Shown here: positions 1 to 64,000 of the stretch, piece by piece
How positions within the stretch are numbered: the first letter of the stretch is position 1
Layout: every line of letters begins with the position of its first letter
DNA from: Flavobacteriales bacterium 33_180_T64
GTDB taxonomy: Bacteria > Bacteroidota > Bacteroidia > Flavobacteriales > Flavobacteriaceae
Assembly (NCBI GenBank): GCA_002162685.1
Contig: MAAQ01000017.1
Location: 62,001 to 126,000, forward strand
Direction: 5' to 3'
Length of the DNA: 64,000 nucleotides
Notes under the pieces: generated by a model
The model's database searches: none
Told to the model about the DNA's origin: nothing
The model's input: only the letters and a program-made list of their open reading frames with translations
Program-made: the position numbers and the translations under genes

Positions 1-408
1 TTCTAAGGGTTGGTAACGTTTATATAAATATATGTCTTTATTAGCATTTATAATTAACAAATGCGTGTCACTTGCTTCTAAAATGGTTTCTTTCCAATTA
101 GAGTAAGCTGTTTTATAATATACGTTAAGGCTATCATTTTCGATTTTTATACTGAAAGTTTCTACGCTTTTAGAACTTTCAAATTTCCCCATTAGATTTG
201 GTTTTATTTTTTTTCGAAACCCTGTTAAGCTATCAGAGACTTCGATATAATCTATAGTATCATTATAATTATAGTCTTTTTTTTCTCCATTATGAAGTAT
301 AACTTCATCAATTTCCCAATAGCCATCTACAAATGCGATGTAAGTTTTAGGATCGCTAGAGCAACTAAAAGTAGTTGCTATGGCGAGTAAAATTAGAAGT
401 TTTTTCAT
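1..408 (-). CDS. Lipocalin-like lipoprotein, partial (C-terminus beyond the window edge)
   Basis: Reading leftward from an ATG at 408, 136 codons are open and run off the window edge. The N-terminus is a lipoprotein signal: [18 protein letters not shown], with the lipobox cysteine at residue 17. The mature part is rich in short strand-like stretches ([16 protein letters not shown]) compatible with the small lipocalin-like proteins often found beside recF in Flavobacteriaceae; that family call is inference from context and texture. The ATG overlaps the recF stop (ATGA), so it is probably co-transcribed downstream of recF. Function unknown. Confidence 0.75.
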
Positions 409-1484
409 AGTTTAAAAATCTTATAAGATTGATGAATTTGCTTGACTATAGTTTCGGTGCGTTCGGCATGGGTATCACTAATAAATAGTTGTCCGAAGTC
501 ATCATTATCAACTAGACTAATAATTTGTGCCACGCGATTTTCATCTAACTTATCAAAGATATCATCAAGTAAAAGTAGAGGTGTAACACCATTTTGTTGT
601 TTTATAAAATCGAATTGGGCTAATTTTAATGCAATCAAAAATGATTTTTGCTGGCCTTGACTTCCAAACTTTTTAATAGGATACGTATCAATTTCAAAAT
701 TGAGATCGTCTTTATGTATTCCAACACTTGTATACTGCAACGCTTTATCTTTATTGATCGTTTTAGCTAAGAGCGTTTGCAAGTTATTTTCAAACAAATC
801 ACTTTTATAATTTAAGTTTACCGTTTCGTTATTATTACTTATAGCTTCATAACGTGTTTTAAAAATTGGAACAAATGTTTCTAAAAAAGCTTCACGTGTT
901 TTAAAAACCTCACTTCCGTAACTATTTAACTGTTCGTTGTAAACCTCTAGTGTTTGTGCATTAAAGGTATTGTTGAGTGCGAAGTATTTAAGTAGAGCGT
1001 TACGTTGCGATAAGATTTTATTGTAATTAATAAGGTTGCTTAAATAGGTTTTATCACTTTGTGAAATCACACTATCTATAAATTTTCGACGAGTATCACT
1101 CCCTTCGATAATTAAATCACGATCTGCAGGTGAAATAATAACTAATGGAATACACCCAATATGGTCACTAAATTTCTCGTAGGCTTTAGCATTGCGTTTG
1201 ATGACTTTCTTTTGTCCACGTTTTAAAGAGACTACAATTTTTTCGGTTTTGTCATTTTTACTAAAAATACCATCCACAACAAAAAAGTCCTCATCGTGTT
1301 TTATATTTTGTGTTGCTACAGGATTAAAGTAGCTTTTTCCGAAGGATAAATGATAAATAGCATCTAGAACATTGGTTTTGCCTACACCATTTGAGCCAAC
1401 AAAGCAGTTAATTTTTGCATCAAACTCGAATTCTTGACTTTCAAAATTTTTGTAATTAACTAAGCTTAACGTGTTTAATATCAT
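405..1484 (-). CDS. recF: DNA replication/repair protein RecF
   Basis: RecF is a cytoplasmic SMC-like ATPase that binds gapped DNA and helps load RecA with RecO and RecR. The 359-residue protein is the usual length. Visible motifs are Walker A GSNGVGKT at residues 30-37, the ABC-type signature GSQGQQKS near residue 275, and Walker [10 protein letters not shown] at 303-311. The start is an ATG, and the gene overlaps the next gene downstream by four bases (ATGA). It is divergent from the TPR gene at 1606. Confidence 0.97.
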
Positions 1485-1578
1485 AAAACTAATAGGAATA
1501 TTCTTATTAAGATGGCTTTTATTGTAAGAGGAAGTAAAAATAACAAATAAATTACCTTTTAAATCCCAATAAAAATTT

Positions 1579-1586
1579 TATTTTTG
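1579..1586 (+). promoter_or_regulatory. Promoter -7 box TATTTTTG for the TPR/ribH operon
   Basis: TATTTTTG matches the Bacteroidota consensus TAnnTTTG exactly and lies 20 bases before the ATG at 1606. A T-rich TTT about 18-19 bases upstream stands where TTG would be expected. Only the -7 element is strong. Confidence 0.55.
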
Positions 1587-1605
1587 CGGGCACAAATACA
1601 GAATT

Positions 1606-2370
1606 ATGGCAACATATAAGAAAAGAGGATACAAACCTAAAACTGAAAAAGAAAAGGTTGAGAATATTGAAGAAAGTTCAACAACTGCGGAAGTATTTAA
1701 TACCTTAGATGAAGGTGCTAATAAAGCAGAGGATTGGGTTGGAAATAACCAAAAAGGTATTTTCGTTATTATAGGTTTAGCAGCAGTGATTGCTTTAGGA
1801 TATTTAGGGTATAAGAAATTTATGGCTGAGCCTAATGCTATTGAAGCCATGAATGAAATGTACACAGCTCAAAAGTATTTTGATGAAGCTGTTGTTGGAA
1901 CAAACAAAGATTCATTATATAATTTAGCACTTAATGGTGGTGAAGGAAAATATGGTTTAGTAGATATCGTAAATGAATATGGGAGTACTCCTGCAGGGAA
2001 TTTAGCTAACTATTACGCTGGTATAGCATATTTGAATACTAAAGATTATACAAATGCTGTAAAGTATTTAAGTGATTTCAGTACTGATGATGCTGTTTTA
2101 GGTCCTATAGCTAAAGGCGCTGTTGGTGATGCATTTGTACAATTAAATCAATTAGATGAAGCTTTTGGATACTATGAGCAAGCCATCAAAGCATCTACAA
2201 ATGATTATACTACACCTATGTATTTGTTTAAAGCGGCAAATGTTGCTCAAACATTAGGAAAGGCAGATAAAGCATTAGAATATTATAAAAGAATTAAATC
2301 TGAATTTTCAAAATCAGATCAAGCTAAGAATATAGAAACCTTTATTGGTAGAGCAGAAGGAAGCAAATAA
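1606..2370 (+). CDS. Membrane-anchored tetratricopeptide repeat protein
   Basis: 254 residues. A charged N-terminal segment (about 1-48) is followed by one transmembrane helix at about 51-69 and a C-terminal TPR region (pairs such as NLANYYAGIAYLNTKDYTNA and DAFVQLNQLDEAFGYYEQAI). The topology resembles YfgM-like ancillary proteins of the secretion machinery, but that is only an architectural comparison. It sits one base before ribH and is probably co-transcribed with it. The role is probably protein-protein scaffolding at the inner membrane; partners are unknown. Confidence 0.85.
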   Translation: MATYKKRGYKPKTEKEKVENIEESSTTAEVFNTLDEGANKAEDWVGNNQKGIFVIIGLAAVIALGYLGYKKFMAEPNAIEAMNEMYTAQKYFDEAVVGTNKDSLYNLALNGGEGKYGLVDIVNEYGSTPAGNLANYYAGIAYLNTKDYTNAVKYLSDFSTDDAVLGPIAKGAVGDAFVQLNQLDEAFGYYEQAIKASTNDYTTPMYLFKAANVAQTLGKADKALEYYKRIKSEFSKSDQAKNIETFIGRAEGSK

Positions 2371-2371
2371 T

Positions 2372-2854
2372 ATGGCTACTGCAAATCACAATTTATCAAA
2401 CTACGATAAAAACACAATCCCAAACGCGAATAATTTTCGGTTTGGGATTGTTGTTTCTGAATGGAATGACATTATTACTAATGGGCTTTTTCAAGGTGCT
2501 TACGATGCATTAATTGATTGTGGAGCCTTACCAGAAAACATTATCAAATGGGATGTTCCTGGGAGTTTTGAGCTTATCTACGGAAGCAAAAAAATGATCG
2601 AACAGCAAGTCGATGCTGTTATTGCTATTGGATGTGTAATTCAAGGTGAAACAAAACATTTTGACTTTGTTTGCGACGGTGTTACACAAGGAATAAAAGA
2701 CTTAAACATATCTTCAGATACACCTGTTATTTTTTGTGTGCTTACCGATAATACTATGCAACAATCTATAGATCGTTCAGGAGGGAAACATGGTAATAAG
2801 GGAACTGAAGCTGCTATTGCTGCTATTAAAATGGCAGACCTACGTCGTAAGTAA
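2372..2854 (+). CDS. ribH: 6,7-dimethyl-8-ribityllumazine synthase
   Basis: RibH condenses 5-amino-6-ribitylamino-uracil with 3,4-dihydroxy-2-butanone 4-phosphate, the penultimate step of riboflavin synthesis, and forms icosahedral or pentameric shells. The 160 residues contain the family landmarks: FGIVVSEWND at the N-terminus, GSFELIYGSKKM, VIQGETKHFDFVCDGV with the catalytic histidine, and GGKHGNKGTEAA. I chose the ATG at 2372, one base after the TPR stop; an in-frame upstream start at 2345 would add residues that overlap the TPR gene and lack family similarity. No FMN riboswitch is visible. Confidence 0.97.
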   Translation: MATANHNLSNYDKNTIPNANNFRFGIVVSEWNDIITNGLFQGAYDALIDCGALPENIIKWDVPGSFELIYGSKKMIEQQVDAVIAIGCVIQGETKHFDFVCDGVTQGIKDLNISSDTPVIFCVLTDNTMQQSIDRSGGKHGNKGTEAAIAAIKMADLRRK

Positions 2855-3009
2855 TAGACACATTAACTTCTATTTAATATAAAATAAGAACATCTTATAT
2901 TTCTTAAATTATTTAAATGATAACAACTCGGATTTTAATATTTCTTAAGAAAGCCGTATTTGTTAACAATTTTTAAGGTTTCAACAACTATATTTCCTTG
3001 TATTTTCAG

Positions 3010-3017
3010 TACTTTTG
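3010..3017 (+). promoter_or_regulatory. Promoter -7 box TACTTTTG upstream of the small-protein/mutL operon
   Basis: TACTTTTG fits TAnnTTTG exactly and lies 26 bases before the TTG start at 3044. No clear TTG is present at the expected upstream spacing, so only the -7 element supports it. Confidence 0.5.
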
Positions 3018-3043
3018 AACTATAACATAGACTAGTTTTAAGA

Positions 3044-3256
3044 TTGTTTCAACAGCGAAAAAATAAGCACTTTAATTATACCCCAAGACATCTTAGAGAT
3101 TCTAAAGAAGATGAAGATATTAAAACACATTGGGAATCTGTAAGACGTCAAAGCAAATACAAAGGTAAACGTAGTGTTTCTATTGTTATGCTTTTAGTAA
3201 TTTTAGGTATGATAATTGCAATATGGTTTATTTTAACTCATTACGAAATATCATAG
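3044..3256 (+). CDS. Small single-pass membrane protein, paralogue of the next gene
   Basis: 70 residues starting at a TTG; no ATG is available in frame upstream. A basic N-terminal motif (RKNKHFNYTPRHL) is followed by charged residues and one C-terminal transmembrane helix at about 46-64. The motif is shared with the gene at 3261 (RKNKRYSYQPRYY), so the two look like paralogues. It lies four bases before that gene and heads the operon leading to mutL. Function unknown. Confidence 0.7.
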   Translation: MFQQRKNKHFNYTPRHLRDSKEDEDIKTHWESVRRQSKYKGKRSVSIVMLLVILGMIIAIWFILTHYEIS

Positions 3257-3260
3257 CATT

Positions 3261-3548
3261 ATGGGAATTTTAAACACAAGAAAAAATAAGAGATATAGTT
3301 ATCAACCTCGTTATTATAAAGGTGAAGGAAGTCCATATGAACTCAAACATAAGTTTGATGAATTTCGTGTTACTGTTAGTAGTAATAAAGGTTTGAAAAC
3401 TAAACTTAATAATGCTATTGAAGACTATAAACATAATAATGATAAAAGTGGTGCTAATCGTCGTGTATTGATTATCATTAGTGTTCTAATTCTGGTTTTT
3501 TTGTTTATTATAGATTTTGATTTATCCATATTCTCTTTTAAACGCTAA
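3261..3548 (+). CDS. Small membrane protein (family often mislabelled riboflavin synthase beta subunit)
   Basis: 95 residues: basic motif RKNKRYSYQPRYY near the N-terminus, a helical charged middle, and one transmembrane helix at about 69-87. Homologues in Flavobacteriaceae are often given a riboflavin synthase name, apparently from proximity to ribH; nothing in the sequence resembles lumazine or riboflavin synthase. The stop codon TAA ends at 3548 and shares its final A with the ATG of mutL, which implies translational coupling. Confidence 0.85.
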   Translation: MGILNTRKNKRYSYQPRYYKGEGSPYELKHKFDEFRVTVSSNKGLKTKLNNAIEDYKHNNDKSGANRRVLIIISVLILVFLFIIDFDLSIFSFKR

Positions 3549-5407
3549 TGGCAGACATTATTCAATTGTTACCCGATCATGTTGCAAATCAAATTGCAGC
3601 AGGTGAAGTTGTACAACGACCAGCATCGGTTGTAAAAGAATTATTAGAAAATTCTATTGATGCAGGAGCAAATTCAATAAAACTTATTGTTAAAGAAGCA
3701 GGAAAGACCTTAATTCAGATTATTGATAATGGTAAAGGGATGACTCCTACAGATGCGCGATTGAGTTTTGAACGTCATGCGACTTCAAAAATACGGTCTG
3801 CAGAAGATTTATTTAGTTTAAACACAAAAGGGTTTCGTGGAGAGGCACTTGCTAGTATTGCTGCAATTGCTCATGTTGAATTAAAAACGAAACAAGACCA
3901 GGATGAACTTGGGACACTTATAGAGATAGAAGGCAGCACCATAAGAAGCCAAGAAATGGTGGTTACACCAAGTGGAACCTCACTCTCAGTAAAAAACCTA
4001 TTTTTTAATATTCCAGCAAGACGTAATTTTTTAAAATCTAATAACGTCGAATTAAGACATATCGTTGATGAGTTTCATCGTGTTGCTTTAGCACATCCAG
4101 ATATTATCTTTGCAATGTATCATAATGGTAGTGAGAGTTTTAATCTTCCAGAGAGTAATTACCGACAACGAATTGTAAATATTTTTGGCGGAAAAACAAA
4201 TGAAAAACTCGTTCCTGTGGAAGAGGAGACAGAAGTTTTAAAAATATCAGGTTTTGTTGGTAAACCTGAATTTTCCAAGCGAACTAAAACCGAACAGTTT
4301 TTCTTTGTGAATAATCGATTTATTAAAAGTGCTTATCTCAATCATGCGATAAACTCTGCTTTCGAAGGGTTATTAAAAGAGGGGAGCCACCCAAGCTATT
4401 TTTTAAACCTTACTGTTGATCCTAAAACGATTGATATTAATATTCATCCTACAAAAACTGAGATCAAGTTTGATGACGAACACACGCTTTATGCAATTTT
4501 ACGTTCGTCTGTAAAGCATAGCCTGGGTCAATTTAATATTTCACCTGTATTAGACTTTGATCGTGATAACAATTTAGATACACCTTACGACTATAAAAGC
4601 AAGAATTCTTTAACACCAACAGTAGAAGTAGATCGTTCTTTTAACCCTTTTCAAGAGGAAAAAATTGGAGCTAAATCTGGTGGTTTTTCTGCCCCTTATA
4701 AAAAAGAATCTGCTAATCAATGGGAAAGTTTGTATGTTGGATTAGAATCTAAAGGCACTAGAACAGAACAGACGTTTAGTGAAGTAGAATTTGAAAGTGA
4801 ACCTAAAAACGCATCACTATTTTCTGAAGAGAAAGAAATTGAAACAACGCAAACCACATACCAACTTCATAATAAATACATTATAAGTACAATTAAGTCT
4901 GGCATGATGATTCTTGACCAAAATCGCGCACATCAACGTGTTTTATATGAAGGGTTTCTTAAGCATTTAACAGTTAAAGAAGCTGTAAGTCAGCAATTAT
5001 TATTTCCATTAAATCTAGAATTTTCTTCTACAGAAATGGAACCGATTCTACAATTAAAAGTAGACTTGGAGCATACTGGATTTGTGTTTTCATCGTTTAC
5101 AGATTCTAGTATAGAGATTACAGGTGTTCCAGTTAATGTTCCAGAAAGTGAAGTGTCTATTATTTTAGAACAATTGATAAGTGATGTAGAACAAGAAGTA
5201 CCAGATAGTAATTTTAGTGCCACCGATTTATTAGCAAAATCGATGTCAAAGAGTTTGGCTATTAAAACAGGACAATCCTTAACACGATTTGAGCAAGAGC
5301 ATTTGGTAAATAGTTTGTTTGCATGTAAGGAACCTTCGGTTTCACCAACAAATAGAGTCACATTTATAACAATGAGTGTTGATGATTTTGATAAAAAATT
5401 TATGTAA
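3548..5407 (+). CDS. mutL: DNA mismatch repair protein MutL
   Basis: MutL couples MutS mismatch recognition to strand removal. The 619-residue protein has an intact GHKL ATPase head: KELLENSIDAGA, DNGKGM, and GFRGEALASIAAIAH. The C-terminal dimerisation domain is present, but the endonuclease motif DQHA-x2-E-x4-E is altered to DQNRAHQRVLYE at about 457-468, and the usual C-terminal CPHGRP-like metal motif reads SPTNRV. The nuclease function seen in many bacterial MutL proteins is therefore probably absent here. The start overlaps the upstream stop by one base. Confidence 0.96.
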   Translation: MADIIQLLPDHVANQIAAGEVVQRPASVVKELLENSIDAGANSIKLIVKEAGKTLIQIIDNGKGMTPTDARLSFERHATSKIRSAEDLFSLNTKGFRGEALASIAAIAHVELKTKQDQDELGTLIEIEGSTIRSQEMVVTPSGTSLSVKNLFFNIPARRNFLKSNNVELRHIVDEFHRVALAHPDIIFAMYHNGSESFNLPESNYRQRIVNIFGGKTNEKLVPVEEETEVLKISGFVGKPEFSKRTKTEQFFFVNNRFIKSAYLNHAINSAFEGLLKEGSHPSYFLNLTVDPKTIDINIHPTKTEIKFDDEHTLYAILRSSVKHSLGQFNISPVLDFDRDNNLDTPYDYKSKNSLTPTVEVDRSFNPFQEEKIGAKSGGFSAPYKKESANQWESLYVGLESKGTRTEQTFSEVEFESEPKNASLFSEEKEIETTQTTYQLHNKYIISTIKSGMMILDQNRAHQRVLYEGFLKHLTVKEAVSQQLLFPLNLEFSSTEMEPILQLKVDLEHTGFVFSSFTDSSIEITGVPVNVPESEVSIILEQLISDVEQEVPDSNFSATDLLAKSMSKSLAIKTGQSLTRFEQEHLVNSLFACKEPSVSPTNRVTFITMSVDDFDKKFM

Positions 5408-5419
5408 TTAAGATAGAGT

Positions 5420-6211
5420 ATGATGAAAGTTACTGATACTGTTAAGCATTTAATAATCCTTAATGTTGTTTTTTGGATTGGGACACTTGTTGTTGGTCAA
5501 TATGGGGTTGTTTTTACAGATTTATTTGCGATGCACTTTCCATTAAGTGAGGGGTTTAAGCCTTGGCAAATACTTACTCATATGTTTATGCATGCTTCCT
5601 ATGCCAATATGGGAGGTGGTCCAAGCATTTTTTTCTTGCATATTTTGTTTAATATGCTTGGTGTGTGGATGTTTGGCTCTCCGTTAGAGCAAATGTGGGG
5701 AAGAAACAAATTCTTACTTTTTTATTTTTCATGTGGATTAGGAGCAACAATTTTGCCATTAGCAATTGATTATTATAATTTCTATTCTATTACTAGTGAA
5801 TTAATAAATACTGGTAAATATTCAATGGATTCTATTACGTCTGTTTTAGGAGAAGGTAAATATTATACAGATTGGAATACCATAATAGGAGAAGACAAAG
5901 TTAATAACCTATCGGCTATCTTTAATGGTTCAAGTTTAGGTGCTTCAGGTGCATTAATGGGCTTATTAGTCGCTTACGGAATGTCCTTTCCTGATAGTTC
6001 TTTAATGCTCATATTTTTGCCAATTCCAATCAAAGCAAAGTATTTTATTCCTTTATTGTTAGGTTACGAAATTATTTCTGGAATCGCAGGAGGAAGCTCA
6101 ATGTTTGGTTTTAATGTTGGACATTTTGCACATATTGGAGGAGCGCTTACAGGCTTTCTCTTAATGTGGTATTGGAAAAAAACACAGTTTAATAAAAACC
6201 GTTGGAATTAA
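5420..6211 (+). CDS. Rhomboid family intramembrane serine protease (first of two)
   Basis: 263 residues with about six transmembrane helices. Catalytic signatures are present: HxxxN (H74-ILF-N78) in TM2, GASG with the nucleophile Ser176, and the dyad His238 in GHFAHIGG. An unusually long loop (about 118-170) precedes the GASG helix. It follows mutL by 12 bases and overlaps the second rhomboid gene by one base. Rhomboids cleave membrane proteins within or next to the bilayer; the substrate is unknown. Confidence 0.93.
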   Translation: MMKVTDTVKHLIILNVVFWIGTLVVGQYGVVFTDLFAMHFPLSEGFKPWQILTHMFMHASYANMGGGPSIFFLHILFNMLGVWMFGSPLEQMWGRNKFLLFYFSCGLGATILPLAIDYYNFYSITSELINTGKYSMDSITSVLGEGKYYTDWNTIIGEDKVNNLSAIFNGSSLGASGALMGLLVAYGMSFPDSSLMLIFLPIPIKAKYFIPLLLGYEIISGIAGGSSMFGFNVGHFAHIGGALTGFLLMWYWKKTQFNKNRWN

Positions 6212-7089
6212 TGACATCGTTAACACACGACTTTAAAGATAAGTTTAAAAGCTTAAATATTTTTGAAAAAATCATAGCTGTAAATGTTTTGGTGTTTTTC
6301 ATTGGGTGGTTAATCCAAATTACTCAAGGGATTCCAAGAAGAACAACATTAACTTGGATAGAATTACCAAAAGATTTTCTTGATTTTATAGTAAAACCAT
6401 GGTCTATTATTACTTATGGATTTACACATTATGATTTTGTTCATCTTTTATTTAATATGCTGGTATTGTATTTTGTATCGAGAACTATGGTGAATTTATT
6501 TCCTAGTAAACAATCATTGAATATTTATTTCCTTGGAATAATTACAGGTGCTTTAGCCTATTTAGTTGTTTATAATATTATGCCTGAAAGTTTTTCTAGT
6601 AAAATAGGTCCACTAGTTGGTGCATCTGCTGGTGTAAATGCTTTATTGATATTTATCTGTACGTATATGCCAAATAGAGAAACGCGCTTTTTCTCTATAA
6701 GAATAAAGTTATGGTATATTGGAGTTGCCATTCTAGTTTTTGATCTTATAGGTTTATTTAGCGGCATTAATCAAGGAGGGAGAATAGCCCATTTAGGTGG
6801 GATATTATTAGGGTATCTTTATGCTAAACAACTGTTTAAAGGAAAAGATATTGGTGAAGGGTTTGGGAAATTTATGGATTATATAGCAAATATATTTAAG
6901 CCAAACGCAACACTTAAAACGGTTCATAAAAGCAAAAATAAATCATTTGCTGGTCATAATAAAGATGAGTTTAATAAGTTTAATAACCAGAAGAAAGTTG
7001 ACCTAATTCTAGATAAAATAAGCAAAAGTGGTTACGATAGTTTGACCAAAGAAGAAAAGTCTTTTTTATTTAAAGCAGGCAAAGATTAA
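6211..7089 (+). CDS. Rhomboid family intramembrane serine protease with C-terminal cytoplasmic tail (second of two)
   Basis: 292 residues from the ATG at 6211, which overlaps the preceding stop (TAATG); an in-frame TTG at 6202 is less likely. Visible motifs are HLLFNM in TM2, GASAG with the nucleophile serine at about residue 139, and AHLGG with the dyad histidine at about 194. A roughly 80-residue basic, helical C-terminal extension (including KKVDLILDKISKSGYDSLT) resembles the DUF6576 tail seen on rhomboids of this phylum. The tandem arrangement suggests a division of substrates. Confidence 0.93.
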   Translation: MTSLTHDFKDKFKSLNIFEKIIAVNVLVFFIGWLIQITQGIPRRTTLTWIELPKDFLDFIVKPWSIITYGFTHYDFVHLLFNMLVLYFVSRTMVNLFPSKQSLNIYFLGIITGALAYLVVYNIMPESFSSKIGPLVGASAGVNALLIFICTYMPNRETRFFSIRIKLWYIGVAILVFDLIGLFSGINQGGRIAHLGGILLGYLYAKQLFKGKDIGEGFGKFMDYIANIFKPNATLKTVHKSKNKSFAGHNKDEFNKFNNQKKVDLILDKISKSGYDSLTKEEKSFLFKAGKD

Positions 7090-7094
7090 TCTAT

Positions 7095-8114
7095 ATGCGC
7101 AAACTAAAAGGTTTTGAGAAACTTGTGTTTATCATCAATTCATTGATGGCATTTGCCTTGCTTTTATCTTATCTTTTACCTTATCTAGAGCCTAAAAAAT
7201 TTGCGTTTTTATCTGTTCTTAGTTTAGCGGTACCGTTTTTAATTCTCATTAATATTCTATTTGTTGTTTATTGGTTATTAAAAGTTAAAAAGCAATTATT
7301 AGTATCGCTTGTTGTTTTAGCAATTGGTTATAGCTATGTGTTTTCATTGTATAAGTTTTCTTCATCTAAAAAGGTTGATGATACTAAAAACCTTTCAATT
7401 ATGAATTATAATGTGAGGTTATTTAATGTTTTTGATTGGATAGATGACCCAGATTTAGAGCAAAATATATCCAGTTTTATTTCTAATGAAAAGCCAGATA
7501 TATTATGCATACAAGAGTATAGGCCAGATAAAGATATTGATCTTGATGGTTATAATAAATACGAGCATTTATCTGGAAATAAAGTAAAAAACGGACAAGC
7601 AATTTTAACAAAATTCCCTATTATAAATTCGGGTTCTATTGAATTTCCAAACACTTCAAATAATGCCATTTTTGCTGATATTGTGAGGGGAACAGATACC
7701 ATTCGTGTTTATAATGTGCATTTGCAATCATCTGGAATTGATCCAACAGTAGAAAAACTTGCAAAAGAGGATTCTGAAAACTTGTTCAATCGTGTGAGCT
7801 CAACATTTAAGATACAGCAATCGCAAGCAGAGTTATTTTTAAAGCATAAATCTGATTGCACATATCAGATGATTATTTGTGGTGATTTTAATAATACAGC
7901 ATATTCTTATGTCTACAAGGAAATCAAAGGCGATTTAAAAGACGCTTTTGTACAGGCAGGAAACGGTTTTGGTCGCACTTATGATTTTAAGTTTTTCCCA
8001 GTACGTATTGATTTTGTTTTAGTTGATAATGCATTTGAAATTAATGCTTTTAAAACATTTGATCTACACTACTCAGATCACTACCCAATTCTAGCTAAAG
8101 TAAAGCTACAGTAG
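7095..8114 (+). CDS. Endonuclease/exonuclease/phosphatase-fold protein with membrane-anchored N-terminus
   Basis: 339 residues. Three transmembrane helices lie within about 10-90, then an EEP-fold hydrolase domain: MNYNVRLFN, CIQEYRP with the metal-binding Glu, GDFNNT with the Asp/Asn pair, and YSDHYPI with the terminal Asp-His. This fold hydrolyses phosphodiesters or phosphomonoesters; the substrate cannot be told from sequence. The hydrolase domain is probably periplasmic. It follows the rhomboid genes by five bases and is probably last in the mutL operon; it converges on DUF6122 with a single base between the stops. Confidence 0.9.
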   Translation: MRKLKGFEKLVFIINSLMAFALLLSYLLPYLEPKKFAFLSVLSLAVPFLILINILFVVYWLLKVKKQLLVSLVVLAIGYSYVFSLYKFSSSKKVDDTKNLSIMNYNVRLFNVFDWIDDPDLEQNISSFISNEKPDILCIQEYRPDKDIDLDGYNKYEHLSGNKVKNGQAILTKFPIINSGSIEFPNTSNNAIFADIVRGTDTIRVYNVHLQSSGIDPTVEKLAKEDSENLFNRVSSTFKIQQSQAELFLKHKSDCTYQMIICGDFNNTAYSYVYKEIKGDLKDAFVQAGNGFGRTYDFKFFPVRIDFVLVDNAFEINAFKTFDLHYSDHYPILAKVKLQ

Positions 8115-8115
8115 T

Positions 8116-8424
8116 TTACATCATCCAACAATCAACTTGATCTGCAATGATGTGAATTAATAACCCTAGTCCTAAAACCCTGGTTTTCTTCAGAAAAGAT
8201 AATATAAGATAACCAGCAATAGCATAATAGGAGTGAAGGGGGTGAAAATGGATACTACATCTATTAGGATCAAACATTGGTGTTGCCAGTAAATGGTCTA
8301 AATCAATAATAAACGCAGATAGCATAATAATGTAGACTATGCTCCAATTCTTTTTAAAAAAGAACAATGAAATAACTAAAGGGAGTAGAAAATGAATCCC
8401 GTAATGAACAAAGGGCTGTAACAT
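8116..8424 (-). CDS. DUF6122 family membrane protein
   Basis: 102 residues, three or four hydrophobic helices, with a histidine/aspartate-rich core: HYGIHFLLP at the N-terminus, DLDHLLATPMFDP, HFHPLHSYYAI and HIIADQVDCWMM. The pattern of H and D residues at membrane edges suggests metal binding, as in membrane hydrolases of the YdjM type; that is inference. Its start shares a base with the WbqC stop, so the two are coupled. Confidence 0.8.
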   Translation of the reverse strand: MLQPFVHYGIHFLLPLVISLFFFKKNWSIVYIIMLSAFIIDLDHLLATPMFDPNRCSIHFHPLHSYYAIAGYLILSFLKKTRVLGLGLLIHIIADQVDCWMM

Positions 8425-9044
8425 TACAAGCTTAATGTTTGCGATTCGAGGTATAGTTCGGTATTTGGCCCTTCATTAAATAGCAAGTCTAAAATGCTAA
8501 GGTTAGATAAAAAACCAAGCTTATCATCAAATACTTGTGCATAAGGTTTGAAATCTTGGGATGTTTTTTTTCTACTGTTGGCTAAGCCTCTAGCATCAAG
8601 TAAGCTGTTTGGAATAATATCGTACTTCTCAGTTTTTGAATATTCAAATGGCAGTTGTAAGCACTCAAAAATAATGTCTAAACATTTAAAGTTAAAGTCC
8701 ATTATTGTATCTGCCTTCATTTCAAATAATGGCATTAAGTCATCAATATAGAATTCAAAAAAAGGAGATGTTCGATAGGCCGATTCTAGTGACTTTAGGT
8801 GCTGCGATTGCCAATTTTCAGTATTAAATATTTCGACTTCAGCGTATAGCTGTCTGTTTTTTTGAGAATAGCTAACAGGGACATTAAGATCTAATTTTCC
8901 ATTAGCACCACAAATTGAGCTTCTATTTCTATAAGTTTGTTTTTGGTAATTATCACAAACTTCAAAAATAATATGACTAGCCTGTCTCATCGCAACAAAA
9001 TGTGCGATACTAGGAAAATATGTAGGATGAATTAATACGTCCAT
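8424..9044 (-). CDS. WbqC family protein
   Basis: 206 residues matching the WbqC-like family: IHPTYFPSIAHFVAM near the N-terminus, then NRSSICGANGKLDLNVPV and a C-terminal aromatic-rich region. Members are linked to polysaccharide or lipid-carried glycan synthesis clusters, but no reaction is established from this sequence. It follows lepB by 19 bases in the same leftward operon. Confidence 0.85.
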   Translation of the reverse strand: MDVLIHPTYFPSIAHFVAMRQASHIIFEVCDNYQKQTYRNRSSICGANGKLDLNVPVSYSQKNRQLYAEVEIFNTENWQSQHLKSLESAYRTSPFFEFYIDDLMPLFEMKADTIMDFNFKCLDIIFECLQLPFEYSKTEKYDIIPNSLLDARGLANSRKKTSQDFKPYAQVFDDKLGFLSNLSILDLLFNEGPNTELYLESQTLSL

Positions 9045-9063
9045 CTATAGTTTTAAAAGCAAA

Positions 9064-10632
9064 TTATGCTTTTTTCCTTTTTCTCCATTTATTGAACCCA
9101 AACCAACCAGCTAATAGTACTAAAAACGGAATAAGATAAGATACCGATTTTCCAGAACCACCAACAGTAGTAAACCAACGCTCCCAACGCGGATTTTTAA
9201 GTCCGTCCCAACTCATCCATATAAATACGGGTTTACCAACAACGTGATCAAAAGGAACATATCCCCAAGCTCGAGCATCTATAGAGTTATTCCTGTTATC
9301 TCCCATCATCCAATAATAGTCTTGATTAAAGGTATAGGAAGTGGCTGGTTTTCCTTCTATAAAAATTTGGTTACCATTAGTTGTTACTTTTTTGTGTTCA
9401 TATTCTGAAATCACACGTTTGTATAATGGTAAAACTTCAATGTTTAATTCTATTGTTGCTCCTTTTTTAGGAATATAAATAGGGCCAAAATTATCGTAAT
9501 TCCATGGGTATTGCGCTACTCTTGGAAATAAGTTGCCATCTTCATTTTTAGCAGTTAAACGTCTAGTAATACTAGCGAAATTTGGATGATTCCTTGCTTT
9601 TGAAGCCGCTTCTACAGTTGCTTGGATAAGAATTACATTTTGTAAAGGATAAACATCCGTTATATCGTAGCGTTTAAAAGCCGCATATATTTGATTTTCA
9701 GTATAGTTTCCTTTTAATTTTACCTCGTATGAAAATTGAAGTTTAGCACGATCTGGTAAGATATTCTTTTCACCATTAATATATACATAACCATCTTTAA
9801 CCTCTAATGAGTCTCCAGGAATACCAACACAACGTTTAACTAGGTTGGTTTTTTTATCAATTGGTTTATAATAGTTACGGTCTGGAGTAAAAACGTTCAT
9901 ATCAAGAAGCGTATCTGCTGGTTGGTTAAAAACCACGATATCATTACGCTCAATATTTTCAAATCCAGGAATCCTCATATAGGGTAACTGTAATTTGTTT
10001 TTTAATGAGGTTTTATTCTCATCAAGTTTATCATTAAACAGATATGATTTGATATTTAATCCAGGAATAGTATCATGCACCATCGGAGCACCAACAGTTG
10101 TCATTGGTATTCTTGCTCCATAATGAAACTTACTTACGAATAGAAAATCACCAACATACAATGATTTTTCTAAAGAAGAACTAGGTATGGTAAATGGTTG
10201 AATGAAATAAGTATGTACAATGGTAGCCGCTACAATAGCAAACAAAATAGAACTTGTCCAATCTCCAGAATTAGATTTCGGGTTAATATCTCTATTCTCA
10301 ACATAGGTGATATCTGCGACGTAATTAAGATAGAAATTATAAAAACCAAGAGAAATAACAGCTAAAAACGTATCTAAATATTGATTCTTGCCAAAGCTTC
10401 TTGCAGTTTCAACCCAAACAACAGGTAGCATTATTAGGTTCACTATAGGAACAAATAAGAGTATTGTCCACCACCAAGGGCGATTAATAATTTTCATTAA
10501 AACTACGGCATTATATACAGGAATAAATGCTTCCCAAGCTTGTCGTCCAGCTTTAATGTATAGTTTCCACATTGCAAGTCCGTGAACAATCTGTATAATA
10601 AGAATAAAAATTAACCACTGCGTAATTGTCAT
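9064..10632 (-). CDS. lepB: Signal peptidase I (enlarged, multi-pass form)
   Basis: LepB removes signal peptides from exported proteins. At 522 residues this is far longer than the roughly 325 of E. coli. An N-terminal membrane region of about four helices (DUF5684-like, to about residue 110) precedes the catalytic domain. Box B reads IPSSSLEKSL with nucleophile Ser153, where most enzymes have Met after the serine; the general-base lysine is K266 in LVKRCVGIPGD; box E is GDNRNNSIDARAWG. A large insertion of about 110 residues separates the lysine box from box E. A further C-terminal helix is present (about 497-513). It lies between dapB and the WbqC gene. Confidence 0.95.
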   Translation of the reverse strand: MTITQWLIFILIIQIVHGLAMWKLYIKAGRQAWEAFIPVYNAVVLMKIINRPWWWTILLFVPIVNLIMLPVVWVETARSFGKNQYLDTFLAVISLGFYNFYLNYVADITYVENRDINPKSNSGDWTSSILFAIVAATIVHTYFIQPFTIPSSSLEKSLYVGDFLFVSKFHYGARIPMTTVGAPMVHDTIPGLNIKSYLFNDKLDENKTSLKNKLQLPYMRIPGFENIERNDIVVFNQPADTLLDMNVFTPDRNYYKPIDKKTNLVKRCVGIPGDSLEVKDGYVYINGEKNILPDRAKLQFSYEVKLKGNYTENQIYAAFKRYDITDVYPLQNVILIQATVEAASKARNHPNFASITRRLTAKNEDGNLFPRVAQYPWNYDNFGPIYIPKKGATIELNIEVLPLYKRVISEYEHKKVTTNGNQIFIEGKPATSYTFNQDYYWMMGDNRNNSIDARAWGYVPFDHVVGKPVFIWMSWDGLKNPRWERWFTTVGGSGKSVSYLIPFLVLLAGWFGFNKWRKRKKA

Positions 10633-10681
10633 ATCTATATTTTAATTTCTTTGTGAGTTGAAAAATTTAAAAAACGCTATA

Positions 10682-11383
10682 TCAACTAATGTTTAAGACG
10701 TCTTTCATTGTAAATATTCCTTTTTTATCGTGAACGTATTCTGCGGCAATAACAGCACCTAAAGCAAAACCTTGTCTGTTATGTGCTGTATGCGTTATTT
10801 GAATACTATCAACTTCAGAATCGTAATTAACTTCATGAGTTCCAGGAACATTTTCAATACGTTTAGCAAAAATACCAATCTCATTTTGTTTTGGCGAATC
10901 TAAGGTCCAGTTTTTATAATCTGTTTCCTTTATAATATCTTCAGCAAGTGTTATTGCTGTTCCGCTAGGTGCATCTAATTTTTGAGTGTGATGTATTTCT
11001 TCAATACTTGTTTTATATTCAGGTAATGTTTTTAAAAGTTTGGCTAGTGTTTTATTGAGTTCAAAAAAAATATTAACACCTAAGCTAAAATTTGATGCAT
11101 ATAAGAATGTTCCGTTTGTTGATTTACACAACGAAACTATTTTATCATAGTCATCAAGCCATCCTGTTGTGCCTGAAATTACAGGAATATCTATATTTAA
11201 ACATGTTGTAATATTAGAAATAGCTGTAGATGGCAAACTAAAATCTATAGCAACATCAATGTTTTTTAAAGAATAATTTTCAGTTGTGCTTGATGTTTTT
11301 AAACCAATGCAATGCCCACGATCAATAGCTATTCTCTCAATTGCTTTACCCATTTTTCCATAACCCAAAAGTGCAATATTCAT
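10682..11383 (-). CDS. dapB: 4-hydroxy-tetrahydrodipicolinate reductase
   Basis: DapB makes tetrahydrodipicolinate with NAD(P)H for lysine and diaminopimelate synthesis. The 233-residue length fits. Motifs: GYGKMGKAI at the N-terminus (dinucleotide binding), SGTTGW, and EIHHTQKLDAPSGTA, which holds the catalytic His and Lys and the family signature. It starts three bases downstream of the DUF5683 stop. Confidence 0.97.
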   Translation of the reverse strand: MNIALLGYGKMGKAIERIAIDRGHCIGLKTSSTTENYSLKNIDVAIDFSLPSTAISNITTCLNIDIPVISGTTGWLDDYDKIVSLCKSTNGTFLYASNFSLGVNIFFELNKTLAKLLKTLPEYKTSIEEIHHTQKLDAPSGTAITLAEDIIKETDYKNWTLDSPKQNEIGIFAKRIENVPGTHEVNYDSEVDSIQITHTAHNRQGFALGAVIAAEYVHDKKGIFTMKDVLNIS

Positions 11384-11386
11384 ACT

Positions 11387-11983
11387 TTAGAATTTAAAAT
11401 TAAGAGTAACACCTAAATCTGTAGTATTTTCCATTTGATTATACTTAACATGTGGTCTCAATGTTAAATCTTCGTCAACATTAAACTGAAGTAGGTGTGC
11501 ATCTACATTAGCATCTACAATATTTAAAGCATACATGCCTATAGCAATTAATAATGATAATTCTTTATTTCGTCTTAATTGTTGTTGTGCTCTTATAAGA
11601 CCATCATTAGATACATTTGGAAACGGATCTCCTTCAGACCCTTGAGCAAAACCAGCTAATCGCCTTTTGTAAGCATCACGATATAAATCATAATCCTTAT
11701 CATTTTTAATAAATAAATATACAGGAATACCAATAGCAGCATATACGATAGGGACTTTCCAATATTTTTTATTATAGGCTTGTCCTAAACCAGGAAGTAT
11801 AGCAGAGTAGAAAGCAGCTTTTGAAGGAGCTAAAACATTAATGGGTTCTCTTTTAGTCTTTATAGAATCTTGGATAACCATCAAATTGGTGTCTACTTCA
11901 TCAGTTTTTTTATCGTTTTGAGCAAATGCTATACAACTAAAAAAGAGTGAAAAGAGACAACTATATACTAATTTATTTAGCAC
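11387..11983 (-). CDS. DUF5683 domain protein
   Basis: 198 residues with a signal peptide (MLNKLVYSCLFSLFFSCIAF, cleavage after AFA). The middle carries a GLGQAYNKKYWKVP motif and two hydrophobic segments, and the C-terminus is strand-like (LGVTLNFKF). It matches the DUF5683 family that follows parB in Bacteroidota. The gene overlaps the end of parB by 11 bases. Function unknown; envelope location inferred. Confidence 0.88.
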   Translation of the reverse strand: MLNKLVYSCLFSLFFSCIAFAQNDKKTDEVDTNLMVIQDSIKTKREPINVLAPSKAAFYSAILPGLGQAYNKKYWKVPIVYAAIGIPVYLFIKNDKDYDLYRDAYKRRLAGFAQGSEGDPFPNVSNDGLIRAQQQLRRNKELSLLIAIGMYALNIVDANVDAHLLQFNVDEDLTLRPHVKYNQMENTTDLGVTLNFKF

Positions 11984-12872
11984 TTTGAACTAATTTTTTT
12001 ATACGATTAAAATCTTCTTCTGAATGAAACGGAATTGTAATTTGGCCTTTGCCATTCTTTGATACTTTAACGGCTATTTTATGTCCGAAGTATTCTGAAA
12101 ATTCTTTTATGCCTTTTTTAACAAATTTAGGTAGTTCCTGAGATTCAGAAGGTTTTGATGCTTTGGGATTATTGTAATATTTCACTAAACTTTCAGTAGC
12201 TCTAACCGATAGTTTTTCAGTAATTATCTTTTCATAGATGTCTAACTGAACGTTTTGGTCTTCAATATTAATAATGGCTCTACCATGGCCCATAGAAATG
12301 AATCCATCACGCATTCCCGTTTGAATAATTGGATCTAGTTTTAAAAGACGTAAATAGTTTGCAATTGTTGAACGTTTTTTTCCAACGCGTTCACTCATTT
12401 GCTCTTGTGTTAATGCAATTTCATCAATTAAACGTTGATAAGATAATGCAATCTCAATGGGATCTAAATCTTGGCGTTGAATGTTTTCAACTAAAGCCAT
12501 TTCTAATGACTCTTGATCATTTGCAATTCTAATATATGCAGGAATTGTTTTAAGACCAATTAGTTTTGAAGCTCTAAAACGACGTTCTCCTGAAACTAAT
12601 TGAAACTTATTAAACTCTAGTTTTCTAACTGTGATAGGTTGAATAACACCTAACTCTTTGATAGAAGAGGCAAGTTCCCGTAAGGTTTCTTCATTAAAAT
12701 TAGTACGCGGTTGAAATGGGTTTATTTCAATCACATCAATATCTAACTCAACAATATTACCTATTAAAGTGTCTGCATTTTTATCATCGGCAGACTTAAT
12801 ATCATTAGATGGGTCTTTCAACAATGCAGATAAACCTCTACCCAATGCTTGTTTTTTTGTTGCCTTCGCCAT
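11973..12872 (-). CDS. parB: Chromosome partitioning protein ParB
   Basis: ParB is a CTP-dependent DNA clamp that loads at parS sites near the origin. The 299 residues include the N-terminal ParB domain (INPFQPRTNFNEETLRELA, GVIQPITVRK, LVSGERRFRASKL), then a helix-turn-helix (YQRLIDEIALTQEQMSERVG, KKRSTIANYLRLLKL) and a basic C-terminal dimerisation region. Its start shares one base with the parA stop. I did not find a parS palindrome in the immediate region by eye. Confidence 0.97.
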   Translation of the reverse strand: MAKATKKQALGRGLSALLKDPSNDIKSADDKNADTLIGNIVELDIDVIEINPFQPRTNFNEETLRELASSIKELGVIQPITVRKLEFNKFQLVSGERRFRASKLIGLKTIPAYIRIANDQESLEMALVENIQRQDLDPIEIALSYQRLIDEIALTQEQMSERVGKKRSTIANYLRLLKLDPIIQTGMRDGFISMGHGRAIINIEDQNVQLDIYEKIITEKLSVRATESLVKYYNNPKASKPSESQELPKFVKKGIKEFSEYFGHKIAVKVSKNGKGQITIPFHSEEDFNRIKKLVQSAK

Positions 12873-13636
12873 TACGAATTTTTATTTATAATTTCTTTAG
12901 CCAAACTTAAATAATTTGTGGCTCCTTTACTACTAACATCATATTTAATAATGCTTTCTCCATAACTAGGCGCTTCACCTAATCTAACATTTCGTTGTAT
13001 GATGGTTTCGAATACCATATTACTAAAATGTTTTTGTACCTCTTCAACCACTTGATTTGATAAACGTAAACGTTGATCAAACATGGTGAGTAACAGGCCT
13101 TCAATATCTAAATCTGAATTATGGATTTTTTGAACACTTTTTATAGTATTCAATAATTTCCCTAAACCTTCTAAAGCAAAATATTCACATTGAATAGGAA
13201 TAATAACCGAATCTGCTGACGTTAAAGCATTCAGTGTTAGTAATCCTAGAGATGGAGCACAATCGATTAAAATATAATCATACGAAGATTTTAAATGTGA
13301 TATGGCTTTTTTAAGCATATATTCACGTTGTTCTTTATCTACTAATTCAATTTCAATAGCAACAAGATCAATATGTGCAGGAATGATATCTACGTTTGGA
13401 GATTCTGTTGCTATAATAGATGCTTCAGCAGTAGCTGAATGTTCTAATAACTGGTAGGTTCCAATCTCAACGTGGTTAACATCGATACCTAGACCAGAAG
13501 TTGCGTTTGCTTGAGGATCCGCATCGATAAGCAATACTTTTTTTTCTAGAACGCCTAATGATGCTGCTAAGTTTACAGAAGTCGTTGTTTTACCAACACC
13601 TCCTTTTTGATTGGCTATTGCAATGATTTTACCCAT
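12872..13636 (-). CDS. parA: Chromosome partitioning ATPase ParA (Soj)
   Basis: ParA is a Walker-type ATPase that forms nucleoid gradients to separate ParB-parS complexes. The 254-residue protein begins MGKIIAIANQKGGVGKTTT, which contains the deviant Walker A box, followed by LLIDADPQANAT and DYILIDCAPSLGLLT. It heads the parA-parB-DUF5683-dapB-lepB leftward run. No strong promoter box is apparent in the roughly 80 bases upstream before the terminator of the M16 gene. Confidence 0.97.
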   Translation of the reverse strand: MGKIIAIANQKGGVGKTTTSVNLAASLGVLEKKVLLIDADPQANATSGLGIDVNHVEIGTYQLLEHSATAEASIIATESPNVDIIPAHIDLVAIEIELVDKEQREYMLKKAISHLKSSYDYILIDCAPSLGLLTLNALTSADSVIIPIQCEYFALEGLGKLLNTIKSVQKIHNSDLDIEGLLLTMFDQRLRLSNQVVEEVQKHFSNMVFETIIQRNVRLGEAPSYGESIIKYDVSSKGATNYLSLAKEIINKNS

Positions 13637-13716
13637 TAATGATTTGGTTTAATTCCTTGTAAAAATACGATTATTTACGAGTTTTGGAAATGGAAGTTGT
13701 TAACATTATCATATAA

Positions 13717-13752
13717 AAAAAGCAGCTTTTTACAGCTGCTTTTTTGTTTTAT
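13717..13752 (-). terminator. Rho-independent terminator of the M16 protease gene
   Basis: AAAAAAAGCAGC and GCTGCTTTTTTG flank a short loop, giving a strong stem with T runs on both strands. It lies 15-50 bases past the M16 stop codon, and before the parA start on the same strand, so it separates the two units. Confidence 0.85.
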
Positions 13753-13766
13753 GAAATCAAGTTATA

Positions 13767-16610
13767 TCAAGATTCTGGGTTATGAATTCCAATAATATAA
13801 TCTCCACCAAGATATTTTTTAGCAACCTTTTGAAGAAATTCGATATTTAATTCATCTACATGTTTCTCAAACTCTAATAATTTAGTAGCATCATTCTTTT
13901 GGTAATCAGCATTTTTTAATGTGCGTAACCAAAAACGATTCTTTTTCAAGTTTTCTTTATGACCTAAAATATAAGATTCTTTAACTTTATCTAAATCTTT
14001 TTGTGTTGGACCATCAACTACTAATTTATTTACTTCGGCTAGAGCTGCTGTTTTAAGTTTATCTACATTTTCTGGTCCGCATGGGAAACTCACATTAAAT
14101 CGATACCAACCATAAGGCATTTTACTAATATTTCCTCTAGCTCCAGCACCATAAACACCGCCTTCTTCTTCACGTAATTGCTCAATAAGTTTAATCGTTA
14201 AAATTTCACCTAAAGTTTTTAGAGCAAAGCTTTCTTTATCATCATAAGTGGTTGGTCCATGATAGATAATACGAACTGCACTTTTAGGATCTTTACCCTT
14301 TTTTATGATTTTCTCATGCTGTCCTGTAAGTGGTCTAAAATCTGAAACCTTATATGTTTCATTTGAATTCTTACCAGGAAGACTTGCTAGATATTTACTT
14401 GCATATTCTACCAATTGCTTTTCGTTAATATTTCCTACGAAATAGAAGTGAAAATCTCCAGCATCAGCAAAACGTTCTTTATACTTAGCATAGGCTAAAT
14501 CATAATTAGCTTCATCCATTTTCTCCGGTGTAGGAAAACCAGTGTATCTTGGATTTTTGCCATATATAAACTTTCCCATTTTCACAGAAAAATAAGTTTG
14601 CGGATTAGACATCATATTCCCAAGGAAAGACTTTTGCTTTTCTATAAAGGTATTAAATGCTTTCTCATCTTTATTTAATGATGTAAAATAAAGATGAACT
14701 AATTGGAATAAATCTTCAAAGTCTTTTGGTGATGCCGATCCAGACATATTTTCGCTATATGAACCAATACTTGGTCTAACTCTTACAATTTTTCCAGACA
14801 TCATTTTACCCATTTCGACTTTATCAAAGCCATTTACTCCAGCTTCAGACAATCCGCCATTTGCATTTACAGTAGCTAAGTAGTCTTCATCAGAATATAA
14901 TGATGTACCACCAAAACTAAAGGCATCAAATAGGATTTCATCATTTTTAAAATCGGTAACCTTATACGTTACTTTTGCGCCATTACTAAGTGTTAGCGTT
15001 GTTGTTCCTAGCTTATCATTTGTTTTGTAATCTGTAATTGTACCAGCTTTAGGCATGCTTGTCATTAGAGATGCAGCAACAGCTTTGTCTTCATATGGTT
15101 CTAATGTTTTGTTAGATACGTCTTTTAAAAGCGCTTTTACCTGGGTTTGAGTTACCTGTTTAAGACCTTCTTTTTCTGGGCCTGTTAATACAATAACACG
15201 GTTGTCTTCTTTTATATAATTTGAAATCAAAGCATTAACTTCATCTAGTGAAATTTTTGGTAATTGTTGTTGATAAAAGGCAAATTCCCATTCAATTCCT
15301 GGCATTGGTTCATTTTCAAGAAAGTGTCTTACATATTCACCAATAACTCTGTTAGATTCCGTTTTATCTTTGTCTTTATATGATTTTTCCATACGTGCCA
15401 TGATGTCTTTTTTAGCACGTTCAAATTCACCTTCAAAGAAGCCATGTTGCTTTACGCGTTGATTTTCTTCAAGTAGTGTTTTTAATGCATTCATTTGACC
15501 AGTTTCTTTAGTCATAGCAAATGATTGGTATGCGTTTTTGTTTTTAACGTAAGTCCCACCATAATAACTAGAACCAAAGACAAAAGGTGGGTTTTCACCA
15601 TTTGTTAATTCATTTAAACGGTTGTTTATCATTTGAGAAAATAAATATTCTACCATAGATTTTCTATAATGCTCTAAGCTTGTTTGTGGAGTAGAGTTTT
15701 CTCTGTCTTTAAACATAACTTGTACCTGAGAAAAAGACGCTTCTTTATCAGATTCTATTGCAATAAAGGTTTCGTCGTGGTTAGGTAAGTTAAACTCTTG
15801 ACGTGGTTTGGGGTTTTTTGGAGCGGGAATATTTCCAAAGTGCTCTTTAATTTTTGCCTCTAAAGTAGCGACATCAACATCACCAACAGCCATAACAGCC
15901 ATTAGATCTGGTCGGTACCAATCTTTATAAAAACGTCTTAAACTTTCATAATCAAAAGTCTCAAGGTTTTCTTTTGTACCTATAGGAAGGCGATCAGCAT
16001 ATTTTGAGCCATAGAGCACCTTAGGGAGGTATTTTTGCATCATACGCTCATTAGCACCTTTACCAAGTCTGTACTCTTCGAGAACAACACCACGTTCGTT
16101 ATCAATTTCTTCGTCTGTTAATAAGGCATTGTGAGCCCAATCTTCGAGAATTTGAAACCCTTTTTCAAGTTTTTCTGGATCTTCACTAGGAATAGGAAGA
16201 ATATAAACAGTCTCGTCAAAACTCGTATAAGCATTAAGGTGAGCTCCAAATTTCACGCCAATACTTTGAAGGTAATCTACTAACTCATTTTTTTTGAAAT
16301 TTTTGGTTCCGTTAAAATTCATATGCTCCATAAAGTGAGCAAGACCAAGTTGATCTTCGTCTTCAAGAATAGAACCTGCTTTAACAACAAGTCGTAATTC
16401 TACTTTGTTTTCTGGTTTACCATTGTTTTTAATATAGTAAGTAAGACCGTTACTTAATGTTCCTGTTTTTACTTCAGGATTGAATGGTATTTTTTCTGTA
16501 GCCGAAATTTCTTTGGTTGCCATAGTAGTTTCTTGTGCAAAAGATGCAACTGAAATAAAGACTACCATAAGCATACGAAGCATGTTGGTTGTTGATGGTT
16601 TTTGATTCAT
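13767..16610 (-). CDS. M16 family zinc metallopeptidase (two-domain)
   Basis: 947 residues with an N-terminal signal peptide (cleavage probably after ASFAQ, about residue 26), so the protein is periplasmic or outer-membrane associated. The active half has the inverted zinc motif HxxEH at 92-96 (HFMEHMNF) and the third ligand region NERGVVLEEYRLG downstream. The C-terminal half is a second M16-like fold without the zinc motif, the usual clamshell arrangement of pitrilysin-type proteins. It is monocistronic, with its own terminator. Confidence 0.94.
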   Translation of the reverse strand: MNQKPSTTNMLRMLMVVFISVASFAQETTMATKEISATEKIPFNPEVKTGTLSNGLTYYIKNNGKPENKVELRLVVKAGSILEDEDQLGLAHFMEHMNFNGTKNFKKNELVDYLQSIGVKFGAHLNAYTSFDETVYILPIPSEDPEKLEKGFQILEDWAHNALLTDEEIDNERGVVLEEYRLGKGANERMMQKYLPKVLYGSKYADRLPIGTKENLETFDYESLRRFYKDWYRPDLMAVMAVGDVDVATLEAKIKEHFGNIPAPKNPKPRQEFNLPNHDETFIAIESDKEASFSQVQVMFKDRENSTPQTSLEHYRKSMVEYLFSQMINNRLNELTNGENPPFVFGSSYYGGTYVKNKNAYQSFAMTKETGQMNALKTLLEENQRVKQHGFFEGEFERAKKDIMARMEKSYKDKDKTESNRVIGEYVRHFLENEPMPGIEWEFAFYQQQLPKISLDEVNALISNYIKEDNRVIVLTGPEKEGLKQVTQTQVKALLKDVSNKTLEPYEDKAVAASLMTSMPKAGTITDYKTNDKLGTTTLTLSNGAKVTYKVTDFKNDEILFDAFSFGGTSLYSDEDYLATVNANGGLSEAGVNGFDKVEMGKMMSGKIVRVRPSIGSYSENMSGSASPKDFEDLFQLVHLYFTSLNKDEKAFNTFIEKQKSFLGNMMSNPQTYFSVKMGKFIYGKNPRYTGFPTPEKMDEANYDLAYAKYKERFADAGDFHFYFVGNINEKQLVEYASKYLASLPGKNSNETYKVSDFRPLTGQHEKIIKKGKDPKSAVRIIYHGPTTYDDKESFALKTLGEILTIKLIEQLREEEGGVYGAGARGNISKMPYGWYRFNVSFPCGPENVDKLKTAALAEVNKLVVDGPTQKDLDKVKESYILGHKENLKKNRFWLRTLKNADYQKNDATKLLEFEKHVDELNIEFLQKVAKKYLGGDYIIGIHNPES

Positions 16611-16807
16611 GTTTTTAAGTTTAATTGATTTTTAATTTGATATTATAAATATAACTAAGCTTTTAGTTAAATTAGTATAAATTGTACTAATTTTCTTATT
16701 TAGTTGACTAATATAAAAAAACAAGATACTGATTTAAAGAAGTTTAACAGGTTTTAACGGTTTGAGAAAGTATAATGTTTTTGTTTTCTATTAGAACTCT
16801 CACTGCT
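16611..16807. other. Intergenic: M16 upstream region
   Basis: AT-rich leader upstream of the leftward M16 gene, with repeated TTAGTnnA-like short words (AAGCTTTTAGTTAAATTAGT) but no exact promoter consensus. No reading frame of note. Confidence 0.4.
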
Positions 16808-17119
16808 CTAATATCTTAATTTAAGTTCTGCTATCAATTTCTCAATTTCAGTAATGGACATTTTTGTAGCACATTCGATATTAGTAGCATTATCTCCAAT
16901 AACTAAAACACCTTGCTGGTTTTTAATATAACCAACAGGTGTAATAGAGTATGTAAAACAGTAGCATCGATAGTCTTTGAAGCGTCTTTAAACCATCCGT
17001 AATCTGCAAAATAAGATACTTTAGTTTTTCTAAAATGTAATTGTTCTTTTTCTTAGGTATTCCAAAGTACTATACGAAGCAAATAAAATTCTAAAAGCCC
17101 AAAAAGGAAATAGAAACAT
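16808..17119 (-). pseudogene. Decayed gene: membrane-segment plus soluble C-terminus, frameshifted
   Basis: Leftward reading gives protein-like sequence broken into frames: MFLFPFWAFRILFASYSTLE from 17119, then HFRKTKVSYFADYGWFKD, then after a frame change near 16955 YSITPVGYIKNQQGVLVIGD and finally MSITEIEKLIAELKLRY ending in TAG at 16808-16810. An in-frame TAA near 17052-17054 and at least one frameshift interrupt it. The pieces look like one former membrane protein with a small soluble domain. I do not recognise the family. Confidence 0.55.
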
Positions 17120-17215
17120 TAATATACGAACAAATAGAGGTAATTTTTAACGTATAAGGTTAATGTATCATCTTCTATTTGGTAGGTTTACATGGGGGAT
17201 TATTATGCTAATATA

Positions 17216-19342
17216 TTAATCAATTAAAATTTCAAGAATTTTAATTGCAGCAGCACTAATTTTAGTTCCTGGACCAAATACTGCGACTGCACCAGCATCA
17301 AATAAATATTGATAATCTTGCTTAGGAATAACACCACCAACAATCACCATAATATCTTCCCGACCATGATTTTTAAGTTCTTCTATAACTTGAGGTACCA
17401 ATGTTTTGTGTCCAGCAGCTAAGGAAGATACGCCTAGAATATGAACGTCATTCTCTACAGCTTGTTTTGCTGCTTCTTTTGGTGTTTGAAAGAGGGGTCC
17501 GATATCTACATCAAAACCAACATCAGCATAACCAGTAGCAACTACTTTTGCTCCACGGTCATGGCCATCTTGACCCATTTTGGCAATCATAATTCTTGGT
17601 CTACGACCATCTTGCACAGCAAATTGATCTGCTAATTCTCTAGCTTTTTTAAAGCTTTCGTCGTCTTTTATTTCTTTACTATACACACCTGAAAAGGATT
17701 TAATTTGTGCTTTATAACGTCCAAATTCAACTTCTAAAGCATCACTAATTTCACCTAATGTTGCACGTTCACGAGCAGCATTAACAGCTAAAGCTAATAA
17801 ATTCTCTTGTCCAGAGCGCGCAGCTTCTGTTAATTTTGCTAAAGTAGCATTAACAGCTTTAGTATTTCTAGTTGCTTTTATGTGTTCTAAACGTTTTATT
17901 TGTCCGTTTCTTACAGTCTGGTTATCTACTTCTAATGTTGCTATAGGATCTTCTTCTTCTAGACGATACTTATTAACACCAACAATAATATCTTGACCAG
18001 AATCAATCCTTGCTTGTTTACGTGCTGCAGCTTCTTCAATTCTTAATTTTGGAATACCAGCTTCAATTGCTTTGGTCATTCCTCCAAGCTCTTCAACTTC
18101 TTCAATTAATGACCAGGCTTTTTGAGCGATATCATGTGTTAATCTCTCAACGTAATAGCTTCCAGCCCAAGGGTCTACGGTTTTTGTGACATCTGTTTCT
18201 TCTTGAATAAAAATTTGTGTATTTCTAGCAATACGAGCAGAAAAATCTGTTGGCAATGCAATAGCTTCGTCTAAAGCATTGGTGTGTAAACTTTGTGTTC
18301 CACCAAAAGCAGCAGCAGTAGCTTCTATAGTGGTTCGAGCTACATTATTAAAAGGATCTTGTTCTGTTAAGCTCCACCCAGACGTTTGACAATGGGTACG
18401 TAAAGCGAGCGATTTTTTATTTTTTGGATTAAAAGGGCTTACTAATTTAGCCCATAGCATACGAGCTGCACGCATTTTAGCAATTTCCATAAAATGATTC
18501 ATTCCAATTGCCCAAAAGAAAGAAAGACGTGGTGCAAAGGCATCAATGTCCATTCCCGCTTCAAGTCCTTTTTTTATGTATTCTAATCCGTCTGCTAAGG
18601 TGTAAGCGAGTTCAATATCACAAGTAGCACCAGCTTCTTGCATATGATAACCTGAAATACTGATACTATTAAACTTAGGCATATTATTACTCGAATATTC
18701 AAAAATATCAGAGATAATTTTCATTGAAGGAGAAGGCGGATAGATATATGTATTACGAACCATGAATTCTTTAAGAATATCATTTTGAATCGTTCCTGCT
18801 AATTGCTGAGGAGATACACCTTGCTCTTCGGCAGCAACAATATAAAATGCCATAATTGGTAATACAGCACCATTCATAGTCATTGACACAGACATTTTAT
18901 CTAAAGGAATTTTATCAAAGAGAATTTTCATATCCTCAACAGAGTCTATAGCAACACCAGCTTTACCAACATCACCAACAACACGCTCATGATCTGAATC
19001 ATAACCTCTATGTGTTGCTAAGTCGAAAGCTACTGATAATCCTTTTTGGCCAGCAGCAAGATTACGTCTATAAAAGGCATTACTATCTTCAGCAGTAGAA
19101 AAACCCGCATATTGACGAATTGTCCACGGTCTACGAACATACATGGTAGAATACGGACCACGAAGGTTAGGAGCTATACCAGCTCCAAAATTTAAATGCT
19201 CGATGTTTTCAATATCATCTTTTGAATACAAAGATTTTATATTGATATCTTCTGCCGTTTTAAAACTCTTAGCGACTTTAATTTTTTGATCATTAGAAGT
19301 CGTGTGATCTAATTCTATATGTTGAAGATTTTTCCGTGTCAT
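17216..19342 (-). CDS. scpA: Methylmalonyl-CoA mutase, large (B12-binding) subunit
   Basis: This adenosylcobalamin enzyme interconverts methylmalonyl-CoA and succinyl-CoA, joining propionate metabolism to the TCA cycle. The 708 residues hold the substrate-binding barrel ([35 protein letters not shown]) and a C-terminal cobalamin domain with DGHDRG; the lower-ligand histidine is about residue 594, followed by GVSSLAAGH and IVGGVIP. Its ATG overlaps the stop of the upstream lipoprotein gene (ATGA). With the small subunit at 20619 it should form the heterodimer. Confidence 0.97.
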
Positions 19343-19938
19343 TTTACAACTATTTTTTCTATAAATGAATTATAGTTTTTGTTGGTATTTGAAAAGATAT
19401 TTATAGCAAATGTTTTATAATTAGATGAAATAAAATAGATGGTGTTAAAGCCATTATAATCTTTCCCATCTGTCATCTTATAAGATGCTTTAAATACTTT
19501 TGTTTTTTTAGTGCCAGAATATCCTGCAGTTAACTTCTCGCAATTCATATCTAAAATCTCAGCATAACGACTACAAGAGCTTGAAAGTATTCCCAAAAGC
19601 TGAGCAGACTCTTTTTTTGTAAACGGTAAAAACTGTCCCATTTTCACACTTATAAGAGTTGATGACGCAATATCTTTAAAATAGTAAATGTTTCCTTTTG
19701 AATATTTTAGATAATTAAACCGTTTTCTCTCAATTCTTTTTTCTTCTGAATCAGATAGACTATCAATTACTTTATCATATTCGTTTTCAGAAAATTCCTG
19801 AAAATAAGCAGGCAAAAACATTTGTATATTATCTTTTTCTAATTCGAAATAAGCTCCAGGAATATCATTTCTCTTAGTTTCTTCATTACAAGATAAAAAA
19901 GAGGCAGCTATAATTATAAAAACAAATTTCAGTGTCAT
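19339..19938 (-). CDS. Putative lipoprotein inside the methylmalonyl-CoA mutase operon
   Basis: 199 residues; the signal sequence [17 protein letters not shown] ends in a lipobox cysteine at residue 17. The mature part is charged, with no recognised domain; it includes [20 protein letters not shown] and two cysteines (in [16 protein letters not shown]). It is coupled to the large mutase subunit by a four-base overlap and follows the other lipoprotein by three bases. Function unknown. Confidence 0.75.
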
Positions 19939-19941
19939 GAA

Positions 19942-20607
19942 TTAATGGTTATGACCATCATGAGTCGAATGTTGTTCTATTTTAGGAACTTTTTTTTCAA
20001 CTTTTTCTGTGGTGATTTTAGAAGCAGGCTGACTTAAATCTAGGTCATATAGTTTTCCGTAGTATAACTCAAGAGCAATATAAGTCGCTAAGTACTTATC
20101 ATCTTTCATTCCAAAAGTTTTACGTTTTAACTGATCGCCATACATACGTAAACTCATGCTATTAGTACTTATTAAAGCATTAAACGTTTTTCTTAAAGGC
20201 TCATCTTTAATATTTGCACCAATACACTTAAAAACGGGATGCTTAAAATTTACTCTACTGCCATCAGGATTAACCGTCCATAGATCTTTCTCTTGTTTTA
20301 GAGCTTCAAAGACGTTTTTAGTATGTTCAGAAACCATTTTTTGATAGTCAATTTTGTTGTTAACAGCTTGACTTACAAATAAACTATAGGCTCTAGAATA
20401 TACTGCTTTATCTGGTGTATAAAACCTAATTAAATCATCTTCAAACGCATAAAAAGCTTCTTGTAAAAGCGATGTGTCAATGTCTTCACAATCTAGTATC
20501 TTTTCAATACTCGGGTATTTGTAATCTAATTGGACTTTTTTTTGTGCGTCGTCTTTACAAGTAAGAAAACATAAGCAGAATATAAGTAATGTTAATTTTA
20601 ATTTCAT
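19942..20607 (-). CDS. Putative lipoprotein inside the methylmalonyl-CoA mutase operon
   Basis: 221 residues; the lipoprotein signal MKLKLTLLIFCLCFLTCKD has its lipobox cysteine at residue 17. The mature protein is largely helical and ends in a histidine-rich tail (EQHSTHDGHNH) that could bind metal. Relatives in this phylum sometimes carry a septum-formation (Maf) name, for which I see no motif. It sits 11 bases downstream of the small mutase subunit. Function unknown. Confidence 0.75.
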   Translation of the reverse strand: MKLKLTLLIFCLCFLTCKDDAQKKVQLDYKYPSIEKILDCEDIDTSLLQEAFYAFEDDLIRFYTPDKAVYSRAYSLFVSQAVNNKIDYQKMVSEHTKNVFEALKQEKDLWTVNPDGSRVNFKHPVFKCIGANIKDEPLRKTFNALISTNSMSLRMYGDQLKRKTFGMKDDKYLATYIALELYYGKLYDLDLSQPASKITTEKVEKKVPKIEQHSTHDGHNH

Positions 20608-20618
20608 GATTTTAATTT

Positions 20619-21980
20619 TTATTCGGTTTTAAGTCGTTCTTGTTCAGTGGTTTCAGCAAGACGCTTTTCTATAATTGGTTCTAGTAATGTTTTTATAGGA
20701 TTCATTTTAATGAAAGGATATATTTCTATATCATCTTTCATTTTATCCTCTAGGTTAGGATGTTTGTTTGTTCCTAATAAAATAAGCTCACCTGCATCAA
20801 ATTGTGATTGTTCTTTGGTTGCGCTTTCTTTTATTTTCTTTTGAATTATGCCCTCTTTAAGTTGAGAAAGAAAACCACCATTAGATTCAATATCTTTAAA
20901 TAAATCTAAAGCTTTTTCACTTAGCTGAGTTGTTAAGCTCTCAATATAATACGCACCATCTGAAGGATTATCAACCTTATCAAAGTAGCTTTCATTTTTT
21001 AAAATGAGTAATTGGTTACGAGAAATACGTTCACCAAATTCGTTATCCTTATGATATATGGCATCGTATGCTAAGTTTGTAATGGTATTTGCGCCTCCTA
21101 AAACAGCACTCATACATTCTGTAGTTGTACGTAGCATATTAGTATTATAATCGTAAATTGTTTTATTACGTTTAGTGGGTGTTACTTTTATAATACATTC
21201 AGAATTGATACTATATGCCGAAGCTAGTGTTTTATATAATAATCGTAAAGCTCGTAGTTTTGCAATTTCAAAAAAGTAATTTGTACCTACTGAAACATTA
21301 AACACGATATGCAATGTCTCTTTTTGAGTTGTGTTTAAGATGTTATCGAAATGATTATAATACTCATTTGTATGAGCAAGTGCATAGGCTAATTGCTGCA
21401 CCATATTTGCTCCAGCATTTTGATATAACGCGACATCAATACTAAAACTATTGGTTTGTTTTACAATAGCTTCAAAACGATTATGGTCTTCATTTAGGTT
21501 TTTATACCAATTTCCTGTTCGAGAAAGGTTTCCAATAATATCTAATTGGATTGCTATGTTTTTTTTAGAAGGAATTGTTTTTATATACTCTGGTGATAAG
21601 AATAATAATTTTAAACTAATTGGAGTAGAAGCGGTGTCTATTTTATTTAAAAGCTTTACTATAGATGTGGTTTCAGATGGAATTATAAACTCTATAGTTT
21701 CTGCACCTCTTGAAATAGCATCTAAGGCTTTTGCATTTGATTTTTCAGTATGAGAAACAAAAATGGATTGGCAAATTTTAAATGCACTTGCTTTAGGAAT
21801 TGCTGTTGAAAGTGATTCTGTAAATTCGTCTAAATGATAAAAAGGTTTTACATCAATACCTTCATTAGTGTGCCAAATTAAAGTGTCATTATAATCTACA
21901 CCTTTTAAGTCGGCTTGTATTTTTTGTTTCCACTGCTTTGAAGAGATTTCAGAAAACTCATTAAATAGTTTTTTACTCAT
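20619..21980 (-). CDS. mutA: Methylmalonyl-CoA mutase, small subunit
   Basis: 453 residues aligning with the barrel part of methylmalonyl-CoA mutase (SVGTNYFFEIAKLRALRLLY, DNEFGERISRNQLLILK, SDGAYYIESLTTQLSEKA) but lacking the C-terminal DxHxxG cobalamin domain, as expected for the non-catalytic partner. It probably stabilises the large subunit. It overlaps the upstream divIC-like gene by eight bases. About 200 residues shorter than the actinobacterial small subunit because it stops after the barrel. Confidence 0.92.
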   Translation of the reverse strand: MSKKLFNEFSEISSKQWKQKIQADLKGVDYNDTLIWHTNEGIDVKPFYHLDEFTESLSTAIPKASAFKICQSIFVSHTEKSNAKALDAISRGAETIEFIIPSETTSIVKLLNKIDTASTPISLKLLFLSPEYIKTIPSKKNIAIQLDIIGNLSRTGNWYKNLNEDHNRFEAIVKQTNSFSIDVALYQNAGANMVQQLAYALAHTNEYYNHFDNILNTTQKETLHIVFNVSVGTNYFFEIAKLRALRLLYKTLASAYSINSECIIKVTPTKRNKTIYDYNTNMLRTTTECMSAVLGGANTITNLAYDAIYHKDNEFGERISRNQLLILKNESYFDKVDNPSDGAYYIESLTTQLSEKALDLFKDIESNGGFLSQLKEGIIQKKIKESATKEQSQFDAGELILLGTNKHPNLEDKMKDDIEIYPFIKMNPIKTLLEPIIEKRLAETTEQERLKTE

Positions 21981-22278
21981 CCTTTTTCTTTAGTTTAAGA
22001 CTGTCTTCATATTCAATAATAAAAATGTCTTCATTTTCTTTCTTCATATAATACTTCTCACGTGCAAGTTTTTCAATTCCATTGTCAGTACTAAGCTCTT
22101 TAATTGCTTTATTATCTTTTTCAATTTCATTATTATAATATGCTTTCTCATTTTCTAAATCATTGATATCGTCATTTAACTCTCTATGAATTATGAGCGA
22201 ATTAGAATCGATAAACAACATCCATACTGCAAAAACAATAAAGACAAGAACAAATATGTTTTTTAAGTATTTAAGCAT
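21973..22278 (-). CDS. Septum formation initiator family protein (FtsB/DivIC-like)
   Basis: 101 residues: one N-terminal transmembrane helix (about 5-24), then a periplasmic coiled coil (ELNDDINDLENEKAYYNNEI) and the conserved GIEKLAREKYYMKKENEDIF, the signature of FtsB/DivIC proteins that bridge FtsL and FtsQ in the divisome. The start shares one base with the udk stop. It leads straight into the mutase operon, an odd but common pairing in this family. Confidence 0.9.
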   Translation of the reverse strand: MLKYLKNIFVLVFIVFAVWMLFIDSNSLIIHRELNDDINDLENEKAYYNNEIEKDNKAIKELSTDNGIEKLAREKYYMKKENEDIFIIEYEDSLKLKKKDE

Positions 22279-22886
22279 TAACTTAATCTTTCGTTGATAA
22301 TAGTTTTAACGATATTCACAGCAACAGTATTGTATTTATTATTTGGTATGATAATATCTGCATACTCTTTCATTGGTTCAATAAACTGTTGATGCATGGG
22401 CTTAAGTGTTGTTTGATATCTAATTAACACTTCATTGATATCTCGACCACGTTCAGAAATATCACGTTTTAAACGTCTAATTAGACGTTCATCACTATCG
22501 GCATGAACAAATATTTTAATATCAAACATGTCTCTAAGTTTAAGTTTTGACAAAATAAGAATGCCTTCAACAATCATTACTTTTCTTGGTTGAGTAGTAA
22601 TTGTATCTCCTGTTCTATTATGTTCTACAAACGAATAGACAGGTTGCTCAATAGCATGTCCTTTTTTTAATTCAGACAGGTGTTTTCTTAATAATTTAAA
22701 ATCTATAGAACGTGGGTGATCAAAATTAATTTTTTTACGTTCATCAAAACTTAGCTTAGATGTGTCTTTGTAATAAGAGTCTTGAGAGATTACTCCAACT
22801 TCTCCTTCGGGTAACTCGTTAAGTATTTGGTTTACAACAGTTGTTTTTCCACAACCTGTTCCTCCAGCAATTCCAATAATTAGCAT
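22278..22886 (-). CDS. udk: Uridine kinase
   Basis: Udk phosphorylates uridine and cytidine in pyrimidine salvage. The 202-residue P-loop kinase has GIAGGTGCGKTTV with Walker A at about 8-16, SQDSYYKD, NFDHPRSIDF (nucleoside binding) and RLIRRLKRDISERGRD (lid region). It is first in the leftward run that ends with the mutase large subunit. Confidence 0.96.
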   Translation of the reverse strand: MLIIGIAGGTGCGKTTVVNQILNELPEGEVGVISQDSYYKDTSKLSFDERKKINFDHPRSIDFKLLRKHLSELKKGHAIEQPVYSFVEHNRTGDTITTQPRKVMIVEGILILSKLKLRDMFDIKIFVHADSDERLIRRLKRDISERGRDINEVLIRYQTTLKPMHQQFIEPMKEYADIIIPNNKYNTVAVNIVKTIINERLS

Positions 22887-22912
22887 ATATAAAGACTGAT
22901 TTTTTAGTTGAA

Positions 22913-22920
22913 CAAATTTA
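22913..22920 (-). promoter_or_regulatory. Promoter -7 box TAAATTTG for the udk operon
   Basis: On the minus strand TAAATTTG matches TAnnTTTG exactly, 26 bases upstream of the udk ATG. The upstream element is a TTT about 18 bases away rather than TTG. Confidence 0.55.
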
Positions 22921-23096
22921 ACAATTATGATAGAAAATAAAGGCTCAATTCTCGAAACTTCTTATTCTGTTATCAACTTCTTATTAGAAGGCCTTTAACT
23001 ACTCGTAATGTTTTTTATAGCATCTGCAATTTTATTATTAATTAAACCTTGTTTTGTTATTATAATTTATACCATTCTGAAGTATATTTGATAGCA

Positions 23097-24200
23097 TTAA
23101 TTTTTTATTAGTTTCACTATCCCAAAGTTTTCAATACCAACATAGATAAATCCATCTGGACCTTGATTAATTGAGCGCACTCTACCAAGCCCATCAAGTA
23201 AACGTTCTTCTTTTATGATTTTACCATCTTTAATGTAGCAATTATCTAAATACTGAAATTTTAAAGATCCTACTAATAAGTTCCCTTTCCATTCTTTATA
23301 GATCTCACTAGATATAAATTCCATTCCGCTAGGAGCAATAGATGGTGTCCAATAATGAAGCGGTTGTTCCATTCCGGGATGTGACGTTTTATCTGTGATT
23401 TTTGTGCCAATATAATTTATACCATAAGTAATAACTGGCCATCCGTAATTTTTTCCTGGCTTGATAATATTAATTTCATCGCCACCTTTCGGACCATGCT
23501 CATGTGTCCATATTTCTCTTGTTTCTGGATGAATTACCATGCCTTGTGGATTGCGGTGCCCATATGAATAAATAGCACTTTTGGCATTGTCTTGGTTTAT
23601 AAATGGGTTATCAGACGGTAATGAGCCATCATCATTTAATCTGTAAATTTTTCCGCCATCTCGAGTAATATCTTGAGGGTTTTCATCCCGATTACCACGT
23701 TCACCGATTGTAAAATAGAGATACCCATTATCATCGAAAACAATTCTTGATCCAAAATGCTGACCTTTAGTTGTATTTGGAGTTGCTTTATAGAGCAATT
23801 CTTTTTCGATTAAAGAATTACCTTTAAGTTTAGCTCTCATTATTGCAGTATGCCCACCTTTTTCTTTTCCTTCAGAAGACACATAGCTTATGTAAATCCA
23901 TCCATTTTTAGTGTAATTAGGATGTAATTTAATGTCAAGCAAACCGCCTTGTCCGCGATTATAAACTTTTGGAACATTTGTTATTTGTGTTTTTTTTCCA
24001 TTAGTAAAATGAATAATCTTACCTTCTTTTTCGTTAATTAGTATGGAGCCGTCTGGTAAAAATGTAAATCCCCAAGGGTTAATAAGCTCAGAAACAATAA
24101 TTTCATAAGAATGTGAATTATTCACGGGGTTTTTATCTTGAGCACATGCAAGCACACCTAAAGAACCAATTAATAAGACGTATTGTTTAACAAATGTCAT
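23097..24200 (-). CDS. PQQ-dependent sugar dehydrogenase family protein (glucose/sorbosone dehydrogenase type)
   Basis: 367 residues. An N-terminal signal with a possible lipobox (MTFVKQYVLLIGSLGVLACA, Cys19) sends it to the periplasm. The six-bladed propeller signatures include LVNPWGF-like SELINPWGFTFLPDG, GGLLDIKLHPNY, GERGNRDENPQ, YSYGHRNPQGMVIHPE and HEHGPKGGDEINI. This family oxidises aldose sugars with PQQ in its characterised members; whether this one binds PQQ is not shown by the sequence. It is divergent from the tRNA pair. Confidence 0.93.
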   Translation of the reverse strand: MTFVKQYVLLIGSLGVLACAQDKNPVNNSHSYEIIVSELINPWGFTFLPDGSILINEKEGKIIHFTNGKKTQITNVPKVYNRGQGGLLDIKLHPNYTKNGWIYISYVSSEGKEKGGHTAIMRAKLKGNSLIEKELLYKATPNTTKGQHFGSRIVFDDNGYLYFTIGERGNRDENPQDITRDGGKIYRLNDDGSLPSDNPFINQDNAKSAIYSYGHRNPQGMVIHPETREIWTHEHGPKGGDEINIIKPGKNYGWPVITYGINYIGTKITDKTSHPGMEQPLHYWTPSIAPSGMEFISSEIYKEWKGNLLVGSLKFQYLDNCYIKDGKIIKEERLLDGLGRVRSINQGPDGFIYVGIENFGIVKLIKN

Positions 24201-24260
24201 TGAAATAAAATTTATGATTAAATTTAGTAAAAAAAGTTATTAATTTTTAAAGAAAAGATA

Positions 24261-24268
24261 TATATTTG
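24261..24268 (+). promoter_or_regulatory. Promoter -7 box TATATTTG for the tRNA-Pro/tRNA-Arg operon
   Basis: TATATTTG fits TAnnTTTG exactly and lies 58 bases before tRNA-Pro; a TTA stands about 19-20 bases upstream in place of TTG. A leader of about 50 bases would be removed during tRNA processing. Confidence 0.55.
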
Positions 24269-24326
24269 CACCTCGAAATTTTAGAGAAATCATATAATTT
24301 AATCTTTCTAAAATTGATAACCATTT

Positions 24327-24401
24327 CGGGGTGTAGCGTAGCCCGGTTATCGCGCCACGTTTGGGACGTGGAGGCCGCAGGTTCGAATCCTGCCACCCCG
24401 A
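24327..24401 (+). tRNA. tRNA-Pro (anticodon TGG)
   Basis: The acceptor stem CGGGGTG pairs with CACCCCG; the anticodon stem CCACG/CGTGG encloses TTTGGGA with anticodon TGG; the T arm is GCAGG-TTCGAAT-CCTGC. The 3' CCA is not encoded. Confidence 0.97.
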
Positions 24402-24409
24402 CTTTTTGA

Positions 24410-24483
24410 GGGCTCTTAGCTCAGCTGGATAGAGCACCTCCCTTCTAAGGAGGCGGTCGAAGGTTCGAATCCTTCAGGGCTCA
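24410..24483 (+). tRNA. tRNA-Arg (anticodon TCT)
   Basis: The acceptor GGGCTCT pairs with AGGGCTC using two G-U pairs; the D arm is GCTC...GAGC; the anticodon stem CCTCC/GGAGG encloses CTTCTAA with anticodon TCT; the T arm is GAAGG-TTCGAAT-CCTTC. CCA is not encoded. A second copy of the 3' part lies at 25890-25936, which makes this gene a probable integration site. Confidence 0.96.
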
Positions 24484-24488
24484 CTTAA
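24442..24488 (+). repeat. Direct repeat, left copy (inside tRNA-Arg 3' end)
   Basis: The 47 bases from the anticodon loop through the tRNA end to six bases past the gene recur at 25890-25936 with one mismatch (GGAGG versus GGAGA). Such repeats mark the ends of elements integrated into tRNA 3' ends (attL/attR). The distance between copies is 1,448 bases. Confidence 0.85.
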
Positions 24489-24516
24489 GCCGTGTCAGTA
24501 ATGACGCGGCTTTTTA
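24487..24516 (+). terminator. Rho-independent terminator after tRNA-Arg
   Basis: AAGCCGTGTC and GACGCGGCTT form a 10-bp stem (one G-T pair) around AGTAAT, followed by TTT. It ends the tRNA operon. Confidence 0.85.
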
Positions 24517-25138
24517 GTGTTTTTACACTAAAATTCTTATCTTCAATTTTTACAAAAATTCGTATAAATTTCACAAGAAATTCATGTATTTTGGCATAAA
24601 ATGTGTGTAAAAGTTATAATAATCTATACATTGACATTTTTAAGAGGTTAAATTCAAGTTATACCTTATAAACACTATAGGTTTTTTTTTCTGTTTTTAA
24701 GCTGATCCTCTAAAGTTAGGAGGATGTCAAAGGTGTCTTAGCCTTTATATTTACTTAATCTTGGTGTTTTTAGTGCTAGTAATACTGTGCTTTGAGCAGT
24801 TATTAGTATTGCGGAACCTCGTAAGGGGTGTAATTTTAATTAGCTTAGTTTTACTTCAAAATACACGTAGATATACGTATTGTATTGTAAGAATTTTAAT
24901 AATACATTTAACACCAACTATTACATACTTATAATGGACTTTATCATGTCGTTTTTGGGATGATAGGAAACTAAAGGTGTTAGTATAAATAGTTAGCAAA
25001 TCGCACAACACAAAAAAGTTATCGATCTCTGAGAGGATTTCCTATAGAGACATAATTTCGAAACCTTTGTTTTATGTTAAAAAATTCGTGTTATAACACA
25101 ATAAAAATTGAAATAATTACTAACTAAAAATATAGAAA
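24517..25138. other. Long intergenic region before the carbonic anhydrase gene
   Basis: About 620 bases without a credible gene. It holds regulatory repeat copy A (24813-24967), a short ATCCTC/GAGGAT inverted repeat near 24703-24725, and an AT-rich leader of about 170 bases before the carbonic anhydrase ATG. Confidence 0.6.
24813..24967 (+). repeat. Regulatory repeat, copy A (upstream of carbonic anhydrase)
   Basis: One of three co-oriented ~150-bp copies. Aligned by eye with B and C, it shares AGTTTTA-x-TCAAAATA, the imperfect palindrome ACGTAGATATACGT (24866-24879), ATTG(T/A)TTGTA, ACATTTA, and a distal block beginning TCATGTC (24944) and containing GGGATGATAGG. With C it also shares CGTAAGG and GTAATTTTAAT at the left end. 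It lies 171 bases before the start codon. Confidence 0.8.
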
Positions 25139-25780
25139 ATGGAAAATTGCCCTAACGCAAGAACACAAGAAGAACAAAAAGCTATTACGCCGAAAGATGC
25201 AGTACAAATGTTGAAAGACGGTAACAAGCGCTTTGTTGATGATAAAATGACAAAATATTGCTACGGAAAAATGGCCAAGCAATCTGCAAAGAATGGGCAG
25301 TTCCCTTTTGCTGCGGTTTTGTGCTGCGTAGATTCAAGAATTCCAGTAGAGCAAGTATTCGATCAAGCGATTGGCGATATGTTTGTTGCTCGTGTGGCAG
25401 GCAACTTCATTAATTCAGACATTGTTGGTAGCCTTGAGTTTGCTGTTGTATCTGGTGTGAAATCAATATTGATTTTAGGACATACAGCCTGTGGTGCTAT
25501 AAAGGGTGCATGTGATGGCGCAACAGGTCTTCCTGCTCTCGATAGTATGTTGAGTAATATTCAGCCAGCTGTAAAGTCAGCGATTACCTCAACTGGTAGA
25601 GTTGCTACGTCTACAGACTCGAAGTTTGTTCAAACTGTTGCCGACGTGAATGTAAAAATGGCAATGGCAGATCTTAGAAGCAAAAGCGCGCTGATTAATA
25701 CCGCTATTCAAAATGATACATTAAAACTTGTTGGAGGGATGTATGATCTTAGTAGTCGGGTAGCGAAAATAGACGATTAA
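25139..25780 (+). CDS. Beta-class carbonic anhydrase
   Basis: Interconverts CO2 and bicarbonate with one zinc per active site. The 213-residue protein has the class signature C63-x-D65-x-R67 (CCVDSRIP) and H115-x-x-C118 (HTACGA), so the three zinc ligands and the catalytic Asp/Arg dyad are present. No signal peptide is seen, so it is probably cytoplasmic. The gene lies between tRNA-Arg and a copy of that tRNA's 3' end, and is preceded by regulatory repeat A. It looks slightly less AT-rich than the flanking DNA, compatible with transfer. No second gene is in the unit. Confidence 0.95.
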   Translation: MENCPNARTQEEQKAITPKDAVQMLKDGNKRFVDDKMTKYCYGKMAKQSAKNGQFPFAAVLCCVDSRIPVEQVFDQAIGDMFVARVAGNFINSDIVGSLEFAVVSGVKSILILGHTACGAIKGACDGATGLPALDSMLSNIQPAVKSAITSTGRVATSTDSKFVQTVADVNVKMAMADLRSKSALINTAIQNDTLKLVGGMYDLSSRVAKIDD

Positions 25781-25889
25781 TCCCAGTTCAGAAATATTAA
25801 CTAAATTTTAAAGAATGTGTGTAAATTAAAATTAGCATTTTTAAGTTATTGATTACTAATAATTTATATTTTTTAAAAAAAAACTCTCT

Positions 25890-25936
25890 CTTCTAAGGAG
25901 ACGGTCGAAGGTTCGAATCCTTCAGGGCTCACTTAA
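25890..25936 (+). repeat. Direct repeat, right copy: tRNA-Arg 3' fragment
   Basis: 46 of 47 bases match the 3' part of tRNA-Arg at 24442-24488. The acceptor 5' half, D arm and most of the anticodon 5' stem are missing, so it cannot fold as a tRNA. Interpreted as the displaced attachment-site half of an integrated element. Confidence 0.85.
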
Positions 25937-25965
25937 AGCCTCACCTTTATTGGTGAGGCTTTTGT
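25935..25965 (+). terminator. Strong rho-independent terminator after the tRNA fragment
   Basis: AAAGCCTCACC and GGTGAGGCTTT form an 11-bp perfect stem around TTTATT, followed by T residues. It may be the original terminator of tRNA-Arg, displaced by insertion; it could now also end the carbonic anhydrase transcript. Confidence 0.85.
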
Positions 25966-26005
25966 TTTTATGCTTGATTTTTTGTTTTCTTTTTTATAAG
26001 CTTTT

Positions 26006-26158
26006 GGAACTCCAAAAGGTGTACCATTTTGGTGCACATAGTTTTATTTCAAAATATACGTAGTTCTACGTATTGATTTGTACATATTTAAATACTACAT
26101 TTATTACTGATTACTAGATACTTATAACGTGCATTGTCATGTCGTTTTGGGATGATGG
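26006..26158 (+). repeat. Regulatory repeat, copy B (upstream of the 237-residue lipoprotein)
   Basis: Co-oriented with copies A and C. Shared blocks: CATAGTTTTA, TCAAAATATACGTAG, CTACGTATTGATTTGTA, ACTACATT, ACTTATAA, and TCATGTCGTTTTGGGATGAT from 26137. It lies about 200 bases before the start codon. Confidence 0.82.
26056..26073 (+). promoter_or_regulatory. Perfect 18-bp palindrome, probable operator (copy B)
   Basis: ATACGTAGTTCTACGTAT is a perfect inverted repeat with a two-base centre. The inner TACGTAG-TT-CTACGTA has the 7-2-7 geometry used by NarL/FixJ (LuxR-type HTH) regulators; the regulator assignment is inference. C carries it with one change and A in a weaker form. Confidence 0.65.
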
Positions 26159-26359
26159 ATGCTATTTATATAAAGTAGTTATACCTCATTAAATCCAAGA
26201 CGGTCAAAAATGGACTGACCATCCAACGTCGGAATTTGAACAGCGACACCAAAAAAGAAAGTATAAAATGATATTATGAGTATCAACTAAAAATCTATTG
26301 ATTATTTCAATATAATTATTAACTTTAGAAAGCAACTAGCTTCTATAAAATCTAAAATT

Positions 26360-27073
26360 ATGAATATTATAAAATTTTTAAGAAAACCTTACTTAGCTAT
26401 CTTATTTTCTTACTTAATTCTATTTGTGTCTTGTTCTCAATATGACTCGGTAGAAATTAATGAACAAAATTTCGATTATACAGCGTTTAATGAATTTAAA
26501 TCTCAAGGGTATATAATTGATATAAACTTGATAAAGAATAATAAAGTATCATTGATAGAAAAGAAAAAAGCTATATTAAATCAAATTAATACAGAATTAA
26601 ATACTGATTTAAGTTTTCCGGATAAAGCATTTGAATTAGCTAATTCTGATGTAGAAGAAATATTCGAAATTAGTATGAAAGAGGGTTGGATGACTCAACA
26701 AGATGTGGATTTAACTAATGAGTTTATTTTAAATATTAAAAATGATGGTATCGATATTGCAATTTCAAAATATGAAGCTACAATTTTAGAGTTATCTTTA
26801 TCTAGTGCTAAGTTTGAAGAGAAAAATATTTTTCTGAATATAATGAAAAGTTTAAATTATGCTAATCCTGATTTATTTAAAACAGAACTATTAAATGAAT
26901 CTTTAGTAGCAAATAAAGAGCCTTGGTATAAATGTGCTGCTGCTGGAGTAGCCTTAGTTGCTGCAACTTTAAGTTTAGCATCCTGTGTTACTGTAGCTGC
27001 TTGTGGTTTAGCATTAGTTTTAGTTTATGCGGCATCCAATTCAGTTGCTGCAATGTGTGGTGGTGATGAATAA
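26360..27073 (+). CDS. Lipoprotein with cysteine-bearing hydrophobic C-terminal tail, unknown function
   Basis: 237 residues. The signal segment has a lipobox (LFVSCSQ, Cys about residue 25). The middle, about 30-185, is charged and helical with no recognised domain. The last 49 residues change character completely: a Gly/Ala/Val-rich hydrophobic stretch beginning WYKCAAAGVALV with four cysteines at about 192, 209, 215 and 233, ending MCGGDE. That tail resembles in composition the hydrophobic cysteine-containing peptides of some bacteriocins (halocin C8-like), but no homology is shown. A two-helix membrane protein gene follows 19 bases downstream. Preceded by regulatory repeat B. Confidence 0.8.
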   Translation: MNIIKFLRKPYLAILFSYLILFVSCSQYDSVEINEQNFDYTAFNEFKSQGYIIDINLIKNNKVSLIEKKKAILNQINTELNTDLSFPDKAFELANSDVEEIFEISMKEGWMTQQDVDLTNEFILNIKNDGIDIAISKYEATILELSLSSAKFEEKNIFLNIMKSLNYANPDLFKTELLNESLVANKEPWYKCAAAGVALVAATLSLASCVTVAACGLALVLVYAASNSVAAMCGGDE

Positions 27074-27092
27074 TCTTTAAATAATTAATAAT

Positions 27093-27311
27093 ATGTGGAA
27101 ACCAGGAAAAAAAACCTTATTCGTATTAATGATTCTAATGGCTATTTTTGGTGGTCTAACATCGTATTGGATAGATTGGACCGTTTTTGAGACAAATAAA
27201 GGTGTCTTAAGAGAAATACAATTACCAATAATATTTTTAGTGTTAAGTTTTTATTTTATGATACCTTATCTTAAAAAGATAAAAGAAGAAAAAAAGAATA
27301 ACGAAGCATAA
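27093..27311 (+). CDS. Small two-helix membrane protein, partner of the preceding lipoprotein gene
   Basis: 72 residues; transmembrane helices at about 8-27 and 44-60, with a positively charged C-terminus (KKIKEEKKNNEA). It lies 19 bases downstream of the 237-residue lipoprotein gene and shares its terminator, so the two form a unit. Size and topology would suit an immunity or accessory protein, but this is speculation from context. Confidence 0.72.
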   Translation: MWKPGKKTLFVLMILMAIFGGLTSYWIDWTVFETNKGVLREIQLPIIFLVLSFYFMIPYLKKIKEEKKNNEA

Positions 27312-27323
27312 CACAGTATATAG

Positions 27324-27376
27324 AAAATAGCAGTTAAAAGCTTAACTTAATGTTTAGTTCTTTTCTGCTATTTTTG
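27324..27376 (+). terminator. Terminator of the lipoprotein/membrane-protein unit
   Basis: AAAATAGCAG and CTGCTATTTT make a 10-bp stem, enclosing a second small hairpin (GTTAA-AAGC-TTAAC), and a T run follows. It lies just after the 72-residue gene. Confidence 0.8.
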
Positions 27377-27535
27377 TTTTTAAACCGAAAACTAGTACAT
27401 ACAACTCTGCTACTATTCTTGTACTAGGCCGCTTTTCCTATATTTTAAAAAGTGTGTGTGAAAATCTAGCAAATCTAAAAAACCGATTACTAGTCATCTT
27501 ATCTTTTCTATAGAGAAGCTTTTTTATGGTGTAGT

Positions 27536-27687
27536 GAAAACCCGTAAGGATCGTAATTTTAATCGCCATAGTTTTAGATCAAAATATATGTAGTTCTACG
27601 TATTGATTTGTAGGAAATTTACACTACATTCACCAAACGATTAAATAGTTATAATATCCTATATCATGTCATTTTTAGGATGCTATG
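27536..27687 (+). repeat. Regulatory repeat, copy C (upstream of the 109-residue exported protein)
   Basis: Third co-oriented copy. Shares CGTAAGG and CGTAATTTTAAT with A, CATAGTTTTA and CTACGTATTGATTTGTAG with B, and the distal TCATGTCATTTTTAGGATG block with both. Here the repeat ends only about 49 bases before the start codon, which suggests that the promoter lies within or just past the distal block. Confidence 0.82.
27586..27603 (+). promoter_or_regulatory. 18-bp palindrome, probable operator (copy C)
   Basis: ATATGTAGTTCTACGTAT differs from the perfect copy B palindrome by one base (ATATG for ATACG) and has the same spacing from the flanking conserved blocks. Confidence 0.6.
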
Positions 27688-27735
27688 AATGTTTAAGTAA
27701 GTAGTGTACAACATAAAAACAAAAAATCTATTATT

Positions 27736-28065
27736 ATGAAAAAAAGACAATTGTTAATGACCATGATTTTCTCAATCTTATTTGGGGCCTATGGATTTTC
27801 TCAAAATCCTTTAGTGATTAATCTCCCTTTTGCTGATTTGAAAACTGAAGAATCTATAGTGAAGGAGTATGAAGAAAATTTGAAAACAATTAAAATAAAT
27901 TATTCATCAATAAAAAAGGAGAAGAAAAAAGCAGTTTTTGTAGGTCCGAAAACAGAAACTTGTTTTTTGGGATTTGTAACAGTTAGCTATACTGTAGTCT
28001 GGGATGATGGCACTACGTCTGTTGAAGGAGGAACATATTATTGCGCATGTTCTTGTCCTGACTAA
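27736..28065 (+). CDS. Small exported protein with cysteine-rich C-terminus
   Basis: 109 residues. A clear type I signal peptide (MKKRQLLMTMIFSILFGAYG, cleavage after GFSQ at about 23) is followed by a lysine/glutamate-rich middle and a C-terminal segment with four cysteines: one in ETCFLGF and three in YYCACSCPD at the very end. No known domain. Organisation (signal, charged spacer, cysteine tail) echoes the 237-residue protein upstream, although the sequences do not align. Own repeat copy upstream and terminator downstream. Confidence 0.78.
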   Translation: MKKRQLLMTMIFSILFGAYGFSQNPLVINLPFADLKTEESIVKEYEENLKTIKINYSSIKKEKKKAVFVGPKTETCFLGFVTVSYTVVWDDGTTSVEGGTYYCACSCPD

Positions 28066-28094
28066 AACTCAATTAAAATTTTAATGATTGCATC

Positions 28095-28134
28095 AAAGCA
28101 TGGGCTTATTTTTTAAATATGTTCATGCTTTTTT
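28095..28134 (+). terminator. Terminator of the 109-residue protein gene
   Basis: AAAGCATG and CATGCTTT form an 8-bp stem around a 21-base AT-rich loop, followed by TTT. The long loop makes it weaker than the others here. Confidence 0.6.
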
Positions 28135-28542
28135 AATAACATTACATAGCAATGTGTATAGTCGATTACTAGCTCTGTGTACTTAGGAAATCCTACAGGT
28201 CTTCTTTTGATTCGTTTTCATTTGTTAGCTTAATTTCTAACCATATACAAACACGTTCCCACAATATTTTAAAAATATGCCTAAACTATATGTAAAAGTT
28301 TGCAAATCAAATACAATACGATTTAAGCTTTAAATTGTCTTAGTTATTGTTATTAATGAGTTGATTATGTGTTGTTTGAGGTGAAAACCATACTTTTGTG
28401 GAGTAGATTTTTTTTTAGCCACCTATTTAATGAATAAGTGTAATTACTTGTAATTAAGAGTGTTATATTACTGTTCATGTGCTTTTTATAATGCAAAATT
28501 GTATTTCATCGAATATATAATGCGTTTTATCGATATAATAAT

Positions 28543-28572
28543 TTGTTTTATTTAAATTTAAGTCTACATTTG
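28543..28572 (+). promoter_or_regulatory. Consensus Bacteroidota promoter for the 144-residue lipoprotein gene
   Basis: TTG at 28543-28545, 19 bases, then TACATTTG at 28565-28572 is an exact match to TTG-N19-TAnnTTTG. The -7 element ends 29 bases before the ATG. It is among the best promoter matches in the window. Confidence 0.75.
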
Positions 28573-28601
28573 TCCTATAATTTTCATTAAAACCCAAATC
28601 G

Positions 28602-29036
28602 ATGAAAAACCTACTTACTAATGCAATTGCTTGCGCAATTGTTATGACGACATGTTATAGTTGTTCTGTTGAATCCTTTCAAGGCGAACAATCTCAAAAC
28701 ATTACTATTTCTGATACTACTATAGCGTTAGACGCCTTAGATCCTTGTGATTCGCAAGATCCTCAAGCCAGAATAACAAATAGTGGTACTGTTGCAATAA
28801 CATTAGAAATTGCTACTATTGATGGCGTAATATTACATACAGTACATAATTTAAATCCTGGTAATGCTTCTAGTTTTTTAACTTTTGCTGCTGATGATAT
28901 TATTTTTAATATTTCAAAAAATACAACAGGCATTCGTGATGAAAAAGTGGTGTTCATGATGAATCAATGTATGAGTTTTGATATGGAAGTAGGAATTGAT
29001 AATTATCTAATTCCTTCTGTGCCAGAGAACCTTTAA
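28602..29036 (+). CDS. Putative lipoprotein, unknown function
   Basis: 144 residues. The signal segment has cysteines at about 11, 18 and 21; the most likely lipobox is YSC at 21. The mature part is strand-rich and acidic (ITLEIATIDGVILHTVHNL) and contains two further cysteines (DPCDSQD, NQCMSF), suggesting a small beta-sandwich. Its 3' end overlaps the convergent methyltransferase gene by four bases. It has its own strong promoter and is not preceded by the ~150-bp repeat. Confidence 0.75.
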   Translation: MKNLLTNAIACAIVMTTCYSCSVESFQGEQSQNITISDTTIALDALDPCDSQDPQARITNSGTVAITLEIATIDGVILHTVHNLNPGNASSFLTFAADDIIFNISKNTTGIRDEKVVFMMNQCMSFDMEVGIDNYLIPSVPENL

Positions 29037-30214
29037 TAGGTTTTTGAACAAACTAGTACAATTTTCTCGTTAGAATAATTTGTAGTAAAGAACAGGTAGA
29101 TGTTACCACCATCTTTAATGTGATGTTTCTTTCTAATGTTTTGTACTGTTTCTGGAAAATTTCTTGTAGTGATGTTAGCTTTTGATATCCCTAGTTTTTT
29201 TAAAGCTTTTTTATTGTAGCCTATCAAGGTGTCAACTTTAAAAGTTCGACCTGGAAAATCCACTAATTCATTACTCGTAAATAAATGTGAGTGCTGATGT
29301 AGTTTTGAAAGCTTTAAATTTTCAGATAAGCTATTAAATCCGCCAGATTTCAATAGTGCTGAATTAGGCTCATAAATATATTTTAAAGGCGTCTCATAGG
29401 TTACATGAGCTTTAGATTCTCTATTTAATTTAAAAGAGAATAGATCGTTTTTATCCTCAATAATATTAACGGTTTTAATCGTAATCTCACTATTAAAACC
29501 TTTTTCTAATATCCATATAAGTTCTTTAACTTCATTTTTAATAGCTATAATATGGATGTCCCTTACGTGTTTTAATTCATTAATTCCAATTGATAAATCT
29601 AAAAGCGGAGAGGTTTTAATGGCAATATGATCACTATAATTAAAAAGTGTATCTAAGTGTTTAGGCACATTAGGTAAGCAGTCTTTTAAGAAAAATACTT
29701 TTCCTTTACTATCATGTCTTCGAGAGGGATCGATATAAATCCAATCGTATTTTTTGTCTTTGGAAATTAAATAATCAATTCCATTAAAAGCTACTGTATG
29801 ACTATTCGTTACTCCTAATTGTTTATTGTTATGGTTTACAATAGATGATAATTCTTCGTTTATTTCACAATGGGTAACCGTTTTAAAAATTCGTGAAAAA
29901 TAATAACAATCAACTCCAAAGCCTCCTGTTATGTCTATGATTGATACACCTGATAAAAGTTGAGATTTGTATTCTGCGGCAGTTTCCGAAGAGGTCTGTT
30001 CGATGTTGAGTTTATTTGGAAAGTAAATATTTTCAGTATTAAACCACGTCGATAGTTTCTTTTCGCACTTTGCTTTAGCTTCTATTTGCTCTATAATTTC
30101 AAGCGTATTCACGTTTTTGAAATTCGTGCCTTTTAAAAGTATCTTAGAGACATCAGTAGATAGATTTTTAATGATAAAATCTTGAATTTCAGTATTTAAA
30201 ATTTCAGTATTCAA
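29033..30214 (-). CDS. Class I SAM-dependent methyltransferase with THUMP-like C-terminus
   Basis: 393 residues. An N-terminal helical region is followed by a Rossmann methyltransferase core with VSIIDITGGFGVDCYYFSR (SAM loop) and YDWIYIDPSRRHDSKGK (motif IV, DPSRR), then a THUMP-like C-terminal domain (VDTLIGYNKKALKKLGISKA). Such proteins are thought to modify RNA; the target cannot be told. It follows the AI-2E-type transporter gene by six bases. Confidence 0.9.
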   Translation of the reverse strand: MNTEILNTEIQDFIIKNLSTDVSKILLKGTNFKNVNTLEIIEQIEAKAKCEKKLSTWFNTENIYFPNKLNIEQTSSETAAEYKSQLLSGVSIIDITGGFGVDCYYFSRIFKTVTHCEINEELSSIVNHNNKQLGVTNSHTVAFNGIDYLISKDKKYDWIYIDPSRRHDSKGKVFFLKDCLPNVPKHLDTLFNYSDHIAIKTSPLLDLSIGINELKHVRDIHIIAIKNEVKELIWILEKGFNSEITIKTVNIIEDKNDLFSFKLNRESKAHVTYETPLKYIYEPNSALLKSGGFNSLSENLKLSKLHQHSHLFTSNELVDFPGRTFKVDTLIGYNKKALKKLGISKANITTRNFPETVQNIRKKHHIKDGGNIYLFFTTNYSNEKIVLVCSKTY

Positions 30215-30220
30215 ATCTAA

Positions 30221-31309
30221 TTATAAACCTTGAGTTAGTTTTTTAACGACTTTATTTTCAGATAAAAATTCTTTAAGAATTACTTTAATGGCTGTATAAC
30301 TTGGCACGGCAACAATCATACCTACAACACCAAAAAGAAGACCAGCTATAATTATAATTAAGAAAATTTCTAAGGGATGGGATTTTACGCTTTTGGAAAA
30401 TATAATTGGTTGACTAAAGAAGTTGTCGACTAATTGCGCAATAATAATAATGATCATTGCGTATCCAATATTAGGTAAAATGACATCATTAAAACTATCT
30501 GTTAAATTGTTGGTCATGACTAAAAGCAACATCAATATGCCTCCAATTAATGGGCCTAAATAGGGTATAAGGTTTATTAATGCACATAAGAAAGCGATTA
30601 CCACAGCGTTTTTTACTCCTATAAATAAAAGACCTATAGTGTAAATGATAAAGAGGATTAGGATTTGAAAAAATAGCCCAACGAAATAACGCGAGAGTAA
30701 ATCAGAAATCTTAGTAAATGATCGTTTGGTTTTAGATTCTTTCTCATTTGGAATGAAAGTCATAATCCCTTGTTGAAATAGATTGCTATCCTTTAAAAAG
30801 AAAAATGTAATAAATAAGACAGACATTAAGCCTATGCCAAAACTACCTAATCCAGAAGCGATGTTATTTAAGAAATTTGGAATTATACTATAATCTAAAC
30901 TCGATAAAATTTTAGAATCTTTAATAGCCTGTTCTGCATCAATATGATTAAGCTCTAGGTATGATATACTTGCGCGATAAAGTTCTTCAATATTAATTTT
31001 TAGCTGGTTTATGTCTAATAAAGACAGGTTTTGACCTTGTTCAACTAATAATGGAATTAACAAACTAATACTACCAACAAAAACACCTAAAAGCAATAGC
31101 ATAGTTGTAATTACAGCTATAGTGTTTCCAAATTTCAAACGTCTTCTTAGGAAAATAATAATAGGCTTTCCGATAAGCGAAATAACTGCAGCAATAAGTA
31201 AGTATACAATTACAGATTGTACTTTGTAGAAAAAATAGATTACTAAAGTAATAGCTACAATAATGCCTATGGCGCGAAGTATTCCGTTTGCAATGGTTTT
31301 AGAATTCAT
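30221..31309 (-). CDS. AI-2E family transporter (PerM-like membrane protein)
   Basis: 362 residues with about eight transmembrane helices and the family pattern of a large loop between TM3 and TM4. The recognisable stretch GVKNAVVIAFLCALINLIPY-LGP is typical of AI-2E/PerM proteins. Members have been tied to autoinducer-2 export or ion exchange; the substrate here is unknown. Confidence 0.9.
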   Translation of the reverse strand: MNSKTIANGILRAIGIIVAITLVIYFFYKVQSVIVYLLIAAVISLIGKPIIIFLRRRLKFGNTIAVITTMLLLLGVFVGSISLLIPLLVEQGQNLSLLDINQLKINIEELYRASISYLELNHIDAEQAIKDSKILSSLDYSIIPNFLNNIASGLGSFGIGLMSVLFITFFFLKDSNLFQQGIMTFIPNEKESKTKRSFTKISDLLSRYFVGLFFQILILFIIYTIGLLFIGVKNAVVIAFLCALINLIPYLGPLIGGILMLLLVMTNNLTDSFNDVILPNIGYAMIIIIIAQLVDNFFSQPIIFSKSVKSHPLEIFLIIIIAGLLFGVVGMIVAVPSYTAIKVILKEFLSENKVVKKLTQGL

Positions 31310-31343
31310 TTTATAATTTTTACTTTATAAATATATAAAGACT

Positions 31344-31844
31344 TTATTTAATTTGTTTGGTAATTTCATACAAAGTCACGCTTGTGGCTTGCACAACATT
31401 CATGCTGCTGTTTTGTCCATACATATTAATATGAATTGTATCGTCACAAATTTCAAGCATATCCTTTGATACACCAAAGTTTTCATCGCCAATAATTATG
31501 GCTATGGCTTTGTTTTTTGGAAATTTATAGTCAACCAAAGCTTTGCTTTTTGTTGTGATTTCTAATGCAATAATAAAATAACCTTTGCTTTTTAGTTCTA
31601 AAATGACTTCAGATATGTTTGTTCTAACATCATGGTTTACGTGCTTTTCAGTAGCTCTAGATGTTTTTGTCATTTTTCGTCCTAAGGGAATTTGTTCACC
31701 ACAAAATATTAGTTGTTCAATGCCAAAAGCATCAGCAGTTCTAAATAGGCTTCCAATATTAGGGGCATTGGTTACATTTTCACAAACCAATGTTATTGGA
31801 AATGTGTGCTTTTTAAAAGTGCTTGCATAATGATTAAGTTGCAT
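31344..31844 (-). CDS. SpoU/TrmH family RNA 2'-O-methyltransferase
   Basis: 166 residues, the size of a bare SPOUT catalytic domain. Motif 1 is NAPNIGSLFRTADAFGI with the catalytic arginine, motif 2 is IAIIIGDENFGVS, and motif 3 is NSSMNVVQATSVTLYE in the knot. It probably 2'-O-methylates tRNA or rRNA as a dimer; the exact site is not predictable. Monocistronic. Confidence 0.92.
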   Translation of the reverse strand: MQLNHYASTFKKHTFPITLVCENVTNAPNIGSLFRTADAFGIEQLIFCGEQIPLGRKMTKTSRATEKHVNHDVRTNISEVILELKSKGYFIIALEITTKSKALVDYKFPKNKAIAIIIGDENFGVSKDMLEICDDTIHINMYGQNSSMNVVQATSVTLYEITKQIK

Positions 31845-32032
31845 ATGTTTTAATGTCTAAGCTTAAAAATAAAATGAATCTAATGATTTAAAGAATGTGT
31901 AAATATGTAAAATACGGTAAACCATGTAAGGTGTTTGTGCCAGTAGAATAAGGATGACTGCTTATGTTGTATAAGGATTGGAATGATAATGCTGCTATAA
32001 AAATAAGAGCGAAAAATTTAACGAATGAACGT

Positions 32033-32704
32033 TTAGTTTTCAAATGCATATTTTACAATATTAGCTCCCATTTTAAGTGCTTTTTCTCTTACATCTTCTG
32101 GATCGCTGTGTACTTCAGGATCTTCCCAGCCATCACCTAGGTCACTTTCAAACGTAAATAGCAATACCAATCGATTGTCGTTAAAAATCCCTAAAGCTTG
32201 TGGTCGCTTTCCGTCATGTTCATGAATTTTAGGTAAACCTTTTGGGAATTTATATGCTGTATTAAATATGTCATGGTCTTTAGGTAGCTCTACCAATTCG
32301 TGGTTAGGAAATACTTTTTTAAGTTCTTTTTTAATGTAAGGTTCCATGCCGTAATTGTCATCTATATGTAAAAAACCACCTGAAATCAAGTATTTCCTTA
32401 GGTTGTCAGCATCTTCGTCTGTAAAAAATACATTGCCGTGACCTGTCATATGTAATAATGGAAACTGAAAAATATCAATACTACCAACTTCAACAATCTG
32501 AGGTTTGGTGCTCATTTTAGTATTAATATTGGCATTGCAATACTTAATCAAGTTAGGAAGCGCTGTTGGATTACTGTACCAATCACCACCACCTTTGTAT
32601 TTTATTATTGCTAGATCTTGCGCTATAGTATTGAAACTTGTTAAACTTATCACAAGTGCAATTGCTACTGTAAGATTTTTAAAATGTTGCGAACTAAATC
32701 TCAT
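32033..32704 (-). CDS. DUF4159 domain-containing exported protein
   Basis: 223 residues with a signal peptide (cleavage after NTIAQ, about residue 29). The domain matches DUF4159: IIKYKGGGDWYSNPTALPNL, LHMTGHGNVFFTDEDADNLR, GGFLHIDDNYGMEP and FELDLGDGWED-like SDLGDGWEDPEVH. The fold is related to glutamine-amidotransferase-like domains but lacks a catalytic cysteine there. Probably periplasmic. Divergent from the DUF1223 gene with only 25 bases between starts. Confidence 0.88.
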   Translation of the reverse strand: MRFSSQHFKNLTVAIALVISLTSFNTIAQDLAIIKYKGGGDWYSNPTALPNLIKYCNANINTKMSTKPQIVEVGSIDIFQFPLLHMTGHGNVFFTDEDADNLRKYLISGGFLHIDDNYGMEPYIKKELKKVFPNHELVELPKDHDIFNTAYKFPKGLPKIHEHDGKRPQALGIFNDNRLVLLFTFESDLGDGWEDPEVHSDPEDVREKALKMGANIVKYAFEN

Positions 32705-32729
32705 AGTTCAAAAATAAAAAATAAGAGTT

Positions 32730-33458
32730 ATGAAACATATCCTTTTAACGTTATTTATGATACCGCTATTTTTTTCTTCGGAAAAACGTGAAACTTATCC
32801 GCCTGTTACTGTTTTGGAGCTTTTTACTTCGCAAGGTTGTTCTAGTTGTCCGTTAGCAGACAAATTATTAACAGAAATTCAAGCTAGTAATCACGGTAAT
32901 CAAGTTGTAGCACTATCATACCATGTAGATTATTGGAATTATATTGGATGGAAAGATCCTTTTAGCAAAAAAGAATTTAGTAATAAACAACGTGTGTATA
33001 GTCAGAAATTTAATAGCAGTTCTATTTATACACCTCAAGTGGTAGTTAATGGAAAAGAACATTTTGTTGGTTCAAATTCTAATATAATGCATGCTAAGTT
33101 GAAACATTACGCAGAAATTCCAGCAGAGAATAGCATAGAAATTACTGCGATAGATATGACTGATGATTATGTGAAATTTAATTATAATATCCTCGGAACT
33201 ATTAAAGACAAATCACTCCGAATAGTATTAGTTATTGATGAGCGTATTACAAAGATTGAAAGAGGAGAAAATAGAAATCTCAGATTAAAAAATTCAAATA
33301 TAGTTGTAGCAGAAACTATTATAGAGCTTAAAAAATCTAAAGGATTTTCAGTTATTTCATTGCCAAAACTAACTAAAAAAACGGATAAAATAAAACTAAT
33401 TACAATTATTCAAAATTCTGATATAGAAATAATTGGAGTGTCCAAAGTAAACTTATAG
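32730..33458 (+). CDS. DUF1223 family thioredoxin-fold exported protein
   Basis: 242 residues with a signal peptide (MKHILLTLFMIPLFFSSEK). The N-terminal domain has LELFTSQGCSSCPLADKLL, with CSSC in thioredoxin position, and YHVDYWNYIGWKDPFS, the DUF1223 signature. A possible role is periplasmic disulfide handling, but no activity has been shown for the family that I can cite. Its 3' end overlaps the convergent rsmE by six bases. Confidence 0.9.
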   Translation: MKHILLTLFMIPLFFSSEKRETYPPVTVLELFTSQGCSSCPLADKLLTEIQASNHGNQVVALSYHVDYWNYIGWKDPFSKKEFSNKQRVYSQKFNSSSIYTPQVVVNGKEHFVGSNSNIMHAKLKHYAEIPAENSIEITAIDMTDDYVKFNYNILGTIKDKSLRIVLVIDERITKIERGENRNLRLKNSNIVVAETIIELKKSKGFSVISLPKLTKKTDKIKLITIIQNSDIEIIGVSKVNL

Positions 33459-34160
33459 TTCATTTATAAAAGCAACAGAATGACAGGCAACAATCGCAGC
33501 GGTTTCTGTTCGTAATCTTGTTTCTCCAAGAGTTACAGGTGTAAAATTAGATGCTAAGGCAAGTTTGATTTCTCTAGCGCTAAAATCACCTTCTGGACCA
33601 ATAAGAATTGTTACATTTTCATTTGACTTTAATTCTTGTTTTAATGCTATTTTATGAGTGTCTTCACAATGCGCAATAAACAGTTGCTCGTTAAAATTTT
33701 GAGTTACAAAATCATTAAACGACATGGCTTCATTAAGTTTTGGTTTATAACAATTTAAAGATTGTTTCATTGCTGATTGTAAAATCTTTTCATAGCGATC
33801 TGCTTTAACGACTTTACGTTCGCTATTATCACAAAAAACAGGCGTAATAACATCAATACCAATTTCTGTAGCTTTTTCTAAAAACCACTCATATCTGTCA
33901 TTCATTTTAGTAGGAGCAACTGCTAAATGAAGTTGGTAGTTTTTTTTTGGTTGTAATTTGACTGTTTTGATTATTGCTAAGCAATTTTTAATATCTGCAA
34001 TTGTAATTTCAGCAGTAAACAGCCAGCCTTTTCCGTTTGTAATTTGTAAGATATCTCCAATAGATTTACGTAAGACTTTAACGATATGTCGACTTTCTTC
34101 TTTGGAAAAACGGATTTCAGAATCGCTTTGAGTTAAATTTTCATTATAAAAAAGTTGCAT
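33453..34160 (-). CDS. rsmE: 16S rRNA (uracil1498-N3)-methyltransferase
   Basis: RsmE methylates U1498 of 16S rRNA using SAM. The 235 residues contain an N-terminal PUA-like region (RFSKEESRHIVKVLRKSIGD) and the SPOUT knot (NVTILIGPEGDFSAREI and VTLGETRLRTETAAI). It begins where the parvulin gene ends, sharing one base. Confidence 0.96.
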   Translation of the reverse strand: MQLFYNENLTQSDSEIRFSKEESRHIVKVLRKSIGDILQITNGKGWLFTAEITIADIKNCLAIIKTVKLQPKKNYQLHLAVAPTKMNDRYEWFLEKATEIGIDVITPVFCDNSERKVVKADRYEKILQSAMKQSLNCYKPKLNEAMSFNDFVTQNFNEQLFIAHCEDTHKIALKQELKSNENVTILIGPEGDFSAREIKLALASNFTPVTLGETRLRTETAAIVACHSVAFINEL

Positions 34161-34798
34161 TATTTTCTCGGTTCTGTAATTTTTAAAACTTTTGCTTCTT
34201 CAATAAGTTTTGTGTCCTCAGTAATTAAAACAACATAATAAGCTTTAATTTCTGGAATATCTATAGTAAATATATCATTGACACTATAATTACCTTTTAT
34301 AATAGGAGTTTCAAATTCTGGACGAAAATCCCCTTCGGTAAACCAGCCTAAATCGCCACCTTGACTAGCAGTTTGATCCATAGAGTATTGCTTCGCTAAA
34401 ACACTAAATTTATAACCTTCGTTGTATTTAGATATTACTTTCTGTCTCATAGAATTAATGTCTTTAGAAGACATTTTGTTACCATCAAGATAGACACAAC
34501 TTACTTTGTAATAAGGAATTTGATATTTATCAATAACTTTATAATATGTTTTTTGTGGATTATCTCCGAATGTTCTTTTAGAACCAATGCCCATTTTAAA
34601 AATGTCATTTGCCATTCGGGTTTTGTGTTTTTCTCTGTTAAATACAATCACTTTTCCTTTTGCCTTTTTGTTTTTCTTTAGGAAGATTGTTACATCATCA
34701 AGAGTTTGAACAGAATCTAAAGATTTTTCAAATTCTTTTTGAGCAAAAACAACAGACGCACATAATAATAGGGCAGTAGTAATTAAAACTTTAATCAT
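34160..34798 (-). CDS. Parvulin-type peptidylprolyl isomerase, exported
   Basis: 212 residues from the ATG at 34798, which begins a clean signal peptide (MIKVLITTALLLCASVVFA-Q). An in-frame ATG at 34855 would add 19 residues that spoil it. The rotamase domain has YKVSCVYLDGNK, KFSVLAKQYSMDQTASQGGD and LGWFTEGDFRPEFE, the PpiC hallmark. It is probably a periplasmic folding factor for outer-membrane proteins. It precedes rsmE. Confidence 0.9.
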   Translation of the reverse strand: MIKVLITTALLLCASVVFAQKEFEKSLDSVQTLDDVTIFLKKNKKAKGKVIVFNREKHKTRMANDIFKMGIGSKRTFGDNPQKTYYKVIDKYQIPYYKVSCVYLDGNKMSSKDINSMRQKVISKYNEGYKFSVLAKQYSMDQTASQGGDLGWFTEGDFRPEFETPIIKGNYSVNDIFTIDIPEIKAYYVVLITEDTKLIEEAKVLKITEPRK

Positions 34799-34822
34799 AG
34801 TAAGGTTGTTTAAAAGATATTT

Positions 34823-34830
34823 CAAATTTA
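34823..34830 (-). promoter_or_regulatory. Promoter -7 box TAAATTTG for the parvulin/rsmE unit
   Basis: TAAATTTG on the minus strand matches TAnnTTTG, 24 bases before the chosen ATG at 34798; this supports that start over the one at 34855, which would lie upstream of the transcript start. The -33 position reads TTT at 19 bases. Confidence 0.55.
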
Positions 34831-34907
34831 AGCCTATGAAACAATGATAAAACACTTGAGTAATGAAGTTTTTAAGAAATGATTGTTTATAACTCTATTT
34901 GAGGTAG

Positions 34908-35288
34908 TTATTTCACTGCAATCATGCTAATTTCAACATTTACAAACTTTGGTAGGTTTGCAACTTCTACAGTTTCGCGAGCTGGAGCTGTATTAGCATC
35001 AAAATAAGTTGCATAAACGTCATTAATTTTAGAGAAATTATTCATATCACTAATAAAAATAGAAGTTTTAATAACATTATCAAAAGTCATTTTAGCAGCT
35101 TCTAAAACCGCTTTTAAGTTTGTCATTACTTGTTCTGTTTCTAAAGTAATAGATTCTAAGATCAATTCACCTGTGTTAACATCAATTGCTATTTGTCCTG
35201 ATGTATATAACGTGTTCCCTGTTAAAACAGCTTGATTGTATGGCCCAATTGGGGCAGGGGCTTTAGGTGTATTGATGATAGTTTTCAT
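34908..35288 (-). CDS. RidA family reactive imine/enamine deaminase
   Basis: 126 residues, the standard length. RidA hydrolyses reactive enamines such as 2-aminoacrylate made by PLP enzymes. Signatures: APAPIGPYNQAVLTGNTLYT, SGQIAID, and APARETVEVANLPK with the substrate-binding arginine (about residue 105), followed by VNVEISMIAVK. It lies 16 bases downstream of lptD. Confidence 0.95.
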   Translation of the reverse strand: MKTIINTPKAPAPIGPYNQAVLTGNTLYTSGQIAIDVNTGELILESITLETEQVMTNLKAVLEAAKMTFDNVIKTSIFISDMNNFSKINDVYATYFDANTAPARETVEVANLPKFVNVEISMIAVK

Positions 35289-35304
35289 AATGTGATTTTG
35301 AAGA

Positions 35305-38067
35305 TTATAATTGTTGATCTGATTGTCTACGTTTATCGTATTTAAGATCTTTTAAGATGCTTGACTTGATGCCAATAAAGAAGTTCCATGAATTATATGT
35401 TCCAAAAGGAACCCAAGTAAAGTTCATTCTCCAGCTTAATAAATCACGTTCAAAACGCAATTGTGTTTGTGTAAATCCTTTATTTACAAAATCGTAACCA
35501 GATGAAGCGCCAACAGACCATCGTGGCGATAATTCTATGTCTCCAGAAAACATTAAAGAATTGCTTGAAATAGTATTTTGTCGCGCAGAGTTAGTATAGT
35601 TTACAGCATAAGCTAGTCGTAAACTCCACGGAATATTATAATTGTAAAGATCTGAAGGTTCTTCTTTCTTTTTCTTACCGTTATTGTCATCAGATAATCG
35701 TTGGTCGGCGAAATCTTGTGATTTACCAAAGAGGTCATCTGCACGTCCACCACTTCGTAATGTTTCTTGAGTTGCAGCATCATTTTCGTTATCACCACCT
35801 TCAAACTCTTTGCTTGATATAGAATAACTGATATTTAAATTCGCAGAGGTTAGTCTAAATAAGCTACCGCCATTATCAATATTAAATTGGTTGACTTTTC
35901 TATTGTTATTATCAAGTGCATAAGGATCTAAAACCATCCCGAAGTTAATATTCATCTTATCCTTTAAGATTGTTGTTCCACCTGAAACTCGTAACGGACT
36001 CCAATTTAACGAATCACCAGCAAAATTATAAGATGTAGAAAGGTTAAGGTTGTTCAAAAGCTTGATCTTCTTTGGTTCTACAGAAGAACTATCTTTGTCT
36101 CTTACTTTGGCTTCAAAATTATTCCCTAATGAAATTCCCATTGAGCTCGAAAAGGTTTTATTTGGCACACCAAATAGAGAGCCTTCAAACCTTGTAAACT
36201 CTTCAACTGTAGTGCCATCAGCATCTATGATTTCATAAGTGTCATAGTACTTGTCAAAAGCAGGATTAATATTATAGCTAATAGACGGTCGCATAACATG
36301 CCTTATCTTTTGAATTTTTGGGTCTTTTCCTTCTTTTTCAAAGTCAAACATACCATAAATTGTTGTCCCTATACTAGTACTAAAATTATATGTAAAAAAG
36401 CGATCAAATTGATTTAAGTCTTCTGTTATAATTGTTTCAGTACCTTGATCATAGTATTCATTAATTGTATTAAGTGTCCAGTTCTCTTCTAAATTAGCAC
36501 TAGCACTCATACTAAAATACTTAAATACTTTAAAATTTGTGGATATAGGAATAGAGTGTAAAGCGCCAACTTGTGCGTCATTAAACATTTCAGGTTTAAA
36601 AAACAATGAATCAGTAGTTTGAATTCTATTTTCTCCTCTTATATTATATTGAAAGTTTATATTTTGAATAATACCTTTCTTGGTCCCTGTTGCAGGAGCA
36701 AAAGGAAACATACGACCTACACTTGCTTGAACGGTAGGCAATGTCATGTTAATACTCTCAGTGTTTGTGTTTTGAGAATGTGTAGCGGTTACACTCATGT
36801 TTACCTGTGGTTCGCCTTGAAATGTTTTTGAATACGATACCGAAGACGCTAAAGTATTATTTTGTGTGCTGGGTAAATTTAATTGGTTGATAGATTGTCT
36901 AAAATAGTTACTACTACCTAAGTTTACAGATGCCGAAAATCTAGAATTCGGATTCGATTTTGCATCCTGGCTATGTGACCATCTGATATTATAAATTGTA
37001 GATTTTGAAAAATCGGGAAAACCACGCTCACTATTAATTAAGTTTTCATATCTAAAACTTAGATTCCCCCTATATTTATAGCGTAACGCATAATTTGTCT
37101 CTAATCGCAATCCGTAACTACCATTAGTATAATAATCACCAAGAACAGCTAAATCTAAATAATCACTAATTGCAAAATAGTAACCTCCATTTTGCAAATA
37201 ATAACCTCTATCATTTCCTAGGTCCTGACCAGGAGTTGGCATAATGACTCCAGAGGTTTGTTTTTTACTCATAGGAAAATAAGCAAAAGGTAAACCAATA
37301 GGAGTAGGAACGTCATATATAAATAGATTAGTCAATCCTGTAATTACTTTTGTTCCAGGAACAACTTTAGCTTTACGCATTAGAAAATAATATTCTGGAT
37401 CATCTAAATTCTCTGAGGTTGTAAACTTTCCGTTTTTAATAAAAAGTGTAGAATCGTTTTCCATTTTTGTGACTTCGGCAATTATAGTACCACCACTTTC
37501 TTCGGTCATAGAATTAAAAACGAGTGCTTTTTTAGTCACGGTATTAAATATAATAGAGTCTGGTTCAATAACACTTTGGCCTTGAGTAAAAACAGGCTTT
37601 TGAGAATACACACCTAAAGAATCTTTTAAGCGTCCTGCGAAAACTAAATTCCTACTATGGTCTATTACAATGATACCAGCCTTAATATTCATATCAGTGT
37701 AATTTACTTCAGCTTCATTAAATAAAACCGTTTGCTTTTTCTTTTGATCTAGTTTTACATAATCTTTCGCCTTATAATTAACGATACCAGAAAGTGTTTC
37801 TTTTTTCTTTGGTACCGAATCTTTTTTTACACTATCTATTTCTTTGGTGTTTTGTGGTATATCAAGTATAGAACCTATATTTACAAGTGTTGTGTCGTTA
37901 ACTAACTTGGGCTTTATTGGTTCTTTAGGTTTTGGCAATTCTTGGGCGAAGCAAAACATGTTAATAAACATGGTAAAACTTAGAGAGAAAAGTATGTATA
38001 AGCTTTTTGTACGCAATGCTTTTAAATGTATTTTTGCTAAAGTATGGCTCGGTTTTTGAATTCCCAA
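35305..38067 (-). CDS. lptD: LPS-assembly protein LptD (OstA-like)
   Basis: 920 residues. The N-terminal OstA/LptA-like domain (VLFNEAEVNYTDMNIKAGII, SRNLVFAGRLKDSLG) is followed by a large strand-rich barrel with many aromatic-ended strands. LptD inserts LPS into the outer leaflet with LptE. The signal segment (YILFSLSFTMFINMFCFAQ) sits about 25 residues in if the TTG at 38067 is used; this TTG lies past the predicted transcript start, but an internal start nearer the hydrophobic core (for example ATG at 37971) cannot be excluded. ridA follows. Confidence 0.9.
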   Translation of the reverse strand: MGIQKPSHTLAKIHLKALRTKSLYILFSLSFTMFINMFCFAQELPKPKEPIKPKLVNDTTLVNIGSILDIPQNTKEIDSVKKDSVPKKKETLSGIVNYKAKDYVKLDQKKKQTVLFNEAEVNYTDMNIKAGIIVIDHSRNLVFAGRLKDSLGVYSQKPVFTQGQSVIEPDSIIFNTVTKKALVFNSMTEESGGTIIAEVTKMENDSTLFIKNGKFTTSENLDDPEYYFLMRKAKVVPGTKVITGLTNLFIYDVPTPIGLPFAYFPMSKKQTSGVIMPTPGQDLGNDRGYYLQNGGYYFAISDYLDLAVLGDYYTNGSYGLRLETNYALRYKYRGNLSFRYENLINSERGFPDFSKSTIYNIRWSHSQDAKSNPNSRFSASVNLGSSNYFRQSINQLNLPSTQNNTLASSVSYSKTFQGEPQVNMSVTATHSQNTNTESINMTLPTVQASVGRMFPFAPATGTKKGIIQNINFQYNIRGENRIQTTDSLFFKPEMFNDAQVGALHSIPISTNFKVFKYFSMSASANLEENWTLNTINEYYDQGTETIITEDLNQFDRFFTYNFSTSIGTTIYGMFDFEKEGKDPKIQKIRHVMRPSISYNINPAFDKYYDTYEIIDADGTTVEEFTRFEGSLFGVPNKTFSSSMGISLGNNFEAKVRDKDSSSVEPKKIKLLNNLNLSTSYNFAGDSLNWSPLRVSGGTTILKDKMNINFGMVLDPYALDNNNRKVNQFNIDNGGSLFRLTSANLNISYSISSKEFEGGDNENDAATQETLRSGGRADDLFGKSQDFADQRLSDDNNGKKKKEEPSDLYNYNIPWSLRLAYAVNYTNSARQNTISSNSLMFSGDIELSPRWSVGASSGYDFVNKGFTQTQLRFERDLLSWRMNFTWVPFGTYNSWNFFIGIKSSILKDLKYDKRRQSDQQL

Positions 38068-38113
38068 AATTACATATATTTTTTATGATTAATTTATAAT
38101 TCAATTAATTTAT

Positions 38114-38144
38114 CAAAAGTATCTAAACCATATAAAATTTACAA
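38114..38144 (-). promoter_or_regulatory. Consensus promoter for lptD
   Basis: On the minus strand TTG (38144-38142), 20 bases, then TACTTTTG (38121-38114) matches TTG-N17-23-TAnnTTTG exactly. The predicted transcript start is near 38107, 40 bases upstream of the TTG start codon. Confidence 0.72.
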
Positions 38145-38189
38145 TTGGGATACTTAAAATAAACCCAGTTGATAAAACGTTAAACACGT

Positions 38190-39305
38190 ATGAAAACGAC
38201 ATCTCATTATATATTCGTATTAGCAATAGTGTTATTTACCAGTTTTTTAACATCTGCATATGCCTTTCAAAACAATAGCGACAAATTTGTTGTTGTGTTA
38301 GATGCTGGTCATGGAGGACATGATTATGGTAACTTAGGAAATGGTCACAAAGAAAAAAGCATAGCATTAAATATTGTTCTTCAAATTGGGAAAGAATTAG
38401 AAAAAAATAAAGGCATCAAAGTTATTTATACTAGAAAGAAAGATGTTTTTGTGACCCTTAGAGGGCGTGCAAAAATAGCTAATGATGCCGATGCCGATTT
38501 ATTTGTTTCTGTACACTGTAATGCGCATCATTCTCAAGCATCTGGAACAGAGACTTTTGTGCTTGGAGTGGCAAATACAAAACGAAACATGGAAATCGCT
38601 AAAAAAGAAAATGAAGTAATTTTCCTTGAAGCCGATTATGAAAAACATTATGAAGGGTTTGATCCAGACTCTCCAGAATCTTTAATTGCGCTAAGTTTAT
38701 TGCAAGAAGATTACACTGAGAATAGTATCAAACTGGCGAGAATAATTGAAGATAATTTCTCTAAAGGCTTAAAACGAAAGAGTAGAGGTTTAAAACAAGC
38801 AAGTTTATGGGTTATGCATAATACATATATGCCAAGTGTGCTTGTTGAAGTTGGTTTTTTAACGAATAAATCTGAAGGGAAATTTTTAAATTCATCAACA
38901 GGTCAAACAAAAATGGCAACAGCTATAAAGAAGGCTATTTTTAGTTATAAAACATATATAGAACAAAATGTCGGTATAAATATTTATCAGGATAATTCAG
39001 ATGCCACCGAAGTTATAGATACTGAGCCGCAAATTATAGATAATGTTGAGTTTAAGGTTCAAATTGCTGCAAGTTCTAGAAAACTTGCGCCTAAGTCTTA
39101 TAATTTTAATGGCTTAAAAGAGATCTCGAGAGAGAAAATAGGAACGATTTATAAATACTTTAGCGGTAGTTCATCAGATTTTAATTTAATAAAACAACTT
39201 CAAAAGAAAGCGAAATCTAATGGGTTTCCAGATGCTTTCATTGTCGCATATAAAGATGGAAACAAAATAGATGTTTCAGAAGCATTAAAATCAGCTTCTA
39301 ATTAG
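38190..39305 (+). CDS. N-acetylmuramoyl-L-alanine amidase (Amidase_3)
   Basis: 371 residues with a signal peptide (cleavage after AYAFQ, about residue 26). The zinc amidase core shows VLDAGHGGHDYG (His ligand), KEKSIAL with the Glu ligand, SVHCNAH (His ligand) and VLVEVGFLTN with the catalytic Glu. A C-terminal region of about 90 residues (EFKVQIAASSRKLAPKSY) looks like a SPOR-type domain that would target septal peptidoglycan. It cuts the amide bond between MurNAc and the stem peptide during cell separation. Divergent from lptD and upstream of the MCE gene. Confidence 0.93.
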   Translation: MKTTSHYIFVLAIVLFTSFLTSAYAFQNNSDKFVVVLDAGHGGHDYGNLGNGHKEKSIALNIVLQIGKELEKNKGIKVIYTRKKDVFVTLRGRAKIANDADADLFVSVHCNAHHSQASGTETFVLGVANTKRNMEIAKKENEVIFLEADYEKHYEGFDPDSPESLIALSLLQEDYTENSIKLARIIEDNFSKGLKRKSRGLKQASLWVMHNTYMPSVLVEVGFLTNKSEGKFLNSSTGQTKMATAIKKAIFSYKTYIEQNVGINIYQDNSDATEVIDTEPQIIDNVEFKVQIAASSRKLAPKSYNFNGLKEISREKIGTIYKYFSGSSSDFNLIKQLQKKAKSNGFPDAFIVAYKDGNKIDVSEALKSASN

Positions 39306-39359
39306 AAAGATTCTTTATATTTTTATTGTTAATTTTGTTTCAACCCAAAATTCTAAATT

Positions 39360-40313
39360 TTGAAAATTTCAAGAGAAGTAAAAACAGCAATACTCGTGCT
39401 TTCGGGTATTATATTATTAATATTTTTATTTAAATATCTTAAAGGCGAAAGTCTGTTTGATTCACAAGACACATACTATACAGAGTTTGATTATAATGCA
39501 TTAAATAAATCATCACCTGTAACTGTAAAAGGAAATGCTGTTGGTAAAATTAAAGATATTATTTATGATTATGAAACAGGAAAAACACGAGTTGCCTTTA
39601 CGGTAGACCAACAGTTAAAGTTTACAAAACAAAGTAAAATAAGACTTTATGAAACTGGATTAATGGGAGGAAATGCATTAGCTATTGTTGTAAGTAGCGA
39701 AGGAGAGCTAGCAATTTCGGGAGATTTCTTAAAATCAGAAGTGCAAGAAGGTTTAGTTAAAAGCTTAACTGATAATTTTTCAGGTGTTGGAAACGATTTA
39801 GGTTCTACATTAAAAACTGCAGATACACTTTTAGTCAGTCTTAATGCTTTAGTTACTGATGACTCAGAAAACGGTATTAAGAATGCCATTTCCGAGCTTA
39901 ATGCAACCATGAAATCATTTAAAGCAGTTTCTTACTCTATAAATTCATTTGTATCTAAAAATGATGAGAAGCTAAACTCTGTATTAACAAATTTTGATTC
40001 TATTACTAGTGATTTATCAGTTATTACAAGAGATTTAAAGCAAGTGAAGTTGTCACAAACTGTTGCAGAACTTGATAAAACACTGATGTCTGTTAATGTG
40101 CTTATGGCAAGTATTGAAAATGGAGACGGTTCTATAGGCAAACTATTGAAGGATGAAGGCTTGTATAATAACCTAGAAGGTGCTTCCAAACAAATGGAGC
40201 AACTCTTAGAGGATATGAAGTTAAACCCAAAGCGATATGTTCATTTTTCTCTCTTCGGAAAGAAAGCAAAACAATATGATGCTGAAGGGAATGAAATAAA
40301 AGACAAAGACTAA
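39360..40313 (+). CDS. MlaD/MCE family protein
   Basis: 317 residues from a TTG start. One N-terminal transmembrane helix (about 9-25) is followed by an MCE domain (SPVTVKGNAVGKIKDIIYDY, ETGLMGGNALAIV) and a long helical C-terminus with repeated S/L/N-rich heptads. MCE proteins form periplasmic rings or tubes that move lipids between membranes. It follows the amidase by 54 bases and precedes the Fe-S protein by 14. Confidence 0.9.
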   Translation: MKISREVKTAILVLSGIILLIFLFKYLKGESLFDSQDTYYTEFDYNALNKSSPVTVKGNAVGKIKDIIYDYETGKTRVAFTVDQQLKFTKQSKIRLYETGLMGGNALAIVVSSEGELAISGDFLKSEVQEGLVKSLTDNFSGVGNDLGSTLKTADTLLVSLNALVTDDSENGIKNAISELNATMKSFKAVSYSINSFVSKNDEKLNSVLTNFDSITSDLSVITRDLKQVKLSQTVAELDKTLMSVNVLMASIENGDGSIGKLLKDEGLYNNLEGASKQMEQLLEDMKLNPKRYVHFSLFGKKAKQYDAEGNEIKDKD

Positions 40314-40327
40314 CACACCAATCATAT

Positions 40328-41656
40328 ATGAGTTTTATTCCACAAATATTATTTGCAATAGCTTTAATTTTAGGTATTGGTTATTTTACTAGAAACGTAA
40401 AAAAATTAATACGAAATATCAAACTCGGACAGGATGTTGATGTAAGCGATAATAGACCACAACGCTGGAGAAATATGGCTATGATAGCCTTAGGTCAAAG
40501 TAAAATGGTTAAGCGACCTATTGCTGGTTTTTTGCACGTTATCGTTTATGTAGGTTTTGTCATTATAAATATTGAAGTTCTAGAGATTATTATTGATGGC
40601 TTAACAGGGAAGCATCGTATTTTCTCTTCAGCAGGTAAAATTTATGATATCCTAATTGGTTCTTTTGAAGTATTAGCATTTTTAGTTCTAGTCGCAGTTA
40701 TTATATTTTGGTTAAGACGTAATGTGATAAAATTAAAACGTTTTTTAAGCGCCGAAATGAAAGATTGGCCAAAAAGCGATGGTAATATCATATTGTATTT
40801 TGAAATGGTTTTAATGTCTTTATTCTTAACCATGAATGGAACAGATCTTCAATTACAACTTAATGGAGTAGAAGCCTATCACACTGCAGGCTCATTTCCT
40901 ATTAGCCAATTCTTATTGCCTTTATTTGATGGTTTGTCTAATGCAACACTTATTATAATTGAGCGCACAGCTTGGTGGTTTCATATTTTAGGGATCTTAG
41001 TGTTTTTAAATTATCTGTATTTTTCTAAGCATTTACATATACTTTTAGCATTTCCTAATACATTCTACGGAAAATTGAAGCCTAAAGGACAATTTGAGAA
41101 TCTTGAAGCTGTCACTAAAGAAGTAAAGATGATGATGGACCCAGATGCAGATCCATTTGCAGCAGCTCCTGAAGGCGCAGAAGATGATGTGCCTGCAAAA
41201 TTTGGTGTTAGTGATGTGCAAGATTTATCATGGGTTAATTTACTAAATGCTTATACCTGTACAGAATGTGGACGTTGTACCAGCGAATGCCCTGCCAATC
41301 AAACAGGAAAAAAACTATCGCCTCGAAAAATAATGATGGATACTCGTGATCGTCTTGAAGAAGTAGGTAAAAACATTGATGCTAATAATGGTGAGTTTAA
41401 GGATGACGGAAAACAGTTATTAGGAGATTATATAACTAATGAAGAGCTTTGGGCTTGTACCACTTGTAATGCTTGTGTTGAAGCTTGTCCAGTAAGTATT
41501 GACCCGTTGAACATCATTATGCAGATGCGTCAATATTTAGTTATGGAGCAAAGTGCAGCACCAATGGAACTTAATAATATGATGACTAATATTGAAAATA
41601 ATGGAGCGCCTTGGCCATACAATCAACAAGATCGTTTAAACTGGAAAGACGAGTAA
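40328..41656 (+). CDS. Membrane-bound (Fe-S)-binding protein, HdrC/NarI-like
   Basis: 442 residues. The N-terminal half has about five transmembrane helices with histidines (FLHVIVYVGF, WWFHILGILVF) of the sort that ligate haem b in nitrate reductase gamma-type domains. The C-terminal half has two ferredoxin-type 4Fe-4S motifs: CTECGRCTSECP and CTTCNACVEACPVS. With the CCG protein at 42580 it probably forms a two-part quinone- or thiol-linked redox module; partners and electron donor are unknown. Confidence 0.92.
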   Translation: MSFIPQILFAIALILGIGYFTRNVKKLIRNIKLGQDVDVSDNRPQRWRNMAMIALGQSKMVKRPIAGFLHVIVYVGFVIINIEVLEIIIDGLTGKHRIFSSAGKIYDILIGSFEVLAFLVLVAVIIFWLRRNVIKLKRFLSAEMKDWPKSDGNIILYFEMVLMSLFLTMNGTDLQLQLNGVEAYHTAGSFPISQFLLPLFDGLSNATLIIIERTAWWFHILGILVFLNYLYFSKHLHILLAFPNTFYGKLKPKGQFENLEAVTKEVKMMMDPDADPFAAAPEGAEDDVPAKFGVSDVQDLSWVNLLNAYTCTECGRCTSECPANQTGKKLSPRKIMMDTRDRLEEVGKNIDANNGEFKDDGKQLLGDYITNEELWACTTCNACVEACPVSIDPLNIIMQMRQYLVMEQSAAPMELNNMMTNIENNGAPWPYNQQDRLNWKDE

Positions 41657-41658
41657 TA

Positions 41659-41997
41659 ATGGTTGTTTCTCTTCGGAAATATCAACTTATAATACTATTG
41701 ATTTCTTGTTTAAATTGTGCTTTTGTAAATGCACAATCCTATAAAAAGGATTCGTTGCAAATTAAAACATATACGCGTATTGAATACCGTAATAATGATG
41801 TGAAAGATATTAAGGTTTTAAAAGTAATATGTGATTATTGTACAGATTTTCAAAAACAAATCATTGGGGAAGAAGCAAAACGAAGAGCATATCAAGAGAG
41901 TTTTTATCCTGAAAATAAATTAAAAAATGGCGATAAAAAACTCGCTATTTATATAAGAATAGCAAAACTAGATTTTGCTGCAATTAAAGAAGACTAA
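41659..41997 (+). CDS. Small exported hypothetical protein
   Basis: 112 residues from the ATG at 41659, which follows the Fe-S gene by two bases and gives a clean signal peptide (MVVSLRKYQLIILLISCLNC..., cleavage after VNAQ). The mature part is basic with a CDYC pair (VICDYCTDFQKQI). An upstream in-frame start at 41611 would overlap the Fe-S gene and spoil the signal. Function unknown; the CDYC could be redox active or bind metal. Confidence 0.75.
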   Translation: MVVSLRKYQLIILLISCLNCAFVNAQSYKKDSLQIKTYTRIEYRNNDVKDIKVLKVICDYCTDFQKQIIGEEAKRRAYQESFYPENKLKNGDKKLAIYIRIAKLDFAAIKED

Positions 41998-42036
41998 GTT
42001 TAATAATTAAAACGTCCTGTTAATTTGGGAAATTGT

Positions 42037-42483
42037 ATGAAGAGAGAAGAAGCAGATCAACTGTTACATGAGAAAGTAGAAGCTGGAGAGAAAATAAGTC
42101 CAGTGTTGCCAGAAGGCGTAAAAAATTATTTAATTGATATTGATGGAACTATTACTGAGGATGTTCCTAATGAAGAACCAGAACGTATGGGAACTTGTGA
42201 CCCTTATCCTGATGCATTAGCAACATGTAATAAATGGTATGAAGAAGGGCATATGATTTGTTTTTTTACATCACGTACTGAAGATCATAGAGATGTTACT
42301 ACAACGTGGCTGAATAAGCACGGCTTTAAATTTCATTCACTTTTAATGGGGAAACCAAGAGGAGGAAACTATCATTGGATAGATAATCACCTTGTTAAAG
42401 CAACACGTTACAAAGGGAAATTTACAGATTTAGTAGATAAAAAAGTGACCATTCAAGTATTTGATGACGGTCAACATGATTAA
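42037..42483 (+). CDS. HAD-fold hydrolase of the BT0820 family
   Basis: 148 residues from the ATG at 42037. The HAD motif I is LIDIDGTITED (nucleophile Asp and +2 Asp), followed by the family-specific PNEEPERM; motif II is CFFTSRTEDH; the C-terminal part reads LLMGKPRGGNYHWIDNHLVK. Minimal HAD core without a large cap. Some relatives carry a phosphoheptose isomerase label that the sequence does not support. Substrate unknown, probably a small phosphate ester. It lies between the two halves of the Fe-S module. Confidence 0.88.
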   Translation: MKREEADQLLHEKVEAGEKISPVLPEGVKNYLIDIDGTITEDVPNEEPERMGTCDPYPDALATCNKWYEEGHMICFFTSRTEDHRDVTTTWLNKHGFKFHSLLMGKPRGGNYHWIDNHLVKATRYKGKFTDLVDKKVTIQVFDDGQHD

Positions 42484-42497
42484 ATAGTTTATCGATC

Positions 42498-42526
42498 ACT
42501 ATAATCTTGTATTAGATTATAGTTTT
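42498..42526 (+). terminator. Possible terminator after the HAD gene
   Basis: ACTATAATC and GATTATAGT form a 9-bp AT-rich stem around TTGTATTA, followed by TTTT. The stem is weak, so termination may be partial. Confidence 0.5.
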
Positions 42527-42579
42527 AATTAGTTAAGAAAGCGTTTTCGTAATAATTGAAGACTAAAGAATAAAAAAGT

Positions 42580-43371
42580 ATGAGCGAATTACTCAAAGTG
42601 CCAACAATGGCAGAATTTATGGCAGAAGGAAAACAACCAGATGTGCTATTCTGGGTAGGTTCTGCAGGTAGCTATGATGATAGAGCAAAGAAGATCACCA
42701 AAGCATTTGTGAAAATATTAAACAAAGCTCAAGTTAATTTTGCAGTACTTGGTACAGAAGAAAGTTCTACAGGTGATGTTGCTAAACGCGCAGGAAATGA
42801 ATTCTTGTTTCAAATGCAAGCATTAATGAATATCGAATTGTTAAACGCGTATGAAGTAAAACGCATTGTTACTTGTGATCCTCATTCGTTTAACTGTTTA
42901 AAAAATGAATATCCTAGTTTGGGCGGTAACTATGAGGTAATGCATCATACACAATTTTTAAAAGAATTAATTGATTCTAATAAAATTGAAATTAAGGATA
43001 ATAATTATAAAGGAAAGCGTATTACATTTCATGATCCTTGTTACTTAGGAAGAGCCAACTCAGAGTATGATGCACCAAGAGACGTATTAGCAATTCTTAA
43101 TGCTAATATGCAAGAAATGAAACGAAGTAAAGCTTCGGCTCTTTGTTGTGGAGCTGGAGGAGCGCAAATGTTTAAAGAGCCTGAAAAAGGAAATATGGAC
43201 ATTAATGAGCTACGCACACAGGATGCCTTAAAAACGAATCCTGATATTATTGCAACAGGTTGTCCTTACTGTATGACTATGATGTCAGATGGTGTAAAGG
43301 CAAAAGAAAAAGAAGCAGAAGTTGAAGTTATGGATATTGCTGAATTAATTGCTAACGCACAAGATTTATAA
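42580..43371 (+). CDS. (Fe-S)-binding protein with CCG domain (HdrB/GlpC-like)
   Basis: 263 residues with two cysteine-rich CCG-type segments: CDPHSFNCLK...HDPCYLGR and ALCCGAGGAQMF followed by ATGCPYCMTMM. These bind an unusual 4Fe-4S cluster in heterodisulfide reductase B and related subunits. The expected partner is the membrane ferredoxin-type protein at 40328, separated here by two small genes. The 65-residue membrane protein follows after two bases. Confidence 0.92.
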   Translation: MSELLKVPTMAEFMAEGKQPDVLFWVGSAGSYDDRAKKITKAFVKILNKAQVNFAVLGTEESSTGDVAKRAGNEFLFQMQALMNIELLNAYEVKRIVTCDPHSFNCLKNEYPSLGGNYEVMHHTQFLKELIDSNKIEIKDNNYKGKRITFHDPCYLGRANSEYDAPRDVLAILNANMQEMKRSKASALCCGAGGAQMFKEPEKGNMDINELRTQDALKTNPDIIATGCPYCMTMMSDGVKAKEKEAEVEVMDIAELIANAQDL

Positions 43372-43373
43372 AA

Positions 43374-43571
43374 ATGGCAGAAATAAGTAAAAAACGAATC
43401 GTTATAGCAGCATTGGTTGGAGGTGTTGTATTTTGTATTATTATCACCGCATTTGATTATTTTTTAGGCCGAGGTTTTTCATGGAAACGACTTGCCTTTT
43501 ATTTTCCATTTGCAGTTGTTATGTATGGATTTTTAACATATCGAAATTTAAAAAAGCAAAATAAGAAATAA
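43374..43571 (+). CDS. Small two-helix membrane protein
   Basis: 65 residues, two transmembrane helices (about 9-28 and 37-55) and a basic C-terminus (RNLKKQNKK). It starts two bases after the CCG gene stop, so co-translation is likely, and may belong to that redox module. No recognised domain. Confidence 0.75.
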   Translation: MAEISKKRIVIAALVGGVVFCIIITAFDYFLGRGFSWKRLAFYFPFAVVMYGFLTYRNLKKQNKK

Positions 43572-43597
43572 TACTGCGACTTTTGAGTCACTATAAA

Positions 43598-44116
43598 ATG
43601 AAGTTTACTAATTCACAATTGTTTAATGACGAATTACCGAAAATCGGTGACGTGATTTTGAAGCCAATTTCCAAACAGTTTATAAAAGTCATTGCTTTAA
43701 ATAAACTACTACTGTACTCCATAATATTTTTAGTCTTGTTTCTTGCGAAATGGTTTATTCCTAATGATGGCATTCAACAAAATTTCTGGTATCTATTTAC
43801 AATTCTTTTAGTGTTTAGTATTTTAAATTTCGGTAGCGCATTATTAGCATTTAGCAAACGTAAATATGCTATTAGAACGCTTGATATTATTTATGCAAAA
43901 GGACTTTTAGTAAATTCAATTACAACAGTACCTATTTCAAGAATACAACATGTTGAAGTCTCTAGAAGTTGGCTCGCAAGACGATTCCATTTAGCGACAC
44001 TTAATATATATACGGCAGGTGAGTCTGGTAGCGACTTAAGTATTAAAGGCTTACCGAATGAAGTAGCTAGGGAGATCAACGATTTTATAAGCGCTAAAGT
44101 AAATGGAAATAGCTGA
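43598..44116 (+). CDS. bPH2 (DUF304) membrane protein, YdbS-like
   Basis: 172 residues from the ATG at 43598; a TTG at 43583 is possible. Two transmembrane helices (about 40-85) and a C-terminal bacterial PH domain: KRKYAIRTLDIIYAKGLLVN, TTVPISRIQHVEVSRSWLAR, ATLNIYTAGESGSDLSIKGL. It overlaps the next gene by 14 bases; the two match the YdbS/YdbT pair. Function in the membrane is not established. Confidence 0.9.
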   Translation: MKFTNSQLFNDELPKIGDVILKPISKQFIKVIALNKLLLYSIIFLVLFLAKWFIPNDGIQQNFWYLFTILLVFSILNFGSALLAFSKRKYAIRTLDIIYAKGLLVNSITTVPISRIQHVEVSRSWLARRFHLATLNIYTAGESGSDLSIKGLPNEVAREINDFISAKVNGNS

Positions 44117-45596
44117 TTTTTCTCAACCTGTACGCCAATCTTCAAAAGGGATTATTATCATTTTCGGATTTAAAACGTTTAGATTTTTTAAAAAATTCTT
44201 TGTTCTTTTTATTGCTTTTGGCTTATCGTTAACTAAAAAAAAATCCTTTCTAAATTTAACGCCAACAACAATTCTATTAATTATAATTGGTGTTTTAGTA
44301 ATTATTTTAGTCATTGCTATTTTAAAGTATCTCAACTTTAAATTTCATCTTAGTAAAGATGATTTTCATTTAGCAACAGGAATCCTGAATAAGGATAATA
44401 CAATTATTCCTAAGTCAAAAATCCAAAATGTTTATATAAAACAAAACTTCCTGCAACAACTTATAAATGTAGTGTCGCTTAACATAGAAACGGCAGGAGA
44501 TAACAAATCGGAAATAGAAATTAGTGCTTTAGATAAAGTAACAGCTTTACAACTTAAAGAAGAATTATTTAATAAAAGTCATACAGATAATGGCAAAGTT
44601 GATGCTATTGAGGAGAAAAATGTGTTTTTCCAGGTCTCTCCTAAACGATTAATATTGGAAGGTATTTCTCAAAATCATCTAAAGAGTTTTGCAATTATTG
44701 CATCTTTTACTTTTGGCTTGTATTATGAATTTAAAGAGTATCTAAAAGAATTTAGATTAAGAGAACGAATCGAAAGTGTTGTTGATCTTAATAATGAAAG
44801 CCTTTTTAATATAATAGTTATTAATTTGATAGTAGTTGTTTTTGGGTTATTATTTTCTCTGCTTTTTTCAGTTATTAAAACCCTTGTTGCTAATTTTAAT
44901 CTAGAAGTTATAGAAAACCAAAAAACAATTGAAATAAATAAAGGCTTATTTAATAAAGTGTCTTTAAGTTTAACACCTAGTAGGATTCAAAACTTGGTTG
45001 TTAAAACCAATCGTATAAAGCAGTATTTTGGTTTGCATACGTTGTCTGTAAAACAAGCTATGGTAAATGTTAAGCAGCGCAAAAATTTTACAATTGTCGC
45101 CTTAGATAAACAACAAGTAGATTACTTGGCAAGTAAATTATTAGAAGGCTATGCTGGAGCTGTAAATAGATGCAAGCCACATTCATATTATAAACGAATT
45201 TTAGGACTACATATGTTTATACCAGCTATTATATTTAATGTTCTAGCATTTTTTATCTTCGGAAAAGATATGTGGTGGATTAATTTAATAGTGATTCCTT
45301 TGTCTGTATTGTATGTGTACTTTGGTTATAAAAAAGCATATTATAAAATCGATGATGCGTTTGTAACTATTGGAAGTGGTGTTATTGATACGACAATCAA
45401 TATTTTAGAAACCCATAAAATACAAGCGATAAAGTTAAAACAAACTATATTTCAAAAGCGAAGAGGAATAACATCTGTTATTATTTCAACAGCATCTAAA
45501 GCTGTTACAATTCCTTATATCAAAGAGAAAGAGGCAAAATCTATCTATGATTTCTTGCTATTTAAAGTAGAATCTAGTCAAAAGGATTGGATGTAA
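44103..45596 (+). CDS. bPH2 (DUF304) membrane protein, YdbT-like
   Basis: 497 residues, about six transmembrane helices in three pairs, each pair followed by a PH domain: KDDFHLATGILNKDNTIIPK, NKGLFNKVSLSLTPSRIQNL and DDAFVTIGSGVIDTTINILE. The repeated unit explains the length, roughly three times that of its partner. The YdbS/YdbT pair has been linked in Bacillus to resistance against sublancin-like or other antimicrobial agents, but I would not carry that over without evidence. Confidence 0.9.
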   Translation: MEIADFSQPVRQSSKGIIIIFGFKTFRFFKKFFVLFIAFGLSLTKKKSFLNLTPTTILLIIIGVLVIILVIAILKYLNFKFHLSKDDFHLATGILNKDNTIIPKSKIQNVYIKQNFLQQLINVVSLNIETAGDNKSEIEISALDKVTALQLKEELFNKSHTDNGKVDAIEEKNVFFQVSPKRLILEGISQNHLKSFAIIASFTFGLYYEFKEYLKEFRLRERIESVVDLNNESLFNIIVINLIVVVFGLLFSLLFSVIKTLVANFNLEVIENQKTIEINKGLFNKVSLSLTPSRIQNLVVKTNRIKQYFGLHTLSVKQAMVNVKQRKNFTIVALDKQQVDYLASKLLEGYAGAVNRCKPHSYYKRILGLHMFIPAIIFNVLAFFIFGKDMWWINLIVIPLSVLYVYFGYKKAYYKIDDAFVTIGSGVIDTTINILETHKIQAIKLKQTIFQKRRGITSVIISTASKAVTIPYIKEKEAKSIYDFLLFKVESSQKDWM

Positions 45597-45601
45597 AATT
45601 G

Positions 45602-45609
45602 TATTTTTG
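45602..45609 (+). promoter_or_regulatory. Possible promoter -7 box TATTTTTG
   Basis: TATTTTTG matches TAnnTTTG 21 bases before the ATG at 45631. No TTG at proper spacing. Confidence 0.4.
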
Positions 45610-45630
45610 TGTTTAGAAATATAAAAATAT

Positions 45631-46116
45631 ATGTTAGTCGATTTTAATACACTTCCTGAAGAATCTCGCGTTTGGATTTATCAAGCTAATAGATCATTTA
45701 CGGCATTAGAACTTTCAGAAATAAAAGCAAAACTAGATATTTTCATTGAAAACTGGACAGCTCACGGCAGCGATTTGCTATCTGGATACACTATTGAATA
45801 CAAGCGATTTATTGTTATAGCCTTAAATCAAAACTTGAATACTGCTACTGGTTGTAGCATTGATGCATCAGTGCATTTTATTCAGCAGTTAGAAAAAGAC
45901 TATAACGTAGATTTGATGGATAAAATGAATGTGTCTTATAAGCAAGGTGAATTCATTGCACATAAATCATTGTTAGACTTTAAGAAGATGGCAAAAGACA
46001 AAGCTGTTTCTAGAAAAACAATTGTATTTAATAATCTTGTCACTAATATTGCTGAGTTTAAAGAAAATTGGGAAGTCCCTGTAAGTGAGAGTTGGCATAG
46101 TAGGTTTGTTAAATAA
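45631..46116 (+). CDS. Conserved hypothetical protein (often mislabelled ABC transporter ATPase)
   Basis: 161 residues. No Walker A or ABC signature is visible, so the ATPase label used for relatives is unsupported. Notable conserved-looking stretches are RVWIYQANRSFTALELSEIK, FIENWTAHGSDLLSGY and TGCSIDASVHFIQQLEKDY, a pattern typical of a small soluble alpha/beta protein. Function unknown. It lies upstream of the PhzF gene by 30 bases. Confidence 0.8.
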   Translation: MLVDFNTLPEESRVWIYQANRSFTALELSEIKAKLDIFIENWTAHGSDLLSGYTIEYKRFIVIALNQNLNTATGCSIDASVHFIQQLEKDYNVDLMDKMNVSYKQGEFIAHKSLLDFKKMAKDKAVSRKTIVFNNLVTNIAEFKENWEVPVSESWHSRFVK

Positions 46117-46146
46117 AAAATTTGCCAACGATATGTTTACGTATAG

Positions 46147-46935
46147 ATGAAACTTGACTTATACCAAATAGACGCGTTTACTGATGAAGTTTTTGGAGGA
46201 AATCCAGCTTGTGTTGTACCGTTAAAAGAATGGCTAACAGATGATGTGTTATTCAATATTACAAAAGAAAATGCAGTAGCTGAAACAGCTTTCTTTATAG
46301 ATAAAGGTGATAAAATACATTTGAGATGGTTTACTCCAGAAATTGAAATGGATTTATGTGGACACGCAACACTAGCTGTGGCTCATTGTTTAAAAACGAT
46401 TTTAAACTATTCCAAAAATAAAATAGTATTTGAAACGCTAAGTGGAGATTTAACTGTTTTTATTAAAGGCGACTTCTATTCTTTAGATTTTCCTTCAAGA
46501 ATGCCAACAGTTTCTGAACTCCCAGAAATAATAAGTAAGTCACTAAATATCCAGCCGCAAGAAGTTTTTAAATCTAGAGACTATATTTTGGTATATGATA
46601 CTGAACAGGATATAATAAACATAAAAATTAATAGACAGTTTTTTGATCAAATAAACCTAGATCCTGGTGGCGTTATTGTAACAACAAAAGGTACTGATTG
46701 TGATTTTGTATCTAGATTTTTCACACCACAAGCTTCAATTTTGGAAGACCCAGTAACAGGTTCTGCACACTGTTCTCTAATCCCTTTTTGGTCTTCACGA
46801 TTATTAAAAAAAGTTTTATCTGCAAAACAAATCTCTAAAAGAGGAGGAGTGTTACACTGCGAAAACAAAGGTGATCGTGTGCTTATAAGCGGAACTGCTA
46901 AAACGTATTCTATTGGTCATTTGTGGACTAATTAG
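46147..46935 (+). CDS. PhzF family protein
   Basis: 262 residues of the diaminopimelate-epimerase-like fold. Visible: YQIDAFTDEVFGGNPACVV at the N-terminus, AVAETAFF with the catalytic Glu at about 46, MDLCGHATLA, and DPVTGSAHCSLIPFW near the C-terminus. PhzF isomerises an intermediate in phenazine synthesis, but no other phenazine genes are here, so this is probably a general isomerase of the family. Confidence 0.93.
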   Translation: MKLDLYQIDAFTDEVFGGNPACVVPLKEWLTDDVLFNITKENAVAETAFFIDKGDKIHLRWFTPEIEMDLCGHATLAVAHCLKTILNYSKNKIVFETLSGDLTVFIKGDFYSLDFPSRMPTVSELPEIISKSLNIQPQEVFKSRDYILVYDTEQDIINIKINRQFFDQINLDPGGVIVTTKGTDCDFVSRFFTPQASILEDPVTGSAHCSLIPFWSSRLLKKVLSAKQISKRGGVLHCENKGDRVLISGTAKTYSIGHLWTN

Positions 46936-46979
46936 TACAGCTTTCCTTTTCGCCATTTAATGCTATCTGATAATGTATT

Positions 46980-47339
46980 ATGGACAGAAAATGGATTTCG
47001 TTTTTCGTGGCATGTCATGATTATGGAAAAAACGGGTTTACAGAATTTGCGGTTATTGATAATACCTCTGGAAAGCAATGGAAAGAATATCCTATAAAAC
47101 GATTAACGGTCATTCAAGAAAAACAAATGAGTTTTCAGACAGATATGATATGGCAATATGCACAATATTTAAAAGATATTTATAATGAAAACGAGTTTAG
47201 TGACATAGCGATATATACAATTTCAAAAGTATCCTTAAATGGAAAGACGTCTCAAACGTTTATAGATCCAAAAATGAATCTTTTAGAATTAATCAATGTA
47301 GACGACGTTTATAATTTTGTTTTAGAATCAAAGCAATAG
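46980..47339 (+). CDS. Hypothetical soluble protein
   Basis: 119 residues, no signal peptide or membrane helix; alternating strand and helix (KWISFFVACHDYGKNGFTEF, SDIAIYTISKVSLNG). No recognised domain. Between phzF and the GH3 fusion, 120 bases before the latter. Weak alternatives exist for its start, but ATG at 46980 gives the longest frame. Confidence 0.65.
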   Translation: MDRKWISFFVACHDYGKNGFTEFAVIDNTSGKQWKEYPIKRLTVIQEKQMSFQTDMIWQYAQYLKDIYNENEFSDIAIYTISKVSLNGKTSQTFIDPKMNLLELINVDDVYNFVLESKQ

Positions 47340-47459
47340 TATAGTTATTAACTTTCTTCTTTATAAATCTATCTTAAAGTCTTTTATTCTTAGAACTAAA
47401 GCACTATTTTGGCATAGTTTTTAGTTCTATTTAAGAACAAATCAATAAGACCTTATTCT

Positions 47460-50414
47460 ATGCGCTATATATTGTCCCTCATTTTTATTATTACAGGAGC
47501 ACTGTCTATGCTTTCTCAAGATGCTAATCATCCATTAGCACACGAAAATATTGAAAAACAGCAAAAATGGGTTGATAGTGTTTACAATAACATGTCTTTA
47601 AAAGAAAAGGTTGGTCAATTGTTTATGGTGAGAGCATTTTCTAACAATAATAAAAGCAATGAAAATGAAATAGCTAAACTCATAAACAATAATCATATTG
47701 GAGGCTTAATTTTTTCGTCAGGAGGACCAGTTCGTCAAGCAAAACTTAACAACTTGTATCAGGCCATTTCAAAAACTCCTTTACTTATTGGTATGGATGC
47801 AGAATGGGGATTAAGTATGCGCTTAGATTCTACTTATGCTTTCCCTTGGAATATGACCCTTGGAGCTATAAAAGATAATAAACTTATTGAGCGTGCGGGT
47901 TTTCATATAGGCGAGCATTGTAAACGTATTGGTGTGCATTTTAATTTCGCACCTGTTGTCGATATTAATACAAATCCTAAAAACCCTATTATAGGTAATC
48001 GCTCATTTGGAGAAGATCGTGATAATGTGACAGAAAAGGCATCTGCATTTATGAAAGGTATGCAAGACGCAGGAGTTCTAGCAAATGCGAAACATTTTCC
48101 TGGTCATGGAGATACAGATAGTGATTCTCACAAAACATTGCCTACAATAACCTTTAATGAAAAACGTATCGACTCAATCGAGTTATACCCTTACCGTCAA
48201 CTTATTAAAGAAGGTCTGTCGAGTGTTATGGTAGCGCATTTAAACGTGCCAAGTTTAGAGCCTCGTACTGGGTTTCCTTCTTCATTGTCGAAGCATATTG
48301 TAACCGATATCTTAAAAGATTCGCTTGGTTTTAGAGGGCTTATTTTTACTGATGCATTAGAAATGAAAGGCGTGTCAAATTACAGTACACCTGGAGAGAT
48401 AGATTTAGCTGCTCTTCAAGCCGGAAATGATGTGTTATTAATTTCTGAAGATGTACCTAAAGCTATTGCTAAAATTATTGAAGCCTATGATGATAATGTT
48501 GTTTCAGAAGAACGTTTAGCGCATTCAGTAAAAAAGATTTTAATGGCTAAATATAAAGTAGGCCTAGATAATTACGAACCTATTGGAACATCAAGATTAG
48601 TTAAAGATTTAAATCGTTTAGAAGATGATTTACTTTATGAAGAATTGCTTGAAGACGCCTTTACTGTTCTTAAGAATAAATCTGAAATCTTACCACTAAG
48701 ACATCTAGAAACTAAAAAAATCGCTTATGTAGAACTTGGTGATGATACAGGGTCAACGTTTTATGACGAACTAAAAAAATACACTAAAATTCACAAAGTT
48801 AAAGCTGAAAGATTAGATGAGCTCATTTTAAAACTTCAAAACTACAATACAGTTATTATTGGTTTTCATAAAAAGAATGAAAATCCATGGCAAGATTATA
48901 AGTTTAAAGACAAAGAACTGGTTTGGTTATATGAAATTGCGAGAACTAATACAGTGGTTTTAGATGTGTTTGCTAGGCCTTACGCGCTTATCGATTTAAT
49001 TAGTATTGAAAACATAGAAGGTATTGTTATGAGTTATCAAAACAGTACAATTTCACAGCAAAAATCAGCACAGGCTATTTTTGGTTCTATTCCAGCTAAA
49101 GGTCATATTCCTGTATCTATTGGTGAGCATTTTAACGTTGGAGATGGTATTGCATATAATGCAATTCAGTCACTGAGTTATGGTTTGCCAGAACGTGTAG
49201 GAATGAGTTCGGAGAAAATGAATCGATTAGATTCTGTCGCACAATATGCTGTTGATCAAAAAATGACTCCTGGTATTCAATTATTAGTTGCTAGAAAAGG
49301 GAAAGTTATATATAATAAAAACTTTGGGAAGCATACGTATACAGGAAAAGAAAAGGTGAAGTTTGAAGATATTTATGATGTTGCATCCTTGACAAAAATT
49401 TTAGCGACACTTCCATTATTAATGGAACTTGAAGAAAAGAAAGCGATATCATTAAACACAAAATTATCCCGAATACTTCCCGAATATTTAGAATCTAACA
49501 AAAAGAATGTTACTATTAAACAAATGTTATCGCATTATGCTCAGCTAAGACCATGGGTTCCATTTTATGTTGCAACTTTAGATTCGGTAACTAAAAAACC
49601 TGATCCTAAATATTACAGACGTTCTGCAACACCTCGTTTTAGTATTAAGGTAGCAGAACAAATGTATTTACGACATGATTATCCAGATTCTATTCAAAAG
49701 ATAATTGTAGAGACCGAATTACTCTCTACATTGCGTTACCGCTATAGTGATTTGCCATATTATATTTTGAAAAAATATATTGAAGGCTATTATGAAAAAC
49801 CATTAAATGAATTAGTACAAGAGCATTTTTACCAATCATTAGGAGCAAATTATACAACTTATAATCCGTCATCTAAATTTACAGATGCTAATATTATTCC
49901 TACTGAAATTGATGATTATTTTCGTCATCAAAAGATTCAGGGTTATGTTCATGATATGGGAGCAGCAATGCAAGATGGAGTAGGTGGTCACGCAGGTATT
50001 TTTAGTAATGCTAATGATGTAGCTAAAATTATGCAAATGTATCTTCAGAAAGGCTATTATGGTGGTAAGCGTTATTTAAAAACCGAAACCCTAACTAAGT
50101 TTAATACTTGTCATTATTGTCACAAAAATGTAAGGAGAGGTATTGGTTTCGACAAACCACAACTAGGCGACGAAGGACCAACATGTGGTTGTATCTCAAT
50201 GAGTAGTTTTGGACATTCAGGATTTACTGGCACCTATGCTTGGGCAGATCCAGAAGAAGAAATTGTTTACATATTCTTAGCAAATAGAACCTATCCTAAA
50301 GCAGGAAAAAATTTATTGTTAAAGGAAAATATAAGAACTGAAATTCAACGCTTAATTTATGAGGCTATCATTGATGATGATGCTGAAAGCGATCTAGCTG
50401 ATAATAAAAATTAG
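47460..50414 (+). CDS. Glycoside hydrolase family 3 / serine hydrolase (beta-lactamase fold) fusion protein
   Basis: 984 residues with a signal peptide (cleavage after MLSQD region, about residue 20). The N-terminal GH3 domain is NagZ-like: GMDAEWGLSMRLDSTYAFPW, NAKHFPGHGDTDSDSHKTLP (the His/Asp loop), and LIFTDALEMKGV (nucleophile Asp). A GH3 C-terminal-like domain follows. The last 400 residues are a class C beta-lactamase/DD-peptidase fold: SLTK (SxxK), YSDL (YxN-like) and HSGFTG (KTG-like). The domains point to coupled trimming of peptidoglycan or its muropeptides in the periplasm. Confidence 0.93.
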   Translation: MRYILSLIFIITGALSMLSQDANHPLAHENIEKQQKWVDSVYNNMSLKEKVGQLFMVRAFSNNNKSNENEIAKLINNNHIGGLIFSSGGPVRQAKLNNLYQAISKTPLLIGMDAEWGLSMRLDSTYAFPWNMTLGAIKDNKLIERAGFHIGEHCKRIGVHFNFAPVVDINTNPKNPIIGNRSFGEDRDNVTEKASAFMKGMQDAGVLANAKHFPGHGDTDSDSHKTLPTITFNEKRIDSIELYPYRQLIKEGLSSVMVAHLNVPSLEPRTGFPSSLSKHIVTDILKDSLGFRGLIFTDALEMKGVSNYSTPGEIDLAALQAGNDVLLISEDVPKAIAKIIEAYDDNVVSEERLAHSVKKILMAKYKVGLDNYEPIGTSRLVKDLNRLEDDLLYEELLEDAFTVLKNKSEILPLRHLETKKIAYVELGDDTGSTFYDELKKYTKIHKVKAERLDELILKLQNYNTVIIGFHKKNENPWQDYKFKDKELVWLYEIARTNTVVLDVFARPYALIDLISIENIEGIVMSYQNSTISQQKSAQAIFGSIPAKGHIPVSIGEHFNVGDGIAYNAIQSLSYGLPERVGMSSEKMNRLDSVAQYAVDQKMTPGIQLLVARKGKVIYNKNFGKHTYTGKEKVKFEDIYDVASLTKILATLPLLMELEEKKAISLNTKLSRILPEYLESNKKNVTIKQMLSHYAQLRPWVPFYVATLDSVTKKPDPKYYRRSATPRFSIKVAEQMYLRHDYPDSIQKIIVETELLSTLRYRYSDLPYYILKKYIEGYYEKPLNELVQEHFYQSLGANYTTYNPSSKFTDANIIPTEIDDYFRHQKIQGYVHDMGAAMQDGVGGHAGIFSNANDVAKIMQMYLQKGYYGGKRYLKTETLTKFNTCHYCHKNVRRGIGFDKPQLGDEGPTCGCISMSSFGHSGFTGTYAWADPEEEIVYIFLANRTYPKAGKNLLLKENIRTEIQRLIYEAIIDDDAESDLADNKN

Positions 50415-50425
50415 AACATTAAAAC

Positions 50426-51562
50426 ATGAGAATAGGAATTGTTTGTTACCCAACTTTTGGTGGTAGTGGAGTTGTTGCCACAGAGCTAGGATTAGAATTA
50501 TCTAAACGTGGTCACGAAATTCATTTTATTACTTACAGTCAGCCTGTTCGACTAGAATTATTGAGTCATAATGTGCATTATCATGAAGTTAATGTGCCAG
50601 AATACCCACTGTTTCATTATCAACCATATGAGTTAGCACTTTCGAGTAAATTGGTTGACATGGTAAAACTTCATAAGCTTGAAATTTTGCATGTACACTA
50701 CGCAATTCCACATGCATATGCAGCATATATGGCTAAAAAAATGTTACAAGAAAATGGTATTTACGTGCCAATTGTAACGACGCTTCATGGAACCGATATT
50801 ACGTTAGTAGGGAGTCATCCATTTTATAAACCAGCTGTAACTTTTAGTATTAATAAATCTGACGCTGTGACTTCTGTCTCGCAAAGTTTAAAAGATGATA
50901 CTTTACGTTTGTTTGATATTAAAAAAGATATTAATGTAGTTCCAAATTTTATAGATTTAGAAAAATACACACCAAAATTCACAGATTGTCAACGAGTTAT
51001 GATGGCTACAGATGAAGAGAAAATCATAACACATATTAGTAATTTTAGAGAAGTGAAACAGATTCCTGATGTGATTAATGTGTTTTATAAAATACAGCAA
51101 GACATTCCAGCAAAACTTATGATGGTTGGTGAAGGCCCAGAGCGTAAACCTGCAGAGCAGTTATGTAAAGAGTTAGGGATTAGTGATAAAGTTGTATTCT
51201 TTGGAAATAGTAATGAGATAGATAAAATCCTATGTTTTAGTGATTTGTTTTTGTTACCATCACTAACTGAAAGTTTTGGATTATCTGCTTTAGAGGCTAT
51301 GGCGTCTGGAGTTCCTGTGATTTCAAGTAATACAGGAGGAATCCCGGAGGTTAATGTTCATGGAGTTTCTGGGTTTTTAAGTGCAATTAATGATGTAGAC
51401 GATATGTCTAAAAACGCACTTTATATTTTAAAAGACGAAGACCGTTTAAAGAAATTTAAAGCGAACGCAAAAGAGGTCTCTAGACGATTTGATATTCATG
51501 AAATTGTGCCTCAATATGAAGCCATTTACGAGGATACTTTGAAGAAGTGTATGGTATTATAA
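50426..51562 (+). CDS. bshA: N-acetyl-alpha-D-glucosaminyl L-malate synthase
   Basis: BshA, a GT4 retaining glycosyltransferase, joins GlcNAc from UDP-GlcNAc to L-malate, the first step of bacillithiol synthesis. The 378 residues include GIVCYPTFGGSGVVATELGL at the N-terminus, HVHYAIPHAYAAYMAKKML, HGTDITLVG, and ESFGLSALEAMASGVPVIS with the GT4 E-x7-E. It follows the GH3 fusion by 11 bases. bshB and bshC are not in the window. Confidence 0.95.
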   Translation: MRIGIVCYPTFGGSGVVATELGLELSKRGHEIHFITYSQPVRLELLSHNVHYHEVNVPEYPLFHYQPYELALSSKLVDMVKLHKLEILHVHYAIPHAYAAYMAKKMLQENGIYVPIVTTLHGTDITLVGSHPFYKPAVTFSINKSDAVTSVSQSLKDDTLRLFDIKKDINVVPNFIDLEKYTPKFTDCQRVMMATDEEKIITHISNFREVKQIPDVINVFYKIQQDIPAKLMMVGEGPERKPAEQLCKELGISDKVVFFGNSNEIDKILCFSDLFLLPSLTESFGLSALEAMASGVPVISSNTGGIPEVNVHGVSGFLSAINDVDDMSKNALYILKDEDRLKKFKANAKEVSRRFDIHEIVPQYEAIYEDTLKKCMVL

Positions 51563-51575
51563 ATTTTAGATGAAA

Positions 51576-51606
51576 GAGAGAAAGACAATTATATTTCTCC
51601 CGTTTT
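51576..51606. terminator. Possible bidirectional terminator between bshA and the DUF1853 gene
   Basis: GAGAGAAA and TTTCTCCC flank about ten AT-rich bases, with a T run after it on the plus strand, in the 52-base gap between convergent genes. The stem is short (about six pairs). Confidence 0.4.
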
Positions 51607-51614
51607 TAAGATAC

Positions 51615-52427
51615 TTACCACCAAACCAAAAAAACTTTAGCTAAGTTTTTGTCTTCATCTTTCAACCAAAACAAGGGGGATTGTGCATTGTCTAAATATA
51701 CTAGTGATTCTTTTTTAAAACTGTTGTAATCTAACCACTCAACTATATTATGAGGTTTTAAAAACCAATCTAGTTTTGTTGGGATGTAAAATTGACAATA
51801 CTTAAAATATTCTAGTTGTTTTATGGTTATGTAAAATCCACAGATGCACTCTTTGTTTAAAACAGTAAAAACAATCGTTTTTTGATAAGGGATAAACAAT
51901 TGTGCCTTAAATAAAACACGTTGTTCAAAATTTAGAGATTTAAATTCAAATTTTTTGAGAGTCGATTGACTTTCTGAAGAGTAGAGCAGTGGCAATTGTC
52001 TGTCTTTGAGTTTACTTAGTTTCTCTACGAGGCTGTCTTTCCGGTTTGGACCAATCCATTTCTCAATTTCAGAGTCTCCTATAGTAGGATTATAGAGATA
52101 AAATTTATAAACAATCTCTAAGTGAATTGGTTGTTTGTTTATCGTAATTAAAGCATCTAATTCTCCTAAAGTTTGTTTGTCTTTTTGGATTTGGATGTTT
52201 TCAGCAAGGAGCTTGATGGCTTCACAAGTTTCAATCTGATTAAACACAAACTGCTCTGCCAATTGCCCTAAACGTAATTTTCGTTCCAATTTCCGAAGAA
52301 AAATAGGATGAGAGGTTAAAGGAATATCTAATTGCTTAAAGTTAAAAATAACTGCGCCTTTCCAAAGCAAATGCGTGTTGCAATACGCTAGATAAAGGTC
52401 TTGAAGATGTTGCGGACTTAAGTGCAT
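51615..52427 (-). CDS. DUF1853 family protein
   Basis: 270 residues matching DUF1853: LRLGQLAEQFVFNQIE, KQTLGELDALITINKQPIHL with the charged ELD...E pattern of a nuclease-like (PD-D/ExK) core, and KFYLYNP. The nuclease likeness (E, D, and E-x-V-x-K spacing) is my inference from the motif shape. It converges on bshA and is divergent from the helicase gene. Substrate unknown. Confidence 0.85.
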   Translation of the reverse strand: MHLSPQHLQDLYLAYCNTHLLWKGAVIFNFKQLDIPLTSHPIFLRKLERKLRLGQLAEQFVFNQIETCEAIKLLAENIQIQKDKQTLGELDALITINKQPIHLEIVYKFYLYNPTIGDSEIEKWIGPNRKDSLVEKLSKLKDRQLPLLYSSESQSTLKKFEFKSLNFEQRVLFKAQLFIPYQKTIVFTVLNKECICGFYITIKQLEYFKYCQFYIPTKLDWFLKPHNIVEWLDYNSFKKESLVYLDNAQSPLFWLKDEDKNLAKVFLVWW

Positions 52428-52455
52428 ATAGCATCGAAATTACGAATAATAACAA

Positions 52456-52463
52456 TACCTTTG
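52456..52463 (+). promoter_or_regulatory. Promoter -7 box TACCTTTG for the first DEAD-box helicase
   Basis: TACCTTTG matches TAnnTTTG, 19 bases before the ATG at 52483. No TTG at the expected upstream spacing. Confidence 0.5.
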
Positions 52464-52482
52464 CAACCAATTACAATTGATT

Positions 52483-53604
52483 ATGGATACAACATTTTTT
52501 GACTTAGGTATTTCAAAACCTCTAATTAAAGGTTTGAACGAGCTCAACATAAAAAGACCAACGCAAATTCAAGAAGAAGCAATACCTGTATTATTAAAAA
52601 ATGATGCAGATTTCATTGGATTAGCTCAAACAGGAACAGGGAAAACTGCAGCTTATGGTTTGCCAATACTAGAGCGTATAAACCCTAAAAAGAATCATGT
52701 ACAAGTCTTAATTTTAGCACCAACAAGAGAATTGGTGCAACAAATTCAAAAGCAATTATTTAAGTTTACGAAGTATAGTACTGATAAGATTTTTGCTGAA
52801 GGTGTTTATGGAGGAGAAAAAATGGATATCCAGATTAAACGTTTACAACGTACAACACATATCATTGTAGCGACACCAGGACGTTTATTAGACTTTATAG
52901 AGCGTGGTGATGTCAATATTAAACAAATTAAAACTTTAGTTCTAGATGAAGCCGATGAGATGTTAAGCATGGGTTTTAAGCAAGATTTAAATAAAATATT
53001 AAAATACACTACAGGAACGAGACATACATGGTTGTTTTCTGCGACAATGCCTGAAGAAATTCAAAAAATTATTAAAACGTATATGTCTGCTGATGCTGTT
53101 CGTGTTGAAATTGATAAAAATAGTTTGGTAAACGCAAATATTTCCCATCATTATATTGTGACATCTATTAAAGAAAAAGCAAATATTATTACACGTTTGC
53201 TAGATAAATATGATGCGGATAGAGGTATTATTTTTTGTAGAACAAAAGCAGGAACAAATCAATTGACAGAGACACTAAAAACCGAAGGTTTTTCTGTAGA
53301 TGCTCTTCAAGGTGATATGCAACAAAAAGAACGCGATAAGGTAATGCGTGCGTTTAAAAATGGATCTTTACAATTTTTGGTATCTACAGATGTATCTGCT
53401 AGAGGGATTGACGTCAATAACTTAGCTTTTATAATTCATCACCAATTACCAGATCAACTAGAATATTATACACATAGAAGTGGAAGAACAGCAAGAGCTG
53501 GGAAAACAGGAGAATCTATTGCGCTTATTATTTCGGGCGAAGAGCAAGATATTCAAAAAGTACAGAAAGACTTAGATATTAAATTTAAGCAAATGACACT
53601 TTAA
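52483..53604 (+). CDS. DEAD-box RNA helicase (minimal form)
   Basis: 373 residues from the ATG at 52483 (a TTG two codons upstream is possible). The two RecA domains have RPTQIQEEAIP (Q motif), AQTGTGKTAA (I), PTRELVQQ (Ia), ATPGRLLD, VLDEADEMLS (II), FSATMP (III), STDVSARGIDV (V) and YTHRSGRTARAGKTG (VI). No C-terminal extension follows, so RNA specificity must come from the core or a partner. Local unwinding of RNA in ribosome assembly or cold response is the usual role. Confidence 0.95.
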   Translation: MDTTFFDLGISKPLIKGLNELNIKRPTQIQEEAIPVLLKNDADFIGLAQTGTGKTAAYGLPILERINPKKNHVQVLILAPTRELVQQIQKQLFKFTKYSTDKIFAEGVYGGEKMDIQIKRLQRTTHIIVATPGRLLDFIERGDVNIKQIKTLVLDEADEMLSMGFKQDLNKILKYTTGTRHTWLFSATMPEEIQKIIKTYMSADAVRVEIDKNSLVNANISHHYIVTSIKEKANIITRLLDKYDADRGIIFCRTKAGTNQLTETLKTEGFSVDALQGDMQQKERDKVMRAFKNGSLQFLVSTDVSARGIDVNNLAFIIHHQLPDQLEYYTHRSGRTARAGKTGESIALIISGEEQDIQKVQKDLDIKFKQMTL

Positions 53605-53657
53605 TAAAATAATTAAAATCTTATTTCAAAATTGCGTGTTTACTAATATAATTAGTC

Positions 53658-53750
53658 TACTTTCGCAGCCACTTAAATATGTAGCAATACATGTTTAAGT
53701 ATTACACAAATAGAACTCCTTAGTATGGTCACTAAGGAGTTCGCTTTTTT
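53658..53750 (+). ncRNA. Candidate small RNA: two hairpins, the first with a GNRA tetraloop
   Basis: A promoter-like TACTTTCG (53658-53665, one base off TAnnTTTG, with TTG 23 bases upstream) is followed at the expected start by ACTTAAATATGTA-GCAA-TACATGTTTAAGT (53671-53700), a 13-bp stem (one G-U) capped by GCAA. Then GAACTCCTTAG and CTAAGGAGTTC (53713-53742) form an 11-bp terminator stem ahead of six T. No reading frame. The whole is a free-standing transcript of about 75 nucleotides between two helicase genes. Confidence 0.6.
53713..53750 (+). terminator. Strong rho-independent terminator between the helicase genes
   Basis: Perfect 11-bp stem GAACTCCTTAG/CTAAGGAGTTC with an 8-base loop and a run of six T. 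It closes the small RNA candidate and any read-through from the first helicase. Confidence 0.9.
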
Positions 53751-53806
53751 ATACCAATTAGTATAAATGTTTTAGCAATTTATTCGCTATTCCGTTTTAA
53801 ACATTT

Positions 53807-53814
53807 TAATTTTG
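53807..53814 (+). promoter_or_regulatory. Promoter -7 box TAATTTTG for the superfamily 2 helicase
   Basis: TAATTTTG fits TAnnTTTG exactly, 19 bases before the ATG at 53834. Upstream TTG not evident. Confidence 0.5.
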
Positions 53815-53833
53815 CAAATCATTAAAAGTGATT

Positions 53834-55384
53834 ATGACTAACAACTTAGGACTAGAGCAGAAAAAGACAGATAAAGAATTATATAGTTATCAAAAAGGTG
53901 CTATAGATCAAATTTTTGAAAAGTTCGAAACTGCACCAGACGATTATCATTTGCTTTATCAATTACCAACAGGAGGAGGAAAAACAGTTATTTTCTCTGA
54001 AATTGTGCGTCAGTATTTAAAGACGCATCAAAAGAAAGTGTTGATAATGACACATCGTGTTGAGCTAAGTAAACAAACATCAGCAATGTTAACCAGCTTT
54101 GGAGTTACTAATAAAGTGGTTGATAGTAAAGCTAATTTAGATGATCAAGATCAGTATAGTTGCTTTGTTGCTATGGTTGAAACTTTAAATAACAGGCTTA
54201 ATGATGGTAAGCTTGATATTTCAGGTGTTGGATTAGTGATTATTGATGAAGCACATTATAACTCATTTACAAAGCTTTTTAAGTTTTTTGAAAATTCATT
54301 TGTACTAGGCGTTACAGCTACACCATTAAGTTCTAATAAAGATTTACCAATGAAAGGTAATTATAACGAACTTATTGCTGGTGAATCTATAGGATCTTTA
54401 ATAGAAAATGAATTTTTAGCTCGTGCTGAAGTTTTTCAGTATGATATGGGATTAACGTCTTTAGAAATCGGTAGTAATGGTGATTACACTGTGAAATCAT
54501 CTGAAGATTTATATACGAGTCCTGCAATGTTGAGTAAACTGTTAGAATCGTATAAAAAGCATTCTAACGGAAAAAAAACATTGATATTTAATAACGGTAT
54601 TAACACCTCTATAATGGTGTATCATACATTTAAAGAAGCAGGATTTCCAATTGCCCATTTAGATAATACTGCAACAAAAAAGCAGCGAAGTCAAATATTA
54701 AAATGGTTTAAAGAAACACCAGATGCTATTTTAAGCTCAGTAAGTATATTAACGACTGGATTTGATGAGCCTACCATAGATACTATTATTCTTAATAGAG
54801 CGACAAAATCACTTACACTATACTATCAAATGATTGGTAGAGGTTCCCGAATTTTAAATAACAAATCAAAGTTTACAGTGATTGATTTAGGGAATAATCA
54901 CCATCGTTTTGGACCTTGGGGAGCAGATTTGGATTGGGGTACTATTTTTAGATCTCCAAATTTCTACATGGATAAATTAATGGATGATGAAACTCTTGAA
55001 AGCCATTTTAAACATGAAATGCCAGAGGAGTTACGTGCAGAATTTAGTAAGTCTGAAGAGGTTTATTTTGATATTAAGCAAGTCTATAAAGATGCTACAT
55101 TTAAAGGCGAATCGTCAAAAGTGGTTCTCGAACGCTCAATAGAACAGCATGCAAAAATTTGTATCGAAAATAGTGAAGATGTTTATGATGCTCTAGCTTT
55201 AGCTAAATTATTGAAAGGCGACATTGACGTTAGAATAGATATGTATGCTAAATGTATTAGTAAAAGTACTTTTAACTTTTTAAGCTGGTTAAGAGATGAT
55301 TATAAGAAAAAGCTAAATGCTTATTTGCGCACGAATTTTGATCAAGTTTTTGAAGATATTCATGGACATCCTCCTGAAGAGTAG
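53834..55384 (+). CDS. Superfamily 2 DEAD/DEAH-type helicase (restriction-type ResIII core)
   Basis: 516 residues from ATG 53834. Motifs: YQKGAIDQIFEKFE, LPTGGGKTVIFSEI (I), MTHRVELSKQ (Ia), VIIDEAHYNSF (II, DEAH), GVTATPLS (III), TTGFDEPTID (V) and YQMIGRGSRIL (VI). The C-terminal 170 residues are helical with an unrecognised domain (WGADLDWGTIFRSPNFYMDK). Closest to the RAD25/UvsW/ResIII branch that unwinds or remodels duplex nucleic acid, unlike its DEAD-box neighbours. The exact job is unknown. Confidence 0.92.
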   Translation: MTNNLGLEQKKTDKELYSYQKGAIDQIFEKFETAPDDYHLLYQLPTGGGKTVIFSEIVRQYLKTHQKKVLIMTHRVELSKQTSAMLTSFGVTNKVVDSKANLDDQDQYSCFVAMVETLNNRLNDGKLDISGVGLVIIDEAHYNSFTKLFKFFENSFVLGVTATPLSSNKDLPMKGNYNELIAGESIGSLIENEFLARAEVFQYDMGLTSLEIGSNGDYTVKSSEDLYTSPAMLSKLLESYKKHSNGKKTLIFNNGINTSIMVYHTFKEAGFPIAHLDNTATKKQRSQILKWFKETPDAILSSVSILTTGFDEPTIDTIILNRATKSLTLYYQMIGRGSRILNNKSKFTVIDLGNNHHRFGPWGADLDWGTIFRSPNFYMDKLMDDETLESHFKHEMPEELRAEFSKSEEVYFDIKQVYKDATFKGESSKVVLERSIEQHAKICIENSEDVYDALALAKLLKGDIDVRIDMYAKCISKSTFNFLSWLRDDYKKKLNAYLRTNFDQVFEDIHGHPPEE

Positions 55385-55636
55385 AATGAAGTTGCTTAAA
55401 ATCATGTAATTAGTAAAAATATTCGTGAATACTATAAATTCACATCTTTTATAGTTTAATAGATAATTGATATCAGAGAATGCTGAGCATAGCAGGTATT
55501 TAAAACCTGTTAGATTGTAAAGTTGTTTTTTTATTAAAACAATATCTATTTTGTTATTTATCAAACTCATGTTATAAATCGTTAAAAACACGATATCCAA
55601 TTATACTGTAATTATCTTTACCAAAAATCAGGTTTC

Positions 55637-56971
55637 ATGTCACAACAGTTTTCTCAACTAGGAATTAACATTCAATTACAACAAAGCGCATCGGCTTTAC
55701 AAATTTCTGTTCCTACAGATATTCAAAAAAAAGTAATTCCTGTTATTTTAAATCAAAAACAAGACCTCGTTGCATTGGCAAAAACGGGAACAGGAAAAAC
55801 TGCCGCTTTTGGTTTGCCCTTACTGCAGTTAATTGATGTCGAAAACAATAATATTCAAGCTGTAATCCTAGCACCAACAAGAGAATTAGGACAGCAAATT
55901 TATAGTAGCTTAATAGATTTAGCGTCAAACAGTATAGGCATTGAAATAGCAACACTTTGTGGTGGTATTCCTATAAAACCTCAAATTGAACGTTTAAAAA
56001 GTGATACACATATTGTTGTGGCTACACCAGGACGTTTAGCAGATTTGATGAGACGGAATGCGATTAATATAAAAACCATCTCGTACTTTATTTTAGATGA
56101 AGCAGATGAAATGGTAACAGCACATAAAGATGGTTTAGAAACTATTATAAAGGAAATTCCTAAAACGAGAAGAACCTTTCTTTTTACAGCAACGTTATCT
56201 GGCGCAATAAAACAATTGGTCCAAAATTACATGTCTAAACATGTTGTTCATATAGAAGCAGATATGGCTACTGTTGGGCATCAAGGTATAGATCATCAAT
56301 ATGTAGTGGTTAAACCTATAGAAAAGTTAGATATTTTGCTTCATTTTTTAAACTCCAAGCAAGGTGAGCGTGGAATTATTTTTTGCAAAACCAAGGCTGC
56401 TGTAAATAAATTAGCCAAAAAATTAGCCATTAATAAATTCTCATCTGGTGCTATTCATGGAAGCTTAACCCAAGGCATTAGAGATCGTATTATGGAACAA
56501 TTTAGAGCTGGGCATATTGATATTTTGGTGGCTACAGATTTAGCGGCTCGTGGTATTGATGTTAAGGAGGTTTCTTATATCGTGAACTATCATTTACCGG
56601 ATACTTATGAGGCTTATGTTCACCGAAGCGGTAGAACAGCTAGAGCAGGCGCAAAGGGCTTATCTCTAACCATTATCCAGCAAGAAGAAATAGAAGACAT
56701 ATCAGATTTTGAAGATGAATTAGGTATCGTTTTTACACCCTTTAAAAAGGCAGACGCACAAAGTATTGAAGAAAATAATGCCTTGTTATGGGCACGAAAA
56801 ATATTTAAAACTAAGCCTAATAGAGTTGTCTCTGAAGATTTTAAAGCTAAGATAAAAACTATCTTTCATCATTTAACAAAAGAAGAATTAGTTGATAAGC
56901 TATTGGCAAATTATATCGCGCAATCTAGTTTGTCTACTAAAGATCCTGAAGTTTCAAAAAAGGAAAAGTAA
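55637..56971 (+). CDS. DEAD-box RNA helicase
   Basis: 444 residues with a full set: VPTDIQKKVIP (Q), AKTGTGKTAAFG (I), PTRELGQQ (Ia), ATPGRLADL, ILDEADEMVT (II), FTATLSG (III), ATDLAARGIDV (V), YVHRSGRTARAGAKG (VI). A short C-terminal extension of about 70 residues (KIKTIFHHLTKEELVDKLLA) follows and may aid RNA or protein binding. It shares one base with the next helicase gene (TAATG), so the two are co-expressed. Confidence 0.95.
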   Translation: MSQQFSQLGINIQLQQSASALQISVPTDIQKKVIPVILNQKQDLVALAKTGTGKTAAFGLPLLQLIDVENNNIQAVILAPTRELGQQIYSSLIDLASNSIGIEIATLCGGIPIKPQIERLKSDTHIVVATPGRLADLMRRNAINIKTISYFILDEADEMVTAHKDGLETIIKEIPKTRRTFLFTATLSGAIKQLVQNYMSKHVVHIEADMATVGHQGIDHQYVVVKPIEKLDILLHFLNSKQGERGIIFCKTKAAVNKLAKKLAINKFSSGAIHGSLTQGIRDRIMEQFRAGHIDILVATDLAARGIDVKEVSYIVNYHLPDTYEAYVHRSGRTARAGAKGLSLTIIQQEEIEDISDFEDELGIVFTPFKKADAQSIEENNALLWARKIFKTKPNRVVSEDFKAKIKTIFHHLTKEELVDKLLANYIAQSSLSTKDPEVSKKEK

Positions 56972-58281
56972 TGTCAAACCATATAAAAACCCAAAAGGCA
57001 ATTTTAGAAAAGCTGAATATCCAAGCGCTAAACAACATGCAGGAAGAAGCGCTATTAGCTATTGCAAATGCAGAGAACACAATTTTATTATCTCCAACAG
57101 GAACTGGTAAAACTCTTGCTTTTTTATTGCCAACTATTAGCGCCTTAGATGCTAATATCAAAACCGTTCAACTTCTTGTTTTAGTACCTTCTAGAGAATT
57201 AGCTATTCAAATAGAGCAAGTGATTCGTCAAATGGGATCTGGTTTTAAAGCTAATGCTGTTTATGGCGGCAGACCGTTTTCGAAAGATAAAATAGAATTA
57301 GCACATCCTCCAGCAATATTAATTGGTACTCCTGGTAGAATCGCAGATCATTTAAGACGAGGAACCGTTGTAGTTGATGATATTAACACGTTAGTTTTAG
57401 ATGAGTTTGATAAATCATTAGAGGTTGGTTTTGAAAGCGAAATGACCGAGATTTTAGAAAGCCTTCCGCGAATAAACAAACGAATTTTAACATCGGCTAC
57501 TCATGATATGGATATTCCGAGTTTTGTGGGCCTAAAAAATGAATTGGTTATAGATTATCTAGATACAAAAACGTCTAATTTAGAGATTAAAAAAGTGATC
57601 TCTCCAGATAAAAATAAGCTTCAAACTTTAGTTGATTTATTACAACATATAGGTCATAAACCAGGCATTATTTTTTGTAATTTTAAAGATACCATCAGCT
57701 ATGTGAGTGCTTTTTTAGATGAAAATAATATTGCTCATGGTTGTTTTTATGGAGGTATGGAACAAATTGATAGAGAACGTGCACTTATCAAATTTAGAAA
57801 TGGAACCCATCAGATTATTATCGCAACAGATTTGGCAGCACGTGGATTAGATATCCCAGAGCTCAATTATATTATTCACTATCAATTGCCTTTAAAAGCA
57901 GAAGAGTTTACACATCGTAATGGTAGAACGGCACGAATGAACACACAAGGAACGGCCTATGTTTTACAGTGGAAGAATGAATATTTGCCAGAATTTATTG
58001 TAAGTAATCAAATTCAGAAATTGACAGCTACTTCGTTAGGTTTAAAAAGCCAATGGACTACTTTATTTATTTCTGGTGGACGAAAAGATAAAATTTCTAA
58101 AGGCGATATTGCTGGCTTATTTTTCAAACAGTCAGGTCTAGAAAAACACGAGTTAGGCATTATAGAATTAAAGCAAGATTGTGCCTTTGTTGCTGTTCCA
58201 AAAGCTAAAGTTATGTCCATTATTGCAAAGACTAATAATACGCGATTAAAGAAAAAGAAAGTCCGTATTACAGAGGTTTAA
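56971..58281 (+). CDS. DEAD-box-like helicase with DEFD in motif II
   Basis: 436 residues. Motifs are the usual ones for the family (NNMQEEALLAI, SPTGTGKTLAF, PSRELAIQ, GTPGRIADHL, TSATHDMD, ATDLAARGLDI, THRNGRTARM) except that motif II reads VLDEFDKSLE in place of DEAD; DEFD keeps the acidic pair that holds magnesium. A C-terminal domain of about 90 residues (QWTTLFISGGRKDKISKGDI, AGLFFKQSGLEKHELGII) resembles the DbpA-type RNA-binding domain, suggesting action on 23S rRNA. Starts in the stop of the preceding helicase. Confidence 0.92.
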   Translation: MSNHIKTQKAILEKLNIQALNNMQEEALLAIANAENTILLSPTGTGKTLAFLLPTISALDANIKTVQLLVLVPSRELAIQIEQVIRQMGSGFKANAVYGGRPFSKDKIELAHPPAILIGTPGRIADHLRRGTVVVDDINTLVLDEFDKSLEVGFESEMTEILESLPRINKRILTSATHDMDIPSFVGLKNELVIDYLDTKTSNLEIKKVISPDKNKLQTLVDLLQHIGHKPGIIFCNFKDTISYVSAFLDENNIAHGCFYGGMEQIDRERALIKFRNGTHQIIIATDLAARGLDIPELNYIIHYQLPLKAEEFTHRNGRTARMNTQGTAYVLQWKNEYLPEFIVSNQIQKLTATSLGLKSQWTTLFISGGRKDKISKGDIAGLFFKQSGLEKHELGIIELKQDCAFVAVPKAKVMSIIAKTNNTRLKKKKVRITEV

Positions 58282-58387
58282 TTTATTTGTAAGTGCTAGT
58301 GAAGTGTTGTTGGGATTAATAATACTGCTATTTTTGAAGTAATATCAAGACTTCATAAACTTTTTAGCAGATAAAAGCCTAAGGTGC

Positions 58388-58395
58388 TATATTTG
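58388..58395 (+). promoter_or_regulatory. Promoter -7 box TATATTTG upstream of the zinc-ribbon SDR gene
   Basis: TATATTTG matches TAnnTTTG exactly with T-rich TTTTT about 22 bases upstream. It lies only nine bases before an ATG at 58405 that starts a short frame shifted relative to the main gene. Confidence 0.45.
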
Positions 58396-58404
58396 CTGAA
58401 AATT

Positions 58405-58522
58405 ATGCTTTATCAAAAAGAATCACAGCAAAGACATAGAATCCTGTATCATAACGCTTCAAAAGCTGCTTGATGATACTAATCAATTATTTGAATTACC
58501 AGAAGATCAACGAGTAGCCTTG
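58405..58522 (+). pseudogene. Shifted 5' part of the SDR gene (probable frameshift in an A run)
   Basis: From the ATG at 58405 the frame reads MLYQKESQQ and stops in TGA TGA near 58471. In the next frame the DNA reads [20 protein letters not shown] then [16 protein letters not shown] and continues seamlessly into the gene below. Removing one A from the five-A run at 58415-58419 joins start and body ([14 protein letters not shown]). This is an N-terminal frameshift, real or a sequencing error. Confidence 0.6.
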
Positions 58523-59944
58523 ATGAAAGTGGCAGGTGCATTAACCAGGCCTAATCGTGATGAATTTCAACGTCGTAGAAAAGATGCTAAAAAAGCAACA
58601 AAGCGTAAGCAAATAGAAAAAGATAAACACGCAAGAAAGATCACAGGAATACGATCAGCACGAGAAGCAACAATCTTTACTGCACCAAAGTTATTAGCAG
58701 CAGCCTTATTACCTGAAGACACACCAGAATTAGAATCTCCACGAAACTGCTACGTTTGTAAAACTGTTTATACGAAATTGCATCATTTTTATGATACGAT
58801 GTGTACAAACTGTGGTGATTTAAACTATGCTAAGCGTTTTCAAACCACTGATTTATCAAATCAGATTGCTGTAATTACTGGGTCCCGATTAAAAATTGGT
58901 TATCATATTACATTAATGTTATTACGGTCTGGAGCTACTGTTATTGCTACGACACGTTTTCCTGCTGATTCTGCAATTCGATTTGCTAAAGAAGCCGATT
59001 ATAACCAATGGAAAGACCGATTACATATTCATGGATTAGATTTACGTCATATCCCAAGTGTAGAAATTTTTTGTAATTATATTGAACAAAAGTATGACCG
59101 TTTAGACATATTAATCAATAATGCAGCACAAACAGTGAGGCGACCTTCAGGGTTTTATTTTCATTTAATGGAAAATGAAAAATTGCCGATAGAAAAATTG
59201 CCTGTATTGGCACAAGGGTTATTAAGTAATCATTTTGAGTGTTTGAAGGAGCTTTCAGATTTAAGTCTGAGCACCTCTAAAACTAGTAAAAATAACGTGC
59301 TCCCTGTAACTTGGCATGGTCCAGAACCAGGAATAGGATTACGAAATTCGGCAGAGCTATCTCAAATACCCTATAGTTTTGATAACTCATTGCAAACAGA
59401 CGAGGTGTTTCCAGAAGGTCAATTAGATGCCGATTTACAGCAAGTTGATTTAAGGAAAACTAATAGTTGGCGACTTAAACTGGGTGAAATTGAAACCACC
59501 GAAATGGTAGAAGTACAGCTGGTTAATGCTGTAGCTCCTTTTGTATTGTGTAACCGTTTGTCTAATTTAATGATGAAAGATGATACAGGCCAAAAGCACA
59601 TTATTAATGTATCGGCAATGGAAGGGAAGTTTCATAGATTTAAAAAGGAAGACAGGCATCCGCATACCAATATGGCAAAGGCTGCTTTAAATATGCTAAC
59701 ACATACCTCTGCAGCAACATTTGCAAAATCTGGAATTTATATGAATGCAGTTGATACGGGTTGGGTTACAGATGAGGATCCTGCAGAACTGTCAAAACAA
59801 AAAATTGACTTGCACGATTTTCAACCACCTTTAGATATTGTAGATGGAGCTGCTCGTGTGATGGATCCATTAATTGATGGAATAAATACTGGTAAACATT
59901 GGTGCGGGAAGTTTTTGAAAGATTATTTCCCTATAGATTGGTAG
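58523..59944 (+). CDS. Zinc-ribbon SDR-family oxidoreductase, N-terminus probably frameshifted
   Basis: 473 residues from ATG 58523; open upstream in the same frame without a start codon. A basic N-terminal region ([17 protein letters not shown]) is followed by a four-cysteine zinc ribbon (CYVCKTVY...MCTNCGD), then a short-chain dehydrogenase core: [14 protein letters not shown] (cofactor loop), LINNAAQT (NNAA), INVSAMEG (catalytic Ser). The YxxxK motif is changed: the residue four before the active-site Lys is Thr (TNMAK). The missing Tyr makes classical SDR catalysis doubtful. Substrate unknown. Confidence 0.85.
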
Positions 59945-60073
59945 TATTTTTTTTTGTATAGCTCCTTTGTTTTAAGTGATTTAGAGAAACCGCCAAAATT
60001 TGATTTGATATAAGTCAAATAAATTGTTTTTCTACACTATATTTAGCAAACTAGCTAATCAAAACAAATACTA

Positions 60074-61066
60074 ATGAAATCTTTTACAATACAAGAAATA
60101 GCAACACTACTCAACGGTGATTTATTTGGCAACACAACAGAAAATATTATAGGTTTAGAAACCATTGATAATGCTGTAAAAGGGTATGCTACTTTTATAG
60201 GGAATAGAAAGTACGCACGCAAATGGGATGCTTCTAAGGCATCTTTAGCCATTGTTACAAAAGGAATTGATTTAGAACCTCATAATGATAATGCGCTTAT
60301 AAAAGTTGATAATGCCGACTTAGCAATGGCTAAGTTATTAGAAGTGTTTTCTCCTGAGTCACCAAATTTTAATGAAGATATTCATGCCACAGCTGTCATA
60401 GATGAATCGGCAATTATTGGAGATGGATGTAAAATAGGAGCAGGATGTTATGTTGGTAAAGGTGTTGTTTTAGAAAATAACGTCACGTTATATCCAAACG
60501 TTACCGTTTTTGATGATTGTAAAATTGGAAGTTCTACGGTTATATGGTCAGGAACAATACTTAGAGAGCGATCTATAATTGGGAGTCATTGTATTTTTCA
60601 TAATAACGTAAGTATTGGTGCCGATGGTTTTGGGTATCGTCCTAGCGATGATGGTAGAGGATTGGTTAAAATTCCGCATATTGGAAACGTAGTGATAGGT
60701 AATCATGTAGAGATTGGCGCTAATTCATGTGTAGATCGTGCTAAATTTAGCTCTACGGTTATTGGTGATGGTTGTAAGATTGATAATTTAGTTCAAATAG
60801 CTCATAACTGTGTTTTAGGGCGCTCTTGCATTATGGCAGGTAGTAGTGGTCTTGCTGGTTCTGTAACTTTAGGTGATGGTGTTATCATTGGAGGTAGTGC
60901 TTCTATAAAGGATCATACAACAATACATTCTGGTGCTACGGTAGGAGCAGGTTCTGGTGTTATGGGTGATGTGGCAGCAGGAACTACAGTATTGGGATAT
61001 CCAGCTTGTGAGGCTAGAGATATGCTAAAACAGTGGGTTGCTTTAAGAAGGTTAACAAAGAAATAA
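60074..61066 (+). CDS. lpxD: UDP-3-O-(3-hydroxyacyl)glucosamine N-acyltransferase
   Basis: LpxD adds the N-linked hydroxyacyl chain in lipid A synthesis. The 330 residues have an N-terminal uridine-binding domain ([20 protein letters not shown]) and the left-handed hexapeptide-repeat helix ([20 protein letters not shown] and so on), including [17 protein letters not shown] at the acyl groove and [11 protein letters not shown]. It fits with lptD elsewhere in the window for outer-membrane LPS assembly. The start is ATG 60074. Confidence 0.96.
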
Positions 61067-61109
61067 GAGTTCTTTACAATAAAATTTATTTAATCAGCTA
61101 TTTTGAAGC

Positions 61110-61814
61110 TTATTGGCTATATAGCTTACTTACTAGGCTCTTATAAGTCTGACCAATAGGGATTTTGAAATCCTCTATATGTATGCGATTACCTTCGATA
61201 AGCTTTATTTTATCAATGGCAACAATGAATGATTTGTGTACACGTAAGAAATTTTTAGAAGTGAATAACTCGTCAAAACTAGATATTTTTTCATGGCTAA
61301 CAATCATGTCTTCTTTCATATATACTTTTGAATAGTTACCGTAGGCTTCAATATATAAGATGTCGTCTAAATGAATTTGATGGTATTTTTTATCGCCTTT
61401 TAAAAATAATCTTGATGTTGCAGGAATCGCATCAGATGACACTGTAATAGTCGAGTTTTTGTGCACCTCACTTATGGCTTTATTGATTGCCTTTACTAGA
61501 CGATCAAAACTAAACGGTTTTAATAGATAATCTGATACATGAAGGTCATAACCTTCAAGAGCAAATTCTTTATAAGCCGTAGTTACAATAACTTTTGGAG
61601 GATTGGTTAATGTTCTTAAAAAATCAAAACCTGTTAGTTTAGGCATATTGATATCTAAAAACATAAAATCAACCGAATTATGATTTAAATACTGCATGGC
61701 TTCCATAGCATTATAACAGTGTTTTTCTAAACTTAAATGTGGTAATAATTCACAAAATGATTCTATAACGTCATGCGCTAAAGGTTCATCATCAATAATT
61801 ATATATGTTATCAT
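61110..61814 (-). CDS. LytTR-type response regulator
   Basis: 234 residues. The receiver domain has IIDDEPLAHDVIESF and MFLDINMPKLTGF with the phosphoacceptor Asp54 and the conserved K of LLKPF. The C-terminal LytTR DNA-binding domain includes ILYIEAYGNYSKVYM, NFLRVHKSFIVAIDKI and IPIGQTYKSLVSKLY. It pairs with the histidine kinase at 61811, whose stop overlaps its start by four bases. Target promoters are not identifiable here. Confidence 0.95.
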   Translation of the reverse strand: MITYIIIDDEPLAHDVIESFCELLPHLSLEKHCYNAMEAMQYLNHNSVDFMFLDINMPKLTGFDFLRTLTNPPKVIVTTAYKEFALEGYDLHVSDYLLKPFSFDRLVKAINKAISEVHKNSTITVSSDAIPATSRLFLKGDKKYHQIHLDDILYIEAYGNYSKVYMKEDMIVSHEKISSFDELFTSKNFLRVHKSFIVAIDKIKLIEGNRIHIEDFKIPIGQTYKSLVSKLYSQ

Positions 61815-62935
61815 GATAGAAAAATTTTAAGAGTTACAATATGTATATTCATTTCGTTATAAATATCTAATTTATAATTATTTAAATATGTTAAACTTAA
61901 GCGTTTCTTTAGGTTGCTGAGTCCAATTCCATTAGTCTTATTTATCTGATTTGGATCAAATGTATTCTTAATAATGAATTGAATCTGTTTTGAATTTGCA
62001 TTTAAATCCATATGTATAAAACCATCGTCATGGTTTTTTTCAAGTCCATGCTTAAACGCATTTTCTAAAAGGATGATAAAAAGCAAAGGCGCAATTTCAA
62101 TATTAGAATCTATGTTATGATTAAATTGAATGTCTACTTTATTGCGATATCTTATTTTATGTAATGCGATATAATTGTTTAAATAATCAATTTCATTCTT
62201 TATAGGAACGCGATTTTTTTTGCCTTCATAAATAGTATAGCGCATCATTTCTGAGAGTTTTAAGATTACTTCGGGTGCTTTTTCAGAGTTTTTAATGGTC
62301 AACGCATATAAGTTATTGAGTGTGTTAAAGAAGAAATGCGGATTAATTTGAGCTTGTAACATTGCCAGTTCTGCTTGTGCCTTCTCTGCTTTTAAATTCT
62401 GTAACCATTTCCATTGCTCAAAAACCCAGACAAAAAACAAAATCGGAATGGGCAGAAAGAAAATAATAAAAGGAAATTCTTCTTTAATTTTTAGATAGTC
62501 TTCCAAATCACCTGAAAACAATCTTAGATAAATGAAGTATAGAAATAAAGGGATGTAAAATAGAGCGATTAGTTTCCAATATTTTTTGATAAAATGCGGA
62601 AGTAATACATAGGCAAATCCAAACCAAAACCCCATCAATAAAATAAATGTAATTGGATTGTCAGGCACTTTCATTATACTATCAATACCAAATGCCATAA
62701 TAAAGAGTATAATCAAGCAAAAAACTCTTATTACCGTTTTCTTTTTCCGCTTTAAGTACATGAAATTATGAATAGGTAACGCAATTACTAATCCCCAAAA
62801 TATGGTGTAAGCAATAAATTCTACCGGTCTATTTTTTGGAATATGAATAAAGCCTATTGCATCTAATAGATAGAATATTGGGACGATAATCAATCCAATA
62901 AGAAAGGCTTTATATTTTTTCAAAAACGGAATCAT
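61811..62935 (-). CDS. Sensor histidine kinase (LytS/YehU-type)
   Basis: 374 residues. An N-terminal region of about five or six transmembrane helices (to about 175) precedes a helical linker and a His_kinase domain: MLQAQINPHFFFNTLNNLYA with the phosphoacceptor His200, KLSEMMRYTIYE, LLENAFKHGLE (N box) and IGLSNLKKRLSLTY (G box). There is no extracellular sensory domain, so the signal is probably membrane-borne. First in the two-gene leftward unit. Confidence 0.95.
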   Translation of the reverse strand: MIPFLKKYKAFLIGLIIVPIFYLLDAIGFIHIPKNRPVEFIAYTIFWGLVIALPIHNFMYLKRKKKTVIRVFCLIILFIMAFGIDSIMKVPDNPITFILLMGFWFGFAYVLLPHFIKKYWKLIALFYIPLFLYFIYLRLFSGDLEDYLKIKEEFPFIIFFLPIPILFFVWVFEQWKWLQNLKAEKAQAELAMLQAQINPHFFFNTLNNLYALTIKNSEKAPEVILKLSEMMRYTIYEGKKNRVPIKNEIDYLNNYIALHKIRYRNKVDIQFNHNIDSNIEIAPLLFIILLENAFKHGLEKNHDDGFIHMDLNANSKQIQFIIKNTFDPNQINKTNGIGLSNLKKRLSLTYLNNYKLDIYNEMNIHIVTLKIFLS

Positions 62936-63145
62936 ATCACAAAACTACAGATGTTAAGCTATTCTCACAACAATATTGATAGACACTAGTATAATTTACA
63001 TGAACAGCCTGTTTTTTATGCTCAATAGGGATTACATATAAATATAGTTGTTTGTATGGCTAAAATACTAGTGTTTATCATATTAAATATGTCGAAGTTA
63101 GAAATCTAGTCACATTTGCATTGCAACTTAAAAATAGCATCGTAA

Positions 63146-64000
63146 ATGAACACATTAATTATAAAAAACCTTAGCAAAACCTACCCAAATGGTGTAAAGG
63201 CATTGAATGGAATAAATTTAGAAATTACTAATGGAATGTTTGGTTTGCTCGGAGCAAATGGCGCAGGAAAATCGTCTTTAATGCGTACTATAGCCTCTTT
63301 ACAAGAACCAACTTCCGGAAGTATTACATTTAATAATACAGACATTGTTCAGCAACCTGATGACATTAGAAAACACTTGGGATATTTACCACAAGAGTTT
63401 GGTGTTTATCCGAAGATTTCTGCTGAGAAATTATTGAATCATTTAGCTGTTTTAAAAGGAGTTTTAGATACTAAAATACGTAAAGAACAAGTAACCGCTT
63501 TATTGCAACAAGTAAATTTATATCAACACAGAAAAAAAGCGGTGTATACATTTTCAGGAGGCATGCGTCAACGTTTTGGAATTGCACAAGCCTTATTAGC
63601 AAATCCACAAATCATTATTGTAGATGAGCCAACTGCTGGATTAGACCCAGAGGAGAGCAACCGTTTCTTAAATTTGCTAAGTGAGATTGGAGAGAATGTA
63701 ATTGTTATCCTTTCTACACATATTGTAGAAGACGTTAGAAATTTATGTCCTAAAATGGCCATTCTTTCTAACGGTCAAATTATTTCTATAGGTAATCCAA
63801 CAGAATTGGTTGCAAGTATTGATGGAAAAATTTGGACTAAAATTATTCCTAAAGGTGACTTAAATATTTTTAAAAAATCTTTCGATGTTATTTCTACCAA
63901 ATTAATTGCAGGAGAAACTCAAATACGAGTTATGTCTAACCATAGACCAGAAGTTGGTTTTGACGTTATAACCCCAAATTTAGAGGATTTCTATTTCGCA
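63146..64000 (+). CDS. ABC transporter ATP-binding protein, partial (continues past the window)
   Basis: 285 codons from the ATG at 63146 to the window edge. Motifs: Walker A GANGAGKS at 36-43, Q-loop YLPQEFG, signature FSGGMRQR at about 141, Walker B IIIVDEPTAGLDP, and H-loop STHIVED. After the ABC core a C-terminal regulatory region (WTKIIPKGDLNIFKKSFDVI) follows, typical of exporters paired with an ABC-2 membrane protein. It is divergent from the two-component pair, which might control it. No complete C-terminus is seen. Confidence 0.93.
   Translation, partial: MNTLIIKNLSKTYPNGVKALNGINLEITNGMFGLLGANGAGKSSLMRTIASLQEPTSGSITFNNTDIVQQPDDIRKHLGYLPQEFGVYPKISAEKLLNHLAVLKGVLDTKIRKEQVTALLQQVNLYQHRKKAVYTFSGGMRQRFGIAQALLANPQIIIVDEPTAGLDPEESNRFLNLLSEIGENVIVILSTHIVEDVRNLCPKMAILSNGQIISIGNPTELVASIDGKIWTKIIPKGDLNIFKKSFDVISTKLIAGETQIRVMSNHRPEVGFDVITPNLEDFYFA

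Follow-up and report, generated by a model that had tools for sequence, protein, structure and literature searches.

A putative LuxR/NarL-type operator and promoter repeated before three gene units on a tRNA-Arg island of a flavobacterium

Results

Three paralogous modules on a tRNA-Arg island

The window (the whole 64-kb stretch of DNA analysed here, from a genome that is probably Psychroserpens) contains an island lying between a tRNA-Arg gene and a conserved lipoprotein gene, in which three modules, all in the same orientation, each precede a different gene unit.

24410..24484, + strand: tRNA-Arg(tct), left edge of the island
24811..24972, + strand: module A (predicted promoter plus leader), before the carbonic anhydrase gene
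25139..25780, + strand: cargo A, beta carbonic anhydrase
25886..25936, + strand: partial second tRNA-Arg 3′ end (96% over 51 nt), between cargo A and module B
26004..26163, + strand: module B, before the lipoprotein and two-helix protein genes
26360..27073, + strand: cargo B1, lipoprotein
27093..27311, + strand: cargo B2, two-helix membrane protein
27534..27692, + strand: module C, before the gene of the Cys-tailed exported protein
27736..28065, + strand: cargo C, small exported Cys-tailed protein
28602..29036, + strand: conserved MKNLL lipoprotein gene, right edge of the island

Judged by the repeated tRNA 3′ end and by short empty sites in relatives, the island sits at a tRNA-Arg insertion hotspot. 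The distance from tRNA-Arg to the MKNLL gene is below 200 nt in four relatives (G012, G013, G015 and G020), and the MKNLL gene lies 3′ of tRNA-Arg in 10 of 22 relatives' loci, a count that does not cover six loci on the other strand. No integrase gene was found within the island, the largest open reading frame in 24485-28601 being one of 237 aa without a Pfam match. Further repeats adjoin the partial tRNA copy; among open-licence PMC papers, nothing relevant on tRNA-borne GIY-YIG units was found. The identification of cargo A as a beta carbonic anhydrase in the preliminary description is borne out by Pfam (Pro_CA, 1.8e-35), and the protein is 45% identical to the other beta carbonic anhydrase of the same genome, encoded on contig C23. 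Cargo B1, B2 and C gave no Pfam match at E ≤ 0.001 and are described from inspection of their sequences.

The preliminary description had also claimed that the modules are co-oriented copies of about 150 bp before different units, and the similarity holds in alignment, with a mean column identity of 85% and pairwise identities of 76-80% over 113-155 nt (blastn, E 4e-16 to 2e-26). The core AGTTTTANNTCAAAATAYAYGTA occurs three times in the window with up to three mismatches, against 0.04 occurrences expected from shuffles; across the whole genome, a shorter core matched A, B and C without mismatch and gave two further, chance-like matches with two mismatches (control pattern, one). On this alignment A, B and C are paralogous copies, and the notion of a duplicating expression module is appropriate locally; an array in another genome (L061 in G002) has repeated leaders of its own. 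Searching the genome and its relatives had different outcomes for the full module and for its palindrome. With module A as the blastn query, no full module beyond the three copies was detected in the same genome, and 145 other genomes yielded short pieces only (31-66 nt) and no full-module homologue; the palindromic box, by contrast, is widespread.

A 7-2-7 box and a promoter at fixed spacing

Each module carries the palindrome and, 3′ of it, a predicted -7 element.

24864..24879: palindrome of A, 7-2-7, imperfect, CACGTAGATATACGTA
24903..24910, + strand: predicted -7 element of A, TACATTTA, 20 nt 3′ of TACGTATTG, the TTG of which is the likely -33 element
26057..26072: palindrome of B, 7-2-7, TACGTAGTTCTACGTA
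26096..26103, + strand: predicted -7 element of B, TACATTTA, 20 nt 3′ of the box
27587..27602: palindrome of C, 7-2-7, one mismatch, TATGTAGTTCTACGTA
27625..27632, + strand: predicted -7 element of C, TACATTCA, 19 nt 3′ of the box

As first described, the palindrome is perfect in B, where ATACGTAGTTCTACGTAT (26056-26073) consists of 8-nt arms flanking TT, and it is imperfect in A and C. Read as the heptamers TACGTAG and CTACGTA, its arrangement is that of a 7-2-7 dyad operator. The box TACGTAG-NN-CTACGTA was found in 23 of 23 Psychroserpens genomes, with 130 hits against 2 for the reversed-pattern control (palindromic sites can be counted on both strands), and at seven distinct sites in the genome studied here. 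Accessory genes often lie 3′ of the Psychroserpens boxes, including TIR, SIR2, Septu-like and lipoprotein genes; the 40 genus regions were hand-picked from the box list, with regulator-locus sites and a few others left out. Many acquired genes have taken up the box, and the leaders that follow it are unrelated among sites.

Primary-sigma promoters of Bacteroidota have TTG at -33 and TAnnTTTG at -7. The -7 pattern fits all six positions in the three window copies, at offsets of 20, 20 and 19 nt from the box. Across the genus, 53 sites away from the regulator locus were compared: 27 have a -7 match at exactly +20, and any other offset between -5 and 59 has 0-9 matches; in the remaining 26 sites the strict criterion fails at +20. 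Because the pattern was drawn from a logo containing most of the genus sites, the other genera provide the sole independent test: here 17 of 21 sites have the element at +20, with at most six at any other offset from 5 to 59. Given a -7 element at exactly 20 nt 3′ of the box, the modules contain a promoter, albeit one predicted without transcript-start data.

attC-like sites and the origin of the cargo

The window contains two significant attC hits, one 3′ of unit B and one 3′ of unit C.

27302..27441, + strand: attC-like integron site overlapping the end of cargo B2, decayed (29.9 bits, E 7e-4)
28140..28264, + strand: attC-like integron site 3′ of cargo C (59.8 bits, E 9e-10)

These sites suggest that part of the cargo, at least, arrived as integron-type cassettes. 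There was no attC-like hit behind the gene of cargo A, and 22 search loci at the tRNA genes of relatives (68 kb), used as a control, gave none at E ≤ 1. Elsewhere in the same genome, a weaker box unit with three mismatches (L093) is followed by an attC hit. The attC counts are possibly low, with at most 150 candidates per genome scored, and the R2 model was built from 22 of 34 attC-like sequences, a class of about 200 nt and irregular ones having been dropped. Tests of the B and C junctions by R″ complementarity were unconvincing (B, 8/11, p 0.15; C, p 0.21; per site, uncorrected), and a model of the ~60-nt docking site (R1) found no match in the window or in the rest of its genome (G000). The modules are therefore not assigned as R1 docking sites, and a cassette origin of the cargo, which is plausible, remains unproven. 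A common recombination junction at the ends of A, B and C (between TAGT and T), proposed by eye, was unsupported (p 0.34 and 0.99).

The evidence is clearer in relatives, in which some boxes precede lone cassettes of integron type; these occupy a docking site of ~60 nt, and the left arm of that site overlaps the -7 element. Of the nine R1-leader sites with an attC hit, eight have their best R″ match at position 43-47 of the leader, with single-site p values of the eight ranging from <0.0005 to 0.30 (uncorrected); L251, which has the weakest attC hit, fails the R″ junction match and is excluded from the chance figure of 2e-11, which is illustrative. A table of 6/6 versus 5/44 sites, compiled by inspection, in which two boxes before one gene count as two sites, gives a rough p of 3e-5. 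At most of 63 sites, a blind comparison of leaders with the DNA 3′ of them revealed no inverted match, and such matches were informative only given the attC signature. Psychroserpens has co-oriented small genes interspersed with attC-like repeats of ~140 nt that have mirrored outer boxes, located beside an IntI-like tyrosine recombinase. The genes beside such arrays belong to the phage-integrase family and are IntI-like only: the integron-integrase model TIGR02249 had matches in 9/9 genomes and in 14/14 control genomes, none over the cut-off, and the best matches skip model positions ~180-240.

It is possible, if somewhat doubtful, that the modules reflect nothing more than local promoter duplication or gene conversion at the tRNA island, with the attC-like sequences as old debris unlinked to the arrival of the cargo. 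The confinement of the 150-bp homology to A, B and C in the genomes searched would fit such a history, as would the partial tRNA copy with its neighbouring repeats and the non-significant junction tests. It accounts less readily for the position of both significant hits behind B and C, when the relatives' loci have none, or for the attC hit that follows the L093 box unit.

A response regulator and small-RNA-like units linked to the box

Another locus of the genome (G000:C23:110641-111273) encodes a response regulator with receiver and DNA-binding domains (Pfam Response_reg 1e-25, GerE 6e-15), whose sequence relatives in the PDB include DesR, VraR and NarL. In an alignment of 10 regulator sequences D54, the conserved phospho-acceptor Asp, is invariant. 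We inspected the best 80 of 555 matches to this regulator for TACGTAN4TACGTA with at most one mismatch, from -25 to +1200 nt relative to the regulator stop; all 80 loci have at least one box (1-4 each) directly 3′ of the regulator gene, with three copies at the locus of the genome studied here. For these 80 matches, 188 boxes were found in 97.6 kb 3′ of regulators versus none in the other 426 kb. The outer (seventh) spacer bases are complementary in 178 of the 188, against 96 expected from independent draws. Among 299 family genomes, 47 carry the exact box; 43 of these have a regulator-family match at E ≤ 1e-40, compared with 138 of all 299 (Fisher 2e-12), and the reversed-pattern control box is absent from all 299; the exact box is absent from 95 of the 138 regulator-positive genomes. 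Scoring of regulator candidates was confined to the top 10 in each genome. Boxes adjoining the gene of their regulator are typical of autoregulated systems.

Small-RNA-like units mostly follow the boxes at these loci (again for the best 80 of 555 matches). A terminator-like hairpin lies within 170 nt of 131 of the 188 boxes, against 12 of 188 after shuffling, and its stem shows double changes in 4 of 12 pairs among 11 chosen sequences; 129 of the 188 box units were individually listed. From these features the short, terminator-ended units look like small RNAs.

Taken together, the palindrome looks like the operator of this conserved LuxR/NarL-type response regulator, with binding and regulation inferred in the absence of binding, expression or mutant data. 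The 7-2-7 geometry of NarL/FixJ-type operators, which the preliminary description had guessed, gains support from the regulator family and the complementarity of the seventh bases, and its tentative placement of the promoter inside the module from the fixed 20-nt spacing within and beyond the genus. The 'private regulon' that it proposed survives as a regulon, given the boxes behind the regulator gene, and not as a private one, given the sites elsewhere in this genome and genus. An operator for another LuxR-type protein or for several paralogues, with the adjoining regulator merely a fellow target, is unlikely. Such an assignment could draw on the 30 matches to the regulator in this genome (the next-best 40% identical), on the 4 of 47 box-positive genomes without a regulator match, and on a locus (L007 in G022) where variant-form boxes lie directly 3′ of a neighbouring gene with no regulator gene in between; it is countered by the box directly 3′ of the regulator at every locus inspected and by the co-occurrence of the two among family genomes.

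That the modules are structured RNA leaders, or resemble riboswitches, with the palindrome merely incidental, is very improbable. The distal TCATGTC..GGATG block is able to form a leader hairpin, and leaders in some other genomes likewise fold into hairpins; against this, folding of module A RNA was no better than that of shuffles (z -0.79) and between 22000 and 30000 nothing but tRNA attained an Rfam gathering score, results on which a riboswitch or other RNA leader was rejected. Furthermore, the box precedes the predicted promoter and would therefore not be transcribed, and the leaders after it are unrelated. A MITE-like or transposon-end repeat carrying a promoter by chance is scarcely tenable: co-oriented repeats before unrelated genes might suggest one, whereas the 25 longest inverted-repeat pairs listed include no conspicuous one shared by all three copies, and the part conserved across genomes is the box with its fixed-spacing promoter, not a repeat of fixed length.

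Discussion

We consider, with a probability of about 0.78, that each module is a regulated promoter plus 5′ leader under the operator of the LuxR/NarL-type regulator, carried on a tRNA-Arg island. A phosphorylated regulator dimer would occupy the 7-2-7 operator just 5′ of the -33/-7 promoter, probably activating transcription; the regulator's own three boxes would drive the short terminator-ended, sRNA-like units, and in the window the box would drive the three cargo units of the island, itself an insertion 3′ of tRNA-Arg; some of this cargo, at least, may have arrived as integron-type cassettes. The box, its geometry, the gene order and the attC-like sites are read from the DNA itself; binding, activation, the signal and cassette movement are inferred. 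An anonymous repeat is thereby turned into a testable regulon with one regulator, one operator, a fixed-spacing promoter and an sRNA-like cluster, whose set of acquired genes changes and includes probable phage-defence genes. If correct, newly arrived genes would come under a host signal at once.

A broader proposal, which we regard as tentative and short of even odds, is a two-component-controlled integron network of scattered, promoter-bearing docking sites, in which a subset of single cassettes is co-switched through the 7-2-7 box. The conserved response regulator and its sRNA cluster would switch the cassettes through a box at a fixed distance from a built-in promoter, and the island in the window would represent an instance that has diverged and partly decayed, parked at tRNA-Arg. 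This network is made less likely by the finding that, of 16 docking sites beyond those already known, only 3 have the box. Were the docking-site link true, cassettes would be expressed singly across the genome, some under a two-component signal, and would not be tied to an integrase array. No description of such a regulon or cassette link was found among open-licence PMC papers.

Comparison with known systems

NarL/FixJ-type operators follow a 7-2-7 rule. As in NarL, VraR and DesR, the regulator described here combines receiver and GerE domains, and the box comprises two heptamers two bases apart; the heptamer, TACGTAG, differs from that of NarL, and the predicted targets differ from those of NarL/FixJ systems in comprising an sRNA-like cluster and many acquired genes. 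In the gammaproteobacterial GacA-RsmY/RsmZ circuit, a LuxR-type response regulator acts with a palindromic box 5′ of sRNAs. The regulator loci share with it, at the level of sequence alone, a LuxR-type regulator and a response-regulator box 5′ of several short, terminator-ended RNA-like units, and differ in that these units, putative sRNAs only, adjoin the regulator gene. Rfp18 and other sRNAs of Flavobacterium psychrophilum are, according to PMC9723704, conserved in flavobacteria, as are the sRNA-like units here; the terms response regulator, LuxR and palindrome are absent from the main text of that paper. Integron cassette arrays comprise a Pc promoter, attI and attC (PMC8618304). The Psychroserpens arrays resemble them in their small co-oriented genes, attC-like repeats and IntI-like recombinase; unlike those arrays, the recombinase matches here fall below the integron-integrase cut-off, and the docking sites are scattered, away from the recombinases found, and in some cases under a response-regulator box.

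Three modules in a tRNA-Arg island

The three co-oriented modules, each a predicted promoter and leader of ~150 bp, are present where the preliminary description had placed them, with a mean column identity of 85% when aligned and pairwise identities of 76–80% (E down to 2e-26). Their core pattern occurs three times in the window versus 0.04 times in shuffles. The gene units that follow (cargo) differ among the modules, and neither the two cargo B proteins nor the cargo C protein has a Pfam match at E ≤ 0.001. A blastn search of the whole genome with module A as query returned no copy beyond A, B and C. Between 24581 and 24650, a stretch resembling the distal portion of module C (76% over 42 nt) is accompanied by an inverted core piece, perhaps a degenerate fourth copy.

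Features of the window (G000:C18:62001-126000; R2, covariance model of attC-like integron sites)
24811-24972, module A, co-oriented with B and C; cargo A, beta carbonic anhydrase with 45% identity to the genome's other copy
25886-25936, partial tRNA-Arg 3' copy, inside the island
26004-26163, module B, co-oriented with A and C; cargo B, lipoprotein and small membrane protein
27302-27441, attC-like site at the end of cargo B (R2, E 7e-4)
27534-27692, module C, co-oriented with A and B; cargo C, small exported protein
28140-28264, attC-like site behind cargo C (R2, E 9e-10)

All three modules lie within the 4.1 kb that separate tRNA-Arg from a conserved lipoprotein gene (MKNLL), an island without any ORF longer than 237 aa. 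MKNLL was seen behind tRNA-Arg in 10 of the relatives' 22 search loci, a count that leaves out six loci on the other strand; the two are at most 200 nt apart in G012, G013, G015 and G020, and different inserts occupy this interval in other genomes. One such locus may be a small element using the tRNA end; its first gene matches Pfam at 1.3e-14:
L107 (G009) 1585-2377, a tandem pair of GIY-YIG genes; behind each of them, 31 nt of the tRNA-Arg 3' end are repeated

A palindromic box behind a response-regulator gene

Searches of 145 other related genomes with module A yielded nothing but short matches, confined to eight genomes, some of the matches intragenic and not to the palindrome (box). Three of the matched loci (L008, L009 and L010) are one orthologous locus, with the matches directly behind a response-regulator gene encoding receiver and GerE domains. 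The window's genome (G000) has this LuxR/NarL-type regulator (78% identity to that of L010; Pfam Response_reg 1e-25, GerE 6e-15), with three boxes behind the gene, each ahead of a short unit that by inspection ends in a terminator-like hairpin. In L007 (G022), variant boxes stand at the equivalent place and the regulator gene is absent there. Variant palindromes AGGTAAATATACCTATTG occupy box positions in L007 and L009, and the operator may thus tolerate other heptamers.

Of 555 named loci that matched, the 80 best-matching ones (Psychroserpens, Winogradskyella, Gelidibacter, Formosa and others) all carry one or more boxes in the interval –25 to +1200 relative to the regulator stop (one in 1 locus, two in 53, three in 23, four in 3), totalling 188 versus none in the remaining 426 kb of these loci. 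For 131 of the 188 boxes, a terminator-like hairpin lies no more than 170 nt downstream, compared to 12 after shuffling, and some boxes lacking one stand ahead of a small-protein gene. The conjectured 7-2-7 geometry was borne out: the box is a dyad of two heptamers spaced by two bases, and the outer spacer bases are complementary in 178/188 boxes versus 96 expected.

Regulator loci
L018 2136-2650 (G000:C23), also L153-L232, 1–4 boxes behind the regulator gene, mostly ahead of sRNA-like units

Within the sRNA-like units, GCTATTAAT often comes first after the promoter, followed by AGGGGA-like motifs and the terminator. By inspection, a gene for a single-helix membrane protein of ~35–45 aa stands after the boxes in L009, L010, L018, L144, L145 and L152, and such a gene still follows the boxes at loci with few sRNA-like units or none.

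The box pattern matches in all 23 Psychroserpens genomes (130 matches versus 2 for the reversed pattern), and the exact box occurs in 47 of 299 family genomes (control, 0). The regulator family is matched in 43 of these 47 genomes versus 138 of the 299 overall (Fisher 2e-12). Of the 50 genus sites besides those of the window, 37 could be assigned a cargo ORF of 70 aa or longer (36 proteins) and 13 could not. Pfam scans of 30 and PADLOC scans of 10 of these proteins gave matches, for some of them, to TIR, SIR2-like with TPR, Septu PtuA/PtuB, a metallo-beta-lactamase fold (also matching LmuA weakly), ParA-like ATPase, haem peroxidase, cytidine deaminase, DUF4474, SnoaL-like and T9SS-sorted proteins; 17 of the 30 had no Pfam family at E ≤ 0.001.

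Position of the box relative to the predicted promoter

A logo of 155 non-redundant boxes revealed fixed spacing from TACGTATTG to a downstream –7 element. Outside the regulator locus, the –7 element lies at offset 20 in 27 of 53 sites, and in 0–9 at any other offset tested. Because the –7 pattern was partly learnt from these same genus sites, other genera provide the independent test, with offset 20 in 17 of 21 sites and at most 6 at other offsets. The proposal of a promoter inside the module also gained support: the predicted –7 falls within each window copy, matching 6/6 positions at offsets 20, 20 and 19. The fixed offset makes the operator abut the likely –33 element on its upstream side, and puts the distal block of the module within the 5′ leader. 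This is where an activator would stand, and the box is most likely an activator site, although activation itself is inferred from position. Overall, we consider it probable (roughly 78%) that the modules are genuine copies of a response-regulator promoter module with a wide distribution.

Putative docking sites and integron-like cassette arrays

A hairpin of ~70 nt is common to twelve box leaders and is captured by model R1. In 8 of 9 sites with an attC match after the cargo, the predicted partner of the attC R'' box is leader position 43-47, the exception being L251, which has the weakest attC match. Behind attC, 6 of these 8 resume with GTTARACGAA, which in L077, L094 and L249 is the exact reverse complement of the leader left arm and in L065, L072 and L246 differs from it slightly. 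R1 matched 29 sites in five of eight genomes scanned, with none in G000, G002 or G010; of the 16 previously unknown sites, 10 have a same-strand downstream attC. One site is apparently unoccupied:
L292 (G280:C2:51811), TTCGTTTAAC hairpin ending in TTAAACGAA, cassette absent

A box precedes 16 of the 29 sites, a share affected by the training of R1 on boxed sites, and only 3 of the 16 newly found; among the 13 that lack a box, 7 have TTGACTTTG upstream in its place. The left arm is overlapped by the –7 element (TAACTTCG or a variant). R1 sites thus resemble docking sites that come with a promoter and receive single cassettes, some of them with the regulator's box.

R2, built on 22 attC-like sites, matched 54 times in G000, 95 in G005, 44 in G002, 14 in G018 and 31 in G280. 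It gave no match at E ≤ 1 in the 22 search loci of the relatives' tRNA genes (68 kb), nor at E ≤ 0.1 in the 259 kb of regulator loci scanned (40 of the 80). Two stretches of G005 carry a phage-integrase-family recombinase and then co-oriented small genes separated by repeats of ~140–200 nt, the kind of site on which R2 was built; by eye, the repeat box before a gene is mirrored by the repeat box behind it. Cassette arrays resembling those of integrons, accompanied by an IntI-like recombinase, were observed at L272 and L273 (G005), L277, L279 and contigs C2, C10, C17 and C19 of G000. Separately, a second module array, L061 (G002:C1:3456000-3470000), has five boxes and five attC-like matches within 14 kb; its repeated leaders stand ahead of a lipoprotein-like protein and a T9SS-sorted one.

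For the window cargo itself, a cassette origin has limited support, since R1 is absent from the window and G000, the junctions of units B (8/11 positions, p 0.15) and C (not convincing, p 0.21) match their own attC weakly, and cargo A has no attC match. One further R2 match in the window is at chance level (E 0.16). A common homology end for A, B and C was unsupported when tested. Reading the cargo as cassettes would rest on the two attC-like matches, on L093 (a weaker box unit in G000, then an attC match) and on analogy. The broader idea, that docking sites for cassettes form a network under common regulation, remains tentative and is, in our view, somewhat less likely than not.

Comparison with known integrons

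We found no description of the box in open-licence PMC papers, and the terms two-component and LuxR are absent from the main text of a review of integron regulation (PMC8876359). Integrons in Bacteroidota (PMC8618304, PMC9668308) and cassette-borne promoters (PMC8618304) are already known.
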